A stretch of DNA of 64,000 bases, taken from Chelatococcus sp. HY11 (GTDB lineage Bacteria > Pseudomonadota > Alphaproteobacteria > Rhizobiales > Beijerinckiaceae). The notes below the pieces were generated by a model that saw only the letters and a list, made by a program, of their open reading frames with translations, was not told the origin of the DNA and searched no databases. Where the stretch lies: assembly GCF_018398335.1 (NCBI RefSeq), contig NZ_JAHBRX010000002.1:310001-374000 (forward strand). The letters are read 5' to 3'. Every line of letters starts with the position of its first letter. Within the stretch, counting starts at the first letter, position 1. Made by a program: the position numbers and the translations under genes. Shown one piece after another: positions 1-64,000 of the stretch.

Positions 1-652
1 CTTGAACCGCCATCGCGAAGGCATTCAGCGCGGCATCCCGGACGACAGCGACAGGTGTCGCGAGGGCAAGGCGCGGGTCCACAAAGATGGCCTGGGCGCG
101 GGTGCGCGGATCCAGCATGGTGAGCCGCCGGCCGGTTCCAGGTTCGAGGACTGCGGTGCCCGCCTTGGCGATCGCGGTTGTTGGCGTCGTCGGCACAATG
201 AATTGCGGCAGCTTCGACGCCTGGAGCCGCGGGCTCCGCGGCGGCTGACCGGGCGCGAAGCGCGTGACGAGAGCCTCGATCGGGCGGTCCTCGCCAAGCA
301 GGATTGTTGCGCCGCGCGCCGTGACGATCGCGGATCCCCCACCGAGCGCGAGCACCGCGTCCGCGCGCGTCTCCCGCAGCATATCCCTGCCGGCGATGAT
401 GGCCGGCAGGGGACTATGCGACGCGACTTCCATGAAGCTGCCCGCATGGAGGGTGCCGAGATGCCGCGCTATATGCGTAAGCCCTTGGGGATGTTGCGAC
501 AGCGAGCGGCCGCAAAAGACGACGACACGCTTTACGCCTGACCGCTCCAGTTCCGGCCGCAGAGATTCGAGGCTATCCTCGCCGTAGTACAGGCGCATGG
601 CTGGCGCAAAATGGCGGAACGACGGGGAAGTCTGCACGGCCTCGGCCTGCAT
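1..652 (-). CDS. Iron-containing alcohol dehydrogenase / maleylacetate reductase family (3' end outside window)
   Basis: Reading the minus strand from the ATG at 652 gives an open frame of 217 codons that runs off the left edge with no stop. The protein carries a GGGSAIVTARG segment matching the GGGSxxDxAK cofactor-binding loop of group III metal-dependent alcohol dehydrogenases, and a VPTTPTTA segment typical of the maleylacetate-reductase/iron-ADH superfamily. The Asp of the usual loop is Val here, and the Lys is Arg. The catalytic iron ligands would lie in the missing C-terminal half. The family reduces or oxidises alcohols, aldehydes or keto acids with NAD(P)H. The gene is divergent from the CoA-transferase gene at 864 and shares a control region with it, so it probably belongs to the same catabolic pathway. 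Family assignment is fairly firm; the substrate is unknown. Confidence 0.8.
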   Translation of the reverse strand, partial: MQAEAVQTSPSFRHFAPAMRLYYGEDSLESLRPELERSGVKRVVVFCGRSLSQHPQGLTHIARHLGTLHAGSFMEVASHSPLPAIIAGRDMLRETRADAVLALGGGSAIVTARGATILLGEDRPIEALVTRFAPGQPPRSPRLQASKLPQFIVPTTPTTAIAKAGTAVLEPGTGRRLTMLDPRTRAQAIFVDPRLALATPVAVVRDAALNAFAMAVQ

Positions 653-701
653 GGCTGCGCTCCTTGGAATGCTCAACGATCATGTCAGAAATTTTATTAT
701 T

Positions 702-716
702 TCATCTAAATGATTT
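702..716. promoter_or_regulatory. Operator-like palindrome, copy A (GntR regulon candidate)
   Basis: TCATCTAAATGATTT lies in an AT-rich spacer between the divergent iron-ADH and CoA-transferase genes. Its reverse complement, AAATCATTTAGATGA, recurs with small changes at four other promoters in the first 18 kb. The core TCATnTAnATGA is a nearly perfect inverted repeat. It lies about 50 bp upstream of the ATG at 652 and about 150 bp upstream of the ATG at 864. Assignment to the GntR protein at 8167-8922 is inference. Confidence 0.55.
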
Positions 717-863
717 TATTTTTTTGTGAAAGACGTTTTATATATCCAGGCCTGCTCGGGCCATCGGTCGGGGGAATATCGCCGGACCGACAGCGGAGAA
801 AAGCAGGCGGTGAAGCGGCGGCAGACCGAAGGCCGCGCAACAGGGTAGAGGGACGCACGAGAC

Positions 864-2102
864 ATGGTTCAGGCGACAGCCAGCGCAGGCACAGAGGGCC
901 GCAAGGACAATCAGAGCCTTCCCCTCTCCGGGATAACGGTCATCGACCTGTCCCATGTCTACAACGGCCCCTATGCCACCTTTCTCATGGCCATGGCCGG
1001 GGCGGAGGTCATCAAGGTCGAGCCGCATCATGGGGAGCACCTGCGCAGCCGGGGCGACATGGGCGGTGCCGCGCTCCCCTTCGCCATGCTCAATTCCAAC
1101 AAGAAGCCGGTGACGCTCAACCTGAAATCCGAAAAGGGGCGCTCGCTTCTCAAGGAGATGTCCGCGCGCGCGGACATCCTCGTCGAGAATTTCGCTCCAG
1201 GCGTCATGGACCGGCTCGGTGTCGGCGCCGCGGAATTGCAGGCGATCAACCCCAGGCTGATCTACGGGTCGAGTTCGGGCTATGGCAAGACCGGCCCTTA
1301 CCGTGACTATCCGGCGATGGATCTTGTCATGCAGGCGATGTGCGGCGTGATCAACTCAACCGGCTATCCTGACCAGCCGCCGGTGAAATCCGGAGCGGCG
1401 ATGTGCGATTTCAGCGCCGGCATCCATCTCTATGCGGCGATCATGACGGCGCTCTATGAGCGCGAGCGCACGGGCAGAGGGCGCGTCGTCGAGGTCTCGA
1501 TGCAGGACGCGACCTATGCCTCGCTCGCCTCGAACCTCGGCATGCTCCACGCCCGAGGCGACGCGGCTCCCGCGCGCACCGGCAATCGCCATGGCGGGCT
1601 CGGCATATCGCCCTACAATGTCTATGCCACCACCGACGGCTATGTCGTTCTCAATGCGCCCGGCGACCACCATTTCCGTGCGATCCTGAAGGTGATGGGT
1701 CGGGAGGACCTCAAGGATGACCCGCGTTTCCTGAACCGTTCGTCACGGGTCGTGCATTTCGCGGATGTCGATGAACTCCTCGAGAGCTGGACGCGAACAA
1801 TGCCGAAGGCCGAGATCGCACGGCTGATGCTGGCGGCGGCGGTGCCTTGCGCACCCGTGCGCGAATTGTCGGAGGTCATCCTCGACGAAAACATGCATGC
1901 CCGTGGCAGCCTGCAGTGGATCGACCATCCCGAACTCGGGCGGGTCGTTCTGCCCCATTCACCCTTCGTCTTTGAAGGCGCGCCACGCCGGCCGATCGAG
2001 CCGAGCCTACCGCTCGGCGCCAGCAACGATACCGTGTTCGGCGCATGGCTGGAACATTCGGAGGAAGAGCTCGCCGCACTGAAGGAAGAGGGCGTGATCT
2101 GA
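864..2102 (+). CDS. CaiB/BaiF family (class III) acyl-CoA transferase
   Basis: A 412-residue protein of the usual family length. Class III CoA-transferases move CoA from an acyl-CoA donor to a carboxylic acid through an aspartyl anhydride. The N-terminal GITVIDLSHVYNGPYATFLM and AEVIKVEPHHGEHLR segments are family hallmarks. The SGAAMCDFSAGIHL motif places the catalytic Asp at residue 182, aligned with the formyl-CoA transferase nucleophile. The ATG at 864 follows a purine-rich stretch. Nearby dehydrogenase, hydratase and lyase genes suggest it activates the pathway acid. A second, unrelated CoA-transferase type (9773-11077) and a SCOT pair lie in the same cluster, so the division of labour is unclear. 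The exact substrate cannot be read from sequence. Confidence 0.9.
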   Translation: MVQATASAGTEGRKDNQSLPLSGITVIDLSHVYNGPYATFLMAMAGAEVIKVEPHHGEHLRSRGDMGGAALPFAMLNSNKKPVTLNLKSEKGRSLLKEMSARADILVENFAPGVMDRLGVGAAELQAINPRLIYGSSSGYGKTGPYRDYPAMDLVMQAMCGVINSTGYPDQPPVKSGAAMCDFSAGIHLYAAIMTALYERERTGRGRVVEVSMQDATYASLASNLGMLHARGDAAPARTGNRHGGLGISPYNVYATTDGYVVLNAPGDHHFRAILKVMGREDLKDDPRFLNRSSRVVHFADVDELLESWTRTMPKAEIARLMLAAAVPCAPVRELSEVILDENMHARGSLQWIDHPELGRVVLPHSPFVFEGAPRRPIEPSLPLGASNDTVFGAWLEHSEEELAALKEEGVI

Positions 2103-2143
2103 CCGGATCACGTCCTCCGGGTCGTGGCGCGGCGACAGGCGGA

Positions 2144-3274
2144 TCAACCGTTCGGCAACAGGACCTGCCGCACCACCTCGCCACGGTCGAGGCGATCAAG
2201 GCTGAGATTGAGGCCGTCGAAACCCATGCTGTCGCTTTTCAGACGGTTCACGGGCAGAAGGCCTTGCTGGTAGAGGCCGAGATAGCGCGGAATGTCGCGC
2301 TCAGGCACACAACTGCCCATGAAGGAACCGCGGAAAACCTTCTCCTCGGAGACCAGTGCGGCATGGGCATACTGGTACATGTCATTGGAGGCGCCGAGCC
2401 CGACGCAAATGATCTCGCCGCCCTTGCGGGTCATGGCATTCGCGGAGGTCATCGCCGCCTTGGCTCCAGAGATCTCGAAGGCGAAGTCGACCCCGCCCTG
2501 CGTGAGGTCCTTGACCTTTTCGACGGCCTCGGGTTCCAGCGCTGAGAACACGTGGGTCGCGCCCAGCTCCTGAGCCAAGGGGAACTTGGTCTCGTTGATA
2601 TCGATGCCGATGATATGCGCGGCGCCGGCAATCCGCGCGGCCATGACGGCATTCAGGCCCACGCCGCCGAGCCCGAAGACGGCAATGCTCTGGCCGGGCT
2701 TGACTTTGGCTGAATTGAACACGCAGCCGGCGCCTGTCACCACCGCGCAGCCGAACATGGCCGCTACATCGAAGGGGATGGCTGGATCCATGACGATCAG
2801 CGAATTCGGCACGGTCACCGCATATTGCGCGAAGGAGGACACACCGCTGTAGTGATAGACGGGTTCCCCCTTCAGAGTGAGCCGCCGCGCGCCATTCGAC
2901 AGCAACCCCTGCGTGCGCGGCACCGTCACGCTTTCACACAGCACGGGCCGGCTCTCGGAACAGGGGCGGCAATGGCCGCAGCCCGAGACGGCCGTCATCA
3001 CGACATGGTCTCCGGGCCGGACGGCCGTGACGCCACGGCCGACCTCACGCACGATGCCGGCGCCCTCGTGTCCGCCAACCACCGGAAGCTTGCGCTTGCG
3101 CAGCCCGGCGACCTGCGACAGATCGGAATGGCACAATCCCGCCGCCGCGATCTCGACCAACACCTCGCCCTCACCGGGCCCCTCCAGCGACACCTCTTCG
3201 ATACGGAACGGCGTGCTGTCCACATAGGGGGGTGGCAGGCCCTGCTCATACATGACAGCGGCGACCATGCGCAT
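2144..3274 (-). CDS. Zinc-dependent alcohol dehydrogenase (MDR superfamily)
   Basis: About 376 residues. It oxidises an alcohol to an aldehyde with NAD(P)+. The catalytic zinc ligands are visible in GLCHSD and GGHEGAG, the structural zinc site is a four-Cys lobe (SGCGHCRPC followed by VLCES), and the nucleotide fold carries GLGGVG. The frame opens upstream at a TTG near 3370, but the ATG at about 3274 follows a GGGAGGA ribosome binding site and gives the normal N-terminus, so I chose it. It is divergent from the aldehyde dehydrogenase at 3422 with an operator-like element between them. Together they would convert an alcohol to an acid. It is convergent with the CaiB-type gene. Confidence 0.88.
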   Translation of the reverse strand: MRMVAAVMYEQGLPPPYVDSTPFRIEEVSLEGPGEGEVLVEIAAAGLCHSDLSQVAGLRKRKLPVVGGHEGAGIVREVGRGVTAVRPGDHVVMTAVSGCGHCRPCSESRPVLCESVTVPRTQGLLSNGARRLTLKGEPVYHYSGVSSFAQYAVTVPNSLIVMDPAIPFDVAAMFGCAVVTGAGCVFNSAKVKPGQSIAVFGLGGVGLNAVMAARIAGAAHIIGIDINETKFPLAQELGATHVFSALEPEAVEKVKDLTQGGVDFAFEISGAKAAMTSANAMTRKGGEIICVGLGASNDMYQYAHAALVSEEKVFRGSFMGSCVPERDIPRYLGLYQQGLLPVNRLKSDSMGFDGLNLSLDRLDRGEVVRQVLLPNG

Positions 3275-3368
3275 GGCGGCGTCCTCCCATAGGGGGCCAC
3301 GTTTTCTGGGCCCCTCGCGTCCGAACCACTTTGATGAGGGGACGCTATTGAAGCTTGTGTTTCGTGTC

Positions 3369-3383
3369 AAATCCTTTAGATGA
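3369..3383. promoter_or_regulatory. Operator-like palindrome, copy B
   Basis: AAATCCTTTAGATGA, with one mismatch to copy A in inverse orientation, sits in the short divergent spacer between the zinc alcohol dehydrogenase and aldehyde dehydrogenase genes. AT-rich sequence (GATATAGTTATATTC) follows and could hold the promoter of the plus-strand gene. One protein bound here could control both genes. Confidence 0.55.
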
Positions 3384-3421
3384 TATAGTTATATTCCAAG
3401 CCAAAGACCGGGAGGACATCC

Positions 3422-4864
3422 ATGCTCGATGCGCAGGGCCGCGCGACGCAGGCCGTATCCATCAAGGCTTTCATCAATGGCCAGTGGCGTGAGCCTGAAG
3501 AGGTCACGGAAGTCCGCGATCCCTACCGTGGCGATATCGTGGCGCTCGCGCCGGTATCGACGGCGCGAGATCTCGACGATGCCCTCGATGCCGCCTATCG
3601 CGCCAAGGGGGCCATGGCGGCGATGCCAGGCTACGAGCGCGCGGCTTTCCTGCGCCGTGCCGCCGACAACGTCACCGCCCGTACTGACGAGATCGCGCGG
3701 GCCATGTCGCGCGAAACCGGCAAGGCTTTGCGCGATTCGATCTTCGAGACGCAGCGCTCGGCCGACACACTTCGCCTCTGTGCAGAAGAAGCGGTTCGCA
3801 TTCAGGGCGAGCATATCCCCATGGACGCAAGCGCTATCGGCGCAGGCAAGATCGCCATGGTGATGCGTTTCCCGGCGGGCGTCATCGCGGCCATCACGCC
3901 ATTCAACGCGCCGGTCAATCTCGCCGCGCACAAACTTGGCCCCGCGATCGCCGCCGGCAACAGCATCGTGCTCAAGTCGTCGCCGAAAGCGCCGCTCTGC
4001 GTCCATCTGTTCGTGGAAGCCTTCGTCGCCGCCGGCCTGCCGGCGGGGGCCGTGAACACCGTCTATGGCGATGCGATCGCGCCGCAGCTCGTCTCGGACC
4101 CACGGGTCGATTTCGTGAGCTTCACGGGCTCCACCCGCGTCGGCAAGATCATCCGCGGCACGATCGGCATGAAGCGCGTAGCGCTTGAACTCGGCGGCGT
4201 CGGCCCGACCTTCGTGCACAGCGACGCCGATCTGGCGGCCGCCGCGAAGGCATGCGCGCGCAACGCGATGCTGCTCGCCGGCCAGAGCTGCATCTCCGTG
4301 CAGAATGTTTTCGTTCACAAGCCGGTCTACGAGACTTTCGTCGCGGCCGTGCAGGCTGAAGTCGGGCTCCTCGCGCTCGGCGACCCGATGGACATGGAGA
4401 CCGAGGTCGGCACCTTGATCGACGAGCAGGCGGCGATCCGCGTCGAGGGGATGATCGGCCGGGCTGTCGAGGACGGCGCAACCTTGCTGCGTGGCGGCTC
4501 ACGGCGCGGCGCGCAGCTCGACCCCGCCATCCTCACCAATGTCCGTTCCGACATGAGCGTGATGTGCGACGAGATCTTCGGCCCGGCGATGAGCCTGCAG
4601 CCTTACGAGGATATCGAGCCGCTGTTCAAATCCATCAGCGACAGCCCCTTCGGGCTGCAATGCGGGATCTTCACCAATTCGCTCGCGCTCGCGCTTTCCG
4701 CCATCAAGGGCGTGCGCACGGGTGGGGTCATCGTCAACGGCACGTCCCGCTGGCGCTCGGATCAGATGCCCTACGGCGGCGTCAAGGACAGCGGCGTCGG
4801 CCGTGAAGGTCCAAAATACTCGATCAAGGATATGACCGAGGAACGCTTTTTCGTTCTGAACTAG
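3422..4864 (+). CDS. NAD(P)-dependent aldehyde dehydrogenase
   Basis: A 480-residue protein of normal ALDH length that oxidises an aldehyde to a carboxylate, or to an acyl-CoA in some relatives. Visible elements are ITPFNAP with the oxyanion Asn near residue 162, the NAD-site Lys near 185, FTGSTRVG, the general-base Glu at 256 in LELGG, and the nucleophile Cys at 290 in AGQSCIS. The loop after ELGG reads VGP instead of the usual KNP or KSP. The ATG follows a GGGAGGA site. It pairs divergently with the zinc alcohol dehydrogenase. The sequence does not say whether CoA is used. Confidence 0.9.
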   Translation: MLDAQGRATQAVSIKAFINGQWREPEEVTEVRDPYRGDIVALAPVSTARDLDDALDAAYRAKGAMAAMPGYERAAFLRRAADNVTARTDEIARAMSRETGKALRDSIFETQRSADTLRLCAEEAVRIQGEHIPMDASAIGAGKIAMVMRFPAGVIAAITPFNAPVNLAAHKLGPAIAAGNSIVLKSSPKAPLCVHLFVEAFVAAGLPAGAVNTVYGDAIAPQLVSDPRVDFVSFTGSTRVGKIIRGTIGMKRVALELGGVGPTFVHSDADLAAAAKACARNAMLLAGQSCISVQNVFVHKPVYETFVAAVQAEVGLLALGDPMDMETEVGTLIDEQAAIRVEGMIGRAVEDGATLLRGGSRRGAQLDPAILTNVRSDMSVMCDEIFGPAMSLQPYEDIEPLFKSISDSPFGLQCGIFTNSLALALSAIKGVRTGGVIVNGTSRWRSDQMPYGGVKDSGVGREGPKYSIKDMTEERFFVLN

Positions 4865-4939
4865 CCGGGTTCAGTCCAAACACGTTCCTAAACTGCTAAT
4901 TTTCCAATCATCCAAGACAAACAAAAGAGGGAGGATATC

Positions 4940-5926
4940 ATGCGGCTTATGAAATATTGGCTGCGCGGCTTGGTCTGCGCAGCATGTCTTGTTTCCGTGC
5001 CAGCTATGGCGCAGCTGCGGGACATCAGTATTCCAATCAGCTCGCTCAGTTTCGGCACGGCCGCCATACGCATCGCGAAAGAGCTCGGGCTTTTCGAGAA
5101 GCATGGTCTGAATGCCAAGATTATCGTCATGGACAACGCCAATAGCGCGACAACGGCGCTGATCTCAAAATCAGTCGAAGTCGTCCTCTCCGGTCCCGGA
5201 GAGCTCGTGGCAGCGCAGGGCCGTGGCCAGAAGGTCGTTGCGATCGCCAATACGTATAATGGTCTGAGTGCATCGCTCGTTCTGGCCAAGGACGTTGCCG
5301 AGAAGACCGGGGTATCGCCCAACGCACCTGCCGCTGAACGCTTGAAAGCGCTGGACGGGCTGATTATCGGCTCGACTAGCGCGACCTCGTCCTACACTGT
5401 GTCCTTCAAAGGCGCGGCCGAGGCGGTCGGCGCCAATATCCGCTTCACCTACATGGCCCAGCCCGCCATGGTCGCGGCCCTCGAAAAAGGTGCGATCCAG
5501 GGCTTCATTGCGGGCGCGCCATTCTGGGGCGTGCCGGTCGTGCGAGACAAAGCGGTGCTATGGCTCAGCGGCCCGAAAGCCGAGCTTCCGCCGCAGAATT
5601 TGCCGGCGAGCTCGGTAAGCCTGCAGACCATGCAGGACTTCGCCGCCGCCAATCCCGAGCTGATGAAATCGCTGGCTGCGGTGATCGCTGATCTCGGCAA
5701 GGCCATCGAGGAAAGACCGGCCGAGGTCAAGGCCGCTGTCGCCAAGCTTTACCCGGACGTCGATGCCAAGACCCTCGATCTGCTCTATGCCGGCGAGGCG
5801 GCGGCATGGAAGGCACGGCCGCTGACTGCCGCCGACATGGCTCACGAAGTAGCCTTCGTGAAATCGACCGGCACATCCCTGCCCCAGATCGATTCCGTTG
5901 ATCCGGCATCGATGCTGGTGAAGTGA
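4940..5926 (+). CDS. ABC transporter substrate-binding protein, SsuA/THI5 (NMT1) family
   Basis: A 328-residue periplasmic protein with a signal peptide ending near residue 24 (VPAMA-Q). The start of the mature region, with RIAKELGLFEKHGL and the TALISKSVEVVLSG stretch, is typical of nitrate/sulfonate/taurine-type binding proteins. An AGAPFWGVPV segment lies in the middle. A strong AGAGGGAGGA-like site precedes the ATG. The matching permease and ATPase genes (11171-12806) are about 5 kb away on the other strand, so the importer is split within the cluster. It follows the aldehyde dehydrogenase on the same strand by 75 bp and is probably cotranscribed. The ligand is unknown; this family also binds aromatic and aliphatic acids. 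Confidence 0.85.
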   Translation: MRLMKYWLRGLVCAACLVSVPAMAQLRDISIPISSLSFGTAAIRIAKELGLFEKHGLNAKIIVMDNANSATTALISKSVEVVLSGPGELVAAQGRGQKVVAIANTYNGLSASLVLAKDVAEKTGVSPNAPAAERLKALDGLIIGSTSATSSYTVSFKGAAEAVGANIRFTYMAQPAMVAALEKGAIQGFIAGAPFWGVPVVRDKAVLWLSGPKAELPPQNLPASSVSLQTMQDFAAANPELMKSLAAVIADLGKAIEERPAEVKAAVAKLYPDVDAKTLDLLYAGEAAAWKARPLTAADMAHEVAFVKSTGTSLPQIDSVDPASMLVK

Positions 5927-6051
5927 GGACATCTACTCTTGCGAAGGTGATCTTGCGAAGGGCCTGCCCGGTCGAATGATCCGTGTGGGCCTGAGCAGCG
6001 CTCTGGGAATAATGGCCGGTGAAACCTGCGTCTTCCAGCAACCGCGCGTGA

Positions 6052-6921
6052 CTACCCCAGCCGCGCCCGGCTCAGAATACGCTTGGCGAGAATCAAATGC
6101 GGCCGGTCCAGCATCCGCCCGTCGAGGGCGACGACGCTGGTCGCTTCATCTTGCTCGAACAGGCCCACGATACGGCGCGCGAGATCGACCTGCTCGGGCC
6201 TCGGCGTGAACGCCGCATTGATGATCTCGATCTGGTCTGGATGGATAGCCGCTTTGGCCGTGAAGCCATCGCAGGCGGCAAGGGCCGCTTCCGCCCGCAG
6301 TCCCTCGCTGTCGCGAAAATCCGTGAAGACTGCGTCGACGGCCGTGGTGCGCGACGACGTTGCCGCGAGCAGGCAGAAGGTGCGGGCCAATTCATACGTC
6401 GGAGTATACCGACCCGTGGCGTCGCGATTGGCGACCGCGCCGATGTCGCTCGCAAGGTCCTCGCCGCCCCAGAGCACTCCGGCCAGCCGGGGGGTCCCCT
6501 CTCCATAGGTGTTCAGACCGAACATGGAGGCGCCGGTCTCGGTCACGATCGGCAAAACGTTGAGAGTGCCGCGCGGGATGCCGTCGCGCACCTCCAGAGC
6601 CGACAGCATGTGGTCGAGGCAGCGCAGATCCTCCGCAGAACGGCATTTCGGCAGCATGATACCGAAGGGCTTCGCCCGCACCACCGCCGCCAGATCCAGA
6701 AGCGCATCGTGCGTATCGAGCGCGTTGACGCGAACGAGAAGCATCTTGGCGCTTCCCGCCGCGATGACCTCGCGACAGAGGCCGCGCGCCAATGCGCGGC
6801 GCTCCGCCGTCACCGAGTCTTCAAGGTCGAGGATCAACGCGTCGGCCGCGGAAGCGAGCCCCTTGGCGATCTTGCGTTCGCTATCGCCGGGAACAAACAG
6901 CAGGGACCTGATGCCGTCCAC
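6052..6921 (-). CDS. HpcH/HpaI aldolase / CitE-type CoA-ester lyase
   Basis: A 289-residue protein of the citrate-lyase beta-subunit family, a TIM barrel that cleaves C-C bonds of hydroxyacyl-CoA esters such as malyl-CoA, beta-methylmalyl-CoA or citramalyl-CoA. The hallmarks are FVPGDSERKIAKGL, the metal/substrate motif ALILDLEDSV, the late WGGEDLASDIGA with the metal Asp, and the C-terminal AAIHPDQIEIIN. It begins two bases after the stop of the acyl-CoA dehydrogenase upstream, so the two are an operon. In the pathway it would release pyruvate or glyoxylate plus an acyl-CoA. Which ester it cleaves is not determined. Confidence 0.87.
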   Translation of the reverse strand: MDGIRSLLFVPGDSERKIAKGLASAADALILDLEDSVTAERRALARGLCREVIAAGSAKMLLVRVNALDTHDALLDLAAVVRAKPFGIMLPKCRSAEDLRCLDHMLSALEVRDGIPRGTLNVLPIVTETGASMFGLNTYGEGTPRLAGVLWGGEDLASDIGAVANRDATGRYTPTYELARTFCLLAATSSRTTAVDAVFTDFRDSEGLRAEAALAACDGFTAKAAIHPDQIEIINAAFTPRPEQVDLARRIVGLFEQDEATSVVALDGRMLDRPHLILAKRILSRARLG

Positions 6922-6923
6922 GA

Positions 6924-8087
6924 TCAGAAGCTTCCCATGCCGAGGAAGCCGTCATGGGGGAAGTCGGCCATGATCTTCTTGCCCACGAGTTCCTTGAGCG
7001 TTTCCGTGGTGCCACCGCCGAGCGTGCCGTAGCGGGCGCCACGGTAGAAGCGCGACACCGGATATTCGTCGGTAAACCCATAACCGCCATGCACCTGGAT
7101 CGCCTCGCTCGTCACGCGTATGGCCATTTCGTTGCAGTACATCTTGGCGAGCGCGGCCTGGTAGGGATCGGGGAAGGGGTTAGCCGTGGCGCAGGCGCGG
7201 TAGAGGATGCTGCGGCCGATCTCGATGTCGCGGTACATCTCGGCGAGCTTCCAGCGCATGCCCTGGAATTCGCCGATCGGACGCTTGAAGGCCGTGCGGT
7301 CGCGGCAATACTTCACCGCTTCCTCGAAGGCCCCTTCCGCCAGCCCGAGCGACACGCTCGGATTGAGGCAGCGTTGCGTGTTGAAGGCACTGAGGAGGCG
7401 GCGGAAGCCGTCCTCGCGGATGACAAGATTTTCGAGCGGTAGCTCGCAGTTTTCGAACGTGATCTCGGCGAGGTTTTCGCCACCCATCGTGTGATAACGC
7501 GCCGTGCACTGGAAACCGGGGGTATCGCGCTCGATCAGGACGCAACCGATACCTTCGCGGCCCGGCTGCTTGTTGATGCGCGTGAAGACGACAAACATCT
7601 GTGCTTCGTCAACACGGCTGATGAGGGTCTTGGTGCCGTTGAGCACAAGCTTGTCACCCACGATGTCCGTGTTGGTCCGGTAATTCGCCACGTCAGTGCC
7701 CGCGTGGGGCTCGGTCATGCACACCGCGAGCATGTTCTCACCCGTGCAGACACCAGGCAGAATCCGCTGTTTGATCGCCTCGGGCGCATAGGTGGAGATG
7801 ATGCGCACCTGTACGCCGACCTCTCCCATCAACGCCATCGCGGTGACGTAACAGCCCTTGGCGACTTCCTCCAGAACGAGGGCCGTGTCCAGCACGCTGA
7901 GGCCTGATCCGCCATATTCTTCCGGCACGGCCATGCCGAGAACGCCGATCGAGGCGAGATCCTTCATGCTATCCCAGGGGAAAGAACCGTCCATGTACTG
8001 CAGCGAACGGGGCTTGATCTTCTCCTGGGTCACGGCGCGCACGGTGTTGACCATCTCGCGCTGGTCGGCGGTGAGCTGAAAGTCCAT
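6924..8087 (-). CDS. Acyl-CoA dehydrogenase with isovaleryl/long-chain type catalytic base
   Basis: A 387-residue flavoprotein that introduces a double bond at C2-C3 of an acyl-CoA. MTEPHAGTD and the C-terminal IQVHGGYGFTDEYPVSRFYR are diagnostic. At the usual catalytic Glu position near the C-terminus (the IYEGTSEI motif of short-chain enzymes) this protein has LGGGTTET, without the Glu. Instead an AFEEAVKY helix at about residues 253-260 carries Glu255/Glu256, the location used by isovaleryl- and long-chain acyl-CoA dehydrogenases. This arrangement is common in enzymes that accept branched substrates. It leads the two-gene operon with the CitE-type lyase, under operator copy C. Confidence 0.9.
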   Translation of the reverse strand: MDFQLTADQREMVNTVRAVTQEKIKPRSLQYMDGSFPWDSMKDLASIGVLGMAVPEEYGGSGLSVLDTALVLEEVAKGCYVTAMALMGEVGVQVRIISTYAPEAIKQRILPGVCTGENMLAVCMTEPHAGTDVANYRTNTDIVGDKLVLNGTKTLISRVDEAQMFVVFTRINKQPGREGIGCVLIERDTPGFQCTARYHTMGGENLAEITFENCELPLENLVIREDGFRRLLSAFNTQRCLNPSVSLGLAEGAFEEAVKYCRDRTAFKRPIGEFQGMRWKLAEMYRDIEIGRSILYRACATANPFPDPYQAALAKMYCNEMAIRVTSEAIQVHGGYGFTDEYPVSRFYRGARYGTLGGGTTETLKELVGKKIMADFPHDGFLGMGSF

Positions 8088-8107
8088 ATCCTGCCCTCAA
8101 TCTAGTT

Positions 8108-8122
8108 AAATCATTTAATTTT
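8108..8122. promoter_or_regulatory. Operator-like element, copy C
   Basis: AAATCATTTAATTTT lies about 20 bp upstream of the acyl-CoA dehydrogenase ATG, within GTTAAATCATTTAATTTTTAG. Only the left half (TCATTTA) is well conserved; the right half departs from ATGA. It separates the dehydrogenase-lyase operon from the stop of the GntR gene and so marks a second promoter inside a run of same-strand genes. Confidence 0.45.
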
Positions 8123-8166
8123 TAGGGCGCAGTTGCCCCACAAAGGGGCAACCACGCGCGGGATCT

Positions 8167-8922
8167 TCAGGCTATGCGACGGCCCTGGCGGCCAACGACG
8201 CTCGTCGGCTGTGTCAGCAGGTTCTGGTAACGCTTGCGAACAAGATGTTCGAGTTCGGTGACATGCGCTTCCATCTTGGCGGCGGCGACCTTGTTGTCGC
8301 GCGCGCGGCATGCATCAAGGATGCCCTGGTGGGCCTCGATCACATGCTGCTGGTTGCCGAAGGAGTAGCGGACGCCATGATGCTCACCGGTCGCCAGAAT
8401 GCTTATGGTCTGCCAGAAAGTCTCCAGCACCTTGTTGCCGCTCGCGCGTGCGATGATGCTATGGAAGATGCGGTTCTCCTCGATAAAGGCCGTCTGGTCC
8501 TTGTCAATCGCCTTCATGCGGCGGATGGAGGCCTCCAGCTCGTCGAAGTCCTCCTCCGTGCCATTGATGGCGGCTTCCGAGGCGAGCGCCGGCTCGATCA
8601 CCTCACGTGCCTTCAGCACGGCGATGAACGGCACATCGTGCAGCCGCAGATAGACGGAAAGCCCATGAGCGAGAATATCCGTGCTCGGCTTCCGCACCAT
8701 GATACCGCCACGCGGACCGGGCCGGAGCTCCAGCACCCCTTGCGATTCGAGAATGCGCAGGCTCTCCCGCAGCGTCGGACGACTGACGTCAAACTGTGTG
8801 AGAAGTTCAGCCTCCGTGCCGAAGGAGCTGCCGGGCGCGAGGCCCGCCGTGATGATCTTGTCCAAGAGGCGCTGCGCGACGTGCTCCGCCTTGCTTTTCG
8901 GCATCGTTGGTGAGGCATCCAT
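8167..8922 (-). CDS. GntR family transcriptional regulator, FadR/FCD subfamily
   Basis: A 251-residue protein with an N-terminal winged helix-turn-helix (about residues 12-75, including SFGTEAELLTQFDVSRPTLR and the wing GPRGGIMV) followed by an all-helical FCD effector domain with metal-ligand candidates (ENRIFHSIIARASGN; HQGILDACRARD). FCD regulators usually bind carboxylates or acyl-CoAs and repress catabolic operons. It lies at the end of the run from the ABC ATPase through the enoyl-CoA hydratase, a typical position for a pathway-specific repressor. Five related palindromes at the surrounding promoters are its likely targets. Both the autoregulation and the effector are inference. Confidence 0.9.
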   Translation of the reverse strand: MDASPTMPKSKAEHVAQRLLDKIITAGLAPGSSFGTEAELLTQFDVSRPTLRESLRILESQGVLELRPGPRGGIMVRKPSTDILAHGLSVYLRLHDVPFIAVLKAREVIEPALASEAAINGTEEDFDELEASIRRMKAIDKDQTAFIEENRIFHSIIARASGNKVLETFWQTISILATGEHHGVRYSFGNQQHVIEAHQGILDACRARDNKVAAAKMEAHVTELEHLVRKRYQNLLTQPTSVVGRQGRRIA

Positions 8923-8934
8923 GGAATCAAGAAC

Positions 8935-9780
8935 CTATCGTGAAAATTGCGGTGGCCGCTTTTCTGCGAAGGCTGCCAGGCCTTCCGCGTAGTCAGCCGA
9001 TCCAAAGATGGCACTGAGCGCCTGACGCTCCCGTTCCAGTCCTCCCGCCAACGACATCTCGACCCCTTCGTACACGACCTGCTTCAAGGTGCTCGCAGCA
9101 GCCGGAGAGCGCGAACCAAGCACCTCCATATATCGCATAACCGCCGCGTCTAGCCCATCGTCTTCCACGCAGAGATTGACAAGGCCGATGTCGTGCGCTC
9201 GCGCGGCCGTGATCGGCTCTCCGGAATACATCATATCGAGCGCGCGCGAGACGCCGATGAGCCGTGGCAGGCGTTGCGTCCCCCCCGCCCCGGGAATGGC
9301 GCCAATGCGCGCCTCGGTCAGTCCGATCATCGCGCTTGATGCAGCAATGCGAATGTCGCAGCCGAGAGCCAGCTCGCATCCGCCGCCCAGCGCGAGGCCG
9401 TTGATCACGGCGATCGTCGGAACGGGCGCGGCCGCGAGGACGTTGACCGCCGCGTTGATCGCCCGGTTATGGGCATGGCGCGCGGCCTCTTCCATGGTTT
9501 GCCGCTCCTTGAGATCCGCACCCGCGCAGAACGCCCGCCCCTTCGCCCGCAGGACAATGGCCGTCGCCTTCTCCGTGATCACTTGCTCGATCGTGGCCCG
9601 GAGATCGTTGACCATCGCCACGCCCAGCGCGTTGAGGCGCTCGGGCCGGTTCAACCAGATCGCGGCAGCCCCCGTCGCTAGGCGCTCGACGACGATGCTC
9701 TGTTCTCGAACCCGTTCTTGGGCTCGCTCCTGCGGCCTCTCCTGGGCCTTTTCTTGCGACGAGAGATCGGGATCAGGCAT
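8935..9780 (-). CDS. Enoyl-CoA hydratase/isomerase (crotonase) family protein
   Basis: A 281-residue crotonase-fold protein, probably hydrating the product of the acyl-CoA dehydrogenase. The oxyanion-hole segment AFCAGADLKE and the two acid/base glutamates of true hydratases (GLALGGGCELALGCD and TEARIGAIPGAGGTQRL) are present. The ATG overlaps the upstream CoA-transferase stop by 8 bases, indicating translational coupling. The first 30 residues are an unusual hydrophilic extension rich in a repeated QER unit (QERPQERAQER), absent from typical crotonases. The gene is followed after 12 bases by the GntR regulator. Confidence 0.88.
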   Translation of the reverse strand: MPDPDLSSQEKAQERPQERAQERVREQSIVVERLATGAAAIWLNRPERLNALGVAMVNDLRATIEQVITEKATAIVLRAKGRAFCAGADLKERQTMEEAARHAHNRAINAAVNVLAAAPVPTIAVINGLALGGGCELALGCDIRIAASSAMIGLTEARIGAIPGAGGTQRLPRLIGVSRALDMMYSGEPITAARAHDIGLVNLCVEDDGLDAAVMRYMEVLGSRSPAAASTLKQVVYEGVEMSLAGGLERERQALSAIFGSADYAEGLAAFAEKRPPQFSR

Positions 9781-11077
9781 GACGCACCTCGGACACTACA
9801 GGCTGGAATGCCGGCCGTTGTCGCGTGCCGTCGCGCGCCTCCCGCAGCAGGGCATCGCGGAAAGCGGGATGGGCGATCGCCGCCAGTTGCTCCATTCGTC
9901 TCGCGAAAGAACACCCCCTGAGGTCGGCGACCCCATATTCGGTGACGACGAGATCGACCTCCGATCGCGCCGTCGTCACGGGGCGCCCGGCGAGCGAGGC
10001 GACGATGCGCGAGGTTCGGCCGTCGGGCGTGGTGGAGGGCAAGGCGATGATCGAACGACCACCCGGCGAGAACTGCGCTCCACGTACGAAATCAATCTGT
10101 CCCCCCACGGCCCCGAGATAACGGTTCCCCGCCTGTTCCGCGTTGACCTGCCCGGTCAGATCCACCTCGATCGCCGAATTGACGCTGTGGAGGCGATGAA
10201 GACGCGCCATGATTTCGGCGTTGTGCGTGTGCGTCGCCGCTCGCAAGGCGATTGTGGGGTTGCCGTTGGCATGCGCGTTCAGGCGATCGCTGCCGAAGAG
10301 GCAACCGGTGACGGAAACCCCTTCATCGAAACCCTTATAGGCGTTGGTCACGACCCCTTTTTCAATGAGATCGACCAGCGCATCGGAGACGACGCCGGAG
10401 TGGACACCCAGGTCACGATGATTCTTCAAAGCCTGGGCCACCGCGACGGAAAGACCGCCTATCCCGAATTGCACCGTCGCCCTATCCGGAATAGCGGACG
10501 CGACATGCCGGGCGACTTCCCGTTCTTCGGTCGACGGCTCGGTATCATGCAGCAGGATCTGGTCCACATCGGCTTCGACCCAGACATCGATGTCCCTGGC
10601 CGCGACAAGCGCGTCATGGGCCGTCGCTGGCATGCGCTCATCGAGCTCAGCAACGACGCAACGGGCTTTCTTCACAAGCGCCTGGGTGTAGTCGGCCACG
10701 ACACCGACGGTGAAATGCCCCGGGACCGGTGACGGACGAACGCGGATGAGCGCGACATCGACAGGCAGCGTTCCGGCTTCGATGAGTCTGGCGATCGATG
10801 AGACATGGACGGGAATGACCTCAAGCACACCGGCCGCGGTCAGGCGGCGATTGCTGCCCGCACCATTGAGTCCGGTCAGCTCGAAGCAGTCGGCGCAGTC
10901 AGGCGACAATGTATCGCTCGTCACCATACCGATGAACAGGCGCACGGGCGGCAGACTATGCCTGGTCGCGACGAGGCGCTGGGTCAACCCCCGCGGTTCC
11001 CCCGACCCTTGAGGCCAAGCAATCGTGTCGCCTGCTCGCAGGATACTGTTGAAATCAAATGACGAGCTCGGCTTCAT
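9773..11077 (-). CDS. Acetyl-CoA hydrolase/transferase family protein (Cat1 / 4-hydroxybutyrate CoA-transferase type)
   Basis: A 434-residue class I-like CoA-transferase. The C-terminal domain contains NSAIEVDLTGQVNAE, where Glu304 is the expected nucleophile forming the glutamyl-CoA thioester, and a GGQIDFVRGA glycine-rich segment that shapes the CoA site. Family members transfer CoA between acetyl-CoA or succinyl-CoA and short acids, including itaconate in characterised homologues, or hydrolyse acetyl-CoA. It lies in a minus-strand run with the ABC permease (93 bp upstream) and the hydratase (overlapping). The specific acid is unknown; hydrolase activity cannot be excluded. Confidence 0.85.
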   Translation of the reverse strand: MKPSSSFDFNSILRAGDTIAWPQGSGEPRGLTQRLVATRHSLPPVRLFIGMVTSDTLSPDCADCFELTGLNGAGSNRRLTAAGVLEVIPVHVSSIARLIEAGTLPVDVALIRVRPSPVPGHFTVGVVADYTQALVKKARCVVAELDERMPATAHDALVAARDIDVWVEADVDQILLHDTEPSTEEREVARHVASAIPDRATVQFGIGGLSVAVAQALKNHRDLGVHSGVVSDALVDLIEKGVVTNAYKGFDEGVSVTGCLFGSDRLNAHANGNPTIALRAATHTHNAEIMARLHRLHSVNSAIEVDLTGQVNAEQAGNRYLGAVGGQIDFVRGAQFSPGGRSIIALPSTTPDGRTSRIVASLAGRPVTTARSEVDLVVTEYGVADLRGCSFARRMEQLAAIAHPAFRDALLREARDGTRQRPAFQPVVSEVRHA

Positions 11078-11170
11078 AAGACGACATGCAACCTTTTTGG
11101 ACTGTGGCTGTATGATTTCGCGTGGTTTACGCGGGCAAGAGAGGCGAATACTTTGTTTCCGAGAGGCGGA

Positions 11171-11995
11171 TCATGTTGGATCGCCCGCTGAGACACGGTT
11201 GCCAGCGCTCTGCCAGGCCAGCGCGCGGCTTTCCACGAGCTTCAGCAGGCCAAGCAGAACAAGGCTGATACACATCAAGACGATAAGGCCAGCAAACACG
11301 GCGGCTGTGTTGAAGAACGACGTAGCCTCCTTGATACGGAAGCCTACGCCGGCCTCCGCCGCGACGAATTCACCGACGATCGCTCCGATCAGCGCATAGG
11401 GAAGGCCGATACGGATACCGGTAAAGATCCAAACCGCCGAATACGGGATGGCGATCTTCGTCCAGATATCCCACTTGCCGGCCCCCAGAAGGCGCGCATT
11501 CTCCACAAGATCGCGGTCGACCTGGCGTGTTCCCTGGTATGTCGTGAAGAAGACCATGAAGAACACAAGCATCGCGGCGAACATAATCTTGTTTGTCGCG
11601 CCAATCCCGAACCAAAGGACGAATAGGGGAGCCAGCGCGATTTTCGGAAGGGTATAAAGCGAAAGAATGAATGGCTCGAACAGGTCGCCCAACCGTCTCA
11701 TCCAGCCAAGAATAAAGCCGATCAACCCACCGGCGACACTCCCGATGACGAAGCCGACGCCAGCTTCAGTCAAGGTCAGCTGCAGATCGATGGCGAGCTG
11801 CCCGGATGCGGCCCATCGCCCAAGCTCGGCAGCCACCGCGCTCGGGCTGCTCGTCCAGAATTCGGTGCCGAAGCCGCGCGCCACGATTTCCCAAGCGGCG
11901 ACGGCCAGGATGGCCAGACCAAACTGGAGAAAGGCGTCAACAGGAAGCGCCCGGCGGCGCTGGGTGCTGCCCGAGGGTATGGAGCCTCCGCTCAT
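11171..11995 (-). CDS. ABC transporter permease, NitT/TauT/SsuC type
   Basis: A 274-residue membrane protein with about six hydrophobic segments and the BPD_transp_1 coupling loop (ENARLLGAGKWDIWTKIAIP), which matches the EAA motif that contacts the ATPase. It lies 13 bases after the ATPase gene in the same transcript. The partner binding protein is at 4940-5926 on the opposite strand. Together they form a complete importer for a small organic acid or related anion. Assignment to this transporter class is secure; the ligand is not. Confidence 0.87.
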   Translation of the reverse strand: MSGGSIPSGSTQRRRALPVDAFLQFGLAILAVAAWEIVARGFGTEFWTSSPSAVAAELGRWAASGQLAIDLQLTLTEAGVGFVIGSVAGGLIGFILGWMRRLGDLFEPFILSLYTLPKIALAPLFVLWFGIGATNKIMFAAMLVFFMVFFTTYQGTRQVDRDLVENARLLGAGKWDIWTKIAIPYSAVWIFTGIRIGLPYALIGAIVGEFVAAEAGVGFRIKEATSFFNTAAVFAGLIVLMCISLVLLGLLKLVESRALAWQSAGNRVSAGDPT

Positions 11996-12008
11996 GCCAC
12001 GCGCTCCC

Positions 12009-12806
12009 TCAATGCACGTCCAAGGCCGCCCAAAGCTCTTTGACGTAAGCTCCGAAGGCAGGATTGGACTGGATGTCTATGACGTCGCGAGGACGTGGCA
12101 ACTCGATGTCGACGACGCGTTTCGGGCGCCCTGGCCGCCCCGACATGACCACAACGCGATCCGCCAGAGTAATGGCTTCCTGCAGGTCATGCGTCACGAA
12201 GACGAAGGTCGCGCCGGTTTCCTGCCACAGCTTGAGAAGCTCGCCATGCATGCGCGTGCGCAACTGCGCGTCAAGGCTGCCGAACGGCTCGTCCATGAGG
12301 TAAATATCCGGCTCGTAGGCAAGCGTGCGAGCAATCATCACACGTTGCAGCATGCCGCCCGACAATTGTCGTGGATAGGCCTTCTCGAAGCCACCAAGCC
12401 CGACCTTGTCGATGGCGACGCGCACACGCCGCTCGGCCTCCCCCTTGGGGATTCCGCGGAATTCCAGCGGCAGCCGGACATTCGCCTCCACCGTGCGCCA
12501 CGGCAGGCAGAAGTTCTTCTGGGTGATGTAGCCGACATCGTGGTTGATCGCGGTCACCGCATCGCCCTTGTAGCGCACGACACCCTCAGCCGGACGCAGT
12601 GTGCCTGCCACCATGTTCAACAAGGTCGACTTGCCACAACCACTTGGCCCGACGACCGCCAGGAACTCACCCTGCCGGACAGAGAGCGTTGTCGGCCCCA
12701 TGGCATGGAGCGCGCCGAAACGGGCCACCACGCCGTCAAAGTCGATAGCCACCGGCTCTTCCGACACAGCGTTCATCGGCGATGACTGAAGCCTGTGAAC
12801 CGACAT
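12009..12806 (-). CDS. ABC transporter ATP-binding protein, NitT/TauT/SsuB type
   Basis: About 265 residues. Walker A (GPSGCGKST), Q-loop region ([11 protein letters not shown]), signature [15 protein letters not shown] and Walker B ([12 protein letters not shown]) are all intact. The short Q-loop and the position next to an SsuC-like permease fit the nitrate/taurine/sulfonate group. The frame opens at a TTG at 12827, but the ATG at 12806 follows GGGAGGAG directly, so I start there; an ATG ten codons further in is another option. It heads the minus-strand run that continues to the GntR gene, with operator copy D just upstream. Confidence 0.87.
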
Positions 12807-12857
12807 TGCTCCTCCCAACCATTGCAAAGAATGGTAGTTCCCTGCCCAATTTGAGTC

Positions 12858-12872
12858 AAATCATTTATATGA
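12858..12872. promoter_or_regulatory. Operator-like palindrome, copy D
   Basis: AAATCATTTATATGA lies about 52 bp upstream of the ABC ATPase start, with TCAT and ATGA half-sites intact. It is the best-formed copy together with copy A. It would control the run ATPase - permease - CoA-transferase - hydratase - GntR, which would give the regulator feedback control of its own gene. Confidence 0.55.
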
Positions 12873-12982
12873 AATAGAGCAAATGGAGCCTGATCTCCGG
12901 CTTGGCCACCCTGTTCTGCCCATGCGGGTCGTCCGTGGCTTCCCGCACTCGAACAGGCCACGTATTTCGCATCGAGAATGTC

Positions 12983-14407
12983 CTAACGCGTTATCGCCTC
13001 CAGAATAGCAGCGCCGCGCCGTGCCTCATGGAGTTCATCGATTGTCTGCCGCAGCGTGGTCACCGCCGTCCCCGGCCAATCGAGGCCGCTGATCGTCAGG
13101 CAATCCGTGAGCTTCGCGTCAAAGTCGGCGAGGGACATGGGTGACTTGGGATGTCCGCGTGGAACATCCACCCTGGCCTCGATCAGGCCCTTGTCTGTTT
13201 CAGCAATCAGCTGCGTCGGAGATATATTGCGAGACCAGTTCCGCTCTATCTCAGCATCGAGCTCAGCATTCACCCGCGACGACATGGCGAGGACATCCTC
13301 GTCGCGCAGCCCCTCTTCCGTGAAGGCACGCAGCCCCACGGCCCCATTGTGCAAGGCGCAGGCGACCGTATAGGGCAGGCTGAATTGCGCCTGAACGATG
13401 GTCGCTGGACGCTTGCGCACAGCAACGGGCGTGCAGACCGCCTCGAAGGCCTGTTTGTTCACGCGCGCGGTGAGCGCGTGAACCGTGGCGCCACGCGCCT
13501 CCAACTCGCGCCGGATGATCAGCGCGGCGTCAATGGCCGTGTGATTGAAGCGACAGCAGGGGTAGGGCTTGTAACTCAGATTGAGAAACTCGTAGCGCTC
13601 ACCCAGGCCGTCCCTCAGCGCGTCCGGATCATAGCGTTCGCGCAGATAGCTGCGGAACAACCCGTCGATACCCTCGAAGGTGTTCTGCGCGCCGCGAATG
13701 CCGGCCTTGGTCAGGGCGACCGAGATGAGCCCGGTCTTGGCGGCGAATCCGGGCTGGACCCGCTTGGTCAGCGCCGCATCACGCGTCACCTGATGGGTCC
13801 CCGCGGCTTGGCTGTAGGCAACGCCCAAGGCGTTGATGGTCTGATTCCTGTCTAGCCCGGCCACACGTGCGGCCGCGGCGGTCGCCGCGAAATGCCCGAA
13901 GAGCGAGGTGTACATAAACCCGCTCTCGATGATGCCGATCGATGTCGCGACGCCAAGCCGGCAAATGAGTTCAAGTCCCGCGACGATGCCGGCGATGAGA
14001 TCGGCGCCGGTCGCATTCGGATTGAGCTCGGCTGCGGCCACGGCCGCCGGTATGACGGACACACCGGCATGCAGCACAGCGCCGTCATGGGTATCGTCGT
14101 AGTCGCGGGCATGCGCCATCATGCCATTCACCCATGCGGCATGATGAGCCGGCACCCGGACGGACGAGCACCAGATGCTCGCCTCGGGCTTGCCGCCCCA
14201 ATCCGTCACGAGCGCCTTGAGATCGCCGACACCCACAGCCGACGCGCCGGCCGTTGCGCGGGCAAGAGTGTCGAAGAGATTGGCCTTGGCCGCGGCAACC
14301 ACGGTCTGCGGCATCTGGTCGAGCGTCAACCCGGAGACGAAGGCCGCGTAGTCCGCGGCGAAATCTCCGTCTGCCCTGATATCGTGGATACTGGCTATGT
14401 TGGCCAT
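12983..14407 (-). CDS. MmgE/PrpD family protein
   Basis: About 474 residues, full length for a family containing 2-methylcitrate dehydratase, cis-aconitate decarboxylase and iminodisuccinate epimerase. The N-terminal all-alpha domain includes the characteristic NGMMAHARDYDDTHDGAVLHAG segment, with Asp and His residues that line the active site in relatives, and a C-terminal LSYKPYPCCRFNHTAIDA stretch matching the conserved KPYPxCR/H motif. The frame begins with GTG followed by ATG; the ATG is preceded by GAGGAC. It lies about 75 bp after the TctC-like gene on the same strand. In this cluster it is most likely a dehydratase, decarboxylase or racemase of a branched dicarboxylate. Confidence 0.85.
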   Translation of the reverse strand: MANIASIHDIRADGDFAADYAAFVSGLTLDQMPQTVVAAAKANLFDTLARATAGASAVGVGDLKALVTDWGGKPEASIWCSSVRVPAHHAAWVNGMMAHARDYDDTHDGAVLHAGVSVIPAAVAAAELNPNATGADLIAGIVAGLELICRLGVATSIGIIESGFMYTSLFGHFAATAAAARVAGLDRNQTINALGVAYSQAAGTHQVTRDAALTKRVQPGFAAKTGLISVALTKAGIRGAQNTFEGIDGLFRSYLRERYDPDALRDGLGERYEFLNLSYKPYPCCRFNHTAIDAALIIRRELEARGATVHALTARVNKQAFEAVCTPVAVRKRPATIVQAQFSLPYTVACALHNGAVGLRAFTEEGLRDEDVLAMSSRVNAELDAEIERNWSRNISPTQLIAETDKGLIEARVDVPRGHPKSPMSLADFDAKLTDCLTISGLDWPGTAVTTLRQTIDELHEARRGAAILEAITR

Positions 14408-14425
14408 CACTCGTCCTCATTGCGC

Positions 14426-14468
14426 CTGCCCTCCGGGCAGGCAAACCGCGGAGCGTCGACGCTCCGCG
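14426..14468 (-). terminator. Paired hairpins between tctC-like and prpD-like genes
   Basis: Two adjacent inverted repeats follow the TctC-like stop. One is a perfect 20-bp palindrome centred on GTCGAC (arms GCGGAGCGTC/GACGCTCCGC). The other is GCCTGCCC with a three-base loop and GGGCAGGC. No clear T-run follows, so it may act as a weak terminator, an mRNA-stabilising element or an attenuator between the two genes. Positions may be off by a base. Confidence 0.45.
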
Positions 14469-14482
14469 CCAGCCCCGCGTCG

Positions 14483-15442
14483 TTACTCAGCCTTGATATT
14501 GTGCTTGACGGCCAGTTCCCGCCATTTCGCCAATTCCTTGGTCACATGACCACCAAACTCGGACACGCTCATTTCGGCGGGCATCGCACCATGCTTGGCG
14601 AGAAATTCTGTCGCCTCCGGAGAGGCCATGACTTTGTTGATACCTTGATTGATCTTTGTCACCACGGCATCCGGTGTCCCGGACGGTGCGAAGACGCCCC
14701 ACCAGATATCAGCCTCCGCGCCCGCGAAGCCGGCCTCGGCCACCGTGGGCACGTCCGGCAAGGCTTTCGATCGTGTCTTGCTGGCGATGGCGATCGGCTT
14801 GGCCTTGTTGCTCGCCACACTGGACAGCACCTGCGTCACGGTGCCGACATAGACGTCTAGGCGCCCGCCGGCCATGTCGACCAGCGCATCGGTGCCGCCC
14901 TTGTAGTGAACGGGCTCCATCTTGATACCGGCCACGTCATTGAGGAGTTCGCCTGCGAATTGGGTGGAACTACCGACGCCCGTGGTGCCGTAGAAGACCT
15001 TCTGTGCCTTGGCCGCCTTCACAAGGTCCGCGAGATTGGACGTCGGCACGCGCGAGCCGGTGACGATCACCATCTGGCCCAACGCTCCCATGCCGACCGG
15101 CTTCAGGTCCTTCACCGGATCGAACGGCAGATTGGCCTGGGTCGCCGCATTGGTGGTGAATGTTCCCGAAACGAAAAGCAGCGTATAGCCATCGGGCTTC
15201 GATTGAGCGACATGCGCCGAGCCGATCGCCGAGCCCGCTCCCGGGCGATTTTCGACCACCACGGGCGTGTTCCAGAGCTTCGCCAGGCCGTCGGCGAGAT
15301 AGCGGCCAATCGTGTCATTCGAGCCCGCGGGCGTGAAGGGGATGACAATCGTCACCCGCTTGGAAGGAAAATCCTGAGCGGCCGCAAGACCAGGAAGAAG
15401 GGCTGCACAAGCAAATAGAACAACTCCGAGGATGCGTTTCAT
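14483..15442 (-). CDS. Tripartite tricarboxylate transporter substrate-binding protein (Bug/TctC)
   Basis: A 319-residue periplasmic binding protein. The signal peptide ends near residue 22 (GLAAA-QDFP). The mature start with VTIVIPFTPAGSNDTIGRYLA and then VVVENRPGAGSAIGSAHVAQSKPDGYTLLF are Bug-family hallmarks; the first loop usually reads PGGxxD and here has TPAGSND. It accompanies the TctA and TctB genes just upstream in the same transcript, making a complete secondary importer. Bug proteins mostly bind carboxylates or amides. The ligand is unknown. Confidence 0.92.
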   Translation of the reverse strand: MKRILGVVLFACAALLPGLAAAQDFPSKRVTIVIPFTPAGSNDTIGRYLADGLAKLWNTPVVVENRPGAGSAIGSAHVAQSKPDGYTLLFVSGTFTTNAATQANLPFDPVKDLKPVGMGALGQMVIVTGSRVPTSNLADLVKAAKAQKVFYGTTGVGSSTQFAGELLNDVAGIKMEPVHYKGGTDALVDMAGGRLDVYVGTVTQVLSSVASNKAKPIAIASKTRSKALPDVPTVAEAGFAGAEADIWWGVFAPSGTPDAVVTKINQGINKVMASPEATEFLAKHGAMPAEMSVSEFGGHVTKELAKWRELAVKHNIKAE

Positions 15443-15516
15443 CTTGTCCTCCCGTCAACAGTTATATTTATGGTCTTCGCCGTGTGTACGGCGCCTTTTC
15501 GGCCGGTTACGCGGCC

Positions 15517-17025
15517 TCACATCTCTTCGCGAAGAATTGCGTCACGCTCCCGCCGCATCTTGGGAAGCGTCGCCGCCACCAAAAGCACCGCCGCCAGCAG
15601 CAGGAAGCACAAGGATATCGGCTCCCGGACAAAAATGGTGAAATCGCCCTGCGACAGCACCATCGCCCGTCTGAAATTCTCCTCAAGCAGCGGCCCGAGC
15701 ACGAAGCCCAGAACCAACGGCGCCGGTTCACATTCGAGCTTGCGAAAAGCATAGCCGGCGAGGCCGAAACCCGCGGCTAAAAAGAGGTCGAATGTCGAGA
15801 ACTGCACGGAATAGACGCCGAGGCAGCAAAACAAAAGGATCGCGGGATAAAGCACGCCGTAGGGTATGCGCAGCAATCGTACCCAAAGCCCAACGAGCGG
15901 AAGATTGAGGATGATCAGTATAAGGTTGCCGATCCACATCGAAACAATGAGACCCCAGAACAGGTCCGGATTGCTCGTCATGACCTGCGGGCCTGGCTGA
16001 ATATTGTGCATGACCATCGCACCAAGCATCAAGGCCATGGTGGGGCTGCCGGGGATGCCGAGCGTGAGCGTCGGGATGAACGCCGTCTGCGCTGCCGCGT
16101 TATTCGCAGATTCCGGGCCGGCGACCCCCTCGATCGCTCCCTTCCCGAGCTGGCTGCGGAAGCGCGAGACCTTCTTCTCCAGGCTGTAGGAAAAGAACGA
16201 AGACAGGGACAATCCCGCCCCTGGCAGAATGCCAAGGAGCGTGCCAATCGAGGTGCCGCGCAGGATGGCGGGAGTCATCCGCTTAAAATCCTCCGCATTG
16301 GGCATGAGGCGCCCCATGTTTTCCGTGAAGGTCTCACGGCTCGCGTCGTTCTCGAGACTTGCGATCACTTCGCCAAAGGCGAAGAGGCCAACTGCGATGA
16401 CGATGAAATCTATGCCCTCCCAGAGATTGGGCGTCCCGAACGTGAAACGCTGCACGCCGGAATTGAGATCGGTACCGACGGTGCCAAGAATAACCCCGAT
16501 CAGGATCATGCCGATCGCCTTCAGCACCGACCCGGAAGCGAGCGATACAGCTCCGATGAGGCCGACGACCATCAGGGAGAAGTATTCCGCTCCGCCGAAC
16601 CGAAAAGCGACGCTCGCGAGCGGCGCGGCAAAGGCCGCCAGCACAAGCGTTCCCACACATCCCGCGAAGAACGAGCCGATGGCCGCCGTTGCGATCGCGA
16701 CGCCCGCCCGCCCCTGACGGGCCATCTGATAGCCATCGAGCACGGTAACGACCGAGGACGTCTCGCCCGGGAGGTTGACCAGGATAGCGGTGGTCGAGCC
16801 ACCGTAGGCCGCGCCGTAGTAAATACCCGCGAGCATGATGAGCGCCGCCGTCGGATCCAACCCGAACGTGAAGGGGAGCAGCATGGAGATGGTCGCGAGC
16901 GGCCCGAGGCCAGGCAGCACCCCGATCAGCGTTCCGAGCAGACAGCCCGCGAACGCGTAGAGCAGGTTCTGCAGCGAAAGCGCGGTCCCGAAGCCGATCA
17001 GCAGATTGCCGAAGAGGTCCATCAA
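15517..17025 (-). CDS. Tripartite tricarboxylate transporter large permease subunit (TctA)
   Basis: A 502-residue protein with about 12 hydrophobic segments and family signatures: GTLIGVLPGLGPLATISMLLP near the N-terminus, YYGAAYGGSTTAILVNLPGE, and LGIPGSPTMALMLGAMVMHN. Length is normal. The start lies 7 bases after the TctB stop, so both are one operon. It is the sodium- or proton-coupled translocation subunit, working with TctB and the Bug protein. Confidence 0.93.
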   Translation of the reverse strand: MMDLFGNLLIGFGTALSLQNLLYAFAGCLLGTLIGVLPGLGPLATISMLLPFTFGLDPTAALIMLAGIYYGAAYGGSTTAILVNLPGETSSVVTVLDGYQMARQGRAGVAIATAAIGSFFAGCVGTLVLAAFAAPLASVAFRFGGAEYFSLMVVGLIGAVSLASGSVLKAIGMILIGVILGTVGTDLNSGVQRFTFGTPNLWEGIDFIVIAVGLFAFGEVIASLENDASRETFTENMGRLMPNAEDFKRMTPAILRGTSIGTLLGILPGAGLSLSSFFSYSLEKKVSRFRSQLGKGAIEGVAGPESANNAAAQTAFIPTLTLGIPGSPTMALMLGAMVMHNIQPGPQVMTSNPDLFWGLIVSMWIGNLILIILNLPLVGLWVRLLRIPYGVLYPAILLFCCLGVYSVQFSTFDLFLAAGFGLAGYAFRKLECEPAPLVLGFVLGPLLEENFRRAMVLSQGDFTIFVREPISLCFLLLAAVLLVAATLPKMRRERDAILREEM

Positions 17026-17031
17026 GCGCTC

Positions 17032-17493
17032 CTAAAGGCTCAGATCCGGCGGCAGCAGGGGCACCTGAAGTCCAAGGATCACGATGAAGATGATCCAGGA
17101 CAAGGCGAGCAGAGCGGCGCTCGACAGCAAGGCGCTACGCCATGAAAAAGCGCTGTGGGCCAGGCTGGAGACGACGATCAACACCGGCAGCGCGATGACC
17201 AGCCCGGCCCGCTCGATCAGCAAGCCGAACAGCACGACCGAAAGCAGGATAAGGACGACGCTCCTGACTGGCCACTGCTCGAGCTGGGAACGTGCTGTCG
17301 TGCGCAAGAGCGCGGACGCAAGAACGCAGACGCCGGTCAGCGCCAGCGCCAGACCAAGCCCCAGGGGAAAATATCCCGGGCCCATGCGGGCCGCGCTCCC
17401 GATCGCGTAGTGTGTCGCGCCAAAGGCGACAGCCGCACCAAAGCCGATGAAAAAAACCCCGGTCAGGATGTTTTTCTTGTCACTGACATTCAT
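17032..17493 (-). CDS. Tripartite tricarboxylate transporter small permease subunit (TctB)
   Basis: A 153-residue protein with four hydrophobic segments, including GVFFIGFGAAVAFGATHYAIG followed by the conserved ARMGPGYFPLGLGLALALTG motif of the TctB family. It is the first gene of the TctB-TctA-TctC-PrpD run. About 200 bases separate its ATG from operator copy E, leaving a long untranslated leader. Confidence 0.9.
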   Translation of the reverse strand: MNVSDKKNILTGVFFIGFGAAVAFGATHYAIGSAARMGPGYFPLGLGLALALTGVCVLASALLRTTARSQLEQWPVRSVVLILLSVVLFGLLIERAGLVIALPVLIVVSSLAHSAFSWRSALLSSAALLALSWIIFIVILGLQVPLLPPDLSL

Positions 17494-17694
17494 GGCGTCG
17501 CCCTGCTCCGACCGCTTCGGCGATCGCGAGCCGGCGCGCCGCTATTTCGCGGAGCCGTCAGTCGTGACGCCGTTGCACATGACAACCGAGATGAAAGGAT
17601 CAAAGATGGCAGCGCCAGGACAGCGCGGCCCGATGCCCCCTCATGATGCCTCCCGCATTGCGGAGCCTTCGGTCCGCCTTCTTCCTATTCAATG

Positions 17695-17709
17695 TAATCA
17701 TTTAACTGA
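17695..17709. promoter_or_regulatory. Operator-like palindrome, copy E, in a 620-bp gene-poor spacer
   Basis: TAATCATTTAACTGA is related to the other four elements (right half CTGA instead of ATGA). It lies in the spacer between the TctB gene and the SCOT-B stop (17494-18114). The rest of this spacer shows only a hairpin near its far end and one short ribosome-site-led reading frame of 14 codons (minus strand, 17600-17644), which could be a leader peptide but is not supported otherwise. Confidence 0.45.
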
Positions 17710-18016
17710 ATATGGTCAAATCCCATCGCGCCACGACGTTCCCGGCGCTGGGATGACCGGCCGTTAAAACCTGCTGCACCGTTGAAATGAGCCGGAACTG
17801 GCCTCTTGTTCCGGCGGAATTCCAGCCAGGATGGCGGCGTCCATCTCCCTGACCGATCAAGCCGCCTTGAGCACGCTCCAGACTTTGAGGGAGACGGACG
17901 GTTCCAAAGAAGTGAATGAATGTTTTCGTCTTTTCCTTCGCGAAGCTAGGCCGGAACAGACGCGCTTGCTCTGGGCCTCGGCGCGCCGTGCCCGTGCCGA
18001 CGATCGCCATAAGAAA

Positions 18017-18042
18017 GGCCGAGGCGATTGATCGCCTCGGCC
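18017..18042 (-). terminator. Rho-independent terminator downstream of the SCOT genes
   Basis: A perfect 11-bp stem (GGCCGAGGCGA and its complement) with a TTGA loop. Read on the minus strand, it lies about 75 bases beyond the SCOT-B stop and is followed by TTTCTTAT. This is the clearest intrinsic terminator in the window. Confidence 0.75.
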
Positions 18043-18114
18043 TGAAAGATCATCCCGTGATGCAGGAACCCGAAAACGCCCGATCCGGGTTCGTCACGAA
18101 CTTCCGTCGCTGTC

Positions 18115-18756
18115 CTACAGCTTCACCGCGAATTCGGCGGCCGTCTTGGCCTTGACCTCGTCGAGGCTGACGCCGGGCGCGAGTTCGGTGAGTTGCAGCG
18201 TTTCCCCACGCGCCGGGAAGCTGAACAGGGCCAGGTCGGTGATGACCACGTCGACCACCTGGCGTCCTGTCAGCGGCAGGCTGCAGTCCTTCACGAGCTT
18301 TGACGTGCCGGCCTTGTCCACATGCTCCATCAGCACGATGATGCGCTTGGCGCCGGCGACGAGATCCATCGCGCCGCCCATGCCCTTCACGACCTTGCCC
18401 GGCACCATCCAGTTCGCGAGGTCGCCGCGCTCCGACACCTCCATCGCGCCGAGGATCGACAGGTCGATATGCCCGCCGCGCACCATCGCGAAGCTGTCGG
18501 CGCTCGAGAAATAGGACGACTCCGGGATCTCCGTCACCGTCTGCTTGCCCGCGTTGATGAGGTCGGGATCGGCCTCGCCCTCATAGGGAAACGGCCCGAT
18601 GCCCAAGAGCCCGTTCTCGCTCTGCAGCGTCACCGTCAGGCCGGGCGCGATGCAATTCGCGACGAGCGTCGGAATGCCGATGCCCAGGTTCACATAAAAG
18701 CCGTCGCGCAGCTCCGCCGCCGCCCGCGCCGCCATCTCCTCGCGTGACCACGCCAT
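18115..18756 (-). CDS. 3-oxoacid CoA-transferase subunit B (SCOT beta type)
   Basis: A 213-residue protein of normal beta-subunit length. [16 protein letters not shown] near the N-terminus and the [12 protein letters not shown] segment carrying the catalytic Glu are diagnostic. The [23 protein letters not shown] motif is the conserved CoA-site region. The ATG overlaps the last base of the subunit A stop. The pair transfers CoA from succinyl-CoA to a 3-oxoacid such as acetoacetate or 3-oxoadipate, linking upstream degradation to central metabolism. Confidence 0.93.
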
Positions 18757-19481
18757 CAGTTCGCTCCCGCTTCTGCCGCCGGCCGCGGACGCGTCGTCTC
18801 GCGCTCGATCCGCTTCTCGTAGTCATGCCCCTCGACGATCCGGTCGACATAGATCCCGGGCGTATGGATATTGTCAGGGTCGAGGCTGCCGATCGGCACG
18901 ATCTCCTCGACCTCGGCCACCGTCACCTTCGCCGCCGTCGCCATCATCGGGTTGAAGTTGCGCGCGGTCTTCCGGTAGATCAGATTGCCCTCGGCATCGC
19001 CCTTCCAGGCCTTGACGATGGCGAGATCGGCGGTGAGCCCGGTCTCCATCACATAGTCCTCGCCGTTGAACTGGCGGACTTCCTTGCCCTCGGCGACGAT
19101 CGTGCCGACGCCGGTGCGCGTGAAGAAGGCCGGAATGCCGGCCCCGCCTGCCCGGATACGCTCGGCGAGCGTCCCTTGCGGGTTGAACTCGAGCTCAAGC
19201 TCACCCGACAGGTAAAGCTTCTCGAACAGCTTGTTCTCGCCGACATAGGACGAGACCATCTTCTTGATCTGGCCCTTGCCGAGCAGGATGCCGAGCCCGA
19301 AATCATCCACCCCGCAGTTATTGGAGATGAAGGTCAGATCCTTCGTCCCCTTGCGCGCGATCGCCGTGATCAGATGCTCGGGGATGCCGCACAGGCCGAA
19401 GCCGCCCGCCATGATCACCATCCCGTCGAACAGAACGTCGTCCAATGCCGACGATCCGTCCTTGTAACGCTTATCCCGCAT
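18756..19481 (-). CDS. 3-oxoacid CoA-transferase subunit A (SCOT alpha type)
   Basis: About 241 residues from the ATG at 19481, which follows GGGAGGGT. The frame stays open 174 bases further upstream, but that extension has no family similarity. [28 protein letters not shown] is interrupted here only for length: the [10 protein letters not shown] loop is the CoA-binding glycine-rich signature, and [14 protein letters not shown] is also conserved. It is stop-start coupled to subunit B. None of the five shared operators lies immediately upstream, so this pair may be controlled separately. Confidence 0.92.
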
Positions 19482-19833
19482 GTACCCTCCCTCACCTCGA
19501 TCCTTCGATCGCGGTGCTCGCTTGCTTGCTTCCGGCAATCGCGCCCTTCGCAAGGCTATCCGATACCGCTCATGCTGCATGGGCACAATCGCGTCCGATC
19601 GCTTTCGCCTATGCAGCAATCTGCCCGAAGATAACGACAAAGTGAAACAAGGCAAATGGCATGTGGAGGCGGGACGTTGGAAGCGGCAGACGAATTCGCC
19701 GAGCCCGGATCATTTCCACCCTGTGATCGAGAGACGCATCCAGCAGATCGCCCGGTACGGGCAGCCCCATCATTCCCTTGCCTCTCATGGCAAAAGGCCA
19801 AGTCGACGGGCGCCGGCTGCGTTCTATTCCGCG
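19482..19833. other. Intergenic spacer upstream of SCOT genes
   Basis: About 350 bp between the SCOT-A start and the amidohydrolase stop, both on the minus strand. It must hold the SCOT promoter. I saw no convincing gene, repeat, terminator or operator copy. The long open frames across it on both strands have no family features and are read as chance. Confidence 0.5.
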
Positions 19834-20682
19834 TCAGTTCGCGCCTGCGGTCTCCAGCAGACGCGCCATATTGCCGCCGAGCACGCGCGGCAGGTCAATT
19901 GGTGCAAAAGGGCCATGACGCGTCAGCAGCGTGAGGCATTGCGTGTAGGTCATATGCTTGCGCGACACGGGAAAGTCCGAGCCCCACACCACCCGCTCAG
20001 GTCCGAACGCGGCGGCAATATCCGAGAGGATCCATTGCAGCGGGGTATAGGGAAAATCCTGATCCGGCGCGGCGACATTGCCGAGCCCGGAATATTTGAT
20101 GTGGATGTTCGGGCGAGCCGCCGCCGCCAACACGAGGTCCCTCCCATTGGCCGTCACCGCCGTACGTGGGCCGAGAAAAGCGAAATGGTGGAGGAGAATC
20201 GGCAGATCGGGATAACGCTCCGCAAGTTCGACGACGGCGGGCATCTGGTGGGGCAGCACCGAGAGGCTGAGAATGAGCCGCCGGGCGGCGGCGATCCCAA
20301 AAAAAGCAAGTCCCTCCGTCGCCGTCAGCCAGCTCGCGTCATCCGCTTCATCAAGATAATGAGTGAAGCCCTTGAAATCCCAGCGTGAAAGTGCGTTTTC
20401 CAGCCGTTGAGCGGCGCCGGGTCTGTGATAGTCCGCCGACCAGCGGCAATCGATATCGGGAAAGACTTCAAAACGCCCGGGATGGGCCTCAGCGACGCGA
20501 TAGGCGTAGTCGACATTGCCAGGATTGTCGCCGATGCCAGCGCAGATGATCACAGCGCTGGCGACAGCATGGACATCCATCTCATAGACGAGCTCACCGG
20601 CCCGGCCGCGCGCCGCCGCGTGTGGGCTCGCCGGCTCATAGGGCCAGTTCTCCCAGACATGGCAATGGCTGTCGATGATCAC
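19834..20682 (-). CDS. Amidohydrolase family protein (PF04909 type), candidate sugar-lactonase
   Basis: A 282-residue TIM-barrel metal hydrolase. The N-terminal IIDSHCHVWENWPY carries a DxHxH-like metal site (D4, H6, H8), ILLHHFAFLG supplies a central His pair, and RVVWGSDFPVSR contains the late metal Asp. This family includes L-rhamnono- and L-fuconolactonases as well as decarboxylases. It is the last gene of an operon with a mutarotase, a sugar dehydrogenase and a rhamnonate-dehydratase-like enzyme, so lactonase is the best guess. Its ATG overlaps the DppF stop by four bases. The function is inferred from context. Confidence 0.8.
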   Translation of the reverse strand: MIIDSHCHVWENWPYEPASPHAAARGRAGELVYEMDVHAVASAVIICAGIGDNPGNVDYAYRVAEAHPGRFEVFPDIDCRWSADYHRPGAAQRLENALSRWDFKGFTHYLDEADDASWLTATEGLAFFGIAAARRLILSLSVLPHQMPAVVELAERYPDLPILLHHFAFLGPRTAVTANGRDLVLAAAARPNIHIKYSGLGNVAAPDQDFPYTPLQWILSDIAAAFGPERVVWGSDFPVSRKHMTYTQCLTLLTRHGPFAPIDLPRVLGGNMARLLETAGAN

Positions 20683-21671
20683 GCCGGCACCTTGAGCGTT
20701 GCCGCGCGATCGAGTTCAGCGCTGATCGCCAGCTGGATGGCAGCCGCCGAGGTCGTCGGTTCGCTTGGGCGCAGGGGACCTGCAATCGCGCGGAGCGGCT
20801 CGATCTGGTAGAGGCCAACCGCGCCATCCGCCGGAAGATAACGCTCGGGCGAGGCCGTCTGTTCGTCGAGGTTCCAGGGCTTATCCGGATCCGGCGAAGG
20901 CACGGCCTCGATCAGCGCGCGTGTATAGGGATGCGCTGGGCGATGGATGACATCCTCGGCGCGCCCCACCTCCATGACGTGGCCGCCATGCAGCACGACG
21001 ATCGAATCCGCGACCTGATAGGCGGTCGTCAGATCGTGGGTCACATAGATGAGTGAGATGCCGAGATTGCGATTCATCTCGTAGAGGATGGCCAGGATCG
21101 TCGAGCGCAGGGAGGCATCGACCATCGACACCGGCTCATCCGCCAGGATGATGGCGGGATCGAGCAGCAGCGCCCGCGCGATCATCACACGCTGGCGCTG
21201 GCCGCCGGACAACTGGTGCGGATATTTGCCGAGCGTCTCTGACGGCTTCAGGCCGACACTCGTGAGCGTCTTTTCGATCTTCGCATAGGCCTCGTCCCTC
21301 GATTTCACGAGGCCGAACAGCTTGAGCGGCGTCAGGAGCGGATGGTCAATCCGATAGAACGGATTGAAGACATCGAAGGGGTCCTGGAAAATCGCCTGCA
21401 CCTCACGCCGGAAAGCGGTGAGCAGGGCCTGATCCCCCGTGGCGATCGGCTTCCCGTCATAGAGGACAGCCCCACGCGTCGGCTGCTGGAAACCGAGCAA
21501 AAGCCGGATGAGCGTGGTCTTGCCGCTGCCGCTCTCGCCCACCACGGCGGTGATAGTGGGGCGCCCGCCACCGACCGCCAGGGATATGTTGGACAGCGCC
21601 CGCTTCTGAACGCCGTGACCGGCGAAAAAGACGACATCCGCGTCGCGGACTTCGAGAACTTTCGCCATCAC
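20679..21671 (-). CDS. Oligopeptide-type ABC transporter ATP-binding protein (DppF/OppF)
   Basis: A 330-residue ATPase with Walker A (GESGSGKTT), signature LSGGQRQRVMIARALL and Walker B (IILADEPVSMVD), plus the C-terminal oligopeptide-transporter extension with HPYTRALIEAVPSPDP, which often binds an iron-sulfur cluster in this family. Overlapping ATGA junctions join it to DppD upstream and the amidohydrolase downstream. With DppB, DppC, DppD and the binding protein it makes a complete importer, probably for an oligosaccharide or sugar derivative given the neighbouring enzymes. Confidence 0.9.
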   Translation of the reverse strand: MMAKVLEVRDADVVFFAGHGVQKRALSNISLAVGGGRPTITAVVGESGSGKTTLIRLLLGFQQPTRGAVLYDGKPIATGDQALLTAFRREVQAIFQDPFDVFNPFYRIDHPLLTPLKLFGLVKSRDEAYAKIEKTLTSVGLKPSETLGKYPHQLSGGQRQRVMIARALLLDPAIILADEPVSMVDASLRSTILAILYEMNRNLGISLIYVTHDLTTAYQVADSIVVLHGGHVMEVGRAEDVIHRPAHPYTRALIEAVPSPDPDKPWNLDEQTASPERYLPADGAVGLYQIEPLRAIAGPLRPSEPTTSAAAIQLAISAELDRAATLKVPA

Positions 21672-22497
21672 ACTTCTCCGACCTGCAGCGCCGGCGCCTT
21701 CGCGGAGCGGAAACTCGCGAGGCGATCGAATGATGGAAGCGATTCGATCAGCATCCGGGTGTAGGGATGCTGAGGACGTGTGAAGATCTCCCGCACAGGT
21801 CCGGTCTCCACCAATTCGCCACGATACATCACGCCGAGACGGCTGACGAAATGCGCCATCAGCGCCATGTCATGGCCGATAAGCACGATCGCCGCGCCGA
21901 GATCCTTCTGCACGCGGCCGAGGGTGGCGAGCACCTGCTTCTGCACCATCACGTCGAGCGCGCTGGTCGGCTCGTCCGCGAGAATGAGGCTGGGCTTGAG
22001 CGCGATCGACATGGCGATGCACACGCGCTGCTTCATGCCGCCCGAGAGTTCATGCGGGAAGCGATCCTGCACTTCGGGTGCGAGCCCCACCCGCCTTAGA
22101 AGGTCGCCGATAACGCGGCGCCTTTCCTCCGAGGTATGACGCACGCCGTGATCCGAAAAGATGTCGCCGATCTGCCGGCCGATGCGCAGCACCGGATTGA
22201 GCGAACTCATCGCCCCCTGGGGCACCAGCGACATCTCGGCAAAGCGAATGTCGCGGTAATGCGCGTCGGGCACCTTGGCGAGGTCCTTGCCATTCAGCAG
22301 CAGTTGACCACCGGTGATCATGCCGCCGCGCAGCATGCGCATCAGCGCCAGAATGGTCGTGGACTTGCCCGAACCGGATTCGCCGACGAGCCCGAAGCGC
22401 TCGCCGGCCTCCAGCGAGAAACTCACATCGCGCACGGCATGAAAGGGCCCACGCGGCGTGCGGTATTCGACGGTGAGATTGCGGATATCGAGCACAG

Positions 22498-22501
<4 letters not shown>
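21668..22501 (-). CDS. Oligopeptide-type ABC transporter ATP-binding protein (DppD/OppD)
   Basis: About 277 residues with Walker A (GESGSGKST), Q-loop LVPQGAMSSLNP, signature LSGGMKQRVCIAMSI and Walker B (LILADEPTSALD), ending in HPYTRMLIESLPSF. The reading frame remains open for another 900 bases upstream, but that portion is antisense-like low-complexity sequence lying over the permease gene. The ATG at 22501 overlaps the DppC stop in an ATGA junction and starts the normal domain, so I place the start there. Confidence 0.9.
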
Positions 22502-23351
<850 letters not shown>

Positions 23352-23352
<1 letters not shown>

Positions 23353-24353
23353 CAGTCCCTCCCCGTCGTGATGCGCGGATCGATGAGCGGATAGGCGAGA
23401 TCGAGAATGAACATGGCAATGGCGATCGACACCGAGAGCAGCAGCACGATGCCCTGGATCACGAAATAATCATTGGCCTGGATAGCCTGATAGAGGCGGA
23501 ACCCGATGCCCGGATAGGAGAAGATGACCTCCACCAGGATGGCGCCGGAGACGATGTGACCGAGCGTCATCGCCAGTTTCGTGAGTTGCGGCAGCAGCGC
23601 GTTGCGCAGGCCGTACCATCGGAAGATCCGGCGTGGTTTGAGGCCCTTGGCTTCCGCCAGGGTGATGTAGTCCTCGCCGAGCACGCTCACCATCATGCCG
23701 CGCATACCGAGCGCCCAGGCGCCGATCTCGGCGAGGATGATGGAAGCGGCCGGCAGGGTTCCGTGCCAGGCGATCGCCGTCAGCGTCTGCCAGTTGAACC
23801 CAACTGACTGGCCGAAGGGCATGCCGCCGCCGGCGGGAAACCAGCGGAAGACGATGGCGAAGAGGTAGAGGAGCACCATGCCGATGAGGAAGTAGGGAAC
23901 CGACGAGAACAGGATGAGGCCGGTGCCGAAGACACGTGTCACGCGCGGCGTCCGCGGCCAGCCGAGCAATCCCCCGAGCCAGGTTCCGATGACGAAGCTG
24001 ACCAGTGTGGCAAAACCGAGCAGCCCCAGCGTCCAGGGAAGCCCCGCGAGAATGGCGTGCGAGACACGCTCGGGATAGGCGGCGAGCGACACGCCAAGAT
24101 CCAGGCTGAAGACCGCCTTCCAATAGGACAGATATTGCGCGAAGAGCGGCTGATCGAGCCCGAAGCGGGCGCGGTAGGCTTCCACCATCGCGCTGATATC
24201 GCCGCCGCCGCCACCTGTCGCGAGCAGCTGGTTGAGCTGAGCCTCCACCGGGTCGCCGGGCATCAGCCGGGGCAGGAGAAAGTTGATCGACACCGCGAGC
24301 ACGATGACGAGAAGCATCATGCCGAAGCGGCGCGCGACATACTGTGCATACAT
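23352..24353 (-). CDS. Oligopeptide-type ABC transporter permease (DppB)
   Basis: A 333-residue membrane protein starting with RRFGMMLLVIVLAVSINFLL and then the conserved PGDPVEA motif of DppB/OppB. The EYITLAEAKGLKP-like coupling loop reads EDYITLAEAKGLKPRRIFR here. About six transmembrane segments are present. The gene follows the dehydratase gene by 15 bases in the operon. Confidence 0.92.
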
Positions 24354-24368
24354 TGTCAGCTCTCCGGC

Positions 24369-25556
24369 TCAGAGGACGAGCGCTTCGAGCGCTTTTTCCG
24401 TCAGGCCGAGGCCGAAGCCCGGTTCATCGCTCGGCACGAGCCAACCGTTCTCCGGCACGGCCATCCCCGGAAAGACACGTGCGTCCGCGAGCGGCTGCCC
24501 GGGCGCCGAGCCGACAAAGAACTCGCCCCAGCGCATATTGGCGCTGGCGAAGGTGAGATGCTGGCCATAGGGCGTGTTCATGCCGGCATGGAGCATGACC
24601 TTGATACCGGCGGCTTCCGCGATGTGGTTGATGCGCATGCAGCCCGTGAGGCCCGCCGCCCAGCAGATGTCCGGCTGGAAGACGTCGAGCAGCTGGCGGT
24701 TCGCGGCCTCGAGAAACTGCGCGGGAAGATACCAGTGCTCACCTCCCGCCAGCGTCATCCACGGCAGGCGGCTGCGCAGGGCGGCGTGGGCCTCCATCGG
24801 CTCGGGCAGGAGCGCGTCCTCGATCCAGCCGAGGTTGTAGGGCTTCAGGCGCTCGGCGAGGCGGACGGCGAAATCGACGTCGAGCGCCAGCCAGCAATCG
24901 AGAAGGATCTCGACATCCGCGCCGACAAGCGCCCGGGTGCGCGCCACGAGTTCCTCATTACGGGCGAGCCCGTCGAGGCCGGAGAATGCGCCATAGGGCA
25001 GCGCCAGTTTCGTGGCGCGGAAACCAAGCTCCATATGCCAGTCGGTATCATTGCCCGTGGCATAGCAGAACATGCGGTCATGGGCCGGGCCGCCGGCGAG
25101 CGCATAGACCGGCGCCTTCAGCATCTTGCCCTTGAGGTCCCACAGGGCGAGGTCGACCGCGCTGATCGCATAGGCGCTGAGCCCACCCGAGCCATAGGGC
25201 GAGGACGCGCGCATCATGATATCCCAGGCGCGCTCCGTGGCGAGCGCGTCCTCGCCCGCCAGGAGGCCGGCGAAATGATCGTTGATCAGCGCGATCGCCG
25301 GCTGGCCATGGCGCGTGACGCCGAAGCCCGTCGTGCCATCCTCGGCCGTCACCAGACAGCCGACCGATCCGTCGAAACGCCAGCTCGAACGCTTGGCCTT
25401 GAAGCGCGGATAGCCTGACAACGGCCCGGCGACTTCCGCGTCGCGCGTCCAGGGCGGCCTCGTCGCGGTCGCGCCGTTCGCCAGTTTGCCTTCCTTGTAG
25501 AGCGCGCCGACCATCTCATTGCGGATGGGAAAGGCGCGGACTTCCTTAATTTTCAC
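24369..25556 (-). CDS. Enolase-superfamily dehydratase, L-rhamnonate dehydratase-like
   Basis: About 395 residues. It would dehydrate an aldonic acid to a 2-keto-3-deoxy acid in the cytoplasm. The segments FCYATGNDTDWHMELGFRATK in spirit, MLD-type LLDCW with Asp220, NLGWIEDALL with Glu246, GGEHW with Glu273/His274, and MLHAG with His323 reproduce the spacing of metal ligands and catalytic His known for L-rhamnonate dehydratases. I start at the second of two adjacent GTG codons (25556 or 25559); the frame opens about 165 bases further upstream, but that part is made of the GTGCCCC repeat. Neighbouring RhaM-type mutarotase supports a 6-deoxyhexonate or related substrate such as mannonate or lyxonate. 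Confidence 0.83.
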   Translation of the reverse strand: MKIKEVRAFPIRNEMVGALYKEGKLANGATATRPPWTRDAEVAGPLSGYPRFKAKRSSWRFDGSVGCLVTAEDGTTGFGVTRHGQPAIALINDHFAGLLAGEDALATERAWDIMMRASSPYGSGGLSAYAISAVDLALWDLKGKMLKAPVYALAGGPAHDRMFCYATGNDTDWHMELGFRATKLALPYGAFSGLDGLARNEELVARTRALVGADVEILLDCWLALDVDFAVRLAERLKPYNLGWIEDALLPEPMEAHAALRSRLPWMTLAGGEHWYLPAQFLEAANRQLLDVFQPDICWAAGLTGCMRINHIAEAAGIKVMLHAGMNTPYGQHLTFASANMRWGEFFVGSAPGQPLADARVFPGMAVPENGWLVPSDEPGFGLGLTEKALEALVL

Positions 25557-25602
25557 CACGGCGATCTCACGCGAAAAGGGCCTCGGACAGACGTATCCGG
25601 CG

Positions 25603-25678
25603 AGCGGAGGCTCCAGGCCCCTAGTGCCCCTAGTGCCCCAAGTGCCCCGGGTGCCCAGGTGCCCCGGGAGCCTCCGCT
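25603..25678. repeat. GTGCCCC minisatellite enclosed by a 12-bp inverted repeat
   Basis: Between the binding-protein gene and the dehydratase gene lie about five copies of a 9-base unit close to TAGTGCCCC (last copies GGGTGCCC and AGGTGCCCC). The array is flanked by a perfect inverted repeat, AGCGGAGGCTCC on the left and GGAGCCTCCGCT on the right. Transcribed from the minus strand, it could fold as a long stem with a repetitive G-rich loop just beyond the binding-protein stop, where it may lower readthrough from binding protein to dehydratase and permease genes. Confidence 0.8.
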
Positions 25679-25686
25679 CTTGCCGG

Positions 25687-27456
25687 TCACTGCTTCGGCT
25701 GCAGGCGATGGATGACGAGCGCAAAGCCTTCCCACGGCAGGGGCTGGGCTACATAGGGCTGCGCCGACGACGGAAAGCCGGTCCAGTAAGTGGTGTTGAA
25801 CGGCTGCGTCTGGATTTCCTCGAAAAGGGCGATCTCCGGCAGGTCACGGGCGATGATCGCGGTTGCTTGCTTGGCGAGGGCGACATAATCCGCGTCCTTC
25901 GGCGAGGGCTGCTTCGCCTCGAGCTTGTCGAGGATAGCGTCAAGCTCGGGATTGGCGTAGCGGGTCGGCGCGCGCAGGTTCTTCGCGGCCTCGCCCTCCT
26001 TCGGCGCGTATTTCGAGTGGAAATGCTCCAGCGTCTGCCAGGGGTCATAGAGGCTGCCACAATGGGGATAGACGCTGAGCCCGAAATTGCCCGCCGTGAG
26101 CGCCTCGGTCTGCGCGGTGCTCTGCTGGACGTTCACCACCGTATCGAAGCCCGCCGAGCGGAGCTGCTCGCCAAGCACCGGCCCCACGGGGTCACCCTGG
26201 CCGACCGACACACGTATCTCCAGCGGGGAGCCGTCAGGCAGCTGCCAGCGCCCGGCGGAATTCTTCTTGTAACCGGCTTTCGTCAGGATCTCGGCGACCC
26301 GCTCGACGCTGCGCTTGTCGAGTGCGGCGGCCTGGATGATGTCACCCATGCCGTCGACATAGTCGAGCATGCCACGATAAGAGGAGAACGGCAGCACGGC
26401 CTTCTTCACCGAGCCCTCATAGGCGAGGTTCACGATCTGGTCCCGATCGATCGCCGCATTGACCGCCTGGCGCAGAGCCACGTCATTGAAGGGCGGCTTC
26501 TGGACATTGAAGCGGATGCCGATGACGCACCCGTTCGGGGCGCCCCACACCGGCCCCTGAGCGTTCCAGGCCGTGAGATTGGGGTTCTGGACCTTGATGG
26601 CCTCGAACACGCCCGACTGGATATTCCGGCCGATATCGATCTGGTTCGTCGCATAGAGCTGCGGCATGGCCTCCGCCGTCGCCGGCACATAGATGACGCG
26701 CTCGACCTTCGGCATCTCCTTGACGAGCCCCACGTCCTTCGCCCACCAGTTGTCGCGGCGATCGAAGAACAAGGAACTCGCATCCGCCTTCACGAGCTTG
26801 TAGGGGCCCGTGCCGACAGGCAGACCCTTGGCCAGATCGAAATTGGCGAAAGTCTTCGGATCCTTGCCCTCCCAGATATGCTTGGGCACCACGACAAAGC
26901 GCGTCGATTGTCCTGTCGCGAGGAAGTCGGCGGCCCAGCGCGGTCCCGGCTTCTTCAGCTTGATGGTGACGGTCAGCGGATCGACGACTTTCGCGGAATC
27001 GACCCACTCGGCGATGGCCGAGGAGAACAACAGATCCGGCGCCGCGCCCTTCAGCATATCGAAGGTGAAGACGACGTCTTCGGCCGTCAGCGGCTTGCCG
27101 TCGCTCCACCTCACACCATCGCGCAGCTTCACCGTGAGTTCGGTGAAGTCCTTGTTGTAGGTATAGCTTTCGGCGATCCAGGGGATCAGCTCATTGGTGA
27201 AATGGTTCGTATAGAACAGTGATTCATAGACCGTATAGTGCAGGTTATTGCGCTGATGCAGCAGAACACCCGCATAGGGATTGAAGTTATCGATCGACGG
27301 GACCTGATTGTAGAAATCCCATCCTTGGCTGATCAAGGTGCGGTTGCGCGGGACCTTGGGCAGATCCTGCGCAACCGCTTCCCCCACCCCCCAAACGATC
27401 GCCGCTGATGCGGCACCTGCCATCAGCCAGCGTCCCAACCCATGCTGTCTTTTCAT
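25687..27456 (-). CDS. ABC transporter substrate-binding protein, family 5 (DppA/OppA)
   Basis: A 589-residue periplasmic protein. The signal peptide ends near residue 29 (GEAVA-QDL). The core contains the family-5 pattern LTVKLRDGVRWSDGKPLTAEDVVFTF shortened here: the LRDGVRWSDGKPLTAEDV element is diagnostic. GGGAGGGAGGC precedes the ATG. It is longer than typical dipeptide-binding proteins and, in this operon, likely binds a carbohydrate ligand, as some family-5 proteins do. It is separated from the RhaM-type gene by 120 bp that may hold a secondary promoter. Confidence 0.9.
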   Translation of the reverse strand: MKRQHGLGRWLMAGAASAAIVWGVGEAVAQDLPKVPRNRTLISQGWDFYNQVPSIDNFNPYAGVLLHQRNNLHYTVYESLFYTNHFTNELIPWIAESYTYNKDFTELTVKLRDGVRWSDGKPLTAEDVVFTFDMLKGAAPDLLFSSAIAEWVDSAKVVDPLTVTIKLKKPGPRWAADFLATGQSTRFVVVPKHIWEGKDPKTFANFDLAKGLPVGTGPYKLVKADASSLFFDRRDNWWAKDVGLVKEMPKVERVIYVPATAEAMPQLYATNQIDIGRNIQSGVFEAIKVQNPNLTAWNAQGPVWGAPNGCVIGIRFNVQKPPFNDVALRQAVNAAIDRDQIVNLAYEGSVKKAVLPFSSYRGMLDYVDGMGDIIQAAALDKRSVERVAEILTKAGYKKNSAGRWQLPDGSPLEIRVSVGQGDPVGPVLGEQLRSAGFDTVVNVQQSTAQTEALTAGNFGLSVYPHCGSLYDPWQTLEHFHSKYAPKEGEAAKNLRAPTRYANPELDAILDKLEAKQPSPKDADYVALAKQATAIIARDLPEIALFEEIQTQPFNTTYWTGFPSSAQPYVAQPLPWEGFALVIHRLQPKQ

Positions 27457-27576
27457 TGTCCTGCCTCCCTCCCATATCCTGTCGCGGACGTGCGCCGCGC
27501 GGTTTTCTCTCGGTCAAGATCGTGTCGCTCATCGCGGCCTGCGGGACTGGCACCCGCGCGGTTCGCGATGTAGCGA

Positions 27577-27939
27577 TCACGCGTCGCGGACGGCGTCCGG
27601 ATGGACGCCCGTGTCGAATTCCATGTGAAAGACGTGCTCGAGCGGCTCCCTGAGAGGCTGGTCGCCAGCCATCTCCAGCACGTCGGCCATATAACCGCGC
27701 CAACGGATGATCACCGGATCTTCCGGGACGTTCGGGTCCAGCGCGTGACGGCGGAAGAGATGCCCAAAAACCATACGGTTCGGCTCATTCAGGAAGATAT
27801 CATAGCTCACCACGCCGGACGCGCGGAGCGCGCGGAGCATCTCCGGCCATATCTCGGCGTGGCGGCGCTTGTATTCTTCCGTTTTCCCCGGGCGAACACG
27901 TAGAACAAACCCGGATACATGAAGGCCTAGATCACCCAT
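27577..27939 (-). CDS. L-rhamnose mutarotase family protein (RhaM)
   Basis: A 120-residue protein. It interconverts alpha and beta anomers of L-rhamnose or a related sugar, supplying the anomer used by the next enzyme. The pattern VRPGKTEEYKRRHAEIWPEM with the catalytic-type His, then SYDIFLNE, WRGYMADVLEM and LEHVFHMEF, matches the family throughout. It starts two bases after the Gfo/Idh gene ends, so the two are cotranscribed. Its presence is the best pointer to the operon substrate. L-fucose and L-lyxose specific relatives exist, so the sugar is not certain. Confidence 0.88.
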   Translation of the reverse strand: MGDLGLHVSGFVLRVRPGKTEEYKRRHAEIWPEMLRALRASGVVSYDIFLNEPNRMVFGHLFRRHALDPNVPEDPVIIRWRGYMADVLEMAGDQPLREPLEHVFHMEFDTGVHPDAVRDA

Positions 27940-27941
27940 GG

Positions 27942-29003
27942 TCAGCCTTGCCTCCCAAGGATGGGCCGAGGCGCGCCGCCGGCGGTGACCGATTGCAGGA
28001 GCGCGGCGATGGTCGCCGCCGTTCTCGCGCCGATTGTGCCGGGCGACAGATTGGCCCCCCGCCCCAGCGCGAGATCAACCAGCGCATTCACCGGCCCATC
28101 GCAACGATAGATCCAGTCGCCCTCCGTGAGCGGCAGACGCTCCACCTCACCGGAAAAGCGCTTGATCTCGCATTCATCGCGATCGAACGCGGCGGTCAGC
28201 ATGCCGGCGTCGCCGGTAATGAACAGGCGCAGGAGGCCACGATTGCCCTGGGGCATGGCCGCCGCACCGGAGATGCTGGCCACCGCGCCATTGGTGAAGC
28301 GCAAGGCGCCCGCCTCAGCGATATCGACACGGTCCGGGGACACCGCGAAGGCGGTGATCGTGCCCGGCTCCAGGCCCGTCAGGAAATACATCATCGCCAG
28401 GGCATGGGAGAGCTGGCCATAGGCGAAGCCGCCGCCATTCGCGGGATCCTGCCACGTCGAGCGGTCGGGGCGGAAGAAGGTCGTGCGCCAGGAATCCAGT
28501 CCCCGCTCGCCCGTGAAGACATCCCGCGTGGCCGAAATGAAGCTCACCATGACATGCTCGATGGCACCGACAGCGCCTTCCGCGATGCGCCGGCGGAGAT
28601 CGTCGACCCTCGGCAGATACTGGTAGCCATTGGCTGTCACGAGATGACGTCCCCGTGCCTCGGCCTTCGCGACAAGATCCCAGGCTTCCGCCGGGTCAAG
28701 CGTCAGAGGCTTCTCGCACAACACATGAGCGCCGGCTTCGAGGGCAGCCGCGGCATGCCGGTAGTGCAGCTGATGCGGTGAAGCGACGACGACGATGTCG
28801 GGTTTTCGCGCCAGCACATCCTCGAAGCGCTCTGAGGCGAAGACAAAGCCGAAGTGGTCGCGGACGCGTTCCAGCTCGTCCCGCCCGAGACGACAGACGC
28901 CATCAAGAACAACTTCGGGCCGCGCGGCCAGCGCCGGAATATGATTCTGGGCGGCATACCAGCCGGCGCCGATGACGGCGGCACGCAATTGAGGCTCCGG
29001 CAA
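27942..29003 (-). CDS. Gfo/Idh/MocA family oxidoreductase, candidate sugar dehydrogenase
   Basis: About 353 residues. AAVIGAGWYAAQNHIPAL is the N-terminal Rossmann motif, and VLCEKPLTLDPAEAWDLV holds the conserved EKP with the cofactor-binding Lys. These enzymes oxidise or reduce sugar carbons with NAD(P). In this operon it could oxidise the sugar to its lactone, a step usually done by SDR enzymes in known rhamnose pathways. The frame opens at an ATG at 29060, but that start has no ribosome site and lies over an operator. The TTG at 29003 follows AGGAGGGG, so I prefer it. It is the promoter-proximal gene of the nine-gene operon. Confidence 0.82.
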   Translation of the reverse strand: MPEPQLRAAVIGAGWYAAQNHIPALAARPEVVLDGVCRLGRDELERVRDHFGFVFASERFEDVLARKPDIVVVASPHQLHYRHAAAALEAGAHVLCEKPLTLDPAEAWDLVAKAEARGRHLVTANGYQYLPRVDDLRRRIAEGAVGAIEHVMVSFISATRDVFTGERGLDSWRTTFFRPDRSTWQDPANGGGFAYGQLSHALAMMYFLTGLEPGTITAFAVSPDRVDIAEAGALRFTNGAVASISGAAAMPQGNRGLLRLFITGDAGMLTAAFDRDECEIKRFSGEVERLPLTEGDWIYRCDGPVNALVDLALGRGANLSPGTIGARTAATIAALLQSVTAGGAPRPILGRQG

Positions 29004-29034
29004 TCCCCCCTCCTGATCACAACGATGGGCAGCT

Positions 29035-29052
29035 ATGGATAGCGCTGTCCAT
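29035..29052. promoter_or_regulatory. LacI-family operator, copy 1
   Basis: ATGGATAGCGCTGTCCAT is an 18-bp near-perfect palindrome centred on a CG step, the layout typical of LacI-family operators. It lies about 32 bp upstream of the preferred start of the Gfo/Idh gene. Confidence 0.75.
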
Positions 29053-29125
29053 TTCGACATACGGAAACCACGGCCCGGTGATTTTTTCTATGACAGCAGC
29101 GCTTTTCGAGATACAAGAAGTGCAG

Positions 29126-29143
29126 ATGGACATCGTTATCCAT
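29126..29143. promoter_or_regulatory. LacI-family operator, copy 2
   Basis: ATGGACATCGTTATCCAT matches copy 1 (shared pattern ATGGAyAnCGnTrTCCAT) and lies about 90 bp away, roughly 52-69 bp before the start of the LacI gene. Two sites in one divergent spacer could allow looping, with repression of both the operon and the repressor gene. Confidence 0.75.
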
Positions 29144-29194
29144 GAGCAGAATGAGTAGGCCTTGAGCGAATTCGAGTCAAGTCGGCAATCGGGC

Positions 29195-30211
29195 ATGGAG
29201 AACCGCGCAAGTTCGGCGCCCGTTCGCCTGGAAGATGTCGCGGCCGCCGCCGGTGTTTCGACGATCACCGCGTCGCGCTGCATCAGTAATCCCGGACGCG
29301 TTTCCGAGCGCACGCGCAAGCATGTCCTGAAGGTCGCGAGCGCCATGGGCTATGTCCCCAATCTCGTAGCCTCCAGCCTGGTGTCAGCCCGGTCAAACGT
29401 CATCGGCGTCGTGGTGCCAACCTTGGCCAACCCGATCCACGGGATGGTGCTGCAGGGCGCCGCCGACATTCTGGAGCCCGCCGGCTACAAGCTGCTTCTC
29501 GGCAATTCGCATTTCCATCGCGGCAACGAGCTCGAGCTGGTGCGCACGTTCCTTGGCCATCGCGTCGATGGCATCCTCCTGACAGGAAAGGACCATGCCG
29601 ACGAATGTCTGGAGTTGCTTCGCCGCTCCGGCACGCCGCTGGTCGAGATGTTCGACTACAATCCAGCACCACTCGACATGAGCGTGGGCTCGTCAAATTA
29701 CGATGCGGGCGCCTCTCTTGGCCAGTATCTCCTGGCGCGCGGTCGCAAGCATCTCGCCTATGTCGGGCATACGGGGCTCGACGACAGCCGCATGATGGCT
29801 CGTCTCGAGGGGTTGCAATCCGTCTGTGAGGCCCACGACGCGCCACCCCCGAGGCACTACGAGATCACCAGCGATCCGGGCTCCGGCAATGGCGGCGAAG
29901 TCGTCGGCACAATCCTGCGCGATGCGCCGGAGGTCGATGCCGTTGTCTTCGCGGGTCACCAGGTGGCCGTCGGCGCCATCCGCCATGCACTCGACATCGG
30001 TATCGATGTACCGGGGCGGCTGGCGATCGCCGGCTTCGGTGAATCCCCGATCGCCCGGTGGATCTCCCCGTCGCTCACCACGGTGCAGTTCCCCGTGCGT
30101 GAGACAGGCGTTGAAGCCGGCAAACTGTTGCTCGGCCGCCTTCAAGGCCAGGCGCCGGCGCAACGCGCCGTCAGGCTGAGCTTCGAGATCCTCAGCCGCG
30201 AGAGCGCCTGA
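29195..30211 (+). CDS. LacI family transcriptional regulator
   Basis: About 338 residues. The HTH and hinge are clear: VRLEDVAAAAGVSTITASR followed by NPGRVSERTRKHV and AMGYVPNLVASSL. A periplasmic-binding-protein-like effector domain follows, with IGVVVPTLANPIHG and VDGILLTG. The frame opens at a TTG at 29162; the ATG at 29195 gives the normal spacing before the HTH, though neither has a strong ribosome site. It is divergent from the mutarotase/dehydratase/importer operon and probably represses it until the sugar or a sugar acid binds. Confidence 0.93.
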   Translation: MENRASSAPVRLEDVAAAAGVSTITASRCISNPGRVSERTRKHVLKVASAMGYVPNLVASSLVSARSNVIGVVVPTLANPIHGMVLQGAADILEPAGYKLLLGNSHFHRGNELELVRTFLGHRVDGILLTGKDHADECLELLRRSGTPLVEMFDYNPAPLDMSVGSSNYDAGASLGQYLLARGRKHLAYVGHTGLDDSRMMARLEGLQSVCEAHDAPPPRHYEITSDPGSGNGGEVVGTILRDAPEVDAVVFAGHQVAVGAIRHALDIGIDVPGRLAIAGFGESPIARWISPSLTTVQFPVRETGVEAGKLLLGRLQGQAPAQRAVRLSFEILSRESA

Positions 30212-30259
30212 CCTGTTGTCATCACCGGATTGCTTTTCGGGTGGGCGGCTCGATGTCGA

Positions 30260-30547
30260 TCAAGCCTCGGGCACGGGGACGGGACGCGCGATCGGCGCGC
30301 GTATGAGCCAGGTGACCGAGACGAAAGCGCCGATCCAGGAGCCGATCGCCGCGAAGACCACATAAACGGCATGTTCGGTGTAGCTGATGACCGCGAAGGC
30401 TGACAGCATATACCAGATTGAGCTCCAATTGGCCGCGCGAACGCGATGTCTCGCTCCAACCGCGGCGTTAAAGAAAACATAGGCGGCATCAGTTGCCCCC
30501 GTTGCGAGAACGACACCTGCCGCGATAATGGGGTCAATACCAAACAT
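30260..30547 (-). CDS. Small integral membrane protein of unknown function
   Basis: A 95-residue protein with three hydrophobic stretches: PIIAAGVVLATGATDAAYVFF, SSIWYMLSAFAVISYTEHAVYVV shortened by membrane core residues, and VFAAIGSWIGAFVSVTWL. The motif AANWSSIWYMLSAFAVISY between the first two looks conserved-protein-like rather than random, and the gene has an AT-rich upstream region. It stands alone between the LacI gene and a dispersed repeat. I do not recognise a function. Confidence 0.65.
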   Translation of the reverse strand: MFGIDPIIAAGVVLATGATDAAYVFFNAAVGARHRVRAANWSSIWYMLSAFAVISYTEHAVYVVFAAIGSWIGAFVSVTWLIRAPIARPVPVPEA

Positions 30548-30923
30548 AACTATTATCCTTCTTATTTATTATGTATTGATATCATATGTGTTATTTTATG
30601 TGAATATATTCCGATATTTCATCACGCGAGAGTGATCAATACGATTTCTATACCTATTCATCCGATGGTGATTTGGCGGTTTCAGATTTTTCGGACCAAC
30701 TGCAAGGCGTCTTCCCCACCGGCGTCATCCCGGTCCATACACGTGTGCCGGGGATCCCCATCGGAAGGACGCGATCCACAGGGATCGGGATGGCCAGGAC
30801 AAAGCCCGGCCATGACGGCCGAGGCTCCGAGTTTCCTCCAGATTGGATAACGCTCCATCCTTGCGCGCCATTCGTTTGTCGTACACAGCTGCTAGCTCCG
30901 CTTATTCAAGGGGCTGGACAGCG
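30548..30923. other. AT-rich spacer and dispersed repeat upstream of the chromate transporter homologue
   Basis: The first 110 bases are strikingly AT-rich against the surrounding DNA (for example TTATTTATTATGTATTGATAT) and must contain the promoter of the small membrane-protein gene. The remainder contains a dispersed repeat and the leader of the chromate-transporter homologue. No gene is supported here. Confidence 0.5.
30724..30818 (-). repeat. Dispersed intergenic repeat, copy 1
   Basis: About 95 bp. Its reverse complement begins CCGTCATGGCCGGGCTTTGT and ends GACCGGGATGAC, closely matching the element at 45524-45611 along its whole length with a few substitutions and gaps. The element has complementary ends (GTCATcccGG...CCGGccATGAC), so it can form a stem. 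Confidence 0.75.
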
Positions 30924-30925
30924 CG

Positions 30926-32155
30926 GTGGACATGGGGAACGTGGATAGCGGACGAGTGCGCGATCGGCAGCGATGGGAGCGATCCCTCGAGGTCTTCGCA
31001 GCCTTCCTGAAGCTCGGTTGTACGTCCTTCGGAGGCCCCATCGCCCATCTCGGCTATTTCCGCAATGAGTTCGTGGTTCGACGCGGCTGGCTGAGCGAGA
31101 AAGACTATGCTGATATCGTCGGCCTCTGCCAGTTTCTGCCAGGCCCGACATCGAGCCAAGTCGGATTTGCACTGGGCCTCCTGCGGGGAGGCAAGCTTGG
31201 CGCCTTCCTGGCGTGGATTGGGTTCACCCTGCCGTCGGCGCTGGCGATGATCGCCTTCGCGGCCGGCGCGGACAGGCTCGGCGGCACGGTCGCGACTGGA
31301 ATTCTCACGGGGCTGAAGATCGTCGCCGTCGCCGTCGTGGCACAAGCCGTATGGGGTATGGCGACGACCTTGTGTCCCGACATGCGCCGCGCGGCCATCG
31401 CGCTCGCGGCAGGCGTCATTGCTCTCTTCGCCGCCGGATCATTGGGCCAGATCGTCGCGCTAGTCGCGGGCGCGGTGGCCGGCCTCGCGCTCTGCCGGGA
31501 CGCTGGTCAATCGTCCGTCGGTGTCATCGCCTTGCCAGTGTCCCGGCGAGCCGGCGGCGCGTCGCTGGTTATTTTCCTGGCTCTCCTTCTCGGCCTGCCA
31601 CTCGGAGCTTATCTGACGTCCTCCCAAGCGCTCGCCATGTTCGATGCCTTTTACCGGTCGGGGGCGCTGGTCTTCGGCGGCGGGCACGTCGTGCTGCCTC
31701 TTCTGGAAGCACGCGTCGTTGAACCCGGCTGGATCAACCCGTCACAATTCATCGCGGGTTATGCCGCGGCCCAAGCCGTGCCAGGACCGTTGTTCACGTT
31801 TGCCGCCTATCTCGGCATGTCCCTGGACGTTCCGCCTAATGGCTTACCCGGCGCGCTGCTCGCACTGGTCGCGATTTTCCTGCCTGGCTTCCTGCTGGTC
31901 GGTGGGGTGGCGCCTTTCTGGAACAGTTTCCGTACACGTCCCACCGTGCGGGCCGCCTTGCATGGCGTGAATGCCGCCGTCGTTGGCATTCTCGGCGCGG
32001 CGCTCGTCAGCCCCATCGGCACGGCCGCGATCACCGGATGGGAAGCACTCGCCCTCACGCTCGTTTACGGGGCGCTGCTAATCCGGTACGCATTGCAGCC
32101 TTGGATCATCGTGCTCATCGGGGCCGCGATCGGCGCGGCGATGGCCTTTTACTAA
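30926..32155 (+). CDS. ChrA-family chromate transporter homologue (two-domain)
   Basis: A 409-residue membrane protein with two homologous CHR domains. The first carries FLKLGCTSFGGPIAHLGYFRNEFV and QFLPGPTSSQVGFALGLLRGG in part; the second repeats the pattern as YRSGALVFGGGHVVLPLL and AAQAVPGPLFTFAAYLG. Long-chain members are proton symporters that export chromate, and some have other anions as substrate. The start is a GTG with an ATG two codons on. No other metal-resistance gene is near, so chromate resistance is only a family-based guess. Confidence 0.88.
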   Translation: MDMGNVDSGRVRDRQRWERSLEVFAAFLKLGCTSFGGPIAHLGYFRNEFVVRRGWLSEKDYADIVGLCQFLPGPTSSQVGFALGLLRGGKLGAFLAWIGFTLPSALAMIAFAAGADRLGGTVATGILTGLKIVAVAVVAQAVWGMATTLCPDMRRAAIALAAGVIALFAAGSLGQIVALVAGAVAGLALCRDAGQSSVGVIALPVSRRAGGASLVIFLALLLGLPLGAYLTSSQALAMFDAFYRSGALVFGGGHVVLPLLEARVVEPGWINPSQFIAGYAAAQAVPGPLFTFAAYLGMSLDVPPNGLPGALLALVAIFLPGFLLVGGVAPFWNSFRTRPTVRAALHGVNAAVVGILGAALVSPIGTAAITGWEALALTLVYGALLIRYALQPWIIVLIGAAIGAAMAFY

Positions 32156-32181
32156 GCTTGGCTTGGCCTAGCCTGCGCCCA

Positions 32182-32406
32182 TCAGACAGCCGAGGTGCCG
32201 TTCAGGCTGCCAAGCATGCGGACCTGCTCTGCCCGAATGACCTCAAAACGCAATAGCAGCGTCTCGGCATAGTACGTGGAACAGCCGGCGGCGCGTAACC
32301 TTTCGATGAGATGACGCTTGCGCTCGATCGTGACCTCGATGTCACCCAAATGGCAGAGCGCCGTATCGAAAGCCGCCCCTGCCGCGTTTTGTCCACCCAT
32401 GGCCAC
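32182..32406 (-). CDS. Small hypothetical protein
   Basis: A 74-residue predicted helical protein (core IERKRHLIERLRAAGCSTYYAETLLLRFEV cut for length; charged, heptad-like). Similar short helical proteins with an RxLIxxLRxxG pattern are common in rhizobial genomes with no known role. It is convergent with the chromate-transporter homologue. Support is its amino-acid composition and clean separation from neighbours; no functional claim is made. Confidence 0.5.
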   Translation of the reverse strand: MAMGGQNAAGAAFDTALCHLGDIEVTIERKRHLIERLRAAGCSTYYAETLLLRFEVIRAEQVRMLGSLNGTSAV

Positions 32407-32502
32407 AGCATTCTCATTTCTGATACTTTGTCAGCACCCTACACGCAAAGCGACGCCGGCACCATAAACCTCGCCCGGGGACGCCGGCTGACGCGGCGTG
32501 AC

Positions 32503-33432
32503 TTATTCCTTCACGCTGCCCGTCACTGGCACGCCGTTGATGCGTTCGAAGAGACGCGCGACTGAGGCATCGTCATCCCTCCCCATGCCGGCAGCGGAGG
32601 TCATCAAAAAGAGCTGAAGGGCAGCGCTGGCGATCGGCACCGGAATGCGGTCCTTGCGCGCGATATCGGCCACAATGCCGAGGTCCTTCACGAAAATATC
32701 CACCATGCTGCGCGGTGTGTAGTCGTTATCGAGCACATGCGGCATGCGGTTCTCGAACATCCACGAATTGCCAGCCGAATGGGTGATGACTTCGTAGACC
32801 CGCCGCAGGTCCAGATTCTGCGCCGCCGCGAACGCCATCGCCTCGCAAGCCGCCGCGATATGCACGCCCGCGAGCAATTGGTTCACGATCTTGAAGGCAG
32901 ACGCGTCGCCAACCGCCTCGCCGAGCTCATAGACGCGCTCCGCCATGGCATAGAGAACAGCCCGGGCCGTGTTGACCGTCGAACCTGCCCCCGACACGAG
33001 GATCGTGAGCTCTCCGGCTGCCGCACGCTGCGCGCCGCCACTGATCGGCGCGTCGAGATAAGCGTGGCCGGCCGCCTCGACATCTCTGGCGAAGGCACGC
33101 GCCTCGTCCGGTGACAACGTGGCGCAGGAGAGAAAGACAGCCCCGCGCTCCATGGCACTGAGACACCCGCCGGGACCGGACAGGACTGCCCCTGTCTGGG
33201 CGGCATTGACCACGACGCAGACGACCACATCAGCACCCGCGACAGCCTCGGCCGGGCTCGCCGCACCGCGTCCGCCATCCCGGGTGAAGCGCGCAAGCAC
33301 CTCTGGACTGACGTCGAAACCGGCGACGTCGAACTTCTCGCGCAGCAGGGTCGATGCCATGCCGTAGCCCATCGAGCCAAGCCCGATGACGGCGACCTTC
33401 CGCCCCGGTTGACCTTCATTCTGTCCGGACAT
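32503..33432 (-). CDS. 3-hydroxyisobutyrate dehydrogenase-like NAD(P)-dependent oxidoreductase
   Basis: About 309 residues. VAVIGLGSMGYGMA is the N-terminal Rossmann motif, DAPISGGAQRAAAGEL the substrate-binding loop (DAPVSGG), and AFKIVNQLLAGVHIAAACEA carries the catalytic Lys. The family oxidises beta-hydroxy acids, including tartronate semialdehyde-type substrates. I start at the ATG at 33432, preceded by GGGAGGAG; the open frame extends 159 bases upstream without family features. It is divergent from the enolase-superfamily dehydratase operon and probably handles a product of that pathway. Confidence 0.88.
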   Translation of the reverse strand: MSGQNEGQPGRKVAVIGLGSMGYGMASTLLREKFDVAGFDVSPEVLARFTRDGGRGAASPAEAVAGADVVVCVVVNAAQTGAVLSGPGGCLSAMERGAVFLSCATLSPDEARAFARDVEAAGHAYLDAPISGGAQRAAAGELTILVSGAGSTVNTARAVLYAMAERVYELGEAVGDASAFKIVNQLLAGVHIAAACEAMAFAAAQNLDLRRVYEVITHSAGNSWMFENRMPHVLDNDYTPRSMVDIFVKDLGIVADIARKDRIPVPIASAALQLFLMTSAAGMGRDDDASVARLFERINGVPVTGSVKE

Positions 33433-33670
33433 CACTGCTTGTCTCCTCCCGTTGCCCCCGCATGATAGGATGGTCGGGCGGGCTGTCCAGTTGAAGGCCC
33501 CGTGCGCGGTACTCGGCTGCGCGATCCGGCCAATGCAGATCGACGATACATGGATCGATGCGGCACCAGCGGGCATGCCCCGTGTTTCCAACCATCACGA
33601 TCAGACGAGCAACCACCCAACGGTGGGGATTTTATCGCGACCGCTTGACGAAGCCCGCGAAACTGGTGAC

Positions 33671-33707
33671 ATTGGCTCACGGAAAGTCCGCTATTGGTTG
33701 CAATTGG
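33671..33707. promoter_or_regulatory. ATTGG repeat cluster upstream of sugar-acid operon
   Basis: Three ATTGG pentamers start at 33671, 33693 and 33703, spaced 22 and 10 bases, so they lie on nearly the same face of the helix. Similar repeats with 11-base spacing occur upstream of the operon at 40940. The 329-bp divergent spacer (33433-33761) holds this cluster and otherwise nothing I recognise. A binding role for the GntR protein at 39999-40727 is inference. Confidence 0.4.
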
Positions 33708-33761
33708 TTTGCGGGTTGCCTGCGCTGTGGCGCAATTCGGGAATCGCGAGAGGAGATCGCA

Positions 33762-34889
33762 TTGGCGCGCGTTCGAGATATCCGCTTCATCCCCCTCTCC
33801 TGCCCGCTCCCGAAGCCTTATGGCATGGCCAAATCCTTGGCGAGCGCGCGGCAGACGACCCTGGTCGTCGTCGAAACGGACGCGGATGTCAGCGGTATCG
33901 GCGAGGCCTGGGGCATGCCGTCCGTCAATCTCGCCTATCTCCCGCTCCTCAAGGACTATCTGGTCGGCACCCATATCGCGGATGTGGAACTTGTCTTCAC
34001 GCGTATCATCGCGCGCCACTATCACTTCGGTGTGCAGAACCAGTTGATGGGCTCGATCAGTGGTATCGACATGGCCGCCAAGGATGCCCTGGGGCAGGTG
34101 GTCGGGCTGCCCGTGTGCCAGCTGATCGGCGGCCGCGGCGGCGAAAGCGTGCCTGTCTACGCGTCTGGCGGCTACATCACCGAGAATCCGGACGCGGATT
34201 TTGCGCCGCAGATCGAGGCCATCGCCGCTGCGGGTCACAAGGCGGTGAAGATCAAGATCGGTCTTGGGCCCGATTCCGATGAAGCGCGCGTCAGGACGGC
34301 GCGCCACATCCTGGGCGACAAGGTCGACATCATGGTCGACATCAACTCCAACTACATGCTGGATCTGGCCAAGGCGTCGATCGCGCGTCTCGCTCCCTAC
34401 CGGATCACCTGGGTGGAGGAGCCCCTCACACCGCAGGATATCGATGGGTACGAGATCCTGCAGCGTGCGAGCCCGGTTCCCATCGCTACGGGAGAGGCTC
34501 TCTATACGGTCTTCGATTTCAAAAGACTGACCGACAGGCACGCCGTCGACGTGCTGCAGCCAGACCTCTCCCTGTGTGGCGGCTTCTGGCAAGGGCGGCG
34601 CATCGCCGACCTCGGCGAGGCCAACCATCTGAGGCTGTCGCCTCACGTGTGGGGCTCCGGCATCGGATTGGCCGCCGGCGTCCACTATGTGGCGTCCCGC
34701 TCCCCCTATCCGCACGGGCAAAACGCGCCTTGGCCCACATTGGTCGAATATGATGTCGGCGAGAACCCGCTGCGCGAGAGCATCCTGACGGAGCCCTTGG
34801 TCGCGGTCGACGGCCAGATCGCGGTGCCGACCGCTCCGGGTCTTGGGATCAGCCTCGATTGGGACGCCGTCAAGCGGTTCGCGCAGTAA
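33762..34889 (+). CDS. Mandelate racemase/muconate lactonizing enzyme family sugar-acid dehydratase
   Basis: About 375 residues. The Lys163-Ile-Lys165 pair (AVKIKIG), metal ligands Asp193 (MVDIN), Glu219 (WVEEP) and Glu245 (TGEAL), and His295 (LSPHVWGSG) define an active mandelate-racemase-subgroup enzyme. Acid-sugar dehydratases and racemases share this set. I start at a TTG at 33762, which follows GAGAGGAG; the frame is open 200 bases further upstream, but those codons are not family sequence and cross the control region. It heads an operon with an SDR, RidA and a Dpp-type importer. Galactonate, gluconate or arabinonate-type substrates are possible. Confidence 0.85.
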   Translation: MARVRDIRFIPLSCPLPKPYGMAKSLASARQTTLVVVETDADVSGIGEAWGMPSVNLAYLPLLKDYLVGTHIADVELVFTRIIARHYHFGVQNQLMGSISGIDMAAKDALGQVVGLPVCQLIGGRGGESVPVYASGGYITENPDADFAPQIEAIAAAGHKAVKIKIGLGPDSDEARVRTARHILGDKVDIMVDINSNYMLDLAKASIARLAPYRITWVEEPLTPQDIDGYEILQRASPVPIATGEALYTVFDFKRLTDRHAVDVLQPDLSLCGGFWQGRRIADLGEANHLRLSPHVWGSGIGLAAGVHYVASRSPYPHGQNAPWPTLVEYDVGENPLRESILTEPLVAVDGQIAVPTAPGLGISLDWDAVKRFAQ

Positions 34890-34977
34890 CGGCAAAGAAT
34901 ATCAGACCTTTCGCCCCTCCCCCTCCGGCTGGCAGCCGGACGGGACCGCCCCGGCTTACAGAGATGACAGAGACGCG

Positions 34978-35982
34978 ATGACCTCACAGGCGGCAATCTC
35001 TCCCATCGCTCCCGGTGCCAGCGTCGTCGTCATCGGCGGCCGCGGCTTCGTCGGCTCACATGTTGTCCGGGCGCTGATCGCCAATGGCTACCAGGCGCAT
35101 GTCTTTGGTCCGGCAATGGCCGCCGACCTGCTTGCCGACAAGACCGGCCAATTCGGCGAGACCGTCGGCGGCCTGGAGGATCGGGATCTTGTGCGCGCCA
35201 TGCTCGCCGCGGTGAAGCCGGTCGCGGTCGTTTCCTGCGCGGCCTTCGGCGCGGGCGACCAGGGCCTCATGCGGTCCGGCGAGAGCGACGCCGACATGGC
35301 CTTTGCCATTAATATCGATGGTTTCAGGCATCTTATCGCCGCAGCCGTGGAGGCCAACGTCAAGCGCCTCATCTGGACAAGCTCGACGGTCGTCTATGGC
35401 CCGGCCAGCGATTATGCCGCCGAACCTGTCGACGAGGACGCGCCCAAGCGTCCACGCACCGTCTACGGCCTCACCAAGCACATCGCCGAGGAGGTCGCTG
35501 ATTTCGCGGCGCTGCGGCATGATCTGTCGATCACCGGCCTCAGGCTGCCGCTCATTCTCGGTCCCGGCCTCTGGTACAAGGGCGCGGCGGCGGCTCTCGC
35601 GGAACTTCTGCAAGCTGGGAGCCGTGGCGGCACGCATCACATCGCCTTCCACGACCGTCCGATCGACCTGATGCATGTCAGCGATGTCGCCACCGCCTGC
35701 CTCGCGGTGCTGGCAGCGCATCAGCCGCTCGCGACAGTCTATAACATCAACGGTTTCACCGCCTCGGTGCGGGACATAGCCGCGGCCGTCGAAAAGGCGA
35801 CGCCGGGCCTTGAGGTCGCGCTCGACGTCACCGAACCGGCGATGCTCTTCCCGCTCATCAGCGATGCCCGCTTCCGCCACGATACGGGTTTCACGCCAGC
35901 CTTCGACCTTCCCGGCCTCGCCGCCGACATGGCGAAAGGCGAGGGAGCCGTCGCGGCATCATCATCCAGGGAGGCCCCATGA
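34978..35982 (+). CDS. NAD-dependent epimerase/dehydratase (extended SDR)
   Basis: A 334-residue extended short-chain dehydrogenase. VVVIGGRGFVGSHVV is the NAD-binding motif near residues 16-30; the catalytic set is Ser/Thr around 135 (WTSSTVVYG) with Tyr163 and Lys167 (VYGLTKHI). Such proteins act as sugar or uronate dehydrogenases or nucleotide-sugar epimerases; next to a sugar-acid dehydratase, a dehydrogenase role is more likely. The ATG at 34978 begins the fold, and the stop overlaps the RidA start in an ATGA junction. Confidence 0.85.
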   Translation: MTSQAAISPIAPGASVVVIGGRGFVGSHVVRALIANGYQAHVFGPAMAADLLADKTGQFGETVGGLEDRDLVRAMLAAVKPVAVVSCAAFGAGDQGLMRSGESDADMAFAINIDGFRHLIAAAVEANVKRLIWTSSTVVYGPASDYAAEPVDEDAPKRPRTVYGLTKHIAEEVADFAALRHDLSITGLRLPLILGPGLWYKGAAAALAELLQAGSRGGTHHIAFHDRPIDLMHVSDVATACLAVLAAHQPLATVYNINGFTASVRDIAAAVEKATPGLEVALDVTEPAMLFPLISDARFRHDTGFTPAFDLPGLAADMAKGEGAVAASSSREAP

Positions 35983-36437
35983 TCGCGCAGAAACTGGAAA
36001 GCCTCGGGCTCACACTGCCCGAGCCCGCCAAGCCCGCCTTCAACTATTCAGCCGTCACGCTCCACAACGGCATCGCCTATGTCAGCGGCCAGATGCCGAA
36101 GGTCGACGGCGAGGTACGGGTGTTCGGCAAGGTCGGGGCCGAAGTGAGCCTTGAAACCGCGCGTGAAGAGGCGCGCATTTGCATTCTCCAGGGGCTCGCC
36201 TGCCTCGCGGAGGCGCTCGGCGATCTCAACCGCGTCGACCGCATCCTGAAGGTCAACGGCTACGTCGCCTCCGCGCCGGGCTTCAATGCCCAGCCGAAGG
36301 TTCTCGATGCGGCGTCGGACCTGCTCGTCGCCATCTTCGGCAACGCGGGCCGCCACGCCCGCGCGGCGGTCGGCGTCGCCGAACTGCCCCGCAATGCCGC
36401 GGTCGAGATCGAACTCATCGCGAGCTACACGGACTGA
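35979..36437 (+). CDS. RidA/YjgF family protein
   Basis: A 152-residue protein. NGIAYVSGQMPKVDGE, KVNGYVASAPGFNAQPKVLD and the C-terminal RAAVGVAELPRNAAVEIELIA follow the Rid family plan, but near the end the sequence has RAAVGVAELPRNA rather than the canonical RxxVxVxxLPxxA only in spacing, so the substrate Arg is present. Canonical RidA hydrolyses enamines and imines formed by PLP enzymes or amino-acid oxidases. Its place in a sugar-acid operon suggests removal of a reactive enamine or enol. Translationally coupled to the SDR. Confidence 0.88.
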   Translation: MIAQKLESLGLTLPEPAKPAFNYSAVTLHNGIAYVSGQMPKVDGEVRVFGKVGAEVSLETAREEARICILQGLACLAEALGDLNRVDRILKVNGYVASAPGFNAQPKVLDAASDLLVAIFGNAGRHARAAVGVAELPRNAAVEIELIASYTD

Positions 36438-36488
36438 GATTTTCCTAACAAGCTGATGTCAAAGCATAATTCAGAGGAGAAAGAAGCA

Positions 36489-38099
36489 ATGATTGTGGGA
36501 ACGCATCCGTCTCATCTCAGACGGCGCCCGTGGCGAGGGGCGGTGCAAGCTCTCGCGGCGGCGGTCGCGCTGACGATGGCGTCGCTACCGGCACGGGCCG
36601 CGACTGCCGATCTCTATGGGCCGAAGGCCGCCGATGCGGTCAAGGGCGGCACCCTGACCTTCGGCTCGCTGGTCGAGCCTCCGGGCCTTGATCCCTACCA
36701 TCAAGCCGCTGACGGACGCATCCGCTTCACGGTGCTGATGTATCAGGGCCTGTTCTATGAATCAGAGACCGGCGAGGCGATGCCGCTGCTCGCCAGCGCA
36801 TATGAGGTGTCCCCCGACGGGCTCGTCTACACCATCAAGCTGCGCGAGGGCGTCAAATTCCACACCGGCCAGCCCATGACCGCGAAGGATGTGGCCTATA
36901 GCTACAACTACCTTCGCGATCCGAAGAACGGCTCCCCGGGCGCCGGCGACCTGACCCTGATCTCCTCCGTCGACGCGGTCGATGATGGCACCGTCCGCAT
37001 CACTTTGTCGAAGCCGAACGGCGCCTTGCCGATGACGCTCGGCAACAAATACGGAGGCGTCGTCCCGGCTGGCTACTTCGATGCCGCCGATGCCAAGCAG
37101 GCCTTCAACACCAAGAGCGTCGGCACCGGGCCCTACAAGCTCGCCGAGTTCAAGCCCAACAGCCATCTGGCTCTGGTCAAGAACGACGCCTACTGGGAAG
37201 AAGGCGCGCCTTATCTCGACCGCATCAACATCCTCTTCATCCCAAACAGCGCGAGCATGATCGTCGCGCTGCGCAACAAGCGCGTTGATCTCGCCCTCCT
37301 CACGCGCCCCCAGGACATCCAGCAGGTTGTCAAGGCGCCGGGGCTCGTCATGGAGCGTTGGCCCTCGCTCAATCAGAAGGCGCTTGATCTCGGCTCCGAG
37401 CTTTCGCCGCTCGGTGACCCGCGGGTGCGTGAGGCGATCGCCCTGTCGATCGACAAGGACGAGATCATGCGGGCCTCGGTCGGCGGCTACGGCAAGGTCA
37501 TCGGCACGATGGTGCCCGCCATGCAGGACGCCTGGGGCGCGCCGATCGACCAGCTCGCGAACCAGAAGGTCGATATCGAAAAGGCCAAGAAGCTTCTCGC
37601 GGAGGCTGGCCACAGCAACCTCAACCTGACGCTGACCACCATCAACGGCTATGACTGGATGGACCCGGCCGCCGTCACGATGAAGCAGCAGCTCGCCCGC
37701 GCCGGCATCAATCTCAACATCCAGCGCGTCGATCTGGGCGTCTGGATCAAGAACTTCCAGTCGAAGCAGATGGGTTTCACCTTCAACGACTGGGCGACCC
37801 AGCCTGATCCACATCTCCTGTTCTATCGGCACTTCCACAAGGCTCCGGAAGGCGCGGATTTCCGCAACTGGAACAACGCCGAAGCCAGCGCCCTCCTCGA
37901 CCAGGGGCTGGGTGAGACGGACCAGGCCAAGCGCAAGGCGATCTACGTGGATTTCCAGAAGATCCTCGCTCAGTCCGTGCCGACCGTCATGCTGTTCAGC
38001 GCTGATCACGTCAGCGTGCGCAATGAGAACGTCATGAACTACCAGCAGCACCCGACCGGCTGGTTCTTCGGTCTGGCGCGCGCCTACATCAAGAAGTAA
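36489..38099 (+). CDS. ABC transporter substrate-binding protein, family 5 (DppA-like), second system
   Basis: About 536 residues with a signal peptide ending near residue 37 (LPARA-ATA). TLTFGSLVEPPGLDPYHQAA and IKLREGVKFHTGQPMTAKDV are family-5 hallmarks. The ATG at 36489 is preceded by AGAGGAG; an upstream in-frame ATG at 36456 lacks a site and would lengthen the signal peptide. It is followed by two permease genes but no ATPase genes. Ligand unknown, likely a glycoside or sugar acid conjugate. Confidence 0.9.
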   Translation: MIVGTHPSHLRRRPWRGAVQALAAAVALTMASLPARAATADLYGPKAADAVKGGTLTFGSLVEPPGLDPYHQAADGRIRFTVLMYQGLFYESETGEAMPLLASAYEVSPDGLVYTIKLREGVKFHTGQPMTAKDVAYSYNYLRDPKNGSPGAGDLTLISSVDAVDDGTVRITLSKPNGALPMTLGNKYGGVVPAGYFDAADAKQAFNTKSVGTGPYKLAEFKPNSHLALVKNDAYWEEGAPYLDRINILFIPNSASMIVALRNKRVDLALLTRPQDIQQVVKAPGLVMERWPSLNQKALDLGSELSPLGDPRVREAIALSIDKDEIMRASVGGYGKVIGTMVPAMQDAWGAPIDQLANQKVDIEKAKKLLAEAGHSNLNLTLTTINGYDWMDPAAVTMKQQLARAGINLNIQRVDLGVWIKNFQSKQMGFTFNDWATQPDPHLLFYRHFHKAPEGADFRNWNNAEASALLDQGLGETDQAKRKAIYVDFQKILAQSVPTVMLFSADHVSVRNENVMNYQQHPTGWFFGLARAYIKK

Positions 38100-38162
38100 C
38101 GGCGCGACGCGGTATCGGGGCTCTGGCCTTCGTACCGCGTCCCCGCCGCGGAGATATTTTCA

Positions 38163-39107
38163 ATGGGTGGTTATCTCGCCCGGCGACTGGCGGCGTCGGC
38201 CGTCACGGCCTTCGTCGCCTCGATTGCTGTTTTTCTCATCGTCCGGGCGGTCCCGGGCGATGTGGTCGCGCAGATGCTCGGCCAGGTGAGCGATCCTGAG
38301 GCCGCTGCATCGTTGAGAGGCTTTCTGGGTCTGGACCAACCCGTCTGGATTCAATATGGGCGGTGGATCAGCGCCGTTCTATCGGGTGATCTCGGCACCA
38401 GCTGGACCGGTGGCAGGCCAGTGGGCCCCGCCGTGTTCGAGGCCTTCCTCGTGACGCTCGAAATCGGCCTTCTGACGCTCGCGCTCGCGACGATCGTCGG
38501 CGTGCCGCTCGGGATTATTTCCGGCATCTACGAAGGGCGTTGGCCGGATAACCTCATCCAGATCTTCAACCTTCTGGGTCTTGCCGCACCGGTGTTCTGG
38601 ACGGGCCTCATGCTGCTCGTCGCCGTGTCATCCTTCGCCGGCTGGTCGCCGCCGCTGATCTATGTGTCTCCGACGGAATCACTCTGGGACAACCTGTCCA
38701 TCCTGATGTTGCCGATCCTGTCGCTCGGGCTCCTCCAGGCGGCCGCCTACAGCCAGTTCGTGCGGCAGAACGTGGTGACGTCGCTCAATCAGGACTATGT
38801 GCGCACGGCCCGCGCCAAGGGCGTCACGATCCGCATCCTGTTCTTCAAGCATATCCTCAAGAACATCCTCATACCGCTCATCACCTTCATGGGTCTTGTG
38901 CTCGTCCAGATTCTCGGTGGCGTGGTGATCGTGGAGACGCTCTTCTCCATTCCGGGGCTCGGGCGCCTGCTCATCAGCGCCATCGAGACCCGCGACTATC
39001 CGATGCTACAGGGCGCGCTGCTGGTGGTCGTCGTGACGGCGATGGCGGTCAACCTGATCATCGATCTGCTCTACAGCGTCATCGATCCACGCGTGCGGTT
39101 GTCCTGA
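38163..39107 (+). CDS. Oligopeptide-type ABC transporter permease (DppB), second system
   Basis: A 314-residue membrane protein. ARRLAASAVTAFVASIAVFL and RAVPGDVVAQMLG mark the DppB N-terminus; the coupling loop is DYVRTARAKGVTIRILFFKH and LFSIPGLGRLLISAI closes the domain. It is 63 bases after the binding-protein gene, in the same operon. Confidence 0.9.
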   Translation: MGGYLARRLAASAVTAFVASIAVFLIVRAVPGDVVAQMLGQVSDPEAAASLRGFLGLDQPVWIQYGRWISAVLSGDLGTSWTGGRPVGPAVFEAFLVTLEIGLLTLALATIVGVPLGIISGIYEGRWPDNLIQIFNLLGLAAPVFWTGLMLLVAVSSFAGWSPPLIYVSPTESLWDNLSILMLPILSLGLLQAAAYSQFVRQNVVTSLNQDYVRTARAKGVTIRILFFKHILKNILIPLITFMGLVLVQILGGVVIVETLFSIPGLGRLLISAIETRDYPMLQGALLVVVVTAMAVNLIIDLLYSVIDPRVRLS

Positions 39108-39117
39108 GGTCAGCGAC

Positions 39118-39996
39118 ATGTCCCATATCTCATCGCCCCTCGCAGCCACGGTAGCTCCCCGCGAAACGAGCGGCCTCGTGAAGTTTCTCCGCCGCCTCAA
39201 GCGTGAACCCGGCCTGCTCTGCGGCCTCGCCGTGATGACCCTGCTCCTCGTCATCGTGATCGCGCCGGGGCTCTTCACCGCACAGTCGCCCTATACGATC
39301 AACATCGACGACGCCCTGCAGCCGCCGTCGGCCGCGCATCTGTTCGGAACAGATGACACCGGCCGCGATGTCTTTGCCCGCGTCATTTACGGAACGCGAG
39401 TGACGCTGCTGATCTGCGCCGGCTCCCTTCTGATCGCGGCGCTGATCGGTGGGCTCGTCGGCGCGCTGTCCGGATTTTTCGGTGGCTGGGTGGACCAGGT
39501 TCTCGGACGCGTCGTGGACGTGGTGCTGAGTTTCCCGCCGATCATTCTCGGCGTGATCATCACCGGCGTGCTGGGGCCGGCCACTTCAAACCTGATCCTG
39601 GCGCTCAGCATCATCCATATACCGATGTTCTTTCGCATCGCGCGGTCGGGCGCGCTGGGCGAAGCGGGCAAGACTTACGTGGAAGCGGCGCGCTGCGTCG
39701 GCCTCAACGAGGTCACGGTGCTCTATCGGCATGTCCTGCGCAATGTCCTGCCGCTCGTGCTGATGCAGTACATGGTGCTGTTTCCGCTCGTCCTGCAGAT
39801 CCAGGCCGCGCTCGGCTTCCTCGGCCTTGGCGTGCAGCCGCCGACGCCCGACTGGGGCGCGATCCTCCAGCAGGGCAAGGACACGATCCTGCTTGCCCCG
39901 TGGATCTCCCTATTCCCCGGCATAGCCGTGCTGATCACCGCCTTCGCGCTGATGCTGACGGGACGGGCACTACAGCGCAGCTCCGATCGCCGCTGA
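39118..39996 (+). CDS. Oligopeptide-type ABC transporter permease (DppC), second system
   Basis: A 292-residue membrane protein with AHLFGTDDTGRDVFARVIYG, the DppC N-terminal signature, the coupling loop YVEAARCVGLNEVTVLYRHV, and LGFLGLGVQPPTPDWGAIL near the C-terminus. It is the last gene of its operon: the next gene is a convergent GntR regulator. No DppD or DppF equivalent follows, so ATPases must come from elsewhere, possibly the genes at 20679-22501. Confidence 0.9.
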   Translation: MSHISSPLAATVAPRETSGLVKFLRRLKREPGLLCGLAVMTLLLVIVIAPGLFTAQSPYTINIDDALQPPSAAHLFGTDDTGRDVFARVIYGTRVTLLICAGSLLIAALIGGLVGALSGFFGGWVDQVLGRVVDVVLSFPPIILGVIITGVLGPATSNLILALSIIHIPMFFRIARSGALGEAGKTYVEAARCVGLNEVTVLYRHVLRNVLPLVLMQYMVLFPLVLQIQAALGFLGLGVQPPTPDWGAILQQGKDTILLAPWISLFPGIAVLITAFALMLTGRALQRSSDRR

Positions 39997-39998
39997 TG

Positions 39999-40727
39999 TC
40001 AGGCGCCGGAGACAGAATAGAGCGTGCGCACGAGATAGTCGCGCATGAGCTCCCGCGCCCGCGCCGCGTCCCTGGCGCGCAGGGCCGCGATGATCGCCGC
40101 ATTGTCGCGGCAGGCGGTCTCGCGGACAAGCGCCAGCGGGCCCGGGTGCCCGCCCGGCCGGCCCCAGCCGGCCGCCCTGCGCGAGGCAATGATCATCTCG
40201 AGGACGCGCGCGATGAAGCGATTGAGCGAGGCCCGCGCGATCGCCAGATGCAGGGCGTATTTCGCTTCCTTGTAGGCGATCCAGGTATCGGCCGCCTTCA
40301 TGTCGGCAAGCGCGGCGTCGAAGGCAGCGAAATCCGCCTCGGTGGCGCGCTCGACGACGAGATCGACCAGCGCCGGCTCGAACAGGAGACGCGCCTCGAA
40401 CAACTCCGGCAGGGAGAATTCCGGCTCGGCGGGGGCCGCGCTGGCGGGCTTGGCATCGGTGACGAAGGTGCCTCGGCCAACCTCGCGCACGATGAGGCCT
40501 TCATCCATCAGTTGCGCCATCGTCTTGCGCACGGTGTTACGGGCGACGCGGTACTCCGTGGAGAGCGCGCGCTCCGTCGGCAATTGCGCCCCGGGGGGAA
40601 AGCGCCCCTCGGTGATCGACGACTTGATGCGCGCATAGAGCGCGCGCGACTCCACCTCGGATCGGGCACGGACGCCGACTGTCGGGGGCGACATCTGATC
40701 CTGGCTGGAAACGGCGGTATCGAGCAA
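39999..40727 (-). CDS. GntR family transcriptional regulator, FCD type
   Basis: A 242-residue regulator. The winged HTH spans about residues 25-90 (LYARIKSSITEGRFPPGAQL, ERALSTEYRVARNTVRKTM, GLIVREVGRGTFV) and is followed by a helical FCD domain (LFEARLLFEPALVDLVVERA). I keep the TTG at 40727, which follows AGAGGAAAGAGAG; an ATG eleven codons in is the alternative. It is convergent with the second Dpp operon and divergent from the operon at 40940, with ATTGG repeats in that spacer. It may control both operons. Confidence 0.88.
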   Translation of the reverse strand: MLDTAVSSQDQMSPPTVGVRARSEVESRALYARIKSSITEGRFPPGAQLPTERALSTEYRVARNTVRKTMAQLMDEGLIVREVGRGTFVTDAKPASAAPAEPEFSLPELFEARLLFEPALVDLVVERATEADFAAFDAALADMKAADTWIAYKEAKYALHLAIARASLNRFIARVLEMIIASRRAAGWGRPGGHPGPLALVRETACRDNAAIIAALRARDAARARELMRDYLVRTLYSVSGA

Positions 40728-40856
40728 GCTCTCTTTCCTCTGTCTGATGCGGCAAGAAGGAATTGGGGCAACAAGGAATTGGGCGCCTTTACCATGCCGT
40801 CAAATGCCTGCCGCGCGCAAGTGTTGGTCGTCAACTTGGTGTCGAAGGGGTTGTCA

Positions 40857-40894
40857 ATTGGATTGGAATTGGACAATAATTGGTCCTATATTGG
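40857..40894. promoter_or_regulatory. Phased ATTGG repeat array between GntR gene and ThDP-enzyme operon
   Basis: Five ATTGG pentamers begin at 40857, 40862, 40868, 40879 and 40890, the last three spaced exactly 11 bases. The array also contains an imperfect palindrome, GGACAATAATTGGTCC. It lies 46-83 bp before the start of the ThDP-enzyme gene. The same pentamer recurs upstream of the 33762 operon. Confidence 0.5.
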
Positions 40895-40939
40895 TTCATC
40901 CAACCTCTTCTCAAATCGATCCCATGCAAGGAGACGCTC

Positions 40940-42703
40940 ATGACGGCGGAAGTCGCTGCGACGGAAGGTGGGGCAGCAAGCCGTTCTGGCGCCGAGATCC
41001 TGGTGGATTGCCTGCGCCGACAGGCCGTTGATCGGGTCTTCTGCGTGCCGGGCGAGAGCTATCTTTCGGTCCTCGACGCTCTCCATGATGTCGCCGATGA
41101 CGTGCAATTGGTCGTCTGTCGCCAGGAAGGCGGCGCGGCCAATATGGCCGATGCCTACGGCAAGCTCACAGGCCGGCCGGGCGTCTGTTTCGTCACGCGC
41201 GGACCGGGCGCGACCAATGCCTCGATCGGCGTGCATACGGCCTTTCAGGATTCGACGCCCATGGTGCTGTTCATCGGCCAGGTGGCGCGTGGCTTCAAGG
41301 ATCGCGAGGGCTTCCAGGAAGTCGATCTGGTCGCCATGTTCAGGCCGCTCGCCAAATGGGCGGCCGAGATCAACGACCCGCGACGCATCCCCGAGTACAT
41401 TCATCGCGCCTTCCAGACGGCCATGGCCGGCCGCCCGGGACCCGTCGTCCTCGTTCTTCCCGAGGACATGCTGAGCGAGGACGTCGCGGCACCCGTCGAG
41501 GCGGGCCTGCGCGCCGACCCCATCGCGGCCGCCCCCCGGCCTGACCAGATGGCGCGTTTCGCGGCGCTGGTCGCGGAGGCGAAACGCCCGCTGATCATTC
41601 TCGGCGGCGGCGGCTGGACGATCGAGGCGCGCGACAACCTTCTCGCTTTCGCCGATCGGGCGCAGCTGCCGATTGCGGCCTCCCTGCGCTGCCAGGACTA
41701 CGTGCCCAACACACACCCGCTGTATGTCGGCCATTTCGGCATCGGCGCCGAGCCGCAACTGGTCAAGCGGCTGGCGGAAGCCGATCTCGTCGTCGCCTTT
41801 GGTACGCGATTGGGCGAAATGACCACGGCTGGCTATCGCCTGCTGACCGCGCCACGGACGCGCCAGAAGCTCGTGCATATTCATGCCGACTCAGAGGAGC
41901 TCGGCCGTGTCTATCAGGCTGATTTGCCCATCAATGCGGGCCTCGCGCCCTTCGCGGCGGCGCTCACCACGCTTGACGGAAGTGCAGGCGCTACCGACCG
42001 GCGGGACTGGGTGCGGAGCCTGAAGGCCGAGCAAGACGCGACCTATAAGCCCATGCCCAATGCGGGCGATCTCGACCTGACGGCGGTGTTCCAGCATCTG
42101 CAGGAGGTCCTGCCCAGTGACACCATCGTGTCGAACGGCGCGGGCAACTACACCGGCTGGGTGCATAAATACTGGCGCTTTTCCGCCTTCCGCTCGCAGC
42201 TCGCCCCGACCTCAGGCGCCATGGGCTACGGCGTGCCGGCGGCGGTCGCGGCCAAGCTCACCTACCCCGGCCGAACCGTTCTCTCGGTCAATGGCGATGG
42301 CTGTTTCCTGATGAACGGCCAGGAGATGGCGACAGCCGTCCAATACGGCGCCGCGATCATCTATCTCGTCGTCAACAACGGCATGTATGGGACCATCCGC
42401 ATGCATCAGGAGCGCGAATATCCAACCCGCGTTTCCGGTACACACCTGCATAATCCGGATTTCGCTATGCTCGCGCGATCCTATGGTCTCGCGGGCCTCC
42501 GGGTGGAGCGAACCGAGGACTTCGCGCAGGCGCTGGACACTGTCCTTGCAAGCCCGACCGGCGGCCTGATCGAACTCATCGTGCCGCAGGAGGCGCTCTC
42601 GGTGCGGTCGAGCCTCTCGCGATTGCGTTCGGCGGCGCTCGACAGGCAAGCTGCCCGGAACGCGACGGCACCCAATCCAGGAAGCAACCAGGGGAACTGC
42701 TGA
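40940..42703 (+). CDS. Thiamine diphosphate-dependent enzyme (acetolactate synthase-like)
   Basis: A 587-residue protein with the three domains of 2-oxoacid decarboxylases and acetolactate synthases. The N-terminal domain carries VFCVPGESYLSVLDAL and the cofactor-activating Glu63 in CRQEGGAANMADAYG. The C-terminal ThDP motif is GDGCFLMNGQEMATAVQYG followed by NNGMYG. The ATG at 40940 follows AAGGAG. Its stop overlaps the next start. The reaction could be decarboxylation or carboligation of a 2-keto acid, the type of product made by the sugar-acid dehydratases in this region. Substrate unknown. Confidence 0.87.
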   Translation: MTAEVAATEGGAASRSGAEILVDCLRRQAVDRVFCVPGESYLSVLDALHDVADDVQLVVCRQEGGAANMADAYGKLTGRPGVCFVTRGPGATNASIGVHTAFQDSTPMVLFIGQVARGFKDREGFQEVDLVAMFRPLAKWAAEINDPRRIPEYIHRAFQTAMAGRPGPVVLVLPEDMLSEDVAAPVEAGLRADPIAAAPRPDQMARFAALVAEAKRPLIILGGGGWTIEARDNLLAFADRAQLPIAASLRCQDYVPNTHPLYVGHFGIGAEPQLVKRLAEADLVVAFGTRLGEMTTAGYRLLTAPRTRQKLVHIHADSEELGRVYQADLPINAGLAPFAAALTTLDGSAGATDRRDWVRSLKAEQDATYKPMPNAGDLDLTAVFQHLQEVLPSDTIVSNGAGNYTGWVHKYWRFSAFRSQLAPTSGAMGYGVPAAVAAKLTYPGRTVLSVNGDGCFLMNGQEMATAVQYGAAIIYLVVNNGMYGTIRMHQEREYPTRVSGTHLHNPDFAMLARSYGLAGLRVERTEDFAQALDTVLASPTGGLIELIVPQEALSVRSSLSRLRSAALDRQAARNATAPNPGSNQGNC

Positions 42704-43593
42704 TGACCGACGCGCCGCGCCTGTGGTCGTCCTTGTCCGCCGACGAGCACGAGTTTCAATACAACCCGCAGAACGCTTTTCCGAATTTCAAGGACTATCA
42801 GGCGGGGCGCGCCGCGCCGAACCGCAAGGCGCGCGAGGAGCTGGTCTCGCACCGGGACATCGCCTACGGCGACCATCCCCTGCGCAAGGTCGATGTCTAT
42901 CCCGCCGCAAGCGCCGCCGGCCCGGCGCCGGTGCATGTGTTCTTTCACGGCGGCTACTGGCGGGCGCAGGATAAGGAGAACTTCGCCTTCATCGCCGGCG
43001 CACTGGTGCCGCTCGGCATCACGACGGTCATCGCCAACTACGAACTCTGCCCGGCCTCGACCCTCGATGGGGTCGTCGACTCCGCGCTTGCCGCCGTGGA
43101 GTGGACCTGCCGCTCGATCGCGGAGTTCGGCGGCGATCCCAAAGCGATCACCCTCTCCGGCCATTCTGCGGGCGCGCATCTTGGCGCCGAGGTTATCGCG
43201 ACCGACTGGCGCGCGCGCGGCATCGACCCGACTTTCCTCAAAGGCGCGGTCCTGATCAGCGGCATCTACGATCCGGCGCCCGCAATCCATACGAGCGTGA
43301 ACGCGGAGCTCAATCTCGATGCGGCGATCGCCGCGCGCCATGATGTCGAGCGACGCGCGCCGGTGATCGACTGCCCGGTGGCCATACTCGCGGGAGGCGT
43401 GGAGCCCTGGCACTGGATCGATCAGTCGTTCCGCTATGCCCATCACCTCCACAGGCATGGACGCGACCCGGAAACCCATGTGGTCCCCGGCTACAATCAC
43501 TTCGATATCATCAATCAGTACCTTGATCCCCAGAGCCCGATCATCCGGGCTTTGGTGGGCCAGACGCTCGCTGGCAAGCGGGGAGCACGATGA
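42703..43593 (+). CDS. Alpha/beta hydrolase, arylformamidase-like
   Basis: A 296-residue serine hydrolase. HGGYW at residues 82-86 is the oxyanion motif characteristic of kynurenine formamidase and carboxylesterase relatives; the nucleophile is Ser155 in GHSAGA, and a His in PGYNHFDII completes the triad. It could cleave an amide, formamide or ester. No kynurenine pathway genes are close. Coupled by single-base overlap to the ThDP enzyme and by an ATGA junction to the cupin-like gene. Confidence 0.83.
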   Translation: MTDAPRLWSSLSADEHEFQYNPQNAFPNFKDYQAGRAAPNRKAREELVSHRDIAYGDHPLRKVDVYPAASAAGPAPVHVFFHGGYWRAQDKENFAFIAGALVPLGITTVIANYELCPASTLDGVVDSALAAVEWTCRSIAEFGGDPKAITLSGHSAGAHLGAEVIATDWRARGIDPTFLKGAVLISGIYDPAPAIHTSVNAELNLDAAIAARHDVERRAPVIDCPVAILAGGVEPWHWIDQSFRYAHHLHRHGRDPETHVVPGYNHFDIINQYLDPQSPIIRALVGQTLAGKRGAR

Positions 43594-44243
43594 CCGCAAC
43601 TTCCGATAGCCTGCCGCGCATCACGCTCTACGAACACGACCTTGATGGCGCCACCCTCGATCTGCCCGACGGCGCCTATCGCTTCGCCTATGTCGAGACG
43701 GGCGTTCTCGCCGTCGAGGACACGGGCGGAGCGCGGACATGCACCGCCGACGACGGGCTGTTCCTGGACGGGCAAGCGCGGTTGCGCGGCGAAGGCCGGA
43801 TCTGGATCTATGAAGTGGATCCGACGGGTACCGCCTTCCGATGGGACAAAAGCATCATCCTCTCCCATCCCCTCACTGTTGCCTTCGATGGTCCCTGGCT
43901 CATGCGCGCGGACCGGATCGAATCGCCGTCAGGCGCCGCGACCCCGCGCCACGGCCATCGCGGCCCGGGCATCCGCCGGCTCCTCTACGGGCGGCTCATT
44001 GCCGAGGTCGGCGACCATGTCGAGCGGATCGCAGCGGGACAGGCCTGGTTCGAGACCGGCAGCGATCCGGTCATCGGCACCAATATCAACGACGCCAACA
44101 GCGCTTTCGTGCGCGTGATGGTGCTGCCGGCGGAGCTCGAAGGCGGCAAGAGCTCGTTCATGCCGACGACGCCCGAGGATGCGCTGAAGCCGCGTGCCGT
44201 GACCAGCCGCCTGTTCGGCGAGCGCCTGATTCCAGGCACTTGA
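43590..44243 (+). CDS. Cupin-like protein of unknown function
   Basis: A 217-residue protein rich in beta-strand sequence. TPRHGHRGPGIRRLLYGRLIAEVGDHVERI has the spacing of a cupin: His residues of a metal site, then a glycine turn, shortened here for length. A second half with AGQAWFETGSDPVIGTN resembles the closing cupin motif. The weakly similar N-terminal half (YRFAYVETGVLAVED) may be a second cupin barrel. It is the last gene of the three-gene operon. The enzymatic role is unknown. Confidence 0.55.
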   Translation: MTATSDSLPRITLYEHDLDGATLDLPDGAYRFAYVETGVLAVEDTGGARTCTADDGLFLDGQARLRGEGRIWIYEVDPTGTAFRWDKSIILSHPLTVAFDGPWLMRADRIESPSGAATPRHGHRGPGIRRLLYGRLIAEVGDHVERIAAGQAWFETGSDPVIGTNINDANSAFVRVMVLPAELEGGKSSFMPTTPEDALKPRAVTSRLFGERLIPGT

Positions 44244-44326
44244 TCCGATTTGCCTGAGGCCCGCGCTCCCCTTTCGCCTTGTGGGCAGGTGGCCTCCCGG
44301 CTCGGCCGCCCTCACGTCGAGTGGCC

Positions 44327-44474
44327 GGTCATTCCGGGGCGCCGCGTGAGCGGCGAGCCCGGAATCTATCACCCGTAGCGTTGGGAAGTTGACCGATCGT
44401 CCAATAGCGCTTTTTGCGGATGGGGCATCGGTTCTGGATTCCGGGCTCAGTCCTTCGGCCTGCCTCGGAATGAC
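44327..44474. repeat. Degenerate dispersed intergenic repeats
   Basis: Two short blocks, GGTCATTCCGGGGCGCC...CCCGGAATCTAT and CTGGATTCCGGGCTCAGTCC...CGGAATGAC, have complementary ends, as in the dispersed GC-rich repeats common between genes of Hyphomicrobiales. Together they fill most of the 338-bp spacer between the cupin-like and LysR genes. Confidence 0.5.
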
Positions 44475-44581
44475 GGCGGAGGCCGTGAAAGACGGAGGCC
44501 ACGCGCGACGGACTTGGCCTCTCCCGTATTTCTGCATCCCAGCGATTGCTCTACAAATCCCCGGGGCAATCGGAGACGGCC

Positions 44582-45487
44582 ATGGACCTGCGGCAGCTTG
44601 AGTATTTTCTACGTGTTGCGCAGCGCTGCAACATTTCGCTGGCGGCCGTTGAGCTCAATATCACGCAGCCCACGCTGACCAAGAGCATAAAGCTTCTCGA
44701 GGACGAACTCGGCGTCAAGCTGTTCGAGCGCTTGCCGCGGGGTGTCGCCTTGACTGATGTCGGGTTGCGCCTCCTGCGCCATGCCGAGGCCGTGCATGTT
44801 CAGGTGAGGGACGCGAGCCAGGAGATTGCCTCGCTGCGCAGCGGCACGTTCGGCACGGTGACGATCGGCGCGGGCCCTGCCTGGCTGCGGCGCAACCTGC
44901 CTTTGGCGGTCGCGGAAGTGATGAAGCAGCATCCGGGCATCCAGCTCCGTGTCGAGGGCGGCTTCGACGAGGCGCTCTTCCGGGCGTTGCGTGACGGCGA
45001 ATTGGACTTCGTGGTGGCGGAGCTTCCCTCTCCCGAGGACAGGCGCGATGTCGAGGTCACCCCGCTCACATCCGACAATCTCGGGGTGGTCTGCCGCGCG
45101 GGACACCCGCTGGCCCGGCGGCGGCGTCTGTCCATGCGTGACGTCCTCACCTACCCCTGGGTCATGCCGCCGCGCACGACGCGCGCGCACCGCCGCTTCG
45201 ACGCATTGTTCGTCGCGCACGACCTTCCACCCCCGACGAGTTGCCTGGAGACCGGCTCGCTCGCCTTCCTCATCAACGTTCTCCTCCATTCCGACGCCCT
45301 AACCTTCACCGTGTCGAAGACCCTCGTCACGCGCGAGGGCAAGGACCTAGTCATGCTGGACGCGCCGGATCTCACCGTCAGGCGCGAGGCTGGCATCGTG
45401 ATCCGGCGCGGCGGCTGGCTGTCGCCTGCCGCGCAGCATGTCGCGGACGCGTTGAAGGCCATCTGCGCCGCCGAGCCGGAGAATTAG
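44582..45487 (+). CDS. LysR family transcriptional regulator
   Basis: A 301-residue regulator. MDLRQLEYFLRVAQRCNISL followed by ELNITQPTLTKSIKLLED is the LysR HTH, and VTIGAGPAWLRRNLPLAVAE starts the effector domain. The ATG at 44582 gives the canonical N-terminus; an upstream in-frame start adds unrelated residues. It lies just ahead of the importer-sulfatase operon on the same strand and may control it. The effector is unknown. Confidence 0.92.
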   Translation: MDLRQLEYFLRVAQRCNISLAAVELNITQPTLTKSIKLLEDELGVKLFERLPRGVALTDVGLRLLRHAEAVHVQVRDASQEIASLRSGTFGTVTIGAGPAWLRRNLPLAVAEVMKQHPGIQLRVEGGFDEALFRALRDGELDFVVAELPSPEDRRDVEVTPLTSDNLGVVCRAGHPLARRRRLSMRDVLTYPWVMPPRTTRAHRRFDALFVAHDLPPPTSCLETGSLAFLINVLLHSDALTFTVSKTLVTREGKDLVMLDAPDLTVRREAGIVIRRGGWLSPAAQHVADALKAICAAEPEN

Positions 45488-45523
45488 AGAATGTTCCAAT
45501 CTGATGGAATCGCTGAGCCGCAG

Positions 45524-45611
45524 CCGTCATGGCCGGGCTTTGTCCCGGCCATCCCGATCAGTATGGCTCGCGCCCTCTAGATCGGGATCCCCGGCACAAG
45601 GCCGGGATGAC
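45524..45611 (+). repeat. Dispersed intergenic repeat, copy 2
   Basis: About 88 bp beginning CCGTCATGGCCGGGCTTTGT and ending AGGCCGGGATGAC. It matches the reverse complement of the element at 30724-30818 across its length, with small differences in the middle. The complementary termini suggest a folded, possibly mobile or attenuating unit. Confidence 0.75.
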
Positions 45612-45757
45612 GCCGGTGGGACACGTGCCTTGAGCCATTCCTTGTGTCTATGGCTTCGGCATGAAAAGTTGTTTGTGCGCATAGCATAGATGTGCAACGC
45701 TCCCCTTTCAAAATACGTGGCCGCGATAATGCCCGGCCCGCCTTGGGGAGGATGTTC

Positions 45758-47113
45758 ATGAGTCACACCAAGACCTTCTTGAACCGTCGTGACATGCTGG
45801 CTGGCGCGGGGGCTGGTCTTGCGCTGTCGGCGCTGGCGACGGGCCACGGGGCTAGAGCCGCGTCTGTCCCGCCGTTCACCATCGTCATCAACCAGTCGCC
45901 CTGGTTCGAGAGCTTCCGCAAGACGGTCGAACTCTACGAGAAGGAAACCGGCAACAAGGTCGAGCTGGACGTCAATCCCTTCGCCGGCTCCCTGGAGAAG
46001 CAGCGCAATTCGGTGCGCGCGTCACGCGGCCAGTACGACCTCCTCATCATGAACTCGGGCTGGTTCGCGGAGATGTATTTCGGCGGTTTCGTCGATGCGA
46101 TCTCGGACATCGATCCCAGCTTCAAGCTCGACCCGGATGTCTACTCGCTGGGCGAGACAATTTACTTCGATCCGGTCAAGAAGACGATGACGAAGACCGG
46201 AAAATTGATGTCGATGCCGATCTCGCCACTGATCCCTCTCCTCTACTATCGTGGCGATCTCTACAAGGAGGCCGGCCTCAAGGCGCCCGAAACCTTCGCC
46301 GAACTGGAGACGAACGCGCGCCATTTCCAGAAGCCTCCACGCATGTATGGCATCGTCCAGCGTGGGGCACGCGGCCCGCATACGGTCGCCTACGATTTCT
46401 ACCCATATCTCTACGGCTTCGGCGGCGGCATCTTCAAGGATCAGGCCGCCGGGGACTATTCCGTTGTCCTGAACGACGAGAAGGGGCGCACGGCGCTCGA
46501 TTATTATGTCCGCCTCGCCAAGGAAGCGGGGCATCCGAAGACCGCCTCGCTCGACCAAGCCGAAGTGATCCAGAACATGGTGACCGGCAAGGCCGCCCAC
46601 ATCATGATGGTCATCGCGGCATGGTCCCAGATGGACGATCCGGCCAAGTCGGCGGTCGTCGACAAGGTCGAGTTTGCGCCGACGCCCCATGCGCCCGGCC
46701 TGCCGACCGCGCCCGGCCTTGGCCATTGGCTCGGCGGCATCGCCCGCAATGTCCCGGATGATCGCAAGCGCGCGGCGGTCGAGTTCCTGCGTTGGTTCCA
46801 GACCAAGGATGCGCAGGTCGCGACGGCGAAGCTCGGCGGCATTCCGATCAATGCGGCAGCCTATCGCGATCCCATCTCTCAGGAACGGCAGTTCCGCTGG
46901 ATGAAGCCGCTTGCGGAATCCCTGCCGCATGCGGTGAACATCTACCAGTTCCCCGAGGCCAGCGAAGTCATCGCCATCCTTGAACTCGGCCTCAACCGGG
47001 CGGTCGCCGGCGAGATCACATCGGTCGAGGCTCTCAACTCCATGTCGGACCAGATCCAGACAGTCATGGCCAAGTATAATTACAATACCGGCAAGTTGCC
47101 GCCGTTGCGCTGA
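45758..47113 (+). CDS. ABC transporter sugar-type substrate-binding protein (family 1), Tat-exported
   Basis: A 451-residue binding protein. The N-terminus FLNRRDMLAGAGAGLALSAL has a twin-arginine signal (Arg10-Arg11) and ends near GARA-ASV, so it is probably exported folded. The mature part (VELYEKETGNKVELDVNPFA; EVIQNMVTGKAAHIM) fits CUT1-type binding proteins. The ATG at 45758 is six bases after GGGGAGG; an ATG at 45752 would be too close. It is the first gene of an operon with two permeases, a sulfatase and a DUF4432 protein. Ligand perhaps a sulfated sugar. Confidence 0.88.
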   Translation: MSHTKTFLNRRDMLAGAGAGLALSALATGHGARAASVPPFTIVINQSPWFESFRKTVELYEKETGNKVELDVNPFAGSLEKQRNSVRASRGQYDLLIMNSGWFAEMYFGGFVDAISDIDPSFKLDPDVYSLGETIYFDPVKKTMTKTGKLMSMPISPLIPLLYYRGDLYKEAGLKAPETFAELETNARHFQKPPRMYGIVQRGARGPHTVAYDFYPYLYGFGGGIFKDQAAGDYSVVLNDEKGRTALDYYVRLAKEAGHPKTASLDQAEVIQNMVTGKAAHIMMVIAAWSQMDDPAKSAVVDKVEFAPTPHAPGLPTAPGLGHWLGGIARNVPDDRKRAAVEFLRWFQTKDAQVATAKLGGIPINAAAYRDPISQERQFRWMKPLAESLPHAVNIYQFPEASEVIAILELGLNRAVAGEITSVEALNSMSDQIQTVMAKYNYNTGKLPPLR

Positions 47114-47126
47114 GGCTTCCGTGTCC

Positions 47127-48071
47127 ATGGCTTCACGCAGCATCGCGATCCCCGCACCTGATGTCGCGGTGCGGCGATCCTCCACCGCCGCGAGGCTCGG
47201 CGACGACCGGACCTGGCGGTGGGCGACCTTTGGTCCGGCGCTATTGCTGATGCTGGCGCTGAGCGTGCTGCCGCTGGCCAATCTTTTCATCACAAGCTTC
47301 TACAATGTGACATGGGCGGAGGGGGCCGCCACCTGGACACCAGTTGCCCTCGATCACTACCGGGCCCTGCCGGCCGATGCCCTGTTCCGCGCGGGCCTTT
47401 TCAACACGCTCATCTTCGCGGTCGGCGCCGTTGGCGGCCAGATGGTGATCGGCTTCGCGCTCGCCCTGCTCTGCAGCCGCGTCGCCCACGGGCGCATCCT
47501 CTATCGCACCGTCTTCATCCTGCCGATCCTGATCCCCGGCATCGTCGTCGGCGCCATCTGGAAGTTGATGCTGAACTACGACTTCGGCCTCATCAACCAG
47601 GCGATCGGGCTCATCGGCATGGATCCCCGCGACTGGCTCGGCGCGAGCGAGACGGCGCTTGCGTCGGTTATCGTGGTCGATATCTGGCACTGGACCCCGT
47701 TCTGCTTCCTGCTCTTCCTCGCGGGCCTCGAATCCCTGCCGCAGGACGTCTACGAGGCCGCCCGCGTCGATGGCGCCTCGGGCTGGCAGGAACTCGTCTA
47801 CATCACCCTGCCGATGATGTGGCCGGCCATCGTCGTCACCTTCGCCTTCCGACTGGTGCTGGCCTTCAAGGTCTTCGACGAGGTCTATCTGCTCACGAGC
47901 GGTGGGCCAGGCACAGCGACGGAAGTTGTGAGCTTCACGCTCTACCAGCGCTTCTTCACGGAGGATCGCGTCGGCTATGGCGCAGCGATGTCGATCGCCG
48001 TGATCTTCATCGTGTCGCTGCTGCTCGTGCTGGCGCTGACGACGCGGCGGCGCTCGGAGGCCTCGTCATGA
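47127..48071 (+). CDS. ABC transporter permease (CUT1 MalF/UgpA type)
   Basis: About 314 residues with six hydrophobic segments. FGPALLLMLALSVLPLANLF marks the first, and the coupling loop is VYEAARVDGASGWQELVYITLP. The ATG at 47127 follows the binding-protein stop by 13 bases, with a GTG two codons earlier also usable; the frame's upstream portion overlaps the binding-protein gene and is not coding. The stop overlaps the next start (ATGA). Confidence 0.9.
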   Translation: MASRSIAIPAPDVAVRRSSTAARLGDDRTWRWATFGPALLLMLALSVLPLANLFITSFYNVTWAEGAATWTPVALDHYRALPADALFRAGLFNTLIFAVGAVGGQMVIGFALALLCSRVAHGRILYRTVFILPILIPGIVVGAIWKLMLNYDFGLINQAIGLIGMDPRDWLGASETALASVIVVDIWHWTPFCFLLFLAGLESLPQDVYEAARVDGASGWQELVYITLPMMWPAIVVTFAFRLVLAFKVFDEVYLLTSGGPGTATEVVSFTLYQRFFTEDRVGYGAAMSIAVIFIVSLLLVLALTTRRRSEASS

Positions 48072-48901
48072 GAACGGGTTCCTCCGCGCCCCGGCATGTC
48101 GGCAGCCACGCCTTTCTGATTGCAGCGGCGATAGCCGTCGTCGCGCCGGTCGTATGGGTGATCGCTGCGGGCTTCCGCACACAGATTTCCCTGCTCACGG
48201 GCGAGTTCTTCTTCACGCCGGTGCTCACCAGCTTCACCGAGGTCCTGTTTTCGAAGACGTCCGATTTCCTGGTCAACTACCGGAACTCGTTGATTGTCGG
48301 CCTCATCAGCACGGCGCTCTGCCTTGTGATCGCGACGCTGGCGGCATGGTCGCTTCACCGCATGCGCTGGCCGCGCTGGGTCGTCCATGTCTTCCTGGCG
48401 TGGGCGCTTCTTTTCCACATGATCCCGCCGATCGCGCTGGCAGGCGCCTGGTTCACGATGGCGCGGGCGGTCGGGCTCGACAATACCTTCACGGCCCTGA
48501 TCCTGGCCCATACCGTGCTCAACCTGCCGATGGCGCTTTGGCTCATGGGCGTGTTCGTGCGCGAGGTGCCGCGGGAACTCGAGGAAGCCGCAGCGATCGA
48601 TGGTGCGTCCACCCCGCTTCTCTTGCGCAAGATCGTTCTGCCGATCATCGCGCCCGGCCTCGCGGCCACCGGTGTGCTGACCTTCGTCTTCAGCTGGAAC
48701 GAATTCGCGGTGGCGCTCAACCTCACCATGAAGCAGACAGCGACAGTGCCGGTCGCCATCGCCAAATTCGCGCAGGACTTCGAGATTCTCTACACGCAAA
48801 TGGCGGCGAGCGCGGCCCTGTCGATCCTGCCGGCACTCGTCCTGCTGCTCATCGGCCAACGTTACATCGTCAAGGGACTGACCCAAGGCGCCGTCAAATA
48901 G
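48068..48901 (+). CDS. ABC transporter permease (CUT1 MalG/UgpE type)
   Basis: A 277-residue membrane protein. HAFLIAAAIAVVAPVVWVIA is the first membrane segment; the coupling loop reads ELEEAAAIDGASTPLLLRKI and LTFVFSWNEFAVALNL closes the domain. The same frame is open far upstream over the first permease gene, but the ATG at 48068 is coupled to its stop. No ATPase gene follows, so the importer must borrow one. Confidence 0.9.
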   Translation: MRTGSSAPRHVGSHAFLIAAAIAVVAPVVWVIAAGFRTQISLLTGEFFFTPVLTSFTEVLFSKTSDFLVNYRNSLIVGLISTALCLVIATLAAWSLHRMRWPRWVVHVFLAWALLFHMIPPIALAGAWFTMARAVGLDNTFTALILAHTVLNLPMALWLMGVFVREVPRELEEAAAIDGASTPLLLRKIVLPIIAPGLAATGVLTFVFSWNEFAVALNLTMKQTATVPVAIAKFAQDFEILYTQMAASAALSILPALVLLLIGQRYIVKGLTQGAVK

Positions 48902-48932
48902 CGCGATCGAATAGCCCGCGTGAAAGCGGGCC

Positions 48933-48948
48933 GCCCGCCGTGGCGGGC
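48933..48948 (+). other. Short GC-rich hairpin in permease-sulfatase spacer
   Basis: A perfect inverted repeat, GCCCGCC and GGCGGGC, lies in the 66-bp gap before the sulfatase start, next to a second possible hairpin (CCCGC/GCGGG at 48916-48930). It may tune mRNA stability or reduce expression of the downstream genes relative to the importer. No T-run follows, so it is not a clear terminator. Confidence 0.4.
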
Positions 48949-48967
48949 CGGTTCAATGGAAGTGACC

Positions 48968-50515
48968 ATGAAAGCAGTCTTCGTTCTGTTCGATTCGCTC
49001 AATCGCCATATGCTCGGGGCCTATGGCGGCACGCGCGTGCCGACCCCGAATTTCGATCGGCTCGCCGCACGAAGCCTTGCCTACGACACCCATTACGTCG
49101 GCAGCCTGCCCTGCATGCCCGCGCGCCGCGACATGCTCACCGGCCGGCTGACCTTTCTCCATCGCAGCTGGGGTCCGCTGGAGCCTTTCGACAACGCCTT
49201 TCCCGAGCTTCTGCACAATGCCGGCGTCTACAGCCATCTGATCACTGATCACTTCCATTACTGGGAGGACGGCGGGGCGACCTACCACAACCGCTACGAC
49301 ACGTATGAATTCGTGCGCGGCCAGGAAGGAGATCCCTGGAAGGCGATGGTCCAGCCCCATTGGGAGCGGCTGCGCGAGATGTATCATGCCCGCCAGTTCA
49401 CCACGGAGCGGCGCGAGTATTTCTCGCAGAACATCATCAACAGGGAGTTCATCCGGGAGGAAAAGGACTTCCCCTCGGTTCAGTGCTTCGCGCATGGCTT
49501 CGAGTTCCTGGACCGCAACCGGGATGCCGACAACTGGCTCATGCAGATCGAGACCTTCGATCCGCATGAGCCCTTCACGGCGCCTGCCCGCTTCAAGCAG
49601 GCGTTCGACACGGGATGGACCGGCCCGATCCGCGATTGGCCCCGCTATGGCCGCGTCGACGAACTGCCGGAAGAATGCGAGGAACTGCGCGCCAATTATT
49701 ACGCCATCGTCTCGATGTGCGATTTCCTCATGGGCGAGCTGCTCGATTACTTCGACAAACATGACCTGTGGAAGGACACGGCGCTCATCGTCACGACGGA
49801 TCATGGCTTTCTGCTTGGCGAGCATGATTTCTGGGCGAAGAACCGCATGAATCTCTATGAGGAGATCGCCCATATCCCGCTCTTCGTGCACGATCCCCGC
49901 CATCCGCGCCCTGGCGAGCGCTGCGCCGCGCTGACCCAATCGGTCGATCTCGCGCCGACCTTTCTCGATCTCTTCGGCGTCGCATCCGCGCCTGAGATGG
50001 AAGGGCGCTCCCTCATCGCCGCCGCGCGCGGCGAACAGCTCCGCGATGCGGCGTTGTTCGGGTATTTCGGCGGGGCCGTGAATGTCGCCGATGGCCGTTA
50101 TACCTACCATCGCTTTCCGGCGGATCTGAACAACCAGGAAATCTACCAGTATACGCTGATGCCGACCCATATCTTCTCGCCGTTCTCGACGGAGGAACTG
50201 TCACAGGCGAGCCTCTCCAACGGCTTTCCCTTCACGAAGGGCGCGAAGGTGCTGAAGGTGCCGGTCACCGATCGCTCACCGATGTACAATGTCTACGGTC
50301 CCGGCGCGCTCATCGAGAATGGAACGCGGCTCTATGATCTCGCCAGCGATCCCGGGCAGGAGAAGCCGCTGACGGAGCCCCGGACAGAGCAACGGTTGAC
50401 CGACCTGATGAGCCGCTTGATGGCGGACAACGAGGCCCCGCCTGAGGCCTTCGCGCGTCTCGGCCTGACCGTGCCGGCATCGCGGGAAAGTGAAGAGGCT
50501 GCGACAGGGCCATGA
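48968..50515 (+). CDS. Sulfatase (alkaline phosphatase superfamily, formylglycine type)
   Basis: About 515 residues. CMPARRDMLTGR at residues 49-60 is the complete CxPxR-x4-TG sulfatase signature, so Cys49 should be converted to formylglycine. Metal ligands are visible as FDSLNRH (one Asp where typical sulfatases have two) and VTTDHGFLLGEHDFWAKN. There is no signal peptide, so it is cytosolic and would act after import of a sulfate ester. The ATG at 48968 is the best fit; one at 48956 is also in frame. Phosphonate monoester or phosphodiester hydrolysis is also possible in this superfamily. Overlaps the next gene by four bases. Confidence 0.88.
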   Translation: MKAVFVLFDSLNRHMLGAYGGTRVPTPNFDRLAARSLAYDTHYVGSLPCMPARRDMLTGRLTFLHRSWGPLEPFDNAFPELLHNAGVYSHLITDHFHYWEDGGATYHNRYDTYEFVRGQEGDPWKAMVQPHWERLREMYHARQFTTERREYFSQNIINREFIREEKDFPSVQCFAHGFEFLDRNRDADNWLMQIETFDPHEPFTAPARFKQAFDTGWTGPIRDWPRYGRVDELPEECEELRANYYAIVSMCDFLMGELLDYFDKHDLWKDTALIVTTDHGFLLGEHDFWAKNRMNLYEEIAHIPLFVHDPRHPRPGERCAALTQSVDLAPTFLDLFGVASAPEMEGRSLIAAARGEQLRDAALFGYFGGAVNVADGRYTYHRFPADLNNQEIYQYTLMPTHIFSPFSTEELSQASLSNGFPFTKGAKVLKVPVTDRSPMYNVYGPGALIENGTRLYDLASDPGQEKPLTEPRTEQRLTDLMSRLMADNEAPPEAFARLGLTVPASRESEEAATGP

Positions 50516-51492
50516 AGGCTTCCTCCGTCAGAATGCGATCGGGGGACTTGCGCCAGTTCGCGGCCGTCCGCCGGATCACGCTGGACGACGGCCCAGAACG
50601 GGGTGTGCGGGCGCTTGCCTTTTCCACGGGCGGCGGGCTCGATTTCTGGGTGCTGTCCGATCGCTCGCTCGACATCGGACCGTTGTGGTGGCGCGGCCTG
50701 CCGCTGGCCTGGCAAGCTCCCACCGGCTTCATGAACCCCGCCCTGCACCATGCGGAAGGCGACCAGGGCTTCGGCTTCAACAGAAGCTTCTCGGGCTTTC
50801 TCGTCACCTGCGGGCTCGACCATATCCGGCAGCCCACTGAGGGCCATCCCCTTCACGGCCGGCTGCCCTTCACGCCGGCGCGGGTGACGGCCTACGGCGA
50901 GGATTGGGAGCGTGACGAGCCCGTCCTTTTCTGCGAGGGCGAAGTCGTCCAGGCGCGCCTCGGCGGCGAGGCATTCCGCCTGAAGAGGCGTATAGAGGCG
51001 GGCATCGGCGGCGGCAGCCTCTGCATCACCGATGTGGTGGAGAACATCGGCACAGCCGTAAGCCCGCAGGCGAGCCTCTACCATTTCAATCTCGGCTTCC
51101 CCGCGCTCGCTGACGGAACATATGTCGAGCGCAACGGGCAGCGTCTCCTCGGTCCCCTGGTCGTGCCGGATGCCGCCGCGTCCCGCGACAGCGTCGCGAT
51201 GGCGATCGAGGATGGTGGCGGCGCGGGCTGCCGGGTCTTAGCGCCGTCGCTCGGACCAGCCGGGCTCGGCATCGATTTCGTCTGGGGACGGGAAACCCTG
51301 CCCTATCTCCAGCTCTGGCACGATCTGAGGCCACATATCTGCGTGCTCGGCATAGAGCCTTGCACCAGCGCGCGACGGGATGGCGGGCTGAGCGGTCCAG
51401 AAAATAAACTCGTGCCCGGTGAAAGGCGTATTTACCAATTACGAGTCACTATGCGCGAACTATCTGACGCTATTGATGTAACCGAGTTATAG
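50512..51492 (+). CDS. DUF4432 family protein (aldose 1-epimerase-like fold)
   Basis: A 326-residue protein. ERGVRALAFSTGGGLDFWVLSDRSLDIGPLWW in the first third is typical of DUF4432 galactose-mutarotase-like proteins (only the core SDRSLDIG is quoted as a motif). GFGFNRSFSGFLVTCGLDHI and the LHGRLPF segment with a conserved His resemble the active-site face. It is coupled to the sulfatase, so it probably processes the desulfated sugar, for example as an epimerase or isomerase. Function inferred. Confidence 0.8.
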   Translation: MKASSVRMRSGDLRQFAAVRRITLDDGPERGVRALAFSTGGGLDFWVLSDRSLDIGPLWWRGLPLAWQAPTGFMNPALHHAEGDQGFGFNRSFSGFLVTCGLDHIRQPTEGHPLHGRLPFTPARVTAYGEDWERDEPVLFCEGEVVQARLGGEAFRLKRRIEAGIGGGSLCITDVVENIGTAVSPQASLYHFNLGFPALADGTYVERNGQRLLGPLVVPDAAASRDSVAMAIEDGGGAGCRVLAPSLGPAGLGIDFVWGRETLPYLQLWHDLRPHICVLGIEPCTSARRDGGLSGPENKLVPGERRIYQLRVTMRELSDAIDVTEL

Positions 51493-51503
51493 AGACCACG
51501 ACC

Positions 51504-51680
51504 ATGAGGATCTGGGCAAAGGCCTCACAGGAGGCAAGGTTAGGCGGGCGCTTAGCCACGTTGGCGAAGCTGTTGCAGACAATCCGGCATAAGCGGGATG
51601 GCTACAAGCCGGAGCGCCATTATATGCGCGGGCCGGGGCCGAAGGCACTGGCTAAAGGCCGCGCGCAGAGCGCTCCTTAA
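51504..51680 (+). CDS. Possible small protein, 58 residues
   Basis: An ATG just after the DUF4432 stop opens 58 codons ending TAA. The product is basic (core LATLAKLLQTIRHKRDGYKP and RHYMRGPGPKALAKGR). Its composition is unlike random translation of this region, and it may be the surviving end of a transposase or regulator gene. No convincing ribosome site was seen. This is a low-confidence call. Confidence 0.25.
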   Translation: MRIWAKASQEARLGGRLATLAKLLQTIRHKRDGYKPERHYMRGPGPKALAKGRAQSAP

Positions 51681-51690
51681 GCCGTACGAC

Positions 51691-51920
51691 GTTCAGGGAT
51701 GACATGCTTCCCGCGCCGGCCATCAACTCTGTTGGCGTCCGGGCGAGCCGCGGGCTTGAGGCCGGAATCCATAACCAACGCGCTGCGTGAATGGCCGATG
51801 GCCTTTGTCCAAGACGGGCGGCTATCCAAGACCGGCAGCTGTCCACGACGGAAAGCGCCTGAAGGGCCGGCGTGGTATCGGGATCCCGGACAACGGCTGC
51901 GCCGTTTCCGGGATGACGGA
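51691..51920. repeat. Dispersed intergenic repeat remnants
   Basis: Blocks resembling the other intergenic repeats: CAGGGATGACATG at the left, then GGCTTGAGGCCGGAATCCAT and GGTATCGGGATCCCGGACAA...CGGGATGACGG at the right. They fill the spacer between the DUF4432 and HyuB genes, which are convergent. No gene is supported among them. Confidence 0.5.
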
Positions 51921-51975
51921 TGGATCACCGAGACCGCCGCATCGTCCGTGATCGCGCGAACTGTCGGCGTGACCG

Positions 51976-53745
51976 TCAGTTCGCCTGTTCGAGAACGCTC
52001 GGAGAGGTCGCGGCTCTCAGCTTCGCCGTCGCCGCCTCGTCGATGGCGAGCGGGGCGGGGCGGATAGCCACGGCGTAGATATCACGCGCTGCCTCAATCG
52101 ACACGAGGCCGGCGCGCACATCGCCAAGCACACGCGCGGGATCACGCAATTTCGGTGCGCCGAACCCGCCCGCGCCGGCCGTGCGCATGCTGAGCACGTC
52201 CCCCTTCTTCAGAGCATAGGTTCCCTTGGAGTGGAGATAGCGCTCCTCCGGCGTATCGGGGTTGAGAACGGTGGCGGCGCAGATGCCGGAAAGGCCGCCT
52301 TCCAATCCATAAGGCTGGTTCTCGTAGCGGTCGCCGAGGTTGGTGACGAGCCCGACGTCGGCGACAAGGCGCAGGTCCTTGCGCAGCGCCATGCCGCCGC
52401 GAAAACGCCCTGCCCCGGCTGAGTCGGGAATGAGCTCCATGCGCTCGATGAAGACCGGCGCATTCATTTCCTGCACCTCGACCGGCGTGTTCGTGCCATT
52501 GGTGGGCGAGGTGGTCGCTTCCTGGCCGTCGCGGTGCCGGTGCGCGCCGACGCCGCCGACCGCCGACATCCATGCCAGGAACGGCTTGCCCGTGAAGGGG
52601 CTGACAGCACCGCTCACCTTGGGATTGCAGAAGCCGGAGCTTGCCGTGATGACGCGGTCAGGGACGACCTGGGCGAGAGCGCCCATCACCACCTCGTAGA
52701 TGCGGTTGGCAGTCACCGCGCGCGCGCCGCTGGCGGCGCCCGGCCTCGGATTGACGAAGCTGCCCTGGGGCGCCCGGATCTCGATGCAGCGGATGATGCC
52801 GAAGTTCTGCGGTGCCCGCGGCAAAGTCACGGATTTGACCGCGGCGATGCAATAGGAGCGCGTATATTGCATATAGGCGTTCATGCCGGCTTCGCGCTGC
52901 GGGCCTGTGCCCTCGAAGTCGCAGATGATGCGGTCCTCGGCGATGGTCAAAGCCATCTGCATATGCACGGGTTCGGTGCCCGGGCCGACGTCGTCGAGCT
53001 TGTCCGAGAAGTGGTAGGTGCCCTTAGGCAACTCGTCGATGGCGGCGAGCATCGCCTCCTGGCTTTGCACCAGGATCTGGCGCATGCACGCTGCGAACTG
53101 CTCCGGGCCATACTGCTCGGCCAGCGCGCGTATGCGGTTGGCGCCCACCATGTTCGCGGCAAACTGCGCATGAAGGTCGCCGATCACGTCCTTGACGCGC
53201 ACATTGGCCTCGACGATACGCAGGATCTCGCGGTTCGGCTCCCCGTTCCTGAACAGGAGCGTGGGAAGAAAGCGGATGCCTTCCTGGCAGGTCTCGCGGA
53301 CGCCGACGACCTCCTCGCTGCCGGGGGCACTCCCGCCAACGTCGATATGGTGGGCGATGTTGACGGCATAGCCCACCAGCCGCTCGCCGAGATAGACCGG
53401 CGTCACCATGAAGAAGTCGGGGAGATGACCTGAGCCGATGGTCGGGTCATTGCAGATCACGGCGTCGCCCGGCCCGAGGCTGCCGACCGGATAGTAGTCC
53501 AGCATCTGGCGCACGGTGAACGCCATCGAGCCGAGATGGCCCGGGCTGTAGTCGCCCTGCGCCACCATATTGCCCTCCGCGTCGAAGACGCCGGTGGAGA
53601 AGTCGGATCCTTCACGCACGGTCATGGAGTAGGCGGTGCGCAGGAGCGTGCTGCCCATCTCAGCGGCCGTTGACAGAAGGCCGCCCCAGACCACCGAGAA
53701 GGTCACGGGGTCGATGGTCGTGTCCAAGGGTTCGATCGAGCTCAT
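51976..53745 (-). CDS. hyuB: Hydantoinase B/oxoprolinase family protein
   Basis: A 589-residue subunit of an ATP-dependent hydantoinase/5-oxoprolinase-type enzyme that opens a lactam or hydantoin ring. DPVTFSVVWGGLLSTAAEMG at the N-terminus, DAVICNDPTIGSGHLPDF with metal-ligand residues, NIAHHIDVGG, and GAGRFRGGMALRKDL are family hallmarks. It starts 11 bases after the HyuA stop. Characterised relatives act on N-methylhydantoin, 5-oxoproline or (in acetone/acetophenone carboxylases) ketones. Substrate unknown. Confidence 0.92.
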   Translation of the reverse strand: MSSIEPLDTTIDPVTFSVVWGGLLSTAAEMGSTLLRTAYSMTVREGSDFSTGVFDAEGNMVAQGDYSPGHLGSMAFTVRQMLDYYPVGSLGPGDAVICNDPTIGSGHLPDFFMVTPVYLGERLVGYAVNIAHHIDVGGSAPGSEEVVGVRETCQEGIRFLPTLLFRNGEPNREILRIVEANVRVKDVIGDLHAQFAANMVGANRIRALAEQYGPEQFAACMRQILVQSQEAMLAAIDELPKGTYHFSDKLDDVGPGTEPVHMQMALTIAEDRIICDFEGTGPQREAGMNAYMQYTRSYCIAAVKSVTLPRAPQNFGIIRCIEIRAPQGSFVNPRPGAASGARAVTANRIYEVVMGALAQVVPDRVITASSGFCNPKVSGAVSPFTGKPFLAWMSAVGGVGAHRHRDGQEATTSPTNGTNTPVEVQEMNAPVFIERMELIPDSAGAGRFRGGMALRKDLRLVADVGLVTNLGDRYENQPYGLEGGLSGICAATVLNPDTPEERYLHSKGTYALKKGDVLSMRTAGAGGFGAPKLRDPARVLGDVRAGLVSIEAARDIYAVAIRPAPLAIDEAATAKLRAATSPSVLEQAN

Positions 53746-53756
53746 GACAGGCGCTC

Positions 53757-55838
53757 TCAGCTGAGTTCGGTGACAAGATTGCCATGCGGATCGACACGCG
53801 TTGTGCTGTCGGGCGGCAGGACGATGGTGGATTCGCGCTCCTCGACGATGGCAGGCCCTTTGACCACATCGCCCGCGCTGAGACGGTAGCGGTCATAGAC
53901 GGTGCAGTTCGTGAAACCGTCCGTCTCGGGAAACCAGACCTGGCGCACGCCCTTGACGGCACGCGTCACGTCACCCTCGAGTGGCTCGAGATCCTCCATG
54001 GTGAGGACCGAGCCGATAGCGGTTGCCCGCAGGCGCCAGTGCACACCGACGACATCCCAGCCGGTTTCGAAGGTGCGCGCGCCATAAGAGCGCGCATAGG
54101 CTTCGAAAAAGGCCTCGCGCAGCGCGGGAAGGTCCGCCGCCGTGTAGGGATAGGGCGGCAGATCGACCGCGATCTCGTAGCCCTGACCGGCGAAGCGCAT
54201 GTCACAGCTCGCCGTGAAGCGCTGGCGCTCCGGACTAACGCCGGATCGCTCCATCTGCTCGCGGGCGCGCGCCTCCAAATCCGCGAACAGGGCGTTGAGG
54301 GTCGGGATGACGGCCTCGTCGAGGGTCATGACCTGCGTGCGCGCAAGATCGAGCGAGGTCTCCGCCATGAGGAGGCCGACCGCGGATTCGACGCCGGCCG
54401 CGCGCGGAAACACGACCTTTGGGCAGCCGAGCATGCGGGCAAGCCGCGCACCATGGACCGGGCCCGCCCCGCCGAAGGGCACGAGCGCGAAGCTGCGCGG
54501 GTCCTTGCCGCAGCTGATGGTGACAGCCCGCGCGGCCTGGGCCATCTGCTGGGTGACGATCTCGTGGATGCCCCATGCGGCCTGCATGGTATCAAGACCA
54601 AGCGGCTGGGCGATCTCGCGGTCGATGGCCTCTCTGGCGCCAGCTCCGTCAAGGCTCATCTCGCCGCCGAGGAAATAGTCAGGATTGAGGTAACCGAGCG
54701 TCAGGTCCGCGTCAGTCACGGTCGGCCGCTTGCCGCCTCGGCCGTAACAGACGGGCCCCGGCACCGAGCCCGCGCTCTCCGGCCCGATCGAGATACCGCC
54801 GAGCTCGACCTTGGCGATCGAGCCGCCACCCGAACCGATCTCGATCAAGTCGACGGCAGGGATGCTGACGGGAAGGCCGCTCCCCTTCTTGAGATGGGTC
54901 ATGTCCACCTCGAACTGGCTCGTCAGAAGCGGCTTGCCGCCTTCGACGAGACAGAGCTTCGCGGTGGTGCCGCCCATGTCGAAGGAAATGAGGTTGTCGG
55001 TGCCCGCCGCCGGTGCGAAGCGGGCGGCCGTGAGGACACCGGCCGCCGGCCCGCTCTCGATGATGCGGATCGGAAAGCGCTTGACCACATCGGCGGTGGC
55101 AACGCCTCCGTTCGATTGCATGATCAGCATGGGCCCATCGACGCCCATGCGCTTCAGCTCCTCGTCGAGCCGCTCCACATAGGTGGCGACACCCGGCATG
55201 ACATAGGCGTTCATGACCGTCGTGCTGGTGCGCTCGAACTCGCGATAGAGCGGCGAAACGTCGGAGGAGATCGAGACCATGATCTCCGGCACCTCTTCCC
55301 GGAGGATCGCCTCGACCCGCCGCTCGTGATCGGAGTTGGCATAGCTGTGCAGGAAGCAGACGGCGACCGCCACGATGCCATTGGCGCGGAGCTGTTTCGC
55401 CACGTCACGCACGGCCGCCTCGTCGAGCTCCGTTTCGACCGAGCCGTCCCAAAGCATGCGCTCCGGCACCTCGAAGACATGGTGACGGGGCACGAGCGGA
55501 GCCGGACGGCCCGCCGCGTTGTCGTAGAGCTCCCAGCGCTTCTGACGGCCGATCAGGATCACGTCGCGAAAGCCGCGTGTGGTGATCAGGGCCGTCGGCG
55601 GCCCCTTCCGCTGAATCACCGTGTTGGTGGCTATCGTCGTGGCATGCACAACCTCGGAGACGGCCGACATATCACGCGAGCCCGACGCCATCAGGCCACG
55701 CAAGCCTTCAAAGACCGCCTCCGCGGGATCCGCCGGCGTGGAAAGCACCTTGCCGATATTGAAGCTGCCCGTCTCCGGATCCAACACGGCGAAGTCCGTG
55801 AAAGTACCGCCGATATCGATGCCGATACGCAGACCCAT
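53757..55838 (-). CDS. hyuA: Hydantoinase A/oxoprolinase family protein
   Basis: A 693-residue ATP-binding subunit. GIDIGGTFTDFAVLD near the N-terminus and FDMGGTTAKLCLVEGG in the middle are the two phosphate-binding motifs of the actin/acetate-kinase-like fold. GSGGGSIAKVELGGISIGPES and PCYGRGGKRPTVTDADLTLG parts are also conserved. It partners HyuB, phosphorylating the ring amide oxygen before hydrolysis. The palindrome GTTTAGCTAyTwAAC lies 24 bp upstream of its ATG and also upstream of the importer operon, suggesting joint control with ligand uptake. Confidence 0.93.
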   Translation of the reverse strand: MGLRIGIDIGGTFTDFAVLDPETGSFNIGKVLSTPADPAEAVFEGLRGLMASGSRDMSAVSEVVHATTIATNTVIQRKGPPTALITTRGFRDVILIGRQKRWELYDNAAGRPAPLVPRHHVFEVPERMLWDGSVETELDEAAVRDVAKQLRANGIVAVAVCFLHSYANSDHERRVEAILREEVPEIMVSISSDVSPLYREFERTSTTVMNAYVMPGVATYVERLDEELKRMGVDGPMLIMQSNGGVATADVVKRFPIRIIESGPAAGVLTAARFAPAAGTDNLISFDMGGTTAKLCLVEGGKPLLTSQFEVDMTHLKKGSGLPVSIPAVDLIEIGSGGGSIAKVELGGISIGPESAGSVPGPVCYGRGGKRPTVTDADLTLGYLNPDYFLGGEMSLDGAGAREAIDREIAQPLGLDTMQAAWGIHEIVTQQMAQAARAVTISCGKDPRSFALVPFGGAGPVHGARLARMLGCPKVVFPRAAGVESAVGLLMAETSLDLARTQVMTLDEAVIPTLNALFADLEARAREQMERSGVSPERQRFTASCDMRFAGQGYEIAVDLPPYPYTAADLPALREAFFEAYARSYGARTFETGWDVVGVHWRLRATAIGSVLTMEDLEPLEGDVTRAVKGVRQVWFPETDGFTNCTVYDRYRLSAGDVVKGPAIVEERESTIVLPPDSTTRVDPHGNLVTELS

Positions 55839-55861
55839 CTCACACCCCTCTCTGGGACGAT

Positions 55862-55880
55862 TTGTTTAGCTACTTAACAA
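55862..55880. promoter_or_regulatory. Palindromic operator upstream of hyuA, copy 1
   Basis: TTGTTTAGCTACTTAACAA has inverted half-sites TTGTTnAG and CTnAACAA. Its core GTTTAGCTAyTwAAC also occurs at 60907-60921, upstream of the importer gene. Position just before the HyuA start fits repression. Confidence 0.65.
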
Positions 55881-55931
55881 CGACTTGGAAGTCAGATCAA
55901 CCCGTTCGTCGGCGCAGCGACACATATTTTT

Positions 55932-55950
55932 ACTATATTCTACATATAGT
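55932..55950. promoter_or_regulatory. AT-rich inverted repeat between importer and hyuA genes
   Basis: ACTATAT and ATATAGT are perfect 7-bp arms around TCTAC, in a strongly AT-rich stretch about 95 bp upstream of the HyuA start and 80 bp beyond the fused ATPase stop. It could hold the hyuA promoter (TATAGT as a -10 box on the minus strand) or another operator. Confidence 0.45.
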
Positions 55951-56028
55951 TACGAAGAACAGCTGCGATCGCGTGGCAGGTCCGCGTGAACGCCACGGTC
56001 GGTATCACCTCGTCTAAGAGAGCCGCGA

Positions 56029-57723
56029 CTAAACGGCGGCCTGGGCCTTCGCCGCCTTGTCCCGTCCAAGGCCGAGATAGGCCTCCTGGATCGCCGGGTC
56101 GTTGCGCAGCTTCGCCGCTTCGCCCTCCAGAACGACGACGCCGTTGCGCAGAACATAGGCGCGATCGACCAGCTCCAGCGCGTGATTGGCGCTCTGCTCG
56201 ACCATGATGATCGTCAGCCCCTGTGCCTTCCAGCGCGCGAGGATCTCGTAGACGCGGTCGACCATGAGCGGCGACAGGCCCATGGACGGCTCGTCGATGC
56301 ACAGAATCCGCGGCCGTCGCAGCCAGGCGCGCGCCATCGCCACCATCTGCTGCTCGCCTCCGGACAAGGTGCCGGCAAGCTGGCTCAGCCGGCTGCCAAG
56401 CCACGGAAATTCAGCGATCACGTGCTCCAGGTCTTGTTCGAGCTTCTTCGAATCCCCTTTGCGGCGCGAGAAAGCGCCCATGAGCAGGTTGTCGCGCACG
56501 GTCAATTCCGCGAACATGCGTCGCCCTTCGGGAATGGACGCGACACCCTGGTCGATCACCTCGGCGGTGGTGCGCGCTTCCAACGGCTTGCCGAAGAAAT
56601 CAACCTCGCCCTTGCGCGGCTGCACGAGCCGCAGCACGGTCTTGATCGTGGTCGACTTGCCAGAGGCGTTGCCGCCGAGAACGGCGACGGCCTCCCCGCG
56701 ATTGACATGGAGCGACACGTCGAACAGGGCCTGCACCGGTCCGTAGAAGACATCGACGTTCTTGAGCGCCACCGCGGGCGTCGCGGGATCCCCGGGTAAA
56801 TCCTGCTCCGGGCCATGCTGGAGATGGCCGCCGTTTGTCGCCGCGGACGAGGCCGGCACAGTGCCGCTGATCGCCTTGCCGAGATAGGCTGCGGTCACCT
56901 CCGGATGCGCGAAGGCAGCGTCCGGCGTATCGTCGATGATCGCCCGGCCATGCGCCATGACGATCGTGCGCTCCGCCAAGCGGCGCACGATGTCGAGCTT
57001 ATGCTCGATCATGATGATCGCCATGGCGGGGAAACTCTTGCGCAGGTCAATCAGCAGGTCCGCCAGCTCATGGCTCTCGGTCGGATTCATGCCCGCCGTC
57101 GGCTCGTCCAGGAGGAGCACGTCCGGCGCGGCCGCGAGCGCGCGGGCGATATCGAGGCGCCGGCGATTGGCGTAGGAGAGACTGTGCGAGGGCTTGTCCT
57201 TGCGTGAGAGCAGCCGATCACCGAACAGCGCCATGACCGCGTCGGCCCGCTGCCGCGCCTCCTCTTCGGCGCGGCGATAAGCCGGAAGCCCGAATAGGGC
57301 CGCGATGGGTTCCGCGAAGGCACCGAAACGCTTGGGCTTAGCACCACCGCCGATCAATGCACGCTGAGTGCCGACCATCACGCTATCGGCGATCGTGAGG
57401 GCGGGAAACACACGGCTCGTCTGGAAGGTGCGCGCCACGCCGAGCGCGGAAATCGCCTCCGGCGAGCGCCCGTCCAGCCGGGTGCCCTTGAAGGTGATCT
57501 GCCCGGCCGTTGGCCGCACGAAGCCCGTGATGGTCTGCACGAGCGTCGACTTGCCGGCGCCGTTAGGGCCGACGATGCCGATGAACTCCCCCGGGCGGAC
57601 ATGGATGGTGACGCCGTCGATGGCCTTGAGGCCGCCAAAGCTTACGCTGACATCCTCGATCGAGAGCCCGTCGGCGGCCTTGGGCGGCGCGGCCAGCGGG
57701 CGATGAAGCACAGCGACCGTCAT
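56029..57723 (-). CDS. Fused branched-chain amino acid-type ABC ATPase (LivG-LivF in one protein)
   Basis: A single open frame of 564 residues containing two complete ATPase cassettes. The first (LivG-like) has Walker A GPNGAGKST at 52-60, the signature SLSYANRRRLDIARAL and Walker B LLLDEPTAGMNP. After a linker rich in Pro, Gly and Ser, the second (LivF-like) has GGNASGKST, signature LSGGEQQMVAMARAW and Walker B LCIDEPSMGLSP. No stop or frame change separates them. The ATG at 57723 shares one base with the permease stop. The frame is open further upstream, but that is permease-gene antiphase. In most bacteria these are separate genes. Confidence 0.92.
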   Translation of the reverse strand: MTVAVLHRPLAAPPKAADGLSIEDVSVSFGGLKAIDGVTIHVRPGEFIGIVGPNGAGKSTLVQTITGFVRPTAGQITFKGTRLDGRSPEAISALGVARTFQTSRVFPALTIADSVMVGTQRALIGGGAKPKRFGAFAEPIAALFGLPAYRRAEEEARQRADAVMALFGDRLLSRKDKPSHSLSYANRRRLDIARALAAAPDVLLLDEPTAGMNPTESHELADLLIDLRKSFPAMAIIMIEHKLDIVRRLAERTIVMAHGRAIIDDTPDAAFAHPEVTAAYLGKAISGTVPASSAATNGGHLQHGPEQDLPGDPATPAVALKNVDVFYGPVQALFDVSLHVNRGEAVAVLGGNASGKSTTIKTVLRLVQPRKGEVDFFGKPLEARTTAEVIDQGVASIPEGRRMFAELTVRDNLLMGAFSRRKGDSKKLEQDLEHVIAEFPWLGSRLSQLAGTLSGGEQQMVAMARAWLRRPRILCIDEPSMGLSPLMVDRVYEILARWKAQGLTIIMVEQSANHALELVDRAYVLRNGVVVLEGEAAKLRNDPAIQEAYLGLGRDKAAKAQAAV

Positions 57724-59600
57724 CAGCGAACTCCCGCAATGCCCTGCGGACGGAACCGCAGCGTGAGGTAGAGGATCGCGCCGAACAGGATCATCCTGTA
57801 ATCGGCGAAGTCGCGAAGGACTTCCGGCAGGACCAGAAGGAGCACGGCTCCGATCAGCGCGCCGGCGAGATTGCCGAGCCCGCCGAGGACGATGATGGCC
57901 ACCATCAGGAAGGAGCTGTCGAGCCGGAAGCTGTCGGGGCTGATGAAGCGGTGCAGGAAGGCAAAGGCCCCCCCGGCAAGGCCGGCGCAGGCCCCCGCCA
58001 ACGCGAAGGACGTGACCAGATAACGCCGCACCGGCAAGCCCGCCGCATGGGCCGCCACCCGGTCCTCGCGGATCGCGCGCCAGCTGCGACCGACCGGCGA
58101 GGCCAGAAAGCGCCCCGCCGCGAAGATCGCGAGCACCAGCAACGCCAGCGCCTGCCAGTATTGCGCCGCGAGACTGCTCATCGACACGCCGGGCGCCACC
58201 AGAAGGCGGGGCCGTGGAATGCCGAAGATCCCGTTCGGTCCGCCGGTCACATCCGTCCAGTTCAGAAGAACGAGCCAGATAAGCACGCCCATGGCCAATG
58301 TCGCGAGGCCGACCACGTGGCCTGTCAACGAGGAGCACAACAGGCCGACCAGAGCCGCCAGGATAGCGGTGGAGACCGCCGCGAGCAGAAAGGCGAACTC
58401 GGCGGGCACGCCCCACAGCTTGGCCGCGAGTGCCGCCACATAGGCGCCGACGCCGAAGAAGCCGGCGAAACCGAGAAACATGATGCCCGCCGCGCCCGAC
58501 AGCATCGTCAGGCCAACGCTGAGCAGTGCGAAGATGACGATGACGAGGCCGACCTGAACGATGTAATCTGACAGGCCGACGAGCGGCAGGAGCGCCAGGA
58601 CCGCAACGCCCGCCGCGAGCCAGCCATAGGGTATGGTCAGCGGGCGACCTGTCATCAGCGGCTGGCCACCCTGCCCGATCATGATGCTGGTCGACGGCAT
58701 CACGCCCGAGGCGCCGCGCGAACCGCCGAGCGCATCCAGGCGCTTGTCGCCGAGGAGGCCCTGCGGGCGGATGGTGAGAATGAGGAGCAGCAGGCCGAAG
58801 GCGACCATGTCGCGGAAGCCCTCCCCGACATAGCCGACGGCCAGTGCCTCCAGCACGCCGAGCAGAAGCCCTCCCACGACGGCGCCGGGAATGCTGGCAA
58901 GCCCGCCGAGCAGCGCGGCCGTGAAGCCCTTGAGCCCGAACGGTACGCCCATCTGCGGATAGAGGTTCTGGTAGTACATCGCGACCATGACGCCGGCGAT
59001 GGCGGCGAGTGCTGCGCCCAGGCCGAAGGCGAGCTGCCGCAGCCGGTCAGTCGGAACGCCCATCTGGCGCGCCGCATCGAGATCCTGGGACATCGCCCTG
59101 AGTGCCCGGCCGGACCAGGTGTGGGTGAGGAACAGCCAAAGGCTGACCATGATGATGAGCGACAGGACCAGAATGGCGATATCGACGCCGGTGATATAGG
59201 CCGCGCCGACGACCCAGCTGTAGTTGGAGAACGGGCTCGGGAAGCGATGCGCCTCAGGCGTCCAGATGATCTCCGCCGCCTGGTCCAGCATGAAGGTGAG
59301 CGCCAGCGTGGACAGAAGCGGCGCGATCCAGGGGGCATTCTCGAGCGGGCGCAGCGCGATGCGCTCGATCGCCATGCCGAGGAGCGTCGTGCCGAGGATC
59401 GACGCGATGACGGCGACGCCGAGCGGTAGCCCCAGATTGATGCCCGTGTAGGCCAGGAACGCGCCGAACATCAGCAGCGACCCTTGCGCGAAATTGATGA
59501 GATTGGTGACGCCGAAGATCAGCGAGAAGCCGATCGCAACGAGCGCATAGACGTTGCCGATGACAAGGCCGTTCAGGATCTGGCTGAAGAACTCGATCAT
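57723..59600 (-). CDS. Fused branched-chain amino acid-type ABC permease (LivH-LivM in one protein)
   Basis: A 625-residue protein with two permease domains in one frame. The first (LivH-like) has NGLVIGNVYALVAIGFSLIF, GVTNLINFAQGSLLM and RAMSQDLDAARQMG, the last being the coupling loop. The second (LivM-like) begins near residue 340 with SDYIVQVGLVIVIFALLSVG and has SWRAIREDRVAAHAAG as its loop. Some 15 or more membrane segments are likely. I start at the ATG at 59600, since the TTG 57 bases upstream adds nothing homologous. Both importer half-pairs are fused, giving a two-chain membrane complex. Confidence 0.92.
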   Translation of the reverse strand: MIEFFSQILNGLVIGNVYALVAIGFSLIFGVTNLINFAQGSLLMFGAFLAYTGINLGLPLGVAVIASILGTTLLGMAIERIALRPLENAPWIAPLLSTLALTFMLDQAAEIIWTPEAHRFPSPFSNYSWVVGAAYITGVDIAILVLSLIIMVSLWLFLTHTWSGRALRAMSQDLDAARQMGVPTDRLRQLAFGLGAALAAIAGVMVAMYYQNLYPQMGVPFGLKGFTAALLGGLASIPGAVVGGLLLGVLEALAVGYVGEGFRDMVAFGLLLLILTIRPQGLLGDKRLDALGGSRGASGVMPSTSIMIGQGGQPLMTGRPLTIPYGWLAAGVAVLALLPLVGLSDYIVQVGLVIVIFALLSVGLTMLSGAAGIMFLGFAGFFGVGAYVAALAAKLWGVPAEFAFLLAAVSTAILAALVGLLCSSLTGHVVGLATLAMGVLIWLVLLNWTDVTGGPNGIFGIPRPRLLVAPGVSMSSLAAQYWQALALLVLAIFAAGRFLASPVGRSWRAIREDRVAAHAAGLPVRRYLVTSFALAGACAGLAGGAFAFLHRFISPDSFRLDSSFLMVAIIVLGGLGNLAGALIGAVLLLVLPEVLRDFADYRMILFGAILYLTLRFRPQGIAGVR

Positions 59601-59723
59601 GTGCCGCGTCGCTCCGGATGGGAGGATCGGAAGACCCGCCGCGACAAACGCGGACAAGGCGCGGATAAGTCCAGGATCGGGATCGCGGGCGGATCGTCAA
59701 ATGATCAGCCCGCGATGCATATA

Positions 59724-60845
59724 TTACTTGTGGGGCGCGTAGGTATTGCCCTTCACGACGATATAGTTGATCTGGCGCGGGCCAAGATCGCCGGATCCCT
59801 CATACTTCAGCGTGCCGCTCACACCCTGCAGGGGAGCCGCCGCGGCGATCTGGTCGCGAATGGCCTGACGCGTGATCGGCGTGCCCTTGGCGGCCAGCGC
59901 CTCCATTGCCTTCGTCACGATGAGCATGGCGTCGTAGGTAAAGGCCGAGTAGTAGTTCGGCGCCTTGCCGAACTTCGCCTCATAGGCCTTGCTGAAGGCG
60001 GCCGACTCCGGTGCCTCGGCCAGGAATGGCGTCGGCATGACGACCCCTTCCGCCGCGCCGCCCGCGAGCTCGATGAACTTGGGATCGTTGAGCGTATCCG
60101 TGCCGGCCACCTTCATGTTCGGATCCGCCTGACGGAGCTGCTGCATGAACAGGGCGGATTCCGCGTAGTGGCTGACAAGGAAGATGCCATCAGGCTTCGC
60201 GGAGAGAATCTTGGTGATGAGCGGACGGAAATCTCGCGTCTCCGGAATCATAGCCTCTGACAAGACAACCTCGGCGCCGGCCTCCTTCAGCGCTTTGGAG
60301 ACCATGGTATTCGTCACCATGCCCCAATCGTCCTTGAAATAGACCAGGGCGATCTTCTTCATGCCCATCACCTTGGTCAGGAGATCGACATGGGGTTGCA
60401 CCATCGATGCGTGAGTCGGCGTCGTCCGGAACTGGTAAGGACTGATCTTGACATAATCCGGATGGCCGGCCGTCGGAGCCACTTGCGCGATATGCGCTTC
60501 CGCCAGAATAGGGCCGGCAGCCATCGACTCCGTGCTCGTCTGGCCACCGATGACCGCCAGCACCGCCGGATCCTGCGCAAATTTCTGGGCAATATTCGCC
60601 GCCTCACGCGGCACGCCCCGGCTGTCTTCGACGCGAACCTCCACGAGACGGCCGCCAATGCCGCCCTTTGCATTGATTTCACCCACGAACATGTCGGCGG
60701 CTTCGCGAAAACGCAGGCCCAGCGCCGAGCGTTCGCCGGTCATCGGACCGAACATGCCGATCACCAAGGGATCCGCAGCGCGGGCCGGGGCCCCCGCGAT
60801 CAGAGCGGCGAGCGTTCCCGCCAGCACGATTCCTAATCCACGCAT
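59724..60845 (-). CDS. Branched-chain amino acid-type ABC substrate-binding protein (LivJ/K family)
   Basis: A 373-residue periplasmic protein. The signal peptide ends near residue 23 (APARA-ADP). PLVIGMFGPMTGERSALG and the following domain with GGQTSTESMAAGPIL fit the type I periplasmic binding fold. First gene of the importer operon and 61 bp downstream of operator copy 2. Homologues bind amides, amino acids or urea, so a hydantoin, carbamoyl amino acid or lactam ligand is a reasonable guess given HyuAB next door. Confidence 0.92.
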   Translation of the reverse strand: MRGLGIVLAGTLAALIAGAPARAADPLVIGMFGPMTGERSALGLRFREAADMFVGEINAKGGIGGRLVEVRVEDSRGVPREAANIAQKFAQDPAVLAVIGGQTSTESMAAGPILAEAHIAQVAPTAGHPDYVKISPYQFRTTPTHASMVQPHVDLLTKVMGMKKIALVYFKDDWGMVTNTMVSKALKEAGAEVVLSEAMIPETRDFRPLITKILSAKPDGIFLVSHYAESALFMQQLRQADPNMKVAGTDTLNDPKFIELAGGAAEGVVMPTPFLAEAPESAAFSKAYEAKFGKAPNYYSAFTYDAMLIVTKAMEALAAKGTPITRQAIRDQIAAAAPLQGVSGTLKYEGSGDLGPRQINYIVVKGNTYAPHK

Positions 60846-60905
60846 GTGATTTACCCCTCTGGTCTCTCATTGCAGGAGACTTTGGCTCGCCGAGCGAGTG
60901 ACAAA

Positions 60906-60922
60906 AGTTTAGCTATTAAACT
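60906..60922. promoter_or_regulatory. Palindromic operator upstream of importer operon, copy 2
   Basis: AGTTTAGCTATTAAACT is a 17-bp inverted repeat with arms AGTTTA and TAAACT. It shares the core GTTTAGCTAyTwAAC with the hyuA site. A possible half-site, AGCTAAAC at 61155-61162, lies nearer the HTH-protein gene in the same 360-bp divergent spacer; I saw nothing else in the spacer. Confidence 0.7.
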
Positions 60923-61205
60923 CGTCGCGCAACAAGCTTAAATTTTATCCAGCGCGAAATACTTTTATAGCCGCACCGCCAGCGGCAATGATTGTGCTTA
61001 TTTTGGAGGATCTTATTGCGCAAACCCCTGAATCACGCCGCAGTGCGGGGCTGTCAGCCAAGCCTTTCGCAAGAGGGAAAAGCGCCGTCCGATCAGCGCA
61101 AATGCCGCTAAAACGTGCAGACGCAATCCGTGCGACTTAACGAGCAGTATCGCGAGCTAAACATTTTACTTGCGGGTGAGCACGGGCTCAGGCTCTTATG
61201 TCGGC

Positions 61206-61724
61206 ATGTCACGTATTGCCTCGCCCAGCGCCATCGCAACGCCCTCCGGATCCGCCCGGGAATTCGAGCTCTATGACGAGCTCATGCCCGTTCGCCGGTA
61301 CAAGATGCTCCTGCAGGCTTTTCTCAAGCGGCGCGGTTCCGGCAGCCGGCAGGCTATTGCCGAAGCGCTTGGCAATACGCGCAGCTTCATTACCCAGATC
61401 ACGAGCCCGGCCTATGATCTCGCGATCCCCGCGCAGCATGTCCGCACCATCGTCAAAATCGCGGGGCTGCGGCCGAACGAAGAGCGCATGTTCCTCGACG
61501 CCTATATCGCCGCCCATCCCGAACGGGCCTCGGAGATCCTGGGGCGCGGGCAATCGGGACCAGGCAGCGCCACGATGACCTTGAGCATTCCGCAGCTCTC
61601 AAACCCAGCCGCGCAGCGCCGCCTGGAAGCACTGATCGAACGCTTTGCCCGTGACGTAGCCGCCACCATGATCGCCAACGAAGCGGACATGGCGGCCCAC
61701 GAGGACCTGGGGGATCAGCCGTGA
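61206..61724 (+). CDS. Helix-turn-helix-like protein, candidate regulator of the hydantoinase/importer cluster
   Basis: About 172 residues. RRYKMLLQAFLKRRGSGSRQAIAEALGNTRSFITQITSP region (quoted core SRQAIAEALGNTRSFITQI) looks like an XRE-type helix-turn-helix, followed by HVRTIVKIAGLRPNEERMFL, a helical segment usual after such domains. The C-terminal third is helical and uncharacterised. I start at the ATG at 61206; a TTG at 61170 is also open. No strong ribosome site is seen. It is divergent from the importer operon and coupled to the DUF1028 gene, so it is the likely binder of the shared palindrome. The family is not one I can name. Confidence 0.7.
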   Translation: MSRIASPSAIATPSGSAREFELYDELMPVRRYKMLLQAFLKRRGSGSRQAIAEALGNTRSFITQITSPAYDLAIPAQHVRTIVKIAGLRPNEERMFLDAYIAAHPERASEILGRGQSGPGSATMTLSIPQLSNPAAQRRLEALIERFARDVAATMIANEADMAAHEDLGDQP

Positions 61725-62416
61725 ACAATCCGCTCGATCTCGGCGGCGTCATGCTCAGCGTGCTTGCCTGCGATCCGCGCGACCAGACCCTTGGCATCGC
61801 GCTGGCGTCGTCCGCGATCGCCGTCGCGGCCCGCTGCCCCTATCTCGTCGTCGGCAAGGCCGTCGTCGCGAGCCAGGGCTTCAGCAACCTCAAAGTGGGG
61901 CCACTCGCGCTGGACCTGATCCAATGCGGTCTCACCGTCCAGGAAACCATGCAGGCGCTACGCCAGCACGACCGCTGGATGGACTACCGCCAGATCGCCA
62001 TCGTGGCGGCCACTGGCGAAATCGAGGTGCATACGGGGCCGATGAACGTGAACTGGGCCGGCCATGTCGGCGGCAGTGGCTTCGTGTGCCTTGGCAATGG
62101 CCTGCCAGACCCGTCCGTGCTGGCCGCCATGCAGCGACGTTTTGTCGACGGGCACGGGCGGCCGATGGCGGAGCGGCTTCTGGCGACCCTGGAAGCCGTG
62201 CGCGGCCATCTCGGACCCGAAAGCCCGCTTGTCTCCAGCTCACTTCTCGTGCGCTCCCCGCACGAGGCCGTTCATATCGATCTTCGGGTCGATCTCGCGC
62301 GCGATCCGCCGGAAGCCGGCGGCTGCGCGCTGACTGATCTACGTCGTCTGTTTGACCGTTACCTGCCTCTCACTGAAATTTACCAGAAACGTTCCATGTC
62401 GCCACATCCGACCTGA
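61721..62416 (+). CDS. DUF1028 family protein, first of a tandem pair (Ntn-hydrolase-like)
   Basis: A 231-residue protein of the DUF1028/COG3342 family, annotated as Ntn-hydrolase-like. GFSNLKVGPLALDLIQCGL and the WAGHVGGSGFVCLGNGL motif are diagnostic. The GTG start overlaps the regulator stop by four bases. A possible internal ATG at 61751 begins MLSVLACDPRD, equivalent to MTFTIVARDPD in the second copy; if used, the residue after Met is Leu rather than Thr, so the putative N-terminal nucleophile of active members would be missing. Function unknown; likely processes a hydantoinase-pathway intermediate. Confidence 0.82.
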   Translation: MNNPLDLGGVMLSVLACDPRDQTLGIALASSAIAVAARCPYLVVGKAVVASQGFSNLKVGPLALDLIQCGLTVQETMQALRQHDRWMDYRQIAIVAATGEIEVHTGPMNVNWAGHVGGSGFVCLGNGLPDPSVLAAMQRRFVDGHGRPMAERLLATLEAVRGHLGPESPLVSSSLLVRSPHEAVHIDLRVDLARDPPEAGGCALTDLRRLFDRYLPLTEIYQKRSMSPHPT

Positions 62417-62450
62417 TTGGCCGGGGGCGCCACGGCAAAGGAGGAATGAT

Positions 62451-63155
62451 ATGACCTTCACCATTGTCGCCCGTGACCCAGACACCAGGCAGCTCGGCAT
62501 TTGCCTTGCCACGAGCCCCCTCGGCGTCGCATCTCGCTGTCCCCATGTCCGCGGCGGTGTCGCCGCCATTTCCTCCCAGTGCCACAGCAACTGGCGGCTC
62601 GGCCACATCGGCCTCGATCTCGCCGCCCGTGGGCTGACGCCTGACGAGATCCTGCGCCTGCTCGCGAGCTACGATCCGCATTTCCATGATTACCGCCAGG
62701 TCGGTATCGTGACGATCGACGGCGCCGCCGCGGCGCATAGCCCGCCCAAGGGTGCCGCCTGGACTGGCCATCGCGTGGGTCATGGATTCGTCGCGATGGG
62801 TAACGGCCTCGCCGGTCGCCAAGTCGTCGATGCGATCCACGACAGCTTCGCGGGAGACCACGGCGTTGATTTCGCCGAGCGGCTTGTCCGCGCCATCGAG
62901 GCCGGCTACGCCGCCGGCGGCGAGCCCAAGGGCCAGGCCTCCGCCGGCCTCGTCGTCTCCGCGCCGGACTGTGAGCGCCCCCTCGTCGACCTGCGTATCG
63001 ACATGGCCAGTCCATTGCCCAAGGACGGCGGCGACGCGGTCAAGGACCTGCGCCGCGCCTTCGATGCCTACAAGCCGCTTATTCCCTACTATGCCGACTA
63101 TTGGCTCGATCATCCCGAAGTCAGCTACACCGCGTGGCAGGAGAAGGCCGCCTGA
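62451..63155 (+). CDS. DUF1028 family protein, second of a tandem pair (Ntn-hydrolase-like)
   Basis: A 234-residue DUF1028 protein. MTFTIVARDPDTRQLGIC is the family N-terminus, with Thr2 as candidate nucleophile after Met removal. WTGHRVGHGFVAMGNGLAG matches the conserved central motif. GGAGG at about 62440-62444 precedes the ATG at 62451; the frame opens 99 bases earlier across the first gene's end. Roughly one third of residues appear shared with the upstream paralogue, so the duplication is old. It may be an N-terminal-nucleophile amidohydrolase acting on the ring-opened product. Confidence 0.87.
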   Translation: MTFTIVARDPDTRQLGICLATSPLGVASRCPHVRGGVAAISSQCHSNWRLGHIGLDLAARGLTPDEILRLLASYDPHFHDYRQVGIVTIDGAAAAHSPPKGAAWTGHRVGHGFVAMGNGLAGRQVVDAIHDSFAGDHGVDFAERLVRAIEAGYAAGGEPKGQASAGLVVSAPDCERPLVDLRIDMASPLPKDGGDAVKDLRRAFDAYKPLIPYYADYWLDHPEVSYTAWQEKAA

Positions 63156-63176
63156 TCGGCGAACCTCTCCCGATCA

Positions 63177-64000
63177 CTACGCGCCGACGTCGCCGGCAAT
63201 GCCCCGGCGTGCCTGGTCGAGCTCTTCGGAATAGCGGCGCAAAGCGTAGGCTTCCGTGAGTTCGCCCAGGACCTTCCGCTCGGCGAGATTGTCGATGACC
63301 GCCAGGGCGTCGGTCTCGGCCGCGTCGAAAGCGGCCATGGCCTCCTTCACGTTCATGGAGGGCAGGAGCACCTGGTCGCGGAAGACAACGATATCGGCGA
63401 GCGTATGCGCATCCGCGCCATCTTCGCTGCCGGCGGCGTGGGCCTGGGCAACCGAGGCGATCCCGACGTAGCGATCCCTGGCGTCGAGGACGATCGCCCG
63501 GGTCGCCGAACCGAGCGGGAAGGCCTTACAGAAGGCCTCGATCGGCATGTCGACGCGCGCGGTGCGGGTCGTCGGCCGCATCATGCGCCCGACGGTCAGA
63601 TTGCGGATCCATCCGACGTCATAGGGACTGCGGATCGTCTCTCCACGCAGATGCAGTCGCCATGTGGAGAACGAATAACCGAAGAACTCGCGCACGATCA
63701 TGCTCGACGCGATCGCAGCGCAGAGTGCGAGGCCGCCGACACCAATGCTGCCCGTTGTTTCCAGCGTGAGAAATGTCATCGTCATCGGCCCTCCGACGAC
63801 AGCGACCGCAAGCGCGCTCATGCCCACAAACGCCGAGGTATTGATGTGCATGTCGAAGGCCGGCCAAGCCAACAGCAAAGCGCCGCCGAAAAGCTTGCCG
63901 AGCAGGGCCCCGAGGAACAGCGAGGCGAAGAACAGACCACCGCGAAAACCGCACCCCAGACAGATTGCCGAAGCAAGGGCCTTGAGCAAGAACACGCCCG
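63177..64000 (-). CDS. ClC-type chloride channel/transporter homologue with CBS-like C-terminus (N-terminal part outside window)
   Basis: The frame is open to the right edge, so only the C-terminal 270-odd residues are seen. GCGFRGGLFFASLFLGALLG matches the ClC ion-path motif (usually GSGxPGGIFxPSLFIGA), with Pro replaced and an Arg before the double Gly. Membrane segments follow, then a soluble tail with RMMRPTTRTARVDMPIEAF and VLLPSMNVKEAMAAFDAA, resembling paired CBS domains. It is convergent with the DUF1028 pair and not obviously part of that system. Confidence 0.8.
   Translation of the reverse strand, partial: GVFLLKALASAICLGCGFRGGLFFASLFLGALLGKLFGGALLLAWPAFDMHINTSAFVGMSALAVAVVGGPMTMTFLTLETTGSIGVGGLALCAAIASSMIVREFFGYSFSTWRLHLRGETIRSPYDVGWIRNLTVGRMMRPTTRTARVDMPIEAFCKAFPLGSATRAIVLDARDRYVGIASVAQAHAAGSEDGADAHTLADIVVFRDQVLLPSMNVKEAMAAFDAAETDALAVIDNLAERKVLGELTEAYALRRYSEELDQARRGIAGDVGA

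Follow-up and report, generated by a model that had tools for sequence, protein, structure and literature searches.

The eight genes described here are, on balance, best read as a self-regulated catabolic cassette for the import and breakdown of an amide-containing compound. They lie in the window, which is the whole 64,000-nucleotide stretch of Chelatococcus sp. HY11 that was analysed (contig NZ_JAHBRX010000002.1, positions 310,001 to 374,000). An HTH protein would bind GTTTAG/CTAAAC half-sites at the divergent promoters, and in Chelatococcus also before hyuA, and may repress these promoters until the substrate or a derivative of it is present. A Liv-type importer would bring a small amide-containing compound into the cell. 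There, in the cytoplasm, removal of the methionine from DUF1028b would leave Thr2 as the N-terminal nucleophile for cleavage of an amide bond, with DUF1028a, whose nucleophile has been lost, as its partner in a structural or regulatory role. In cassettes that have it, HyuAB would use ATP to open a cyclic amide (a lactam, hydantoin or imide); we infer both this chemistry and the order of the steps. A more specific version can be put forward only tentatively, namely that DUF1028a and DUF1028b form a two-subunit Ntn hydrolase acting in series with HyuAB, and that the HTH protein represents an undescribed regulator family serving two unrelated systems with a one-turn shift in the spacing of its half-sites.

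The genes for the binding protein, the fused LivHM permease, the fused LivGF ATPase, HyuA and HyuB run on the minus strand, divergent to those for the HTH protein, DUF1028a and DUF1028b on the plus strand (Table 1). Pfam matches are clear for all of the named genes except that of the HTH protein, and the start of DUF1028a overlaps the HTH stop codon. The gene content and strands given in the initial annotation are correct, but HyuB falls outside the limits that it set for the block. Its placement of the palindrome before the binding-protein gene and of the half-site before the HTH gene also stands, while the site before hyuA is 25 bases away from the gene and not 24.

Table 1. Genes and candidate regulatory sites of the cassette, in window positions
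Feature	Position	Strand	Basis or remark
HyuB, metal-site subunit of an ATP-dependent cyclic-amide hydrolase (predicted)	51976..53745	-	PF02538 (Hydantoinase_B), 3e-155
HyuA, ATP-binding subunit	53757..55838	-	PF05378/PF01968/PF19278 (Hydant_A_N/Hydantoinase_A/Hydant_A_C)
Operator-like palindrome before hyuA	55864..55878	.	exact GTTTAGCTAYTWAAC; 25 bases before hyuA
Fused LivG-LivF ATPase	56029..57723	-	two ABC_tran stretches in a single chain; start codon chosen by eye from the reading frame
Fused LivH-LivM permease	57723..59600	-	two BPD_transp_2 stretches in a single 625-aa chain
Liv-type periplasmic binding protein	59724..60845	-	Peripla_BP_6, PF13458, 2.6e-61
Operator-like palindrome before binding-protein gene	60907..60921	.	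exact GTTTAGCTAYTWAAC; 61 bases before gene
Half-site GCTAAAC before HTH gene	61156..61162	+	
HTH protein, probable DNA-binding regulator of the cassette (predicted)	61206..61724	+	
DUF1028a, probable non-catalytic paralogue	61721..62416	+	PF06267, 1.2e-45
DUF1028b, predicted N-terminal-threonine Ntn hydrolase	62451..63155	+	PF06267, 8.4e-51

The proposal that these genes form one conserved, co-regulated unit is supported, and the genes recur together elsewhere. All eight are found in identical order in Chelatococcus asaccharovorans, Tropicimonas and Poseidonocella (L082 to L084, with HyuB completed from L204 to L206), and six of the eight are present in an Afifellaceae MAG (L086), where no adjacent HyuAB was seen in a 20 kb stretch reaching about 3.4 kb beyond the ATPase gene. 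In all four of these loci the fused ATPase has full-length matches, and the fused permease is 64 to 99% identical across 625 positions. A close DUF1028b is present in all four genomes of the genus that were searched. At a threshold of at least 60% identity, two genomes among 397 from the order have DUF1028b (HY11 and G231), and the only one of 390 genomes in Tropicimonas' order with a close copy is Tropicimonas itself. The cassette was not found on plasmids, where the DUF1028 matches, in 301 records, were all below 60% identity (38.9% for the top-listed). Sulfatase and DUF4432 genes to the left of HyuB are not supported as members of the cassette: they adjoin HyuB in the window and in L204, L207 and L208, all of which are Chelatococcus, and are absent beside it in Tropicimonas (L205). 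The Poseidonocella locus (L206) is uninformative on this point because the contig stops about 0.6 kb past HyuB.

The importer has the parts of a Liv/HAAT branched-chain amino-acid importer, namely a binding protein and the two permease (LivHM) and two ATPase (LivGF) domains, but differs in that the permeases are fused into one chain and the ATPases into another. The best solved relative of the binding protein is 3hut. Neither the relatives of the binding protein nor the HyuA/HyuB pocket resolved the substrate. The binding protein lends itself to a ligand screen, and the inducer of the regulator should reveal what the cassette acts on.

HyuA and HyuB retain the residues expected for catalysis. 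In work on caprolactamase (PMC8453981), HyuA-type proteins are described as having the phosphate motifs DxGGTxTD and DxGGT and the adenosine motif GxxPGP. CapAB and other ATP-dependent lactamases share with the cassette proteins the HyuA/HyuB domains, the phosphate motifs and an Asp-His-Asp-His metal site. All three HyuA motifs are present in the window protein, as DIGGTFTD at 8, DMGGT at 287 and GSVPGP at 357, while Asp48, His107, Asp110 and His132 of HyuB align with the metal ligands of CapB; the motifs of both proteins are kept in 4 of 4 cassettes. The cassette HyuAB is nonetheless distinct from CapAB, scoring below the NCBIfam cut-offs for CapA and CapB (NF050156 and NF050157; 551 and 250 against 1000 bits) and having no adjacent cysteine pair, unlike CapB with its vicinal disulfide. 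The best solved relative of both HyuA (453 bits) and HyuB (234 bits) is an N-methylhydantoinase (PDB 7hk5), followed for HyuA by 6yra. That enzyme is a single 1288-aa chain, whereas the cassette HyuAB is made up of two proteins and sits in a Liv/DUF1028 setting.

HyuAB is a separable add-on module. It adjoins the other genes in Chelatococcus, Tropicimonas and Poseidonocella but was not seen beside the Afifellaceae cassette in the 20 kb stretch. HyuAB as a general partner of DUF1028 is ruled out, with neither HyuA nor HyuB within about 8 kb of any of 40 other DUF1028 loci (0 of 40 controls), and DUF1028 was absent within about 9 kb of all 17 other HyuA loci of the same genome. What does accompany DUF1028 elsewhere is transport: ABC ATPases are found near 34 of the 40 loci as compared with 14 of 40 controls, a peptide-type binding protein lies nearby in 32 of 57 loci (SBP_bac_5 in both members checked), and in L209 and L210 DUF1028 is paired with SBP_bac_8/TOBE-type importers and no HyuAB. 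It is possible on these grounds, and from the six-gene core of L086, that the importer and DUF1028a/b are the working unit, acting on a linear amide or small peptide, and that HyuAB was captured by the promoter and has an unrelated target. We consider this unlikely, as HyuAB is adjacent and in the same orientation in three genera, a palindrome of its own precedes hyuA in Chelatococcus, and in another MAG (L088) a relative of DUF1028b has a second HyuAB subfamily next to it, in one gene run with a different ABC importer. The L088 proteins are not orthologs of the cassette HyuAB, which the identities rule out: L088 HyuA is 36% identical to window HyuA and 47 to 51% identical to three further HyuA copies in HY11. 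L088 HyuB gave no match to simple metal-ligand patterns.

DUF1028b, the predicted hydrolase of the favored cassette model, has a threonine directly after the start codon. All 50 distinct relatives compared have threonine at the nucleophile position, and in 40 of them it directly follows the start codon. The model of DUF1028b (pLDDT 93.9) has an Ntn fold, matching best the DUF1028 family structure 2imh (SPO2555, PF06267; TM ~0.8) and then proteasome subunits (E 5e-5 and weaker, TM ~0.4). The cassette departs from the rest of the family in its tandem with a nucleophile-less paralogue and in its Liv-type importer, in place of the peptide-type importers frequent elsewhere. DUF1028a is probably non-catalytic because the nucleophile threonine is missing in all five cassettes, replaced by methionine in four and glycine in one, and two DUF1028 enzymes are therefore unlikely; the two proteins may instead form a complex. 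The amide cleavage proposed earlier for a DUF1028 protein would fall to DUF1028b. Alternatively, DUF1028a could be active via another residue or after processing, and the tandem could supply two enzymes with different substrates. DUF1028a is indeed retained in all five cassettes, where it forms one clade (sister to DUF1028b with weak support), with both the YRQ motif and the GN-pair Asn still in place. With the threonine lost here and kept in all 50 other members compared, however, this alternative seems quite improbable. DUF1028 is widespread, being found at E 1e-20 in 144 of the order's 397 genomes, and no paper in the collection searched names DUF1028, COG3342, PF06267 or IPR010430. Through the cassette this family gains a candidate catalytic residue, a control in the form of a naturally occurring, probably inactive paralogue, and a partner enzyme, HyuAB, of known chemistry.

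The exact palindrome has only two matches in the 6.95 Mb genome, both in the cassette, and two further places match it with 2 mismatches. Allowing up to 3 mismatches, the window contains only the same two, against a mean of 0.29 in 100 shuffles, 2 of which reached two. A relaxed form, TTTAGNNNCTAAAC, is also found upstream of the binding-protein gene in Tropicimonas and Poseidonocella; a search of four genomes (~27 Mb) that allowed up to 1 mismatch gave 10 distinct sites, of which 6 are inside the cassette. The palindrome before hyuA is present only in the four Chelatococcus genomes and was not seen in L083 or L084. At the HTH gene, CTAAAC is kept in L082 to L084, and L084 has a full palindrome. 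The intergenic region of the window alone is only moderate evidence for the palindrome because 51 of 3000 shuffles of its 360 bases gave a TTTAGNNNCTAAA match equal to the real one, while shuffled regions of L083 and L084 gave none as good in 3000 each. L086 has the HTH gene and no GTTTAG palindrome, carrying instead a different inverted repeat, ACATATT-N9-AATATGT. Repression rather than activation is suggested solely by visual comparison of the sites with possible -35 and -10 boxes, since a promoter scan found no consensus promoter.

The HTH protein matches no Pfam or NCBIfam family. It is predicted to be all-helical (pLDDT 70.6, moderately confident), and its model gave no fold match below E 0.001, with a weak likeness to lambda-repressor-type domains (best matches E at least 0.2, probability up to 0.99). 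Its family is found in 53 of 249 genomes of the order, and in 27 of the 28 loci checked outside the cassette the relatives (34 to 44% identity) are flanked by EI and Dak1. These dihydroxyacetone-kinase operons (Dak2 - EI - HTH - Dak1) share with the cassette both the protein family and the half-site word, but their half-sites are usually 14 bases apart and those of the cassette 3, a difference of 11 bases or roughly one turn of the helix. In one dihydroxyacetone locus, L041, the spacing is 3, with one mismatch. Of 11 dihydroxyacetone loci whose promoter region was examined, three (L036, L037 and L047) showed no tested spacing at up to 1 mismatch. GTTTAG-N13-15-CTAAAC occurs in 29 of 53 HTH-bearing and 14 of 196 HTH-lacking genomes (Fisher p 2e-13, ignoring kinship), and N14 alone in 27 of 53 and 3 of 196 (p 3e-18, again ignoring kinship).

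The link drawn initially between the HTH protein and the palindromes is supported, now also by evidence beyond the cassette. The site tracks the HTH protein in the dihydroxyacetone-kinase operons, so the protein probably binds GTTTAG half-sites, and we infer that binding is direct. A competing explanation makes GTTTAG/CTAAAC part of the core promoter, or a target of some other regulator, and gives the HTH protein another role. CTAAAC resembles an alphaproteobacterial -10 box, and the sites look, by eye, as if they overlapped possible promoter boxes. The exact N13-15 site is also missing from 24 of the 53 HTH-bearing genomes, HY11 and G231 included, and L086 has the HTH gene but no such site. 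This explanation is nevertheless very unlikely in our judgement, as the inverted arrangement is nearly unique per genome and 29 of its 34 sites fall within 12 kb of an HTH gene. Moreover, when ten window proteins were searched against 15 loci, only the HTH protein and general ABC-transporter proteins gave matches. No name or paper for the regulator was recognised among the matches listed in the literature search. It counts against the link that the cassette and the dihydroxyacetone-kinase operons share ABC-transporter genes as well. As a candidate regulator of the cassette, the protein yields, with its half-site, a prediction that can be tested in these operons in many alphaproteobacteria.

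The eight-gene cassette is real, rare and co-regulated, and its most likely predicted role is to import an amide compound and break it down with the help of ATP. All genes named in the initial annotation are present on the strands it gave; HyuB falls outside the range it assigned to them. The HTH protein has no Pfam or NCBIfam family match.

Genes of the cassette, in window positions
Gene product	Position	Strand	Remark
Liv-type binding protein	59724-60845	minus	family search
Permease, two BPD_transp_2 stretches	57723-59600	minus	family search
ATPase, two ABC_tran stretches	56029-57723	minus	family search
HyuA	53757-55838	minus	family search
HyuB	51976-53745	minus	family search
HTH protein	61206-61724	plus	
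DUF1028a	61721-62416	plus	start overlaps HTH stop
DUF1028b	62451-63155	plus	

Conservation of the gene set, proposed initially as a check, was assessed by scanning 84,980 species genomes with a DUF1028b pair, written as two short peptide patterns, which returned 18 loci. All eight genes occur in the same order in three of these, Chelatococcus asaccharovorans (91-99% identity), Tropicimonas (52-79%) and Poseidonocella (55-79%), with the HyuB ends taken from additional stretches (L204-L206). An Afifellaceae MAG (L086, the stretch of genome G231) carries six, those for the HTH protein, the two DUF1028 proteins and the Liv system, and HyuAB was not found within the 20 kb read. The proposal of a single unit holds for a co-regulated, conserved block from which HyuAB is separable. 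Two loci (L085 and L087) have a DUF1028b relative with the other seven cassette proteins absent within 10 kb, a third (L088) has one in a different gene run, and the remaining 11 are distant (≤40%). A close DUF1028b is present in all four genomes compared from the genus, in 2 of 397 own-order genomes at ≥60% identity (our genome and G231), and in 1 of 390 genomes of Tropicimonas' order, Tropicimonas itself. Because this spread is patchy, it suggests that the cassette moved by transfer; a plasmid copy was looked for and not found. To the left of HyuB lies a sulfatase and DUF4432 gene pair (48920-51492), which adjoins HyuB in Chelatococcus (L204, L207 and L208) and not in Tropicimonas (L205); the Poseidonocella contig ends short of that region.

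The exact palindrome GTTTAGCTAYTWAAC occurs twice in the 6.95 Mb genome, both times within the cassette, and at ≤1 mismatch the pattern has 10 distinct sites in four genomes, 6 of them inside the cassette. Of the two full sites first described, the one upstream of the binding-protein gene has counterparts in the Tropicimonas and Poseidonocella cassettes (TTTAGAAGCTAAAC in L083 and TTTAGGAGCTAAA in L084), and the one ahead of hyuA is limited to the four Chelatococcus genomes. Shuffled intergenic regions gave an equally good match in 51/3000 cases for the window and 0/3000 for both L083 and L084. The half-site CTAAAC before the HTH gene is kept in the window and the three full cassettes (L082-L084), and L084 has a full palindrome there, TTTAGGCTACTAAAC. 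The GTTTAG palindrome is absent from L086, where a different inverted repeat, ACATATT-N9-AATATGT, lies at 8552-8574.

Within the order, 53 of 249 genomes carry a relative of the HTH protein. Two of 30 short HTH loci are the cassette (our genome and G231), and EI and Dak1 relatives flank the HTH gene in 27 of the other 28, with Pfam names verified on L044 and L048. Long flanks, fetched for 16 of 54 HTH places, comprised the G231 cassette, 14 dihydroxyacetone-kinase loci and one that is neither (L046). In the dihydroxyacetone-kinase loci the rare word takes the form GTTTAG-N14-CTAAAC. Most of these sites precede the HTH gene by some 9 kb, and they sit just ahead of a gene for a solute-binding protein (Pfam SBP_bac_1/8 in L042, L044 and L050) or, in L048, Dak2; examples among L036-L050 are L042:474-499, L044:14131-14156 and L048:6757-6782. 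An exact N13-14 site is present in 7 of the 14, and L041 has a spacing-3 site with one mismatch, spaced like the cassette's. The first gene reaches or nearly reaches the end of the fetched stretch in L039, L040 and L045, placing the promoter beyond view, and in G167 (L040) a site lies just past that end; in L036, L037 and L047 the promoter region is covered and holds no site at ≤1 mismatch. Genome-wide, GTTTAG-N13-15-CTAAAC occurs in 29/53 HTH-bearing versus 14/196 HTH-lacking genomes, and N14 spacing alone in 27/53 versus 3/196, comparisons whose Fisher values ignore kinship. Of the 34 sites in those 29 genomes, 29 lie ≤12 kb from the HTH gene.

Since ten window proteins searched against 15 loci gave matches only for the HTH protein and general ABC-transporter proteins, the HTH protein is the likeliest predicted reader of the GTTTAG/CTAAAC word. 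This predicted regulator-operator link is among the firmest new points. The GTTTAG-N14-CTAAAC sites upstream of dihydroxyacetone-kinase type operons containing an HTH relative make up a predicted regulon in many alphaproteobacteria. The half-sites are usually 14 bases apart in those loci versus 3 in the cassette, a difference of 11 bases or about one helical turn. The predicted HTH structure is helical (pLDDT 70.6), with weak fold matches (best E 0.2) that include lambda repressor and restriction-controller proteins. From site position only, we infer that the protein represses; a promoter scan found no consensus promoter.

HyuA motifs DIGGTFTD, DMGGT and GxxPGP and HyuB residues Asp48-His107-Asp110-His132 (window numbering) are present in all four cassettes. 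In an alignment with caprolactamase, HyuA Asp8 and Asp287 and the four HyuB residues fall on positions where mutation abolished or nearly abolished activity (PMC8453981). HyuAB scores well under the caprolactamase cut-off, and its best solved relative is an N-methylhydantoinase. A search at E 1e-100 gives at least 18 copies of HyuA in our genome (L214 and L244-L260) and no more than 11 in any of the other 60 genomes searched; DUF1028 lies near none of the other 17 copies, and HyuAB near none of 40 other DUF1028 loci. One copy (L245) has three HyuB-like stretches beside it. In L088, HyuAB belongs to a different subfamily (36% identity to the cassette's, 47-51% to three own-genome copies). Its genes form a run with those for an SBP_bac_8 protein, a TOBE-type ATPase and a relative of DUF1028b at 52%, and a LacI regulator gene points the opposite way; the L088 HyuB does not match simple metal patterns. 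Because two HyuAB subfamilies adjoin the same DUF1028b clade, these few loci argue for a working link confined to that clade rather than extending to DUF1028 at large.

The DUF1028b model (pLDDT 93.9) best matches 2imh, the sole solved DUF1028 found by sequence search, followed by proteasome subunits from E 5e-5. Threonine occupies the nucleophile position in 50/50 distinct DUF1028 sequences, directly after the start codon in 40 and after a leader in 10, 7 of which end in ELN. It is also kept in all 17 DUF1028 sequences of alignment A2 excluding DUF1028a, drawn from several phyla, a pattern expected for a predicted N-terminal threonine nucleophile. DUF1028a has Met at this position in the window and L082-L084, and Gly in L086. 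In a 63-sequence tree the five DUF1028a sequences form one clade (98/91) with longer branches; the placement of the DUF1028b clade as its sister is weakly supported (89/60). Judged by the nucleophile pattern and the tree, the two tandem genes appear to stem from an old duplication, one copy being putatively catalytic and the other putatively non-catalytic, and this predicted pairing is likewise among the firmest new points. Elsewhere, in L209 and L210, the genes beside DUF1028 encode a regulator of the LacI type and an importer of the SBP_bac_8/TOBE type, the L088 layout minus HyuAB. Four further DUF1028 loci (L105, L128, L131 and L139) have one neighbour type in common, a frame that we take to resemble 4-hydroxyphenylacetate 3-monooxygenase.
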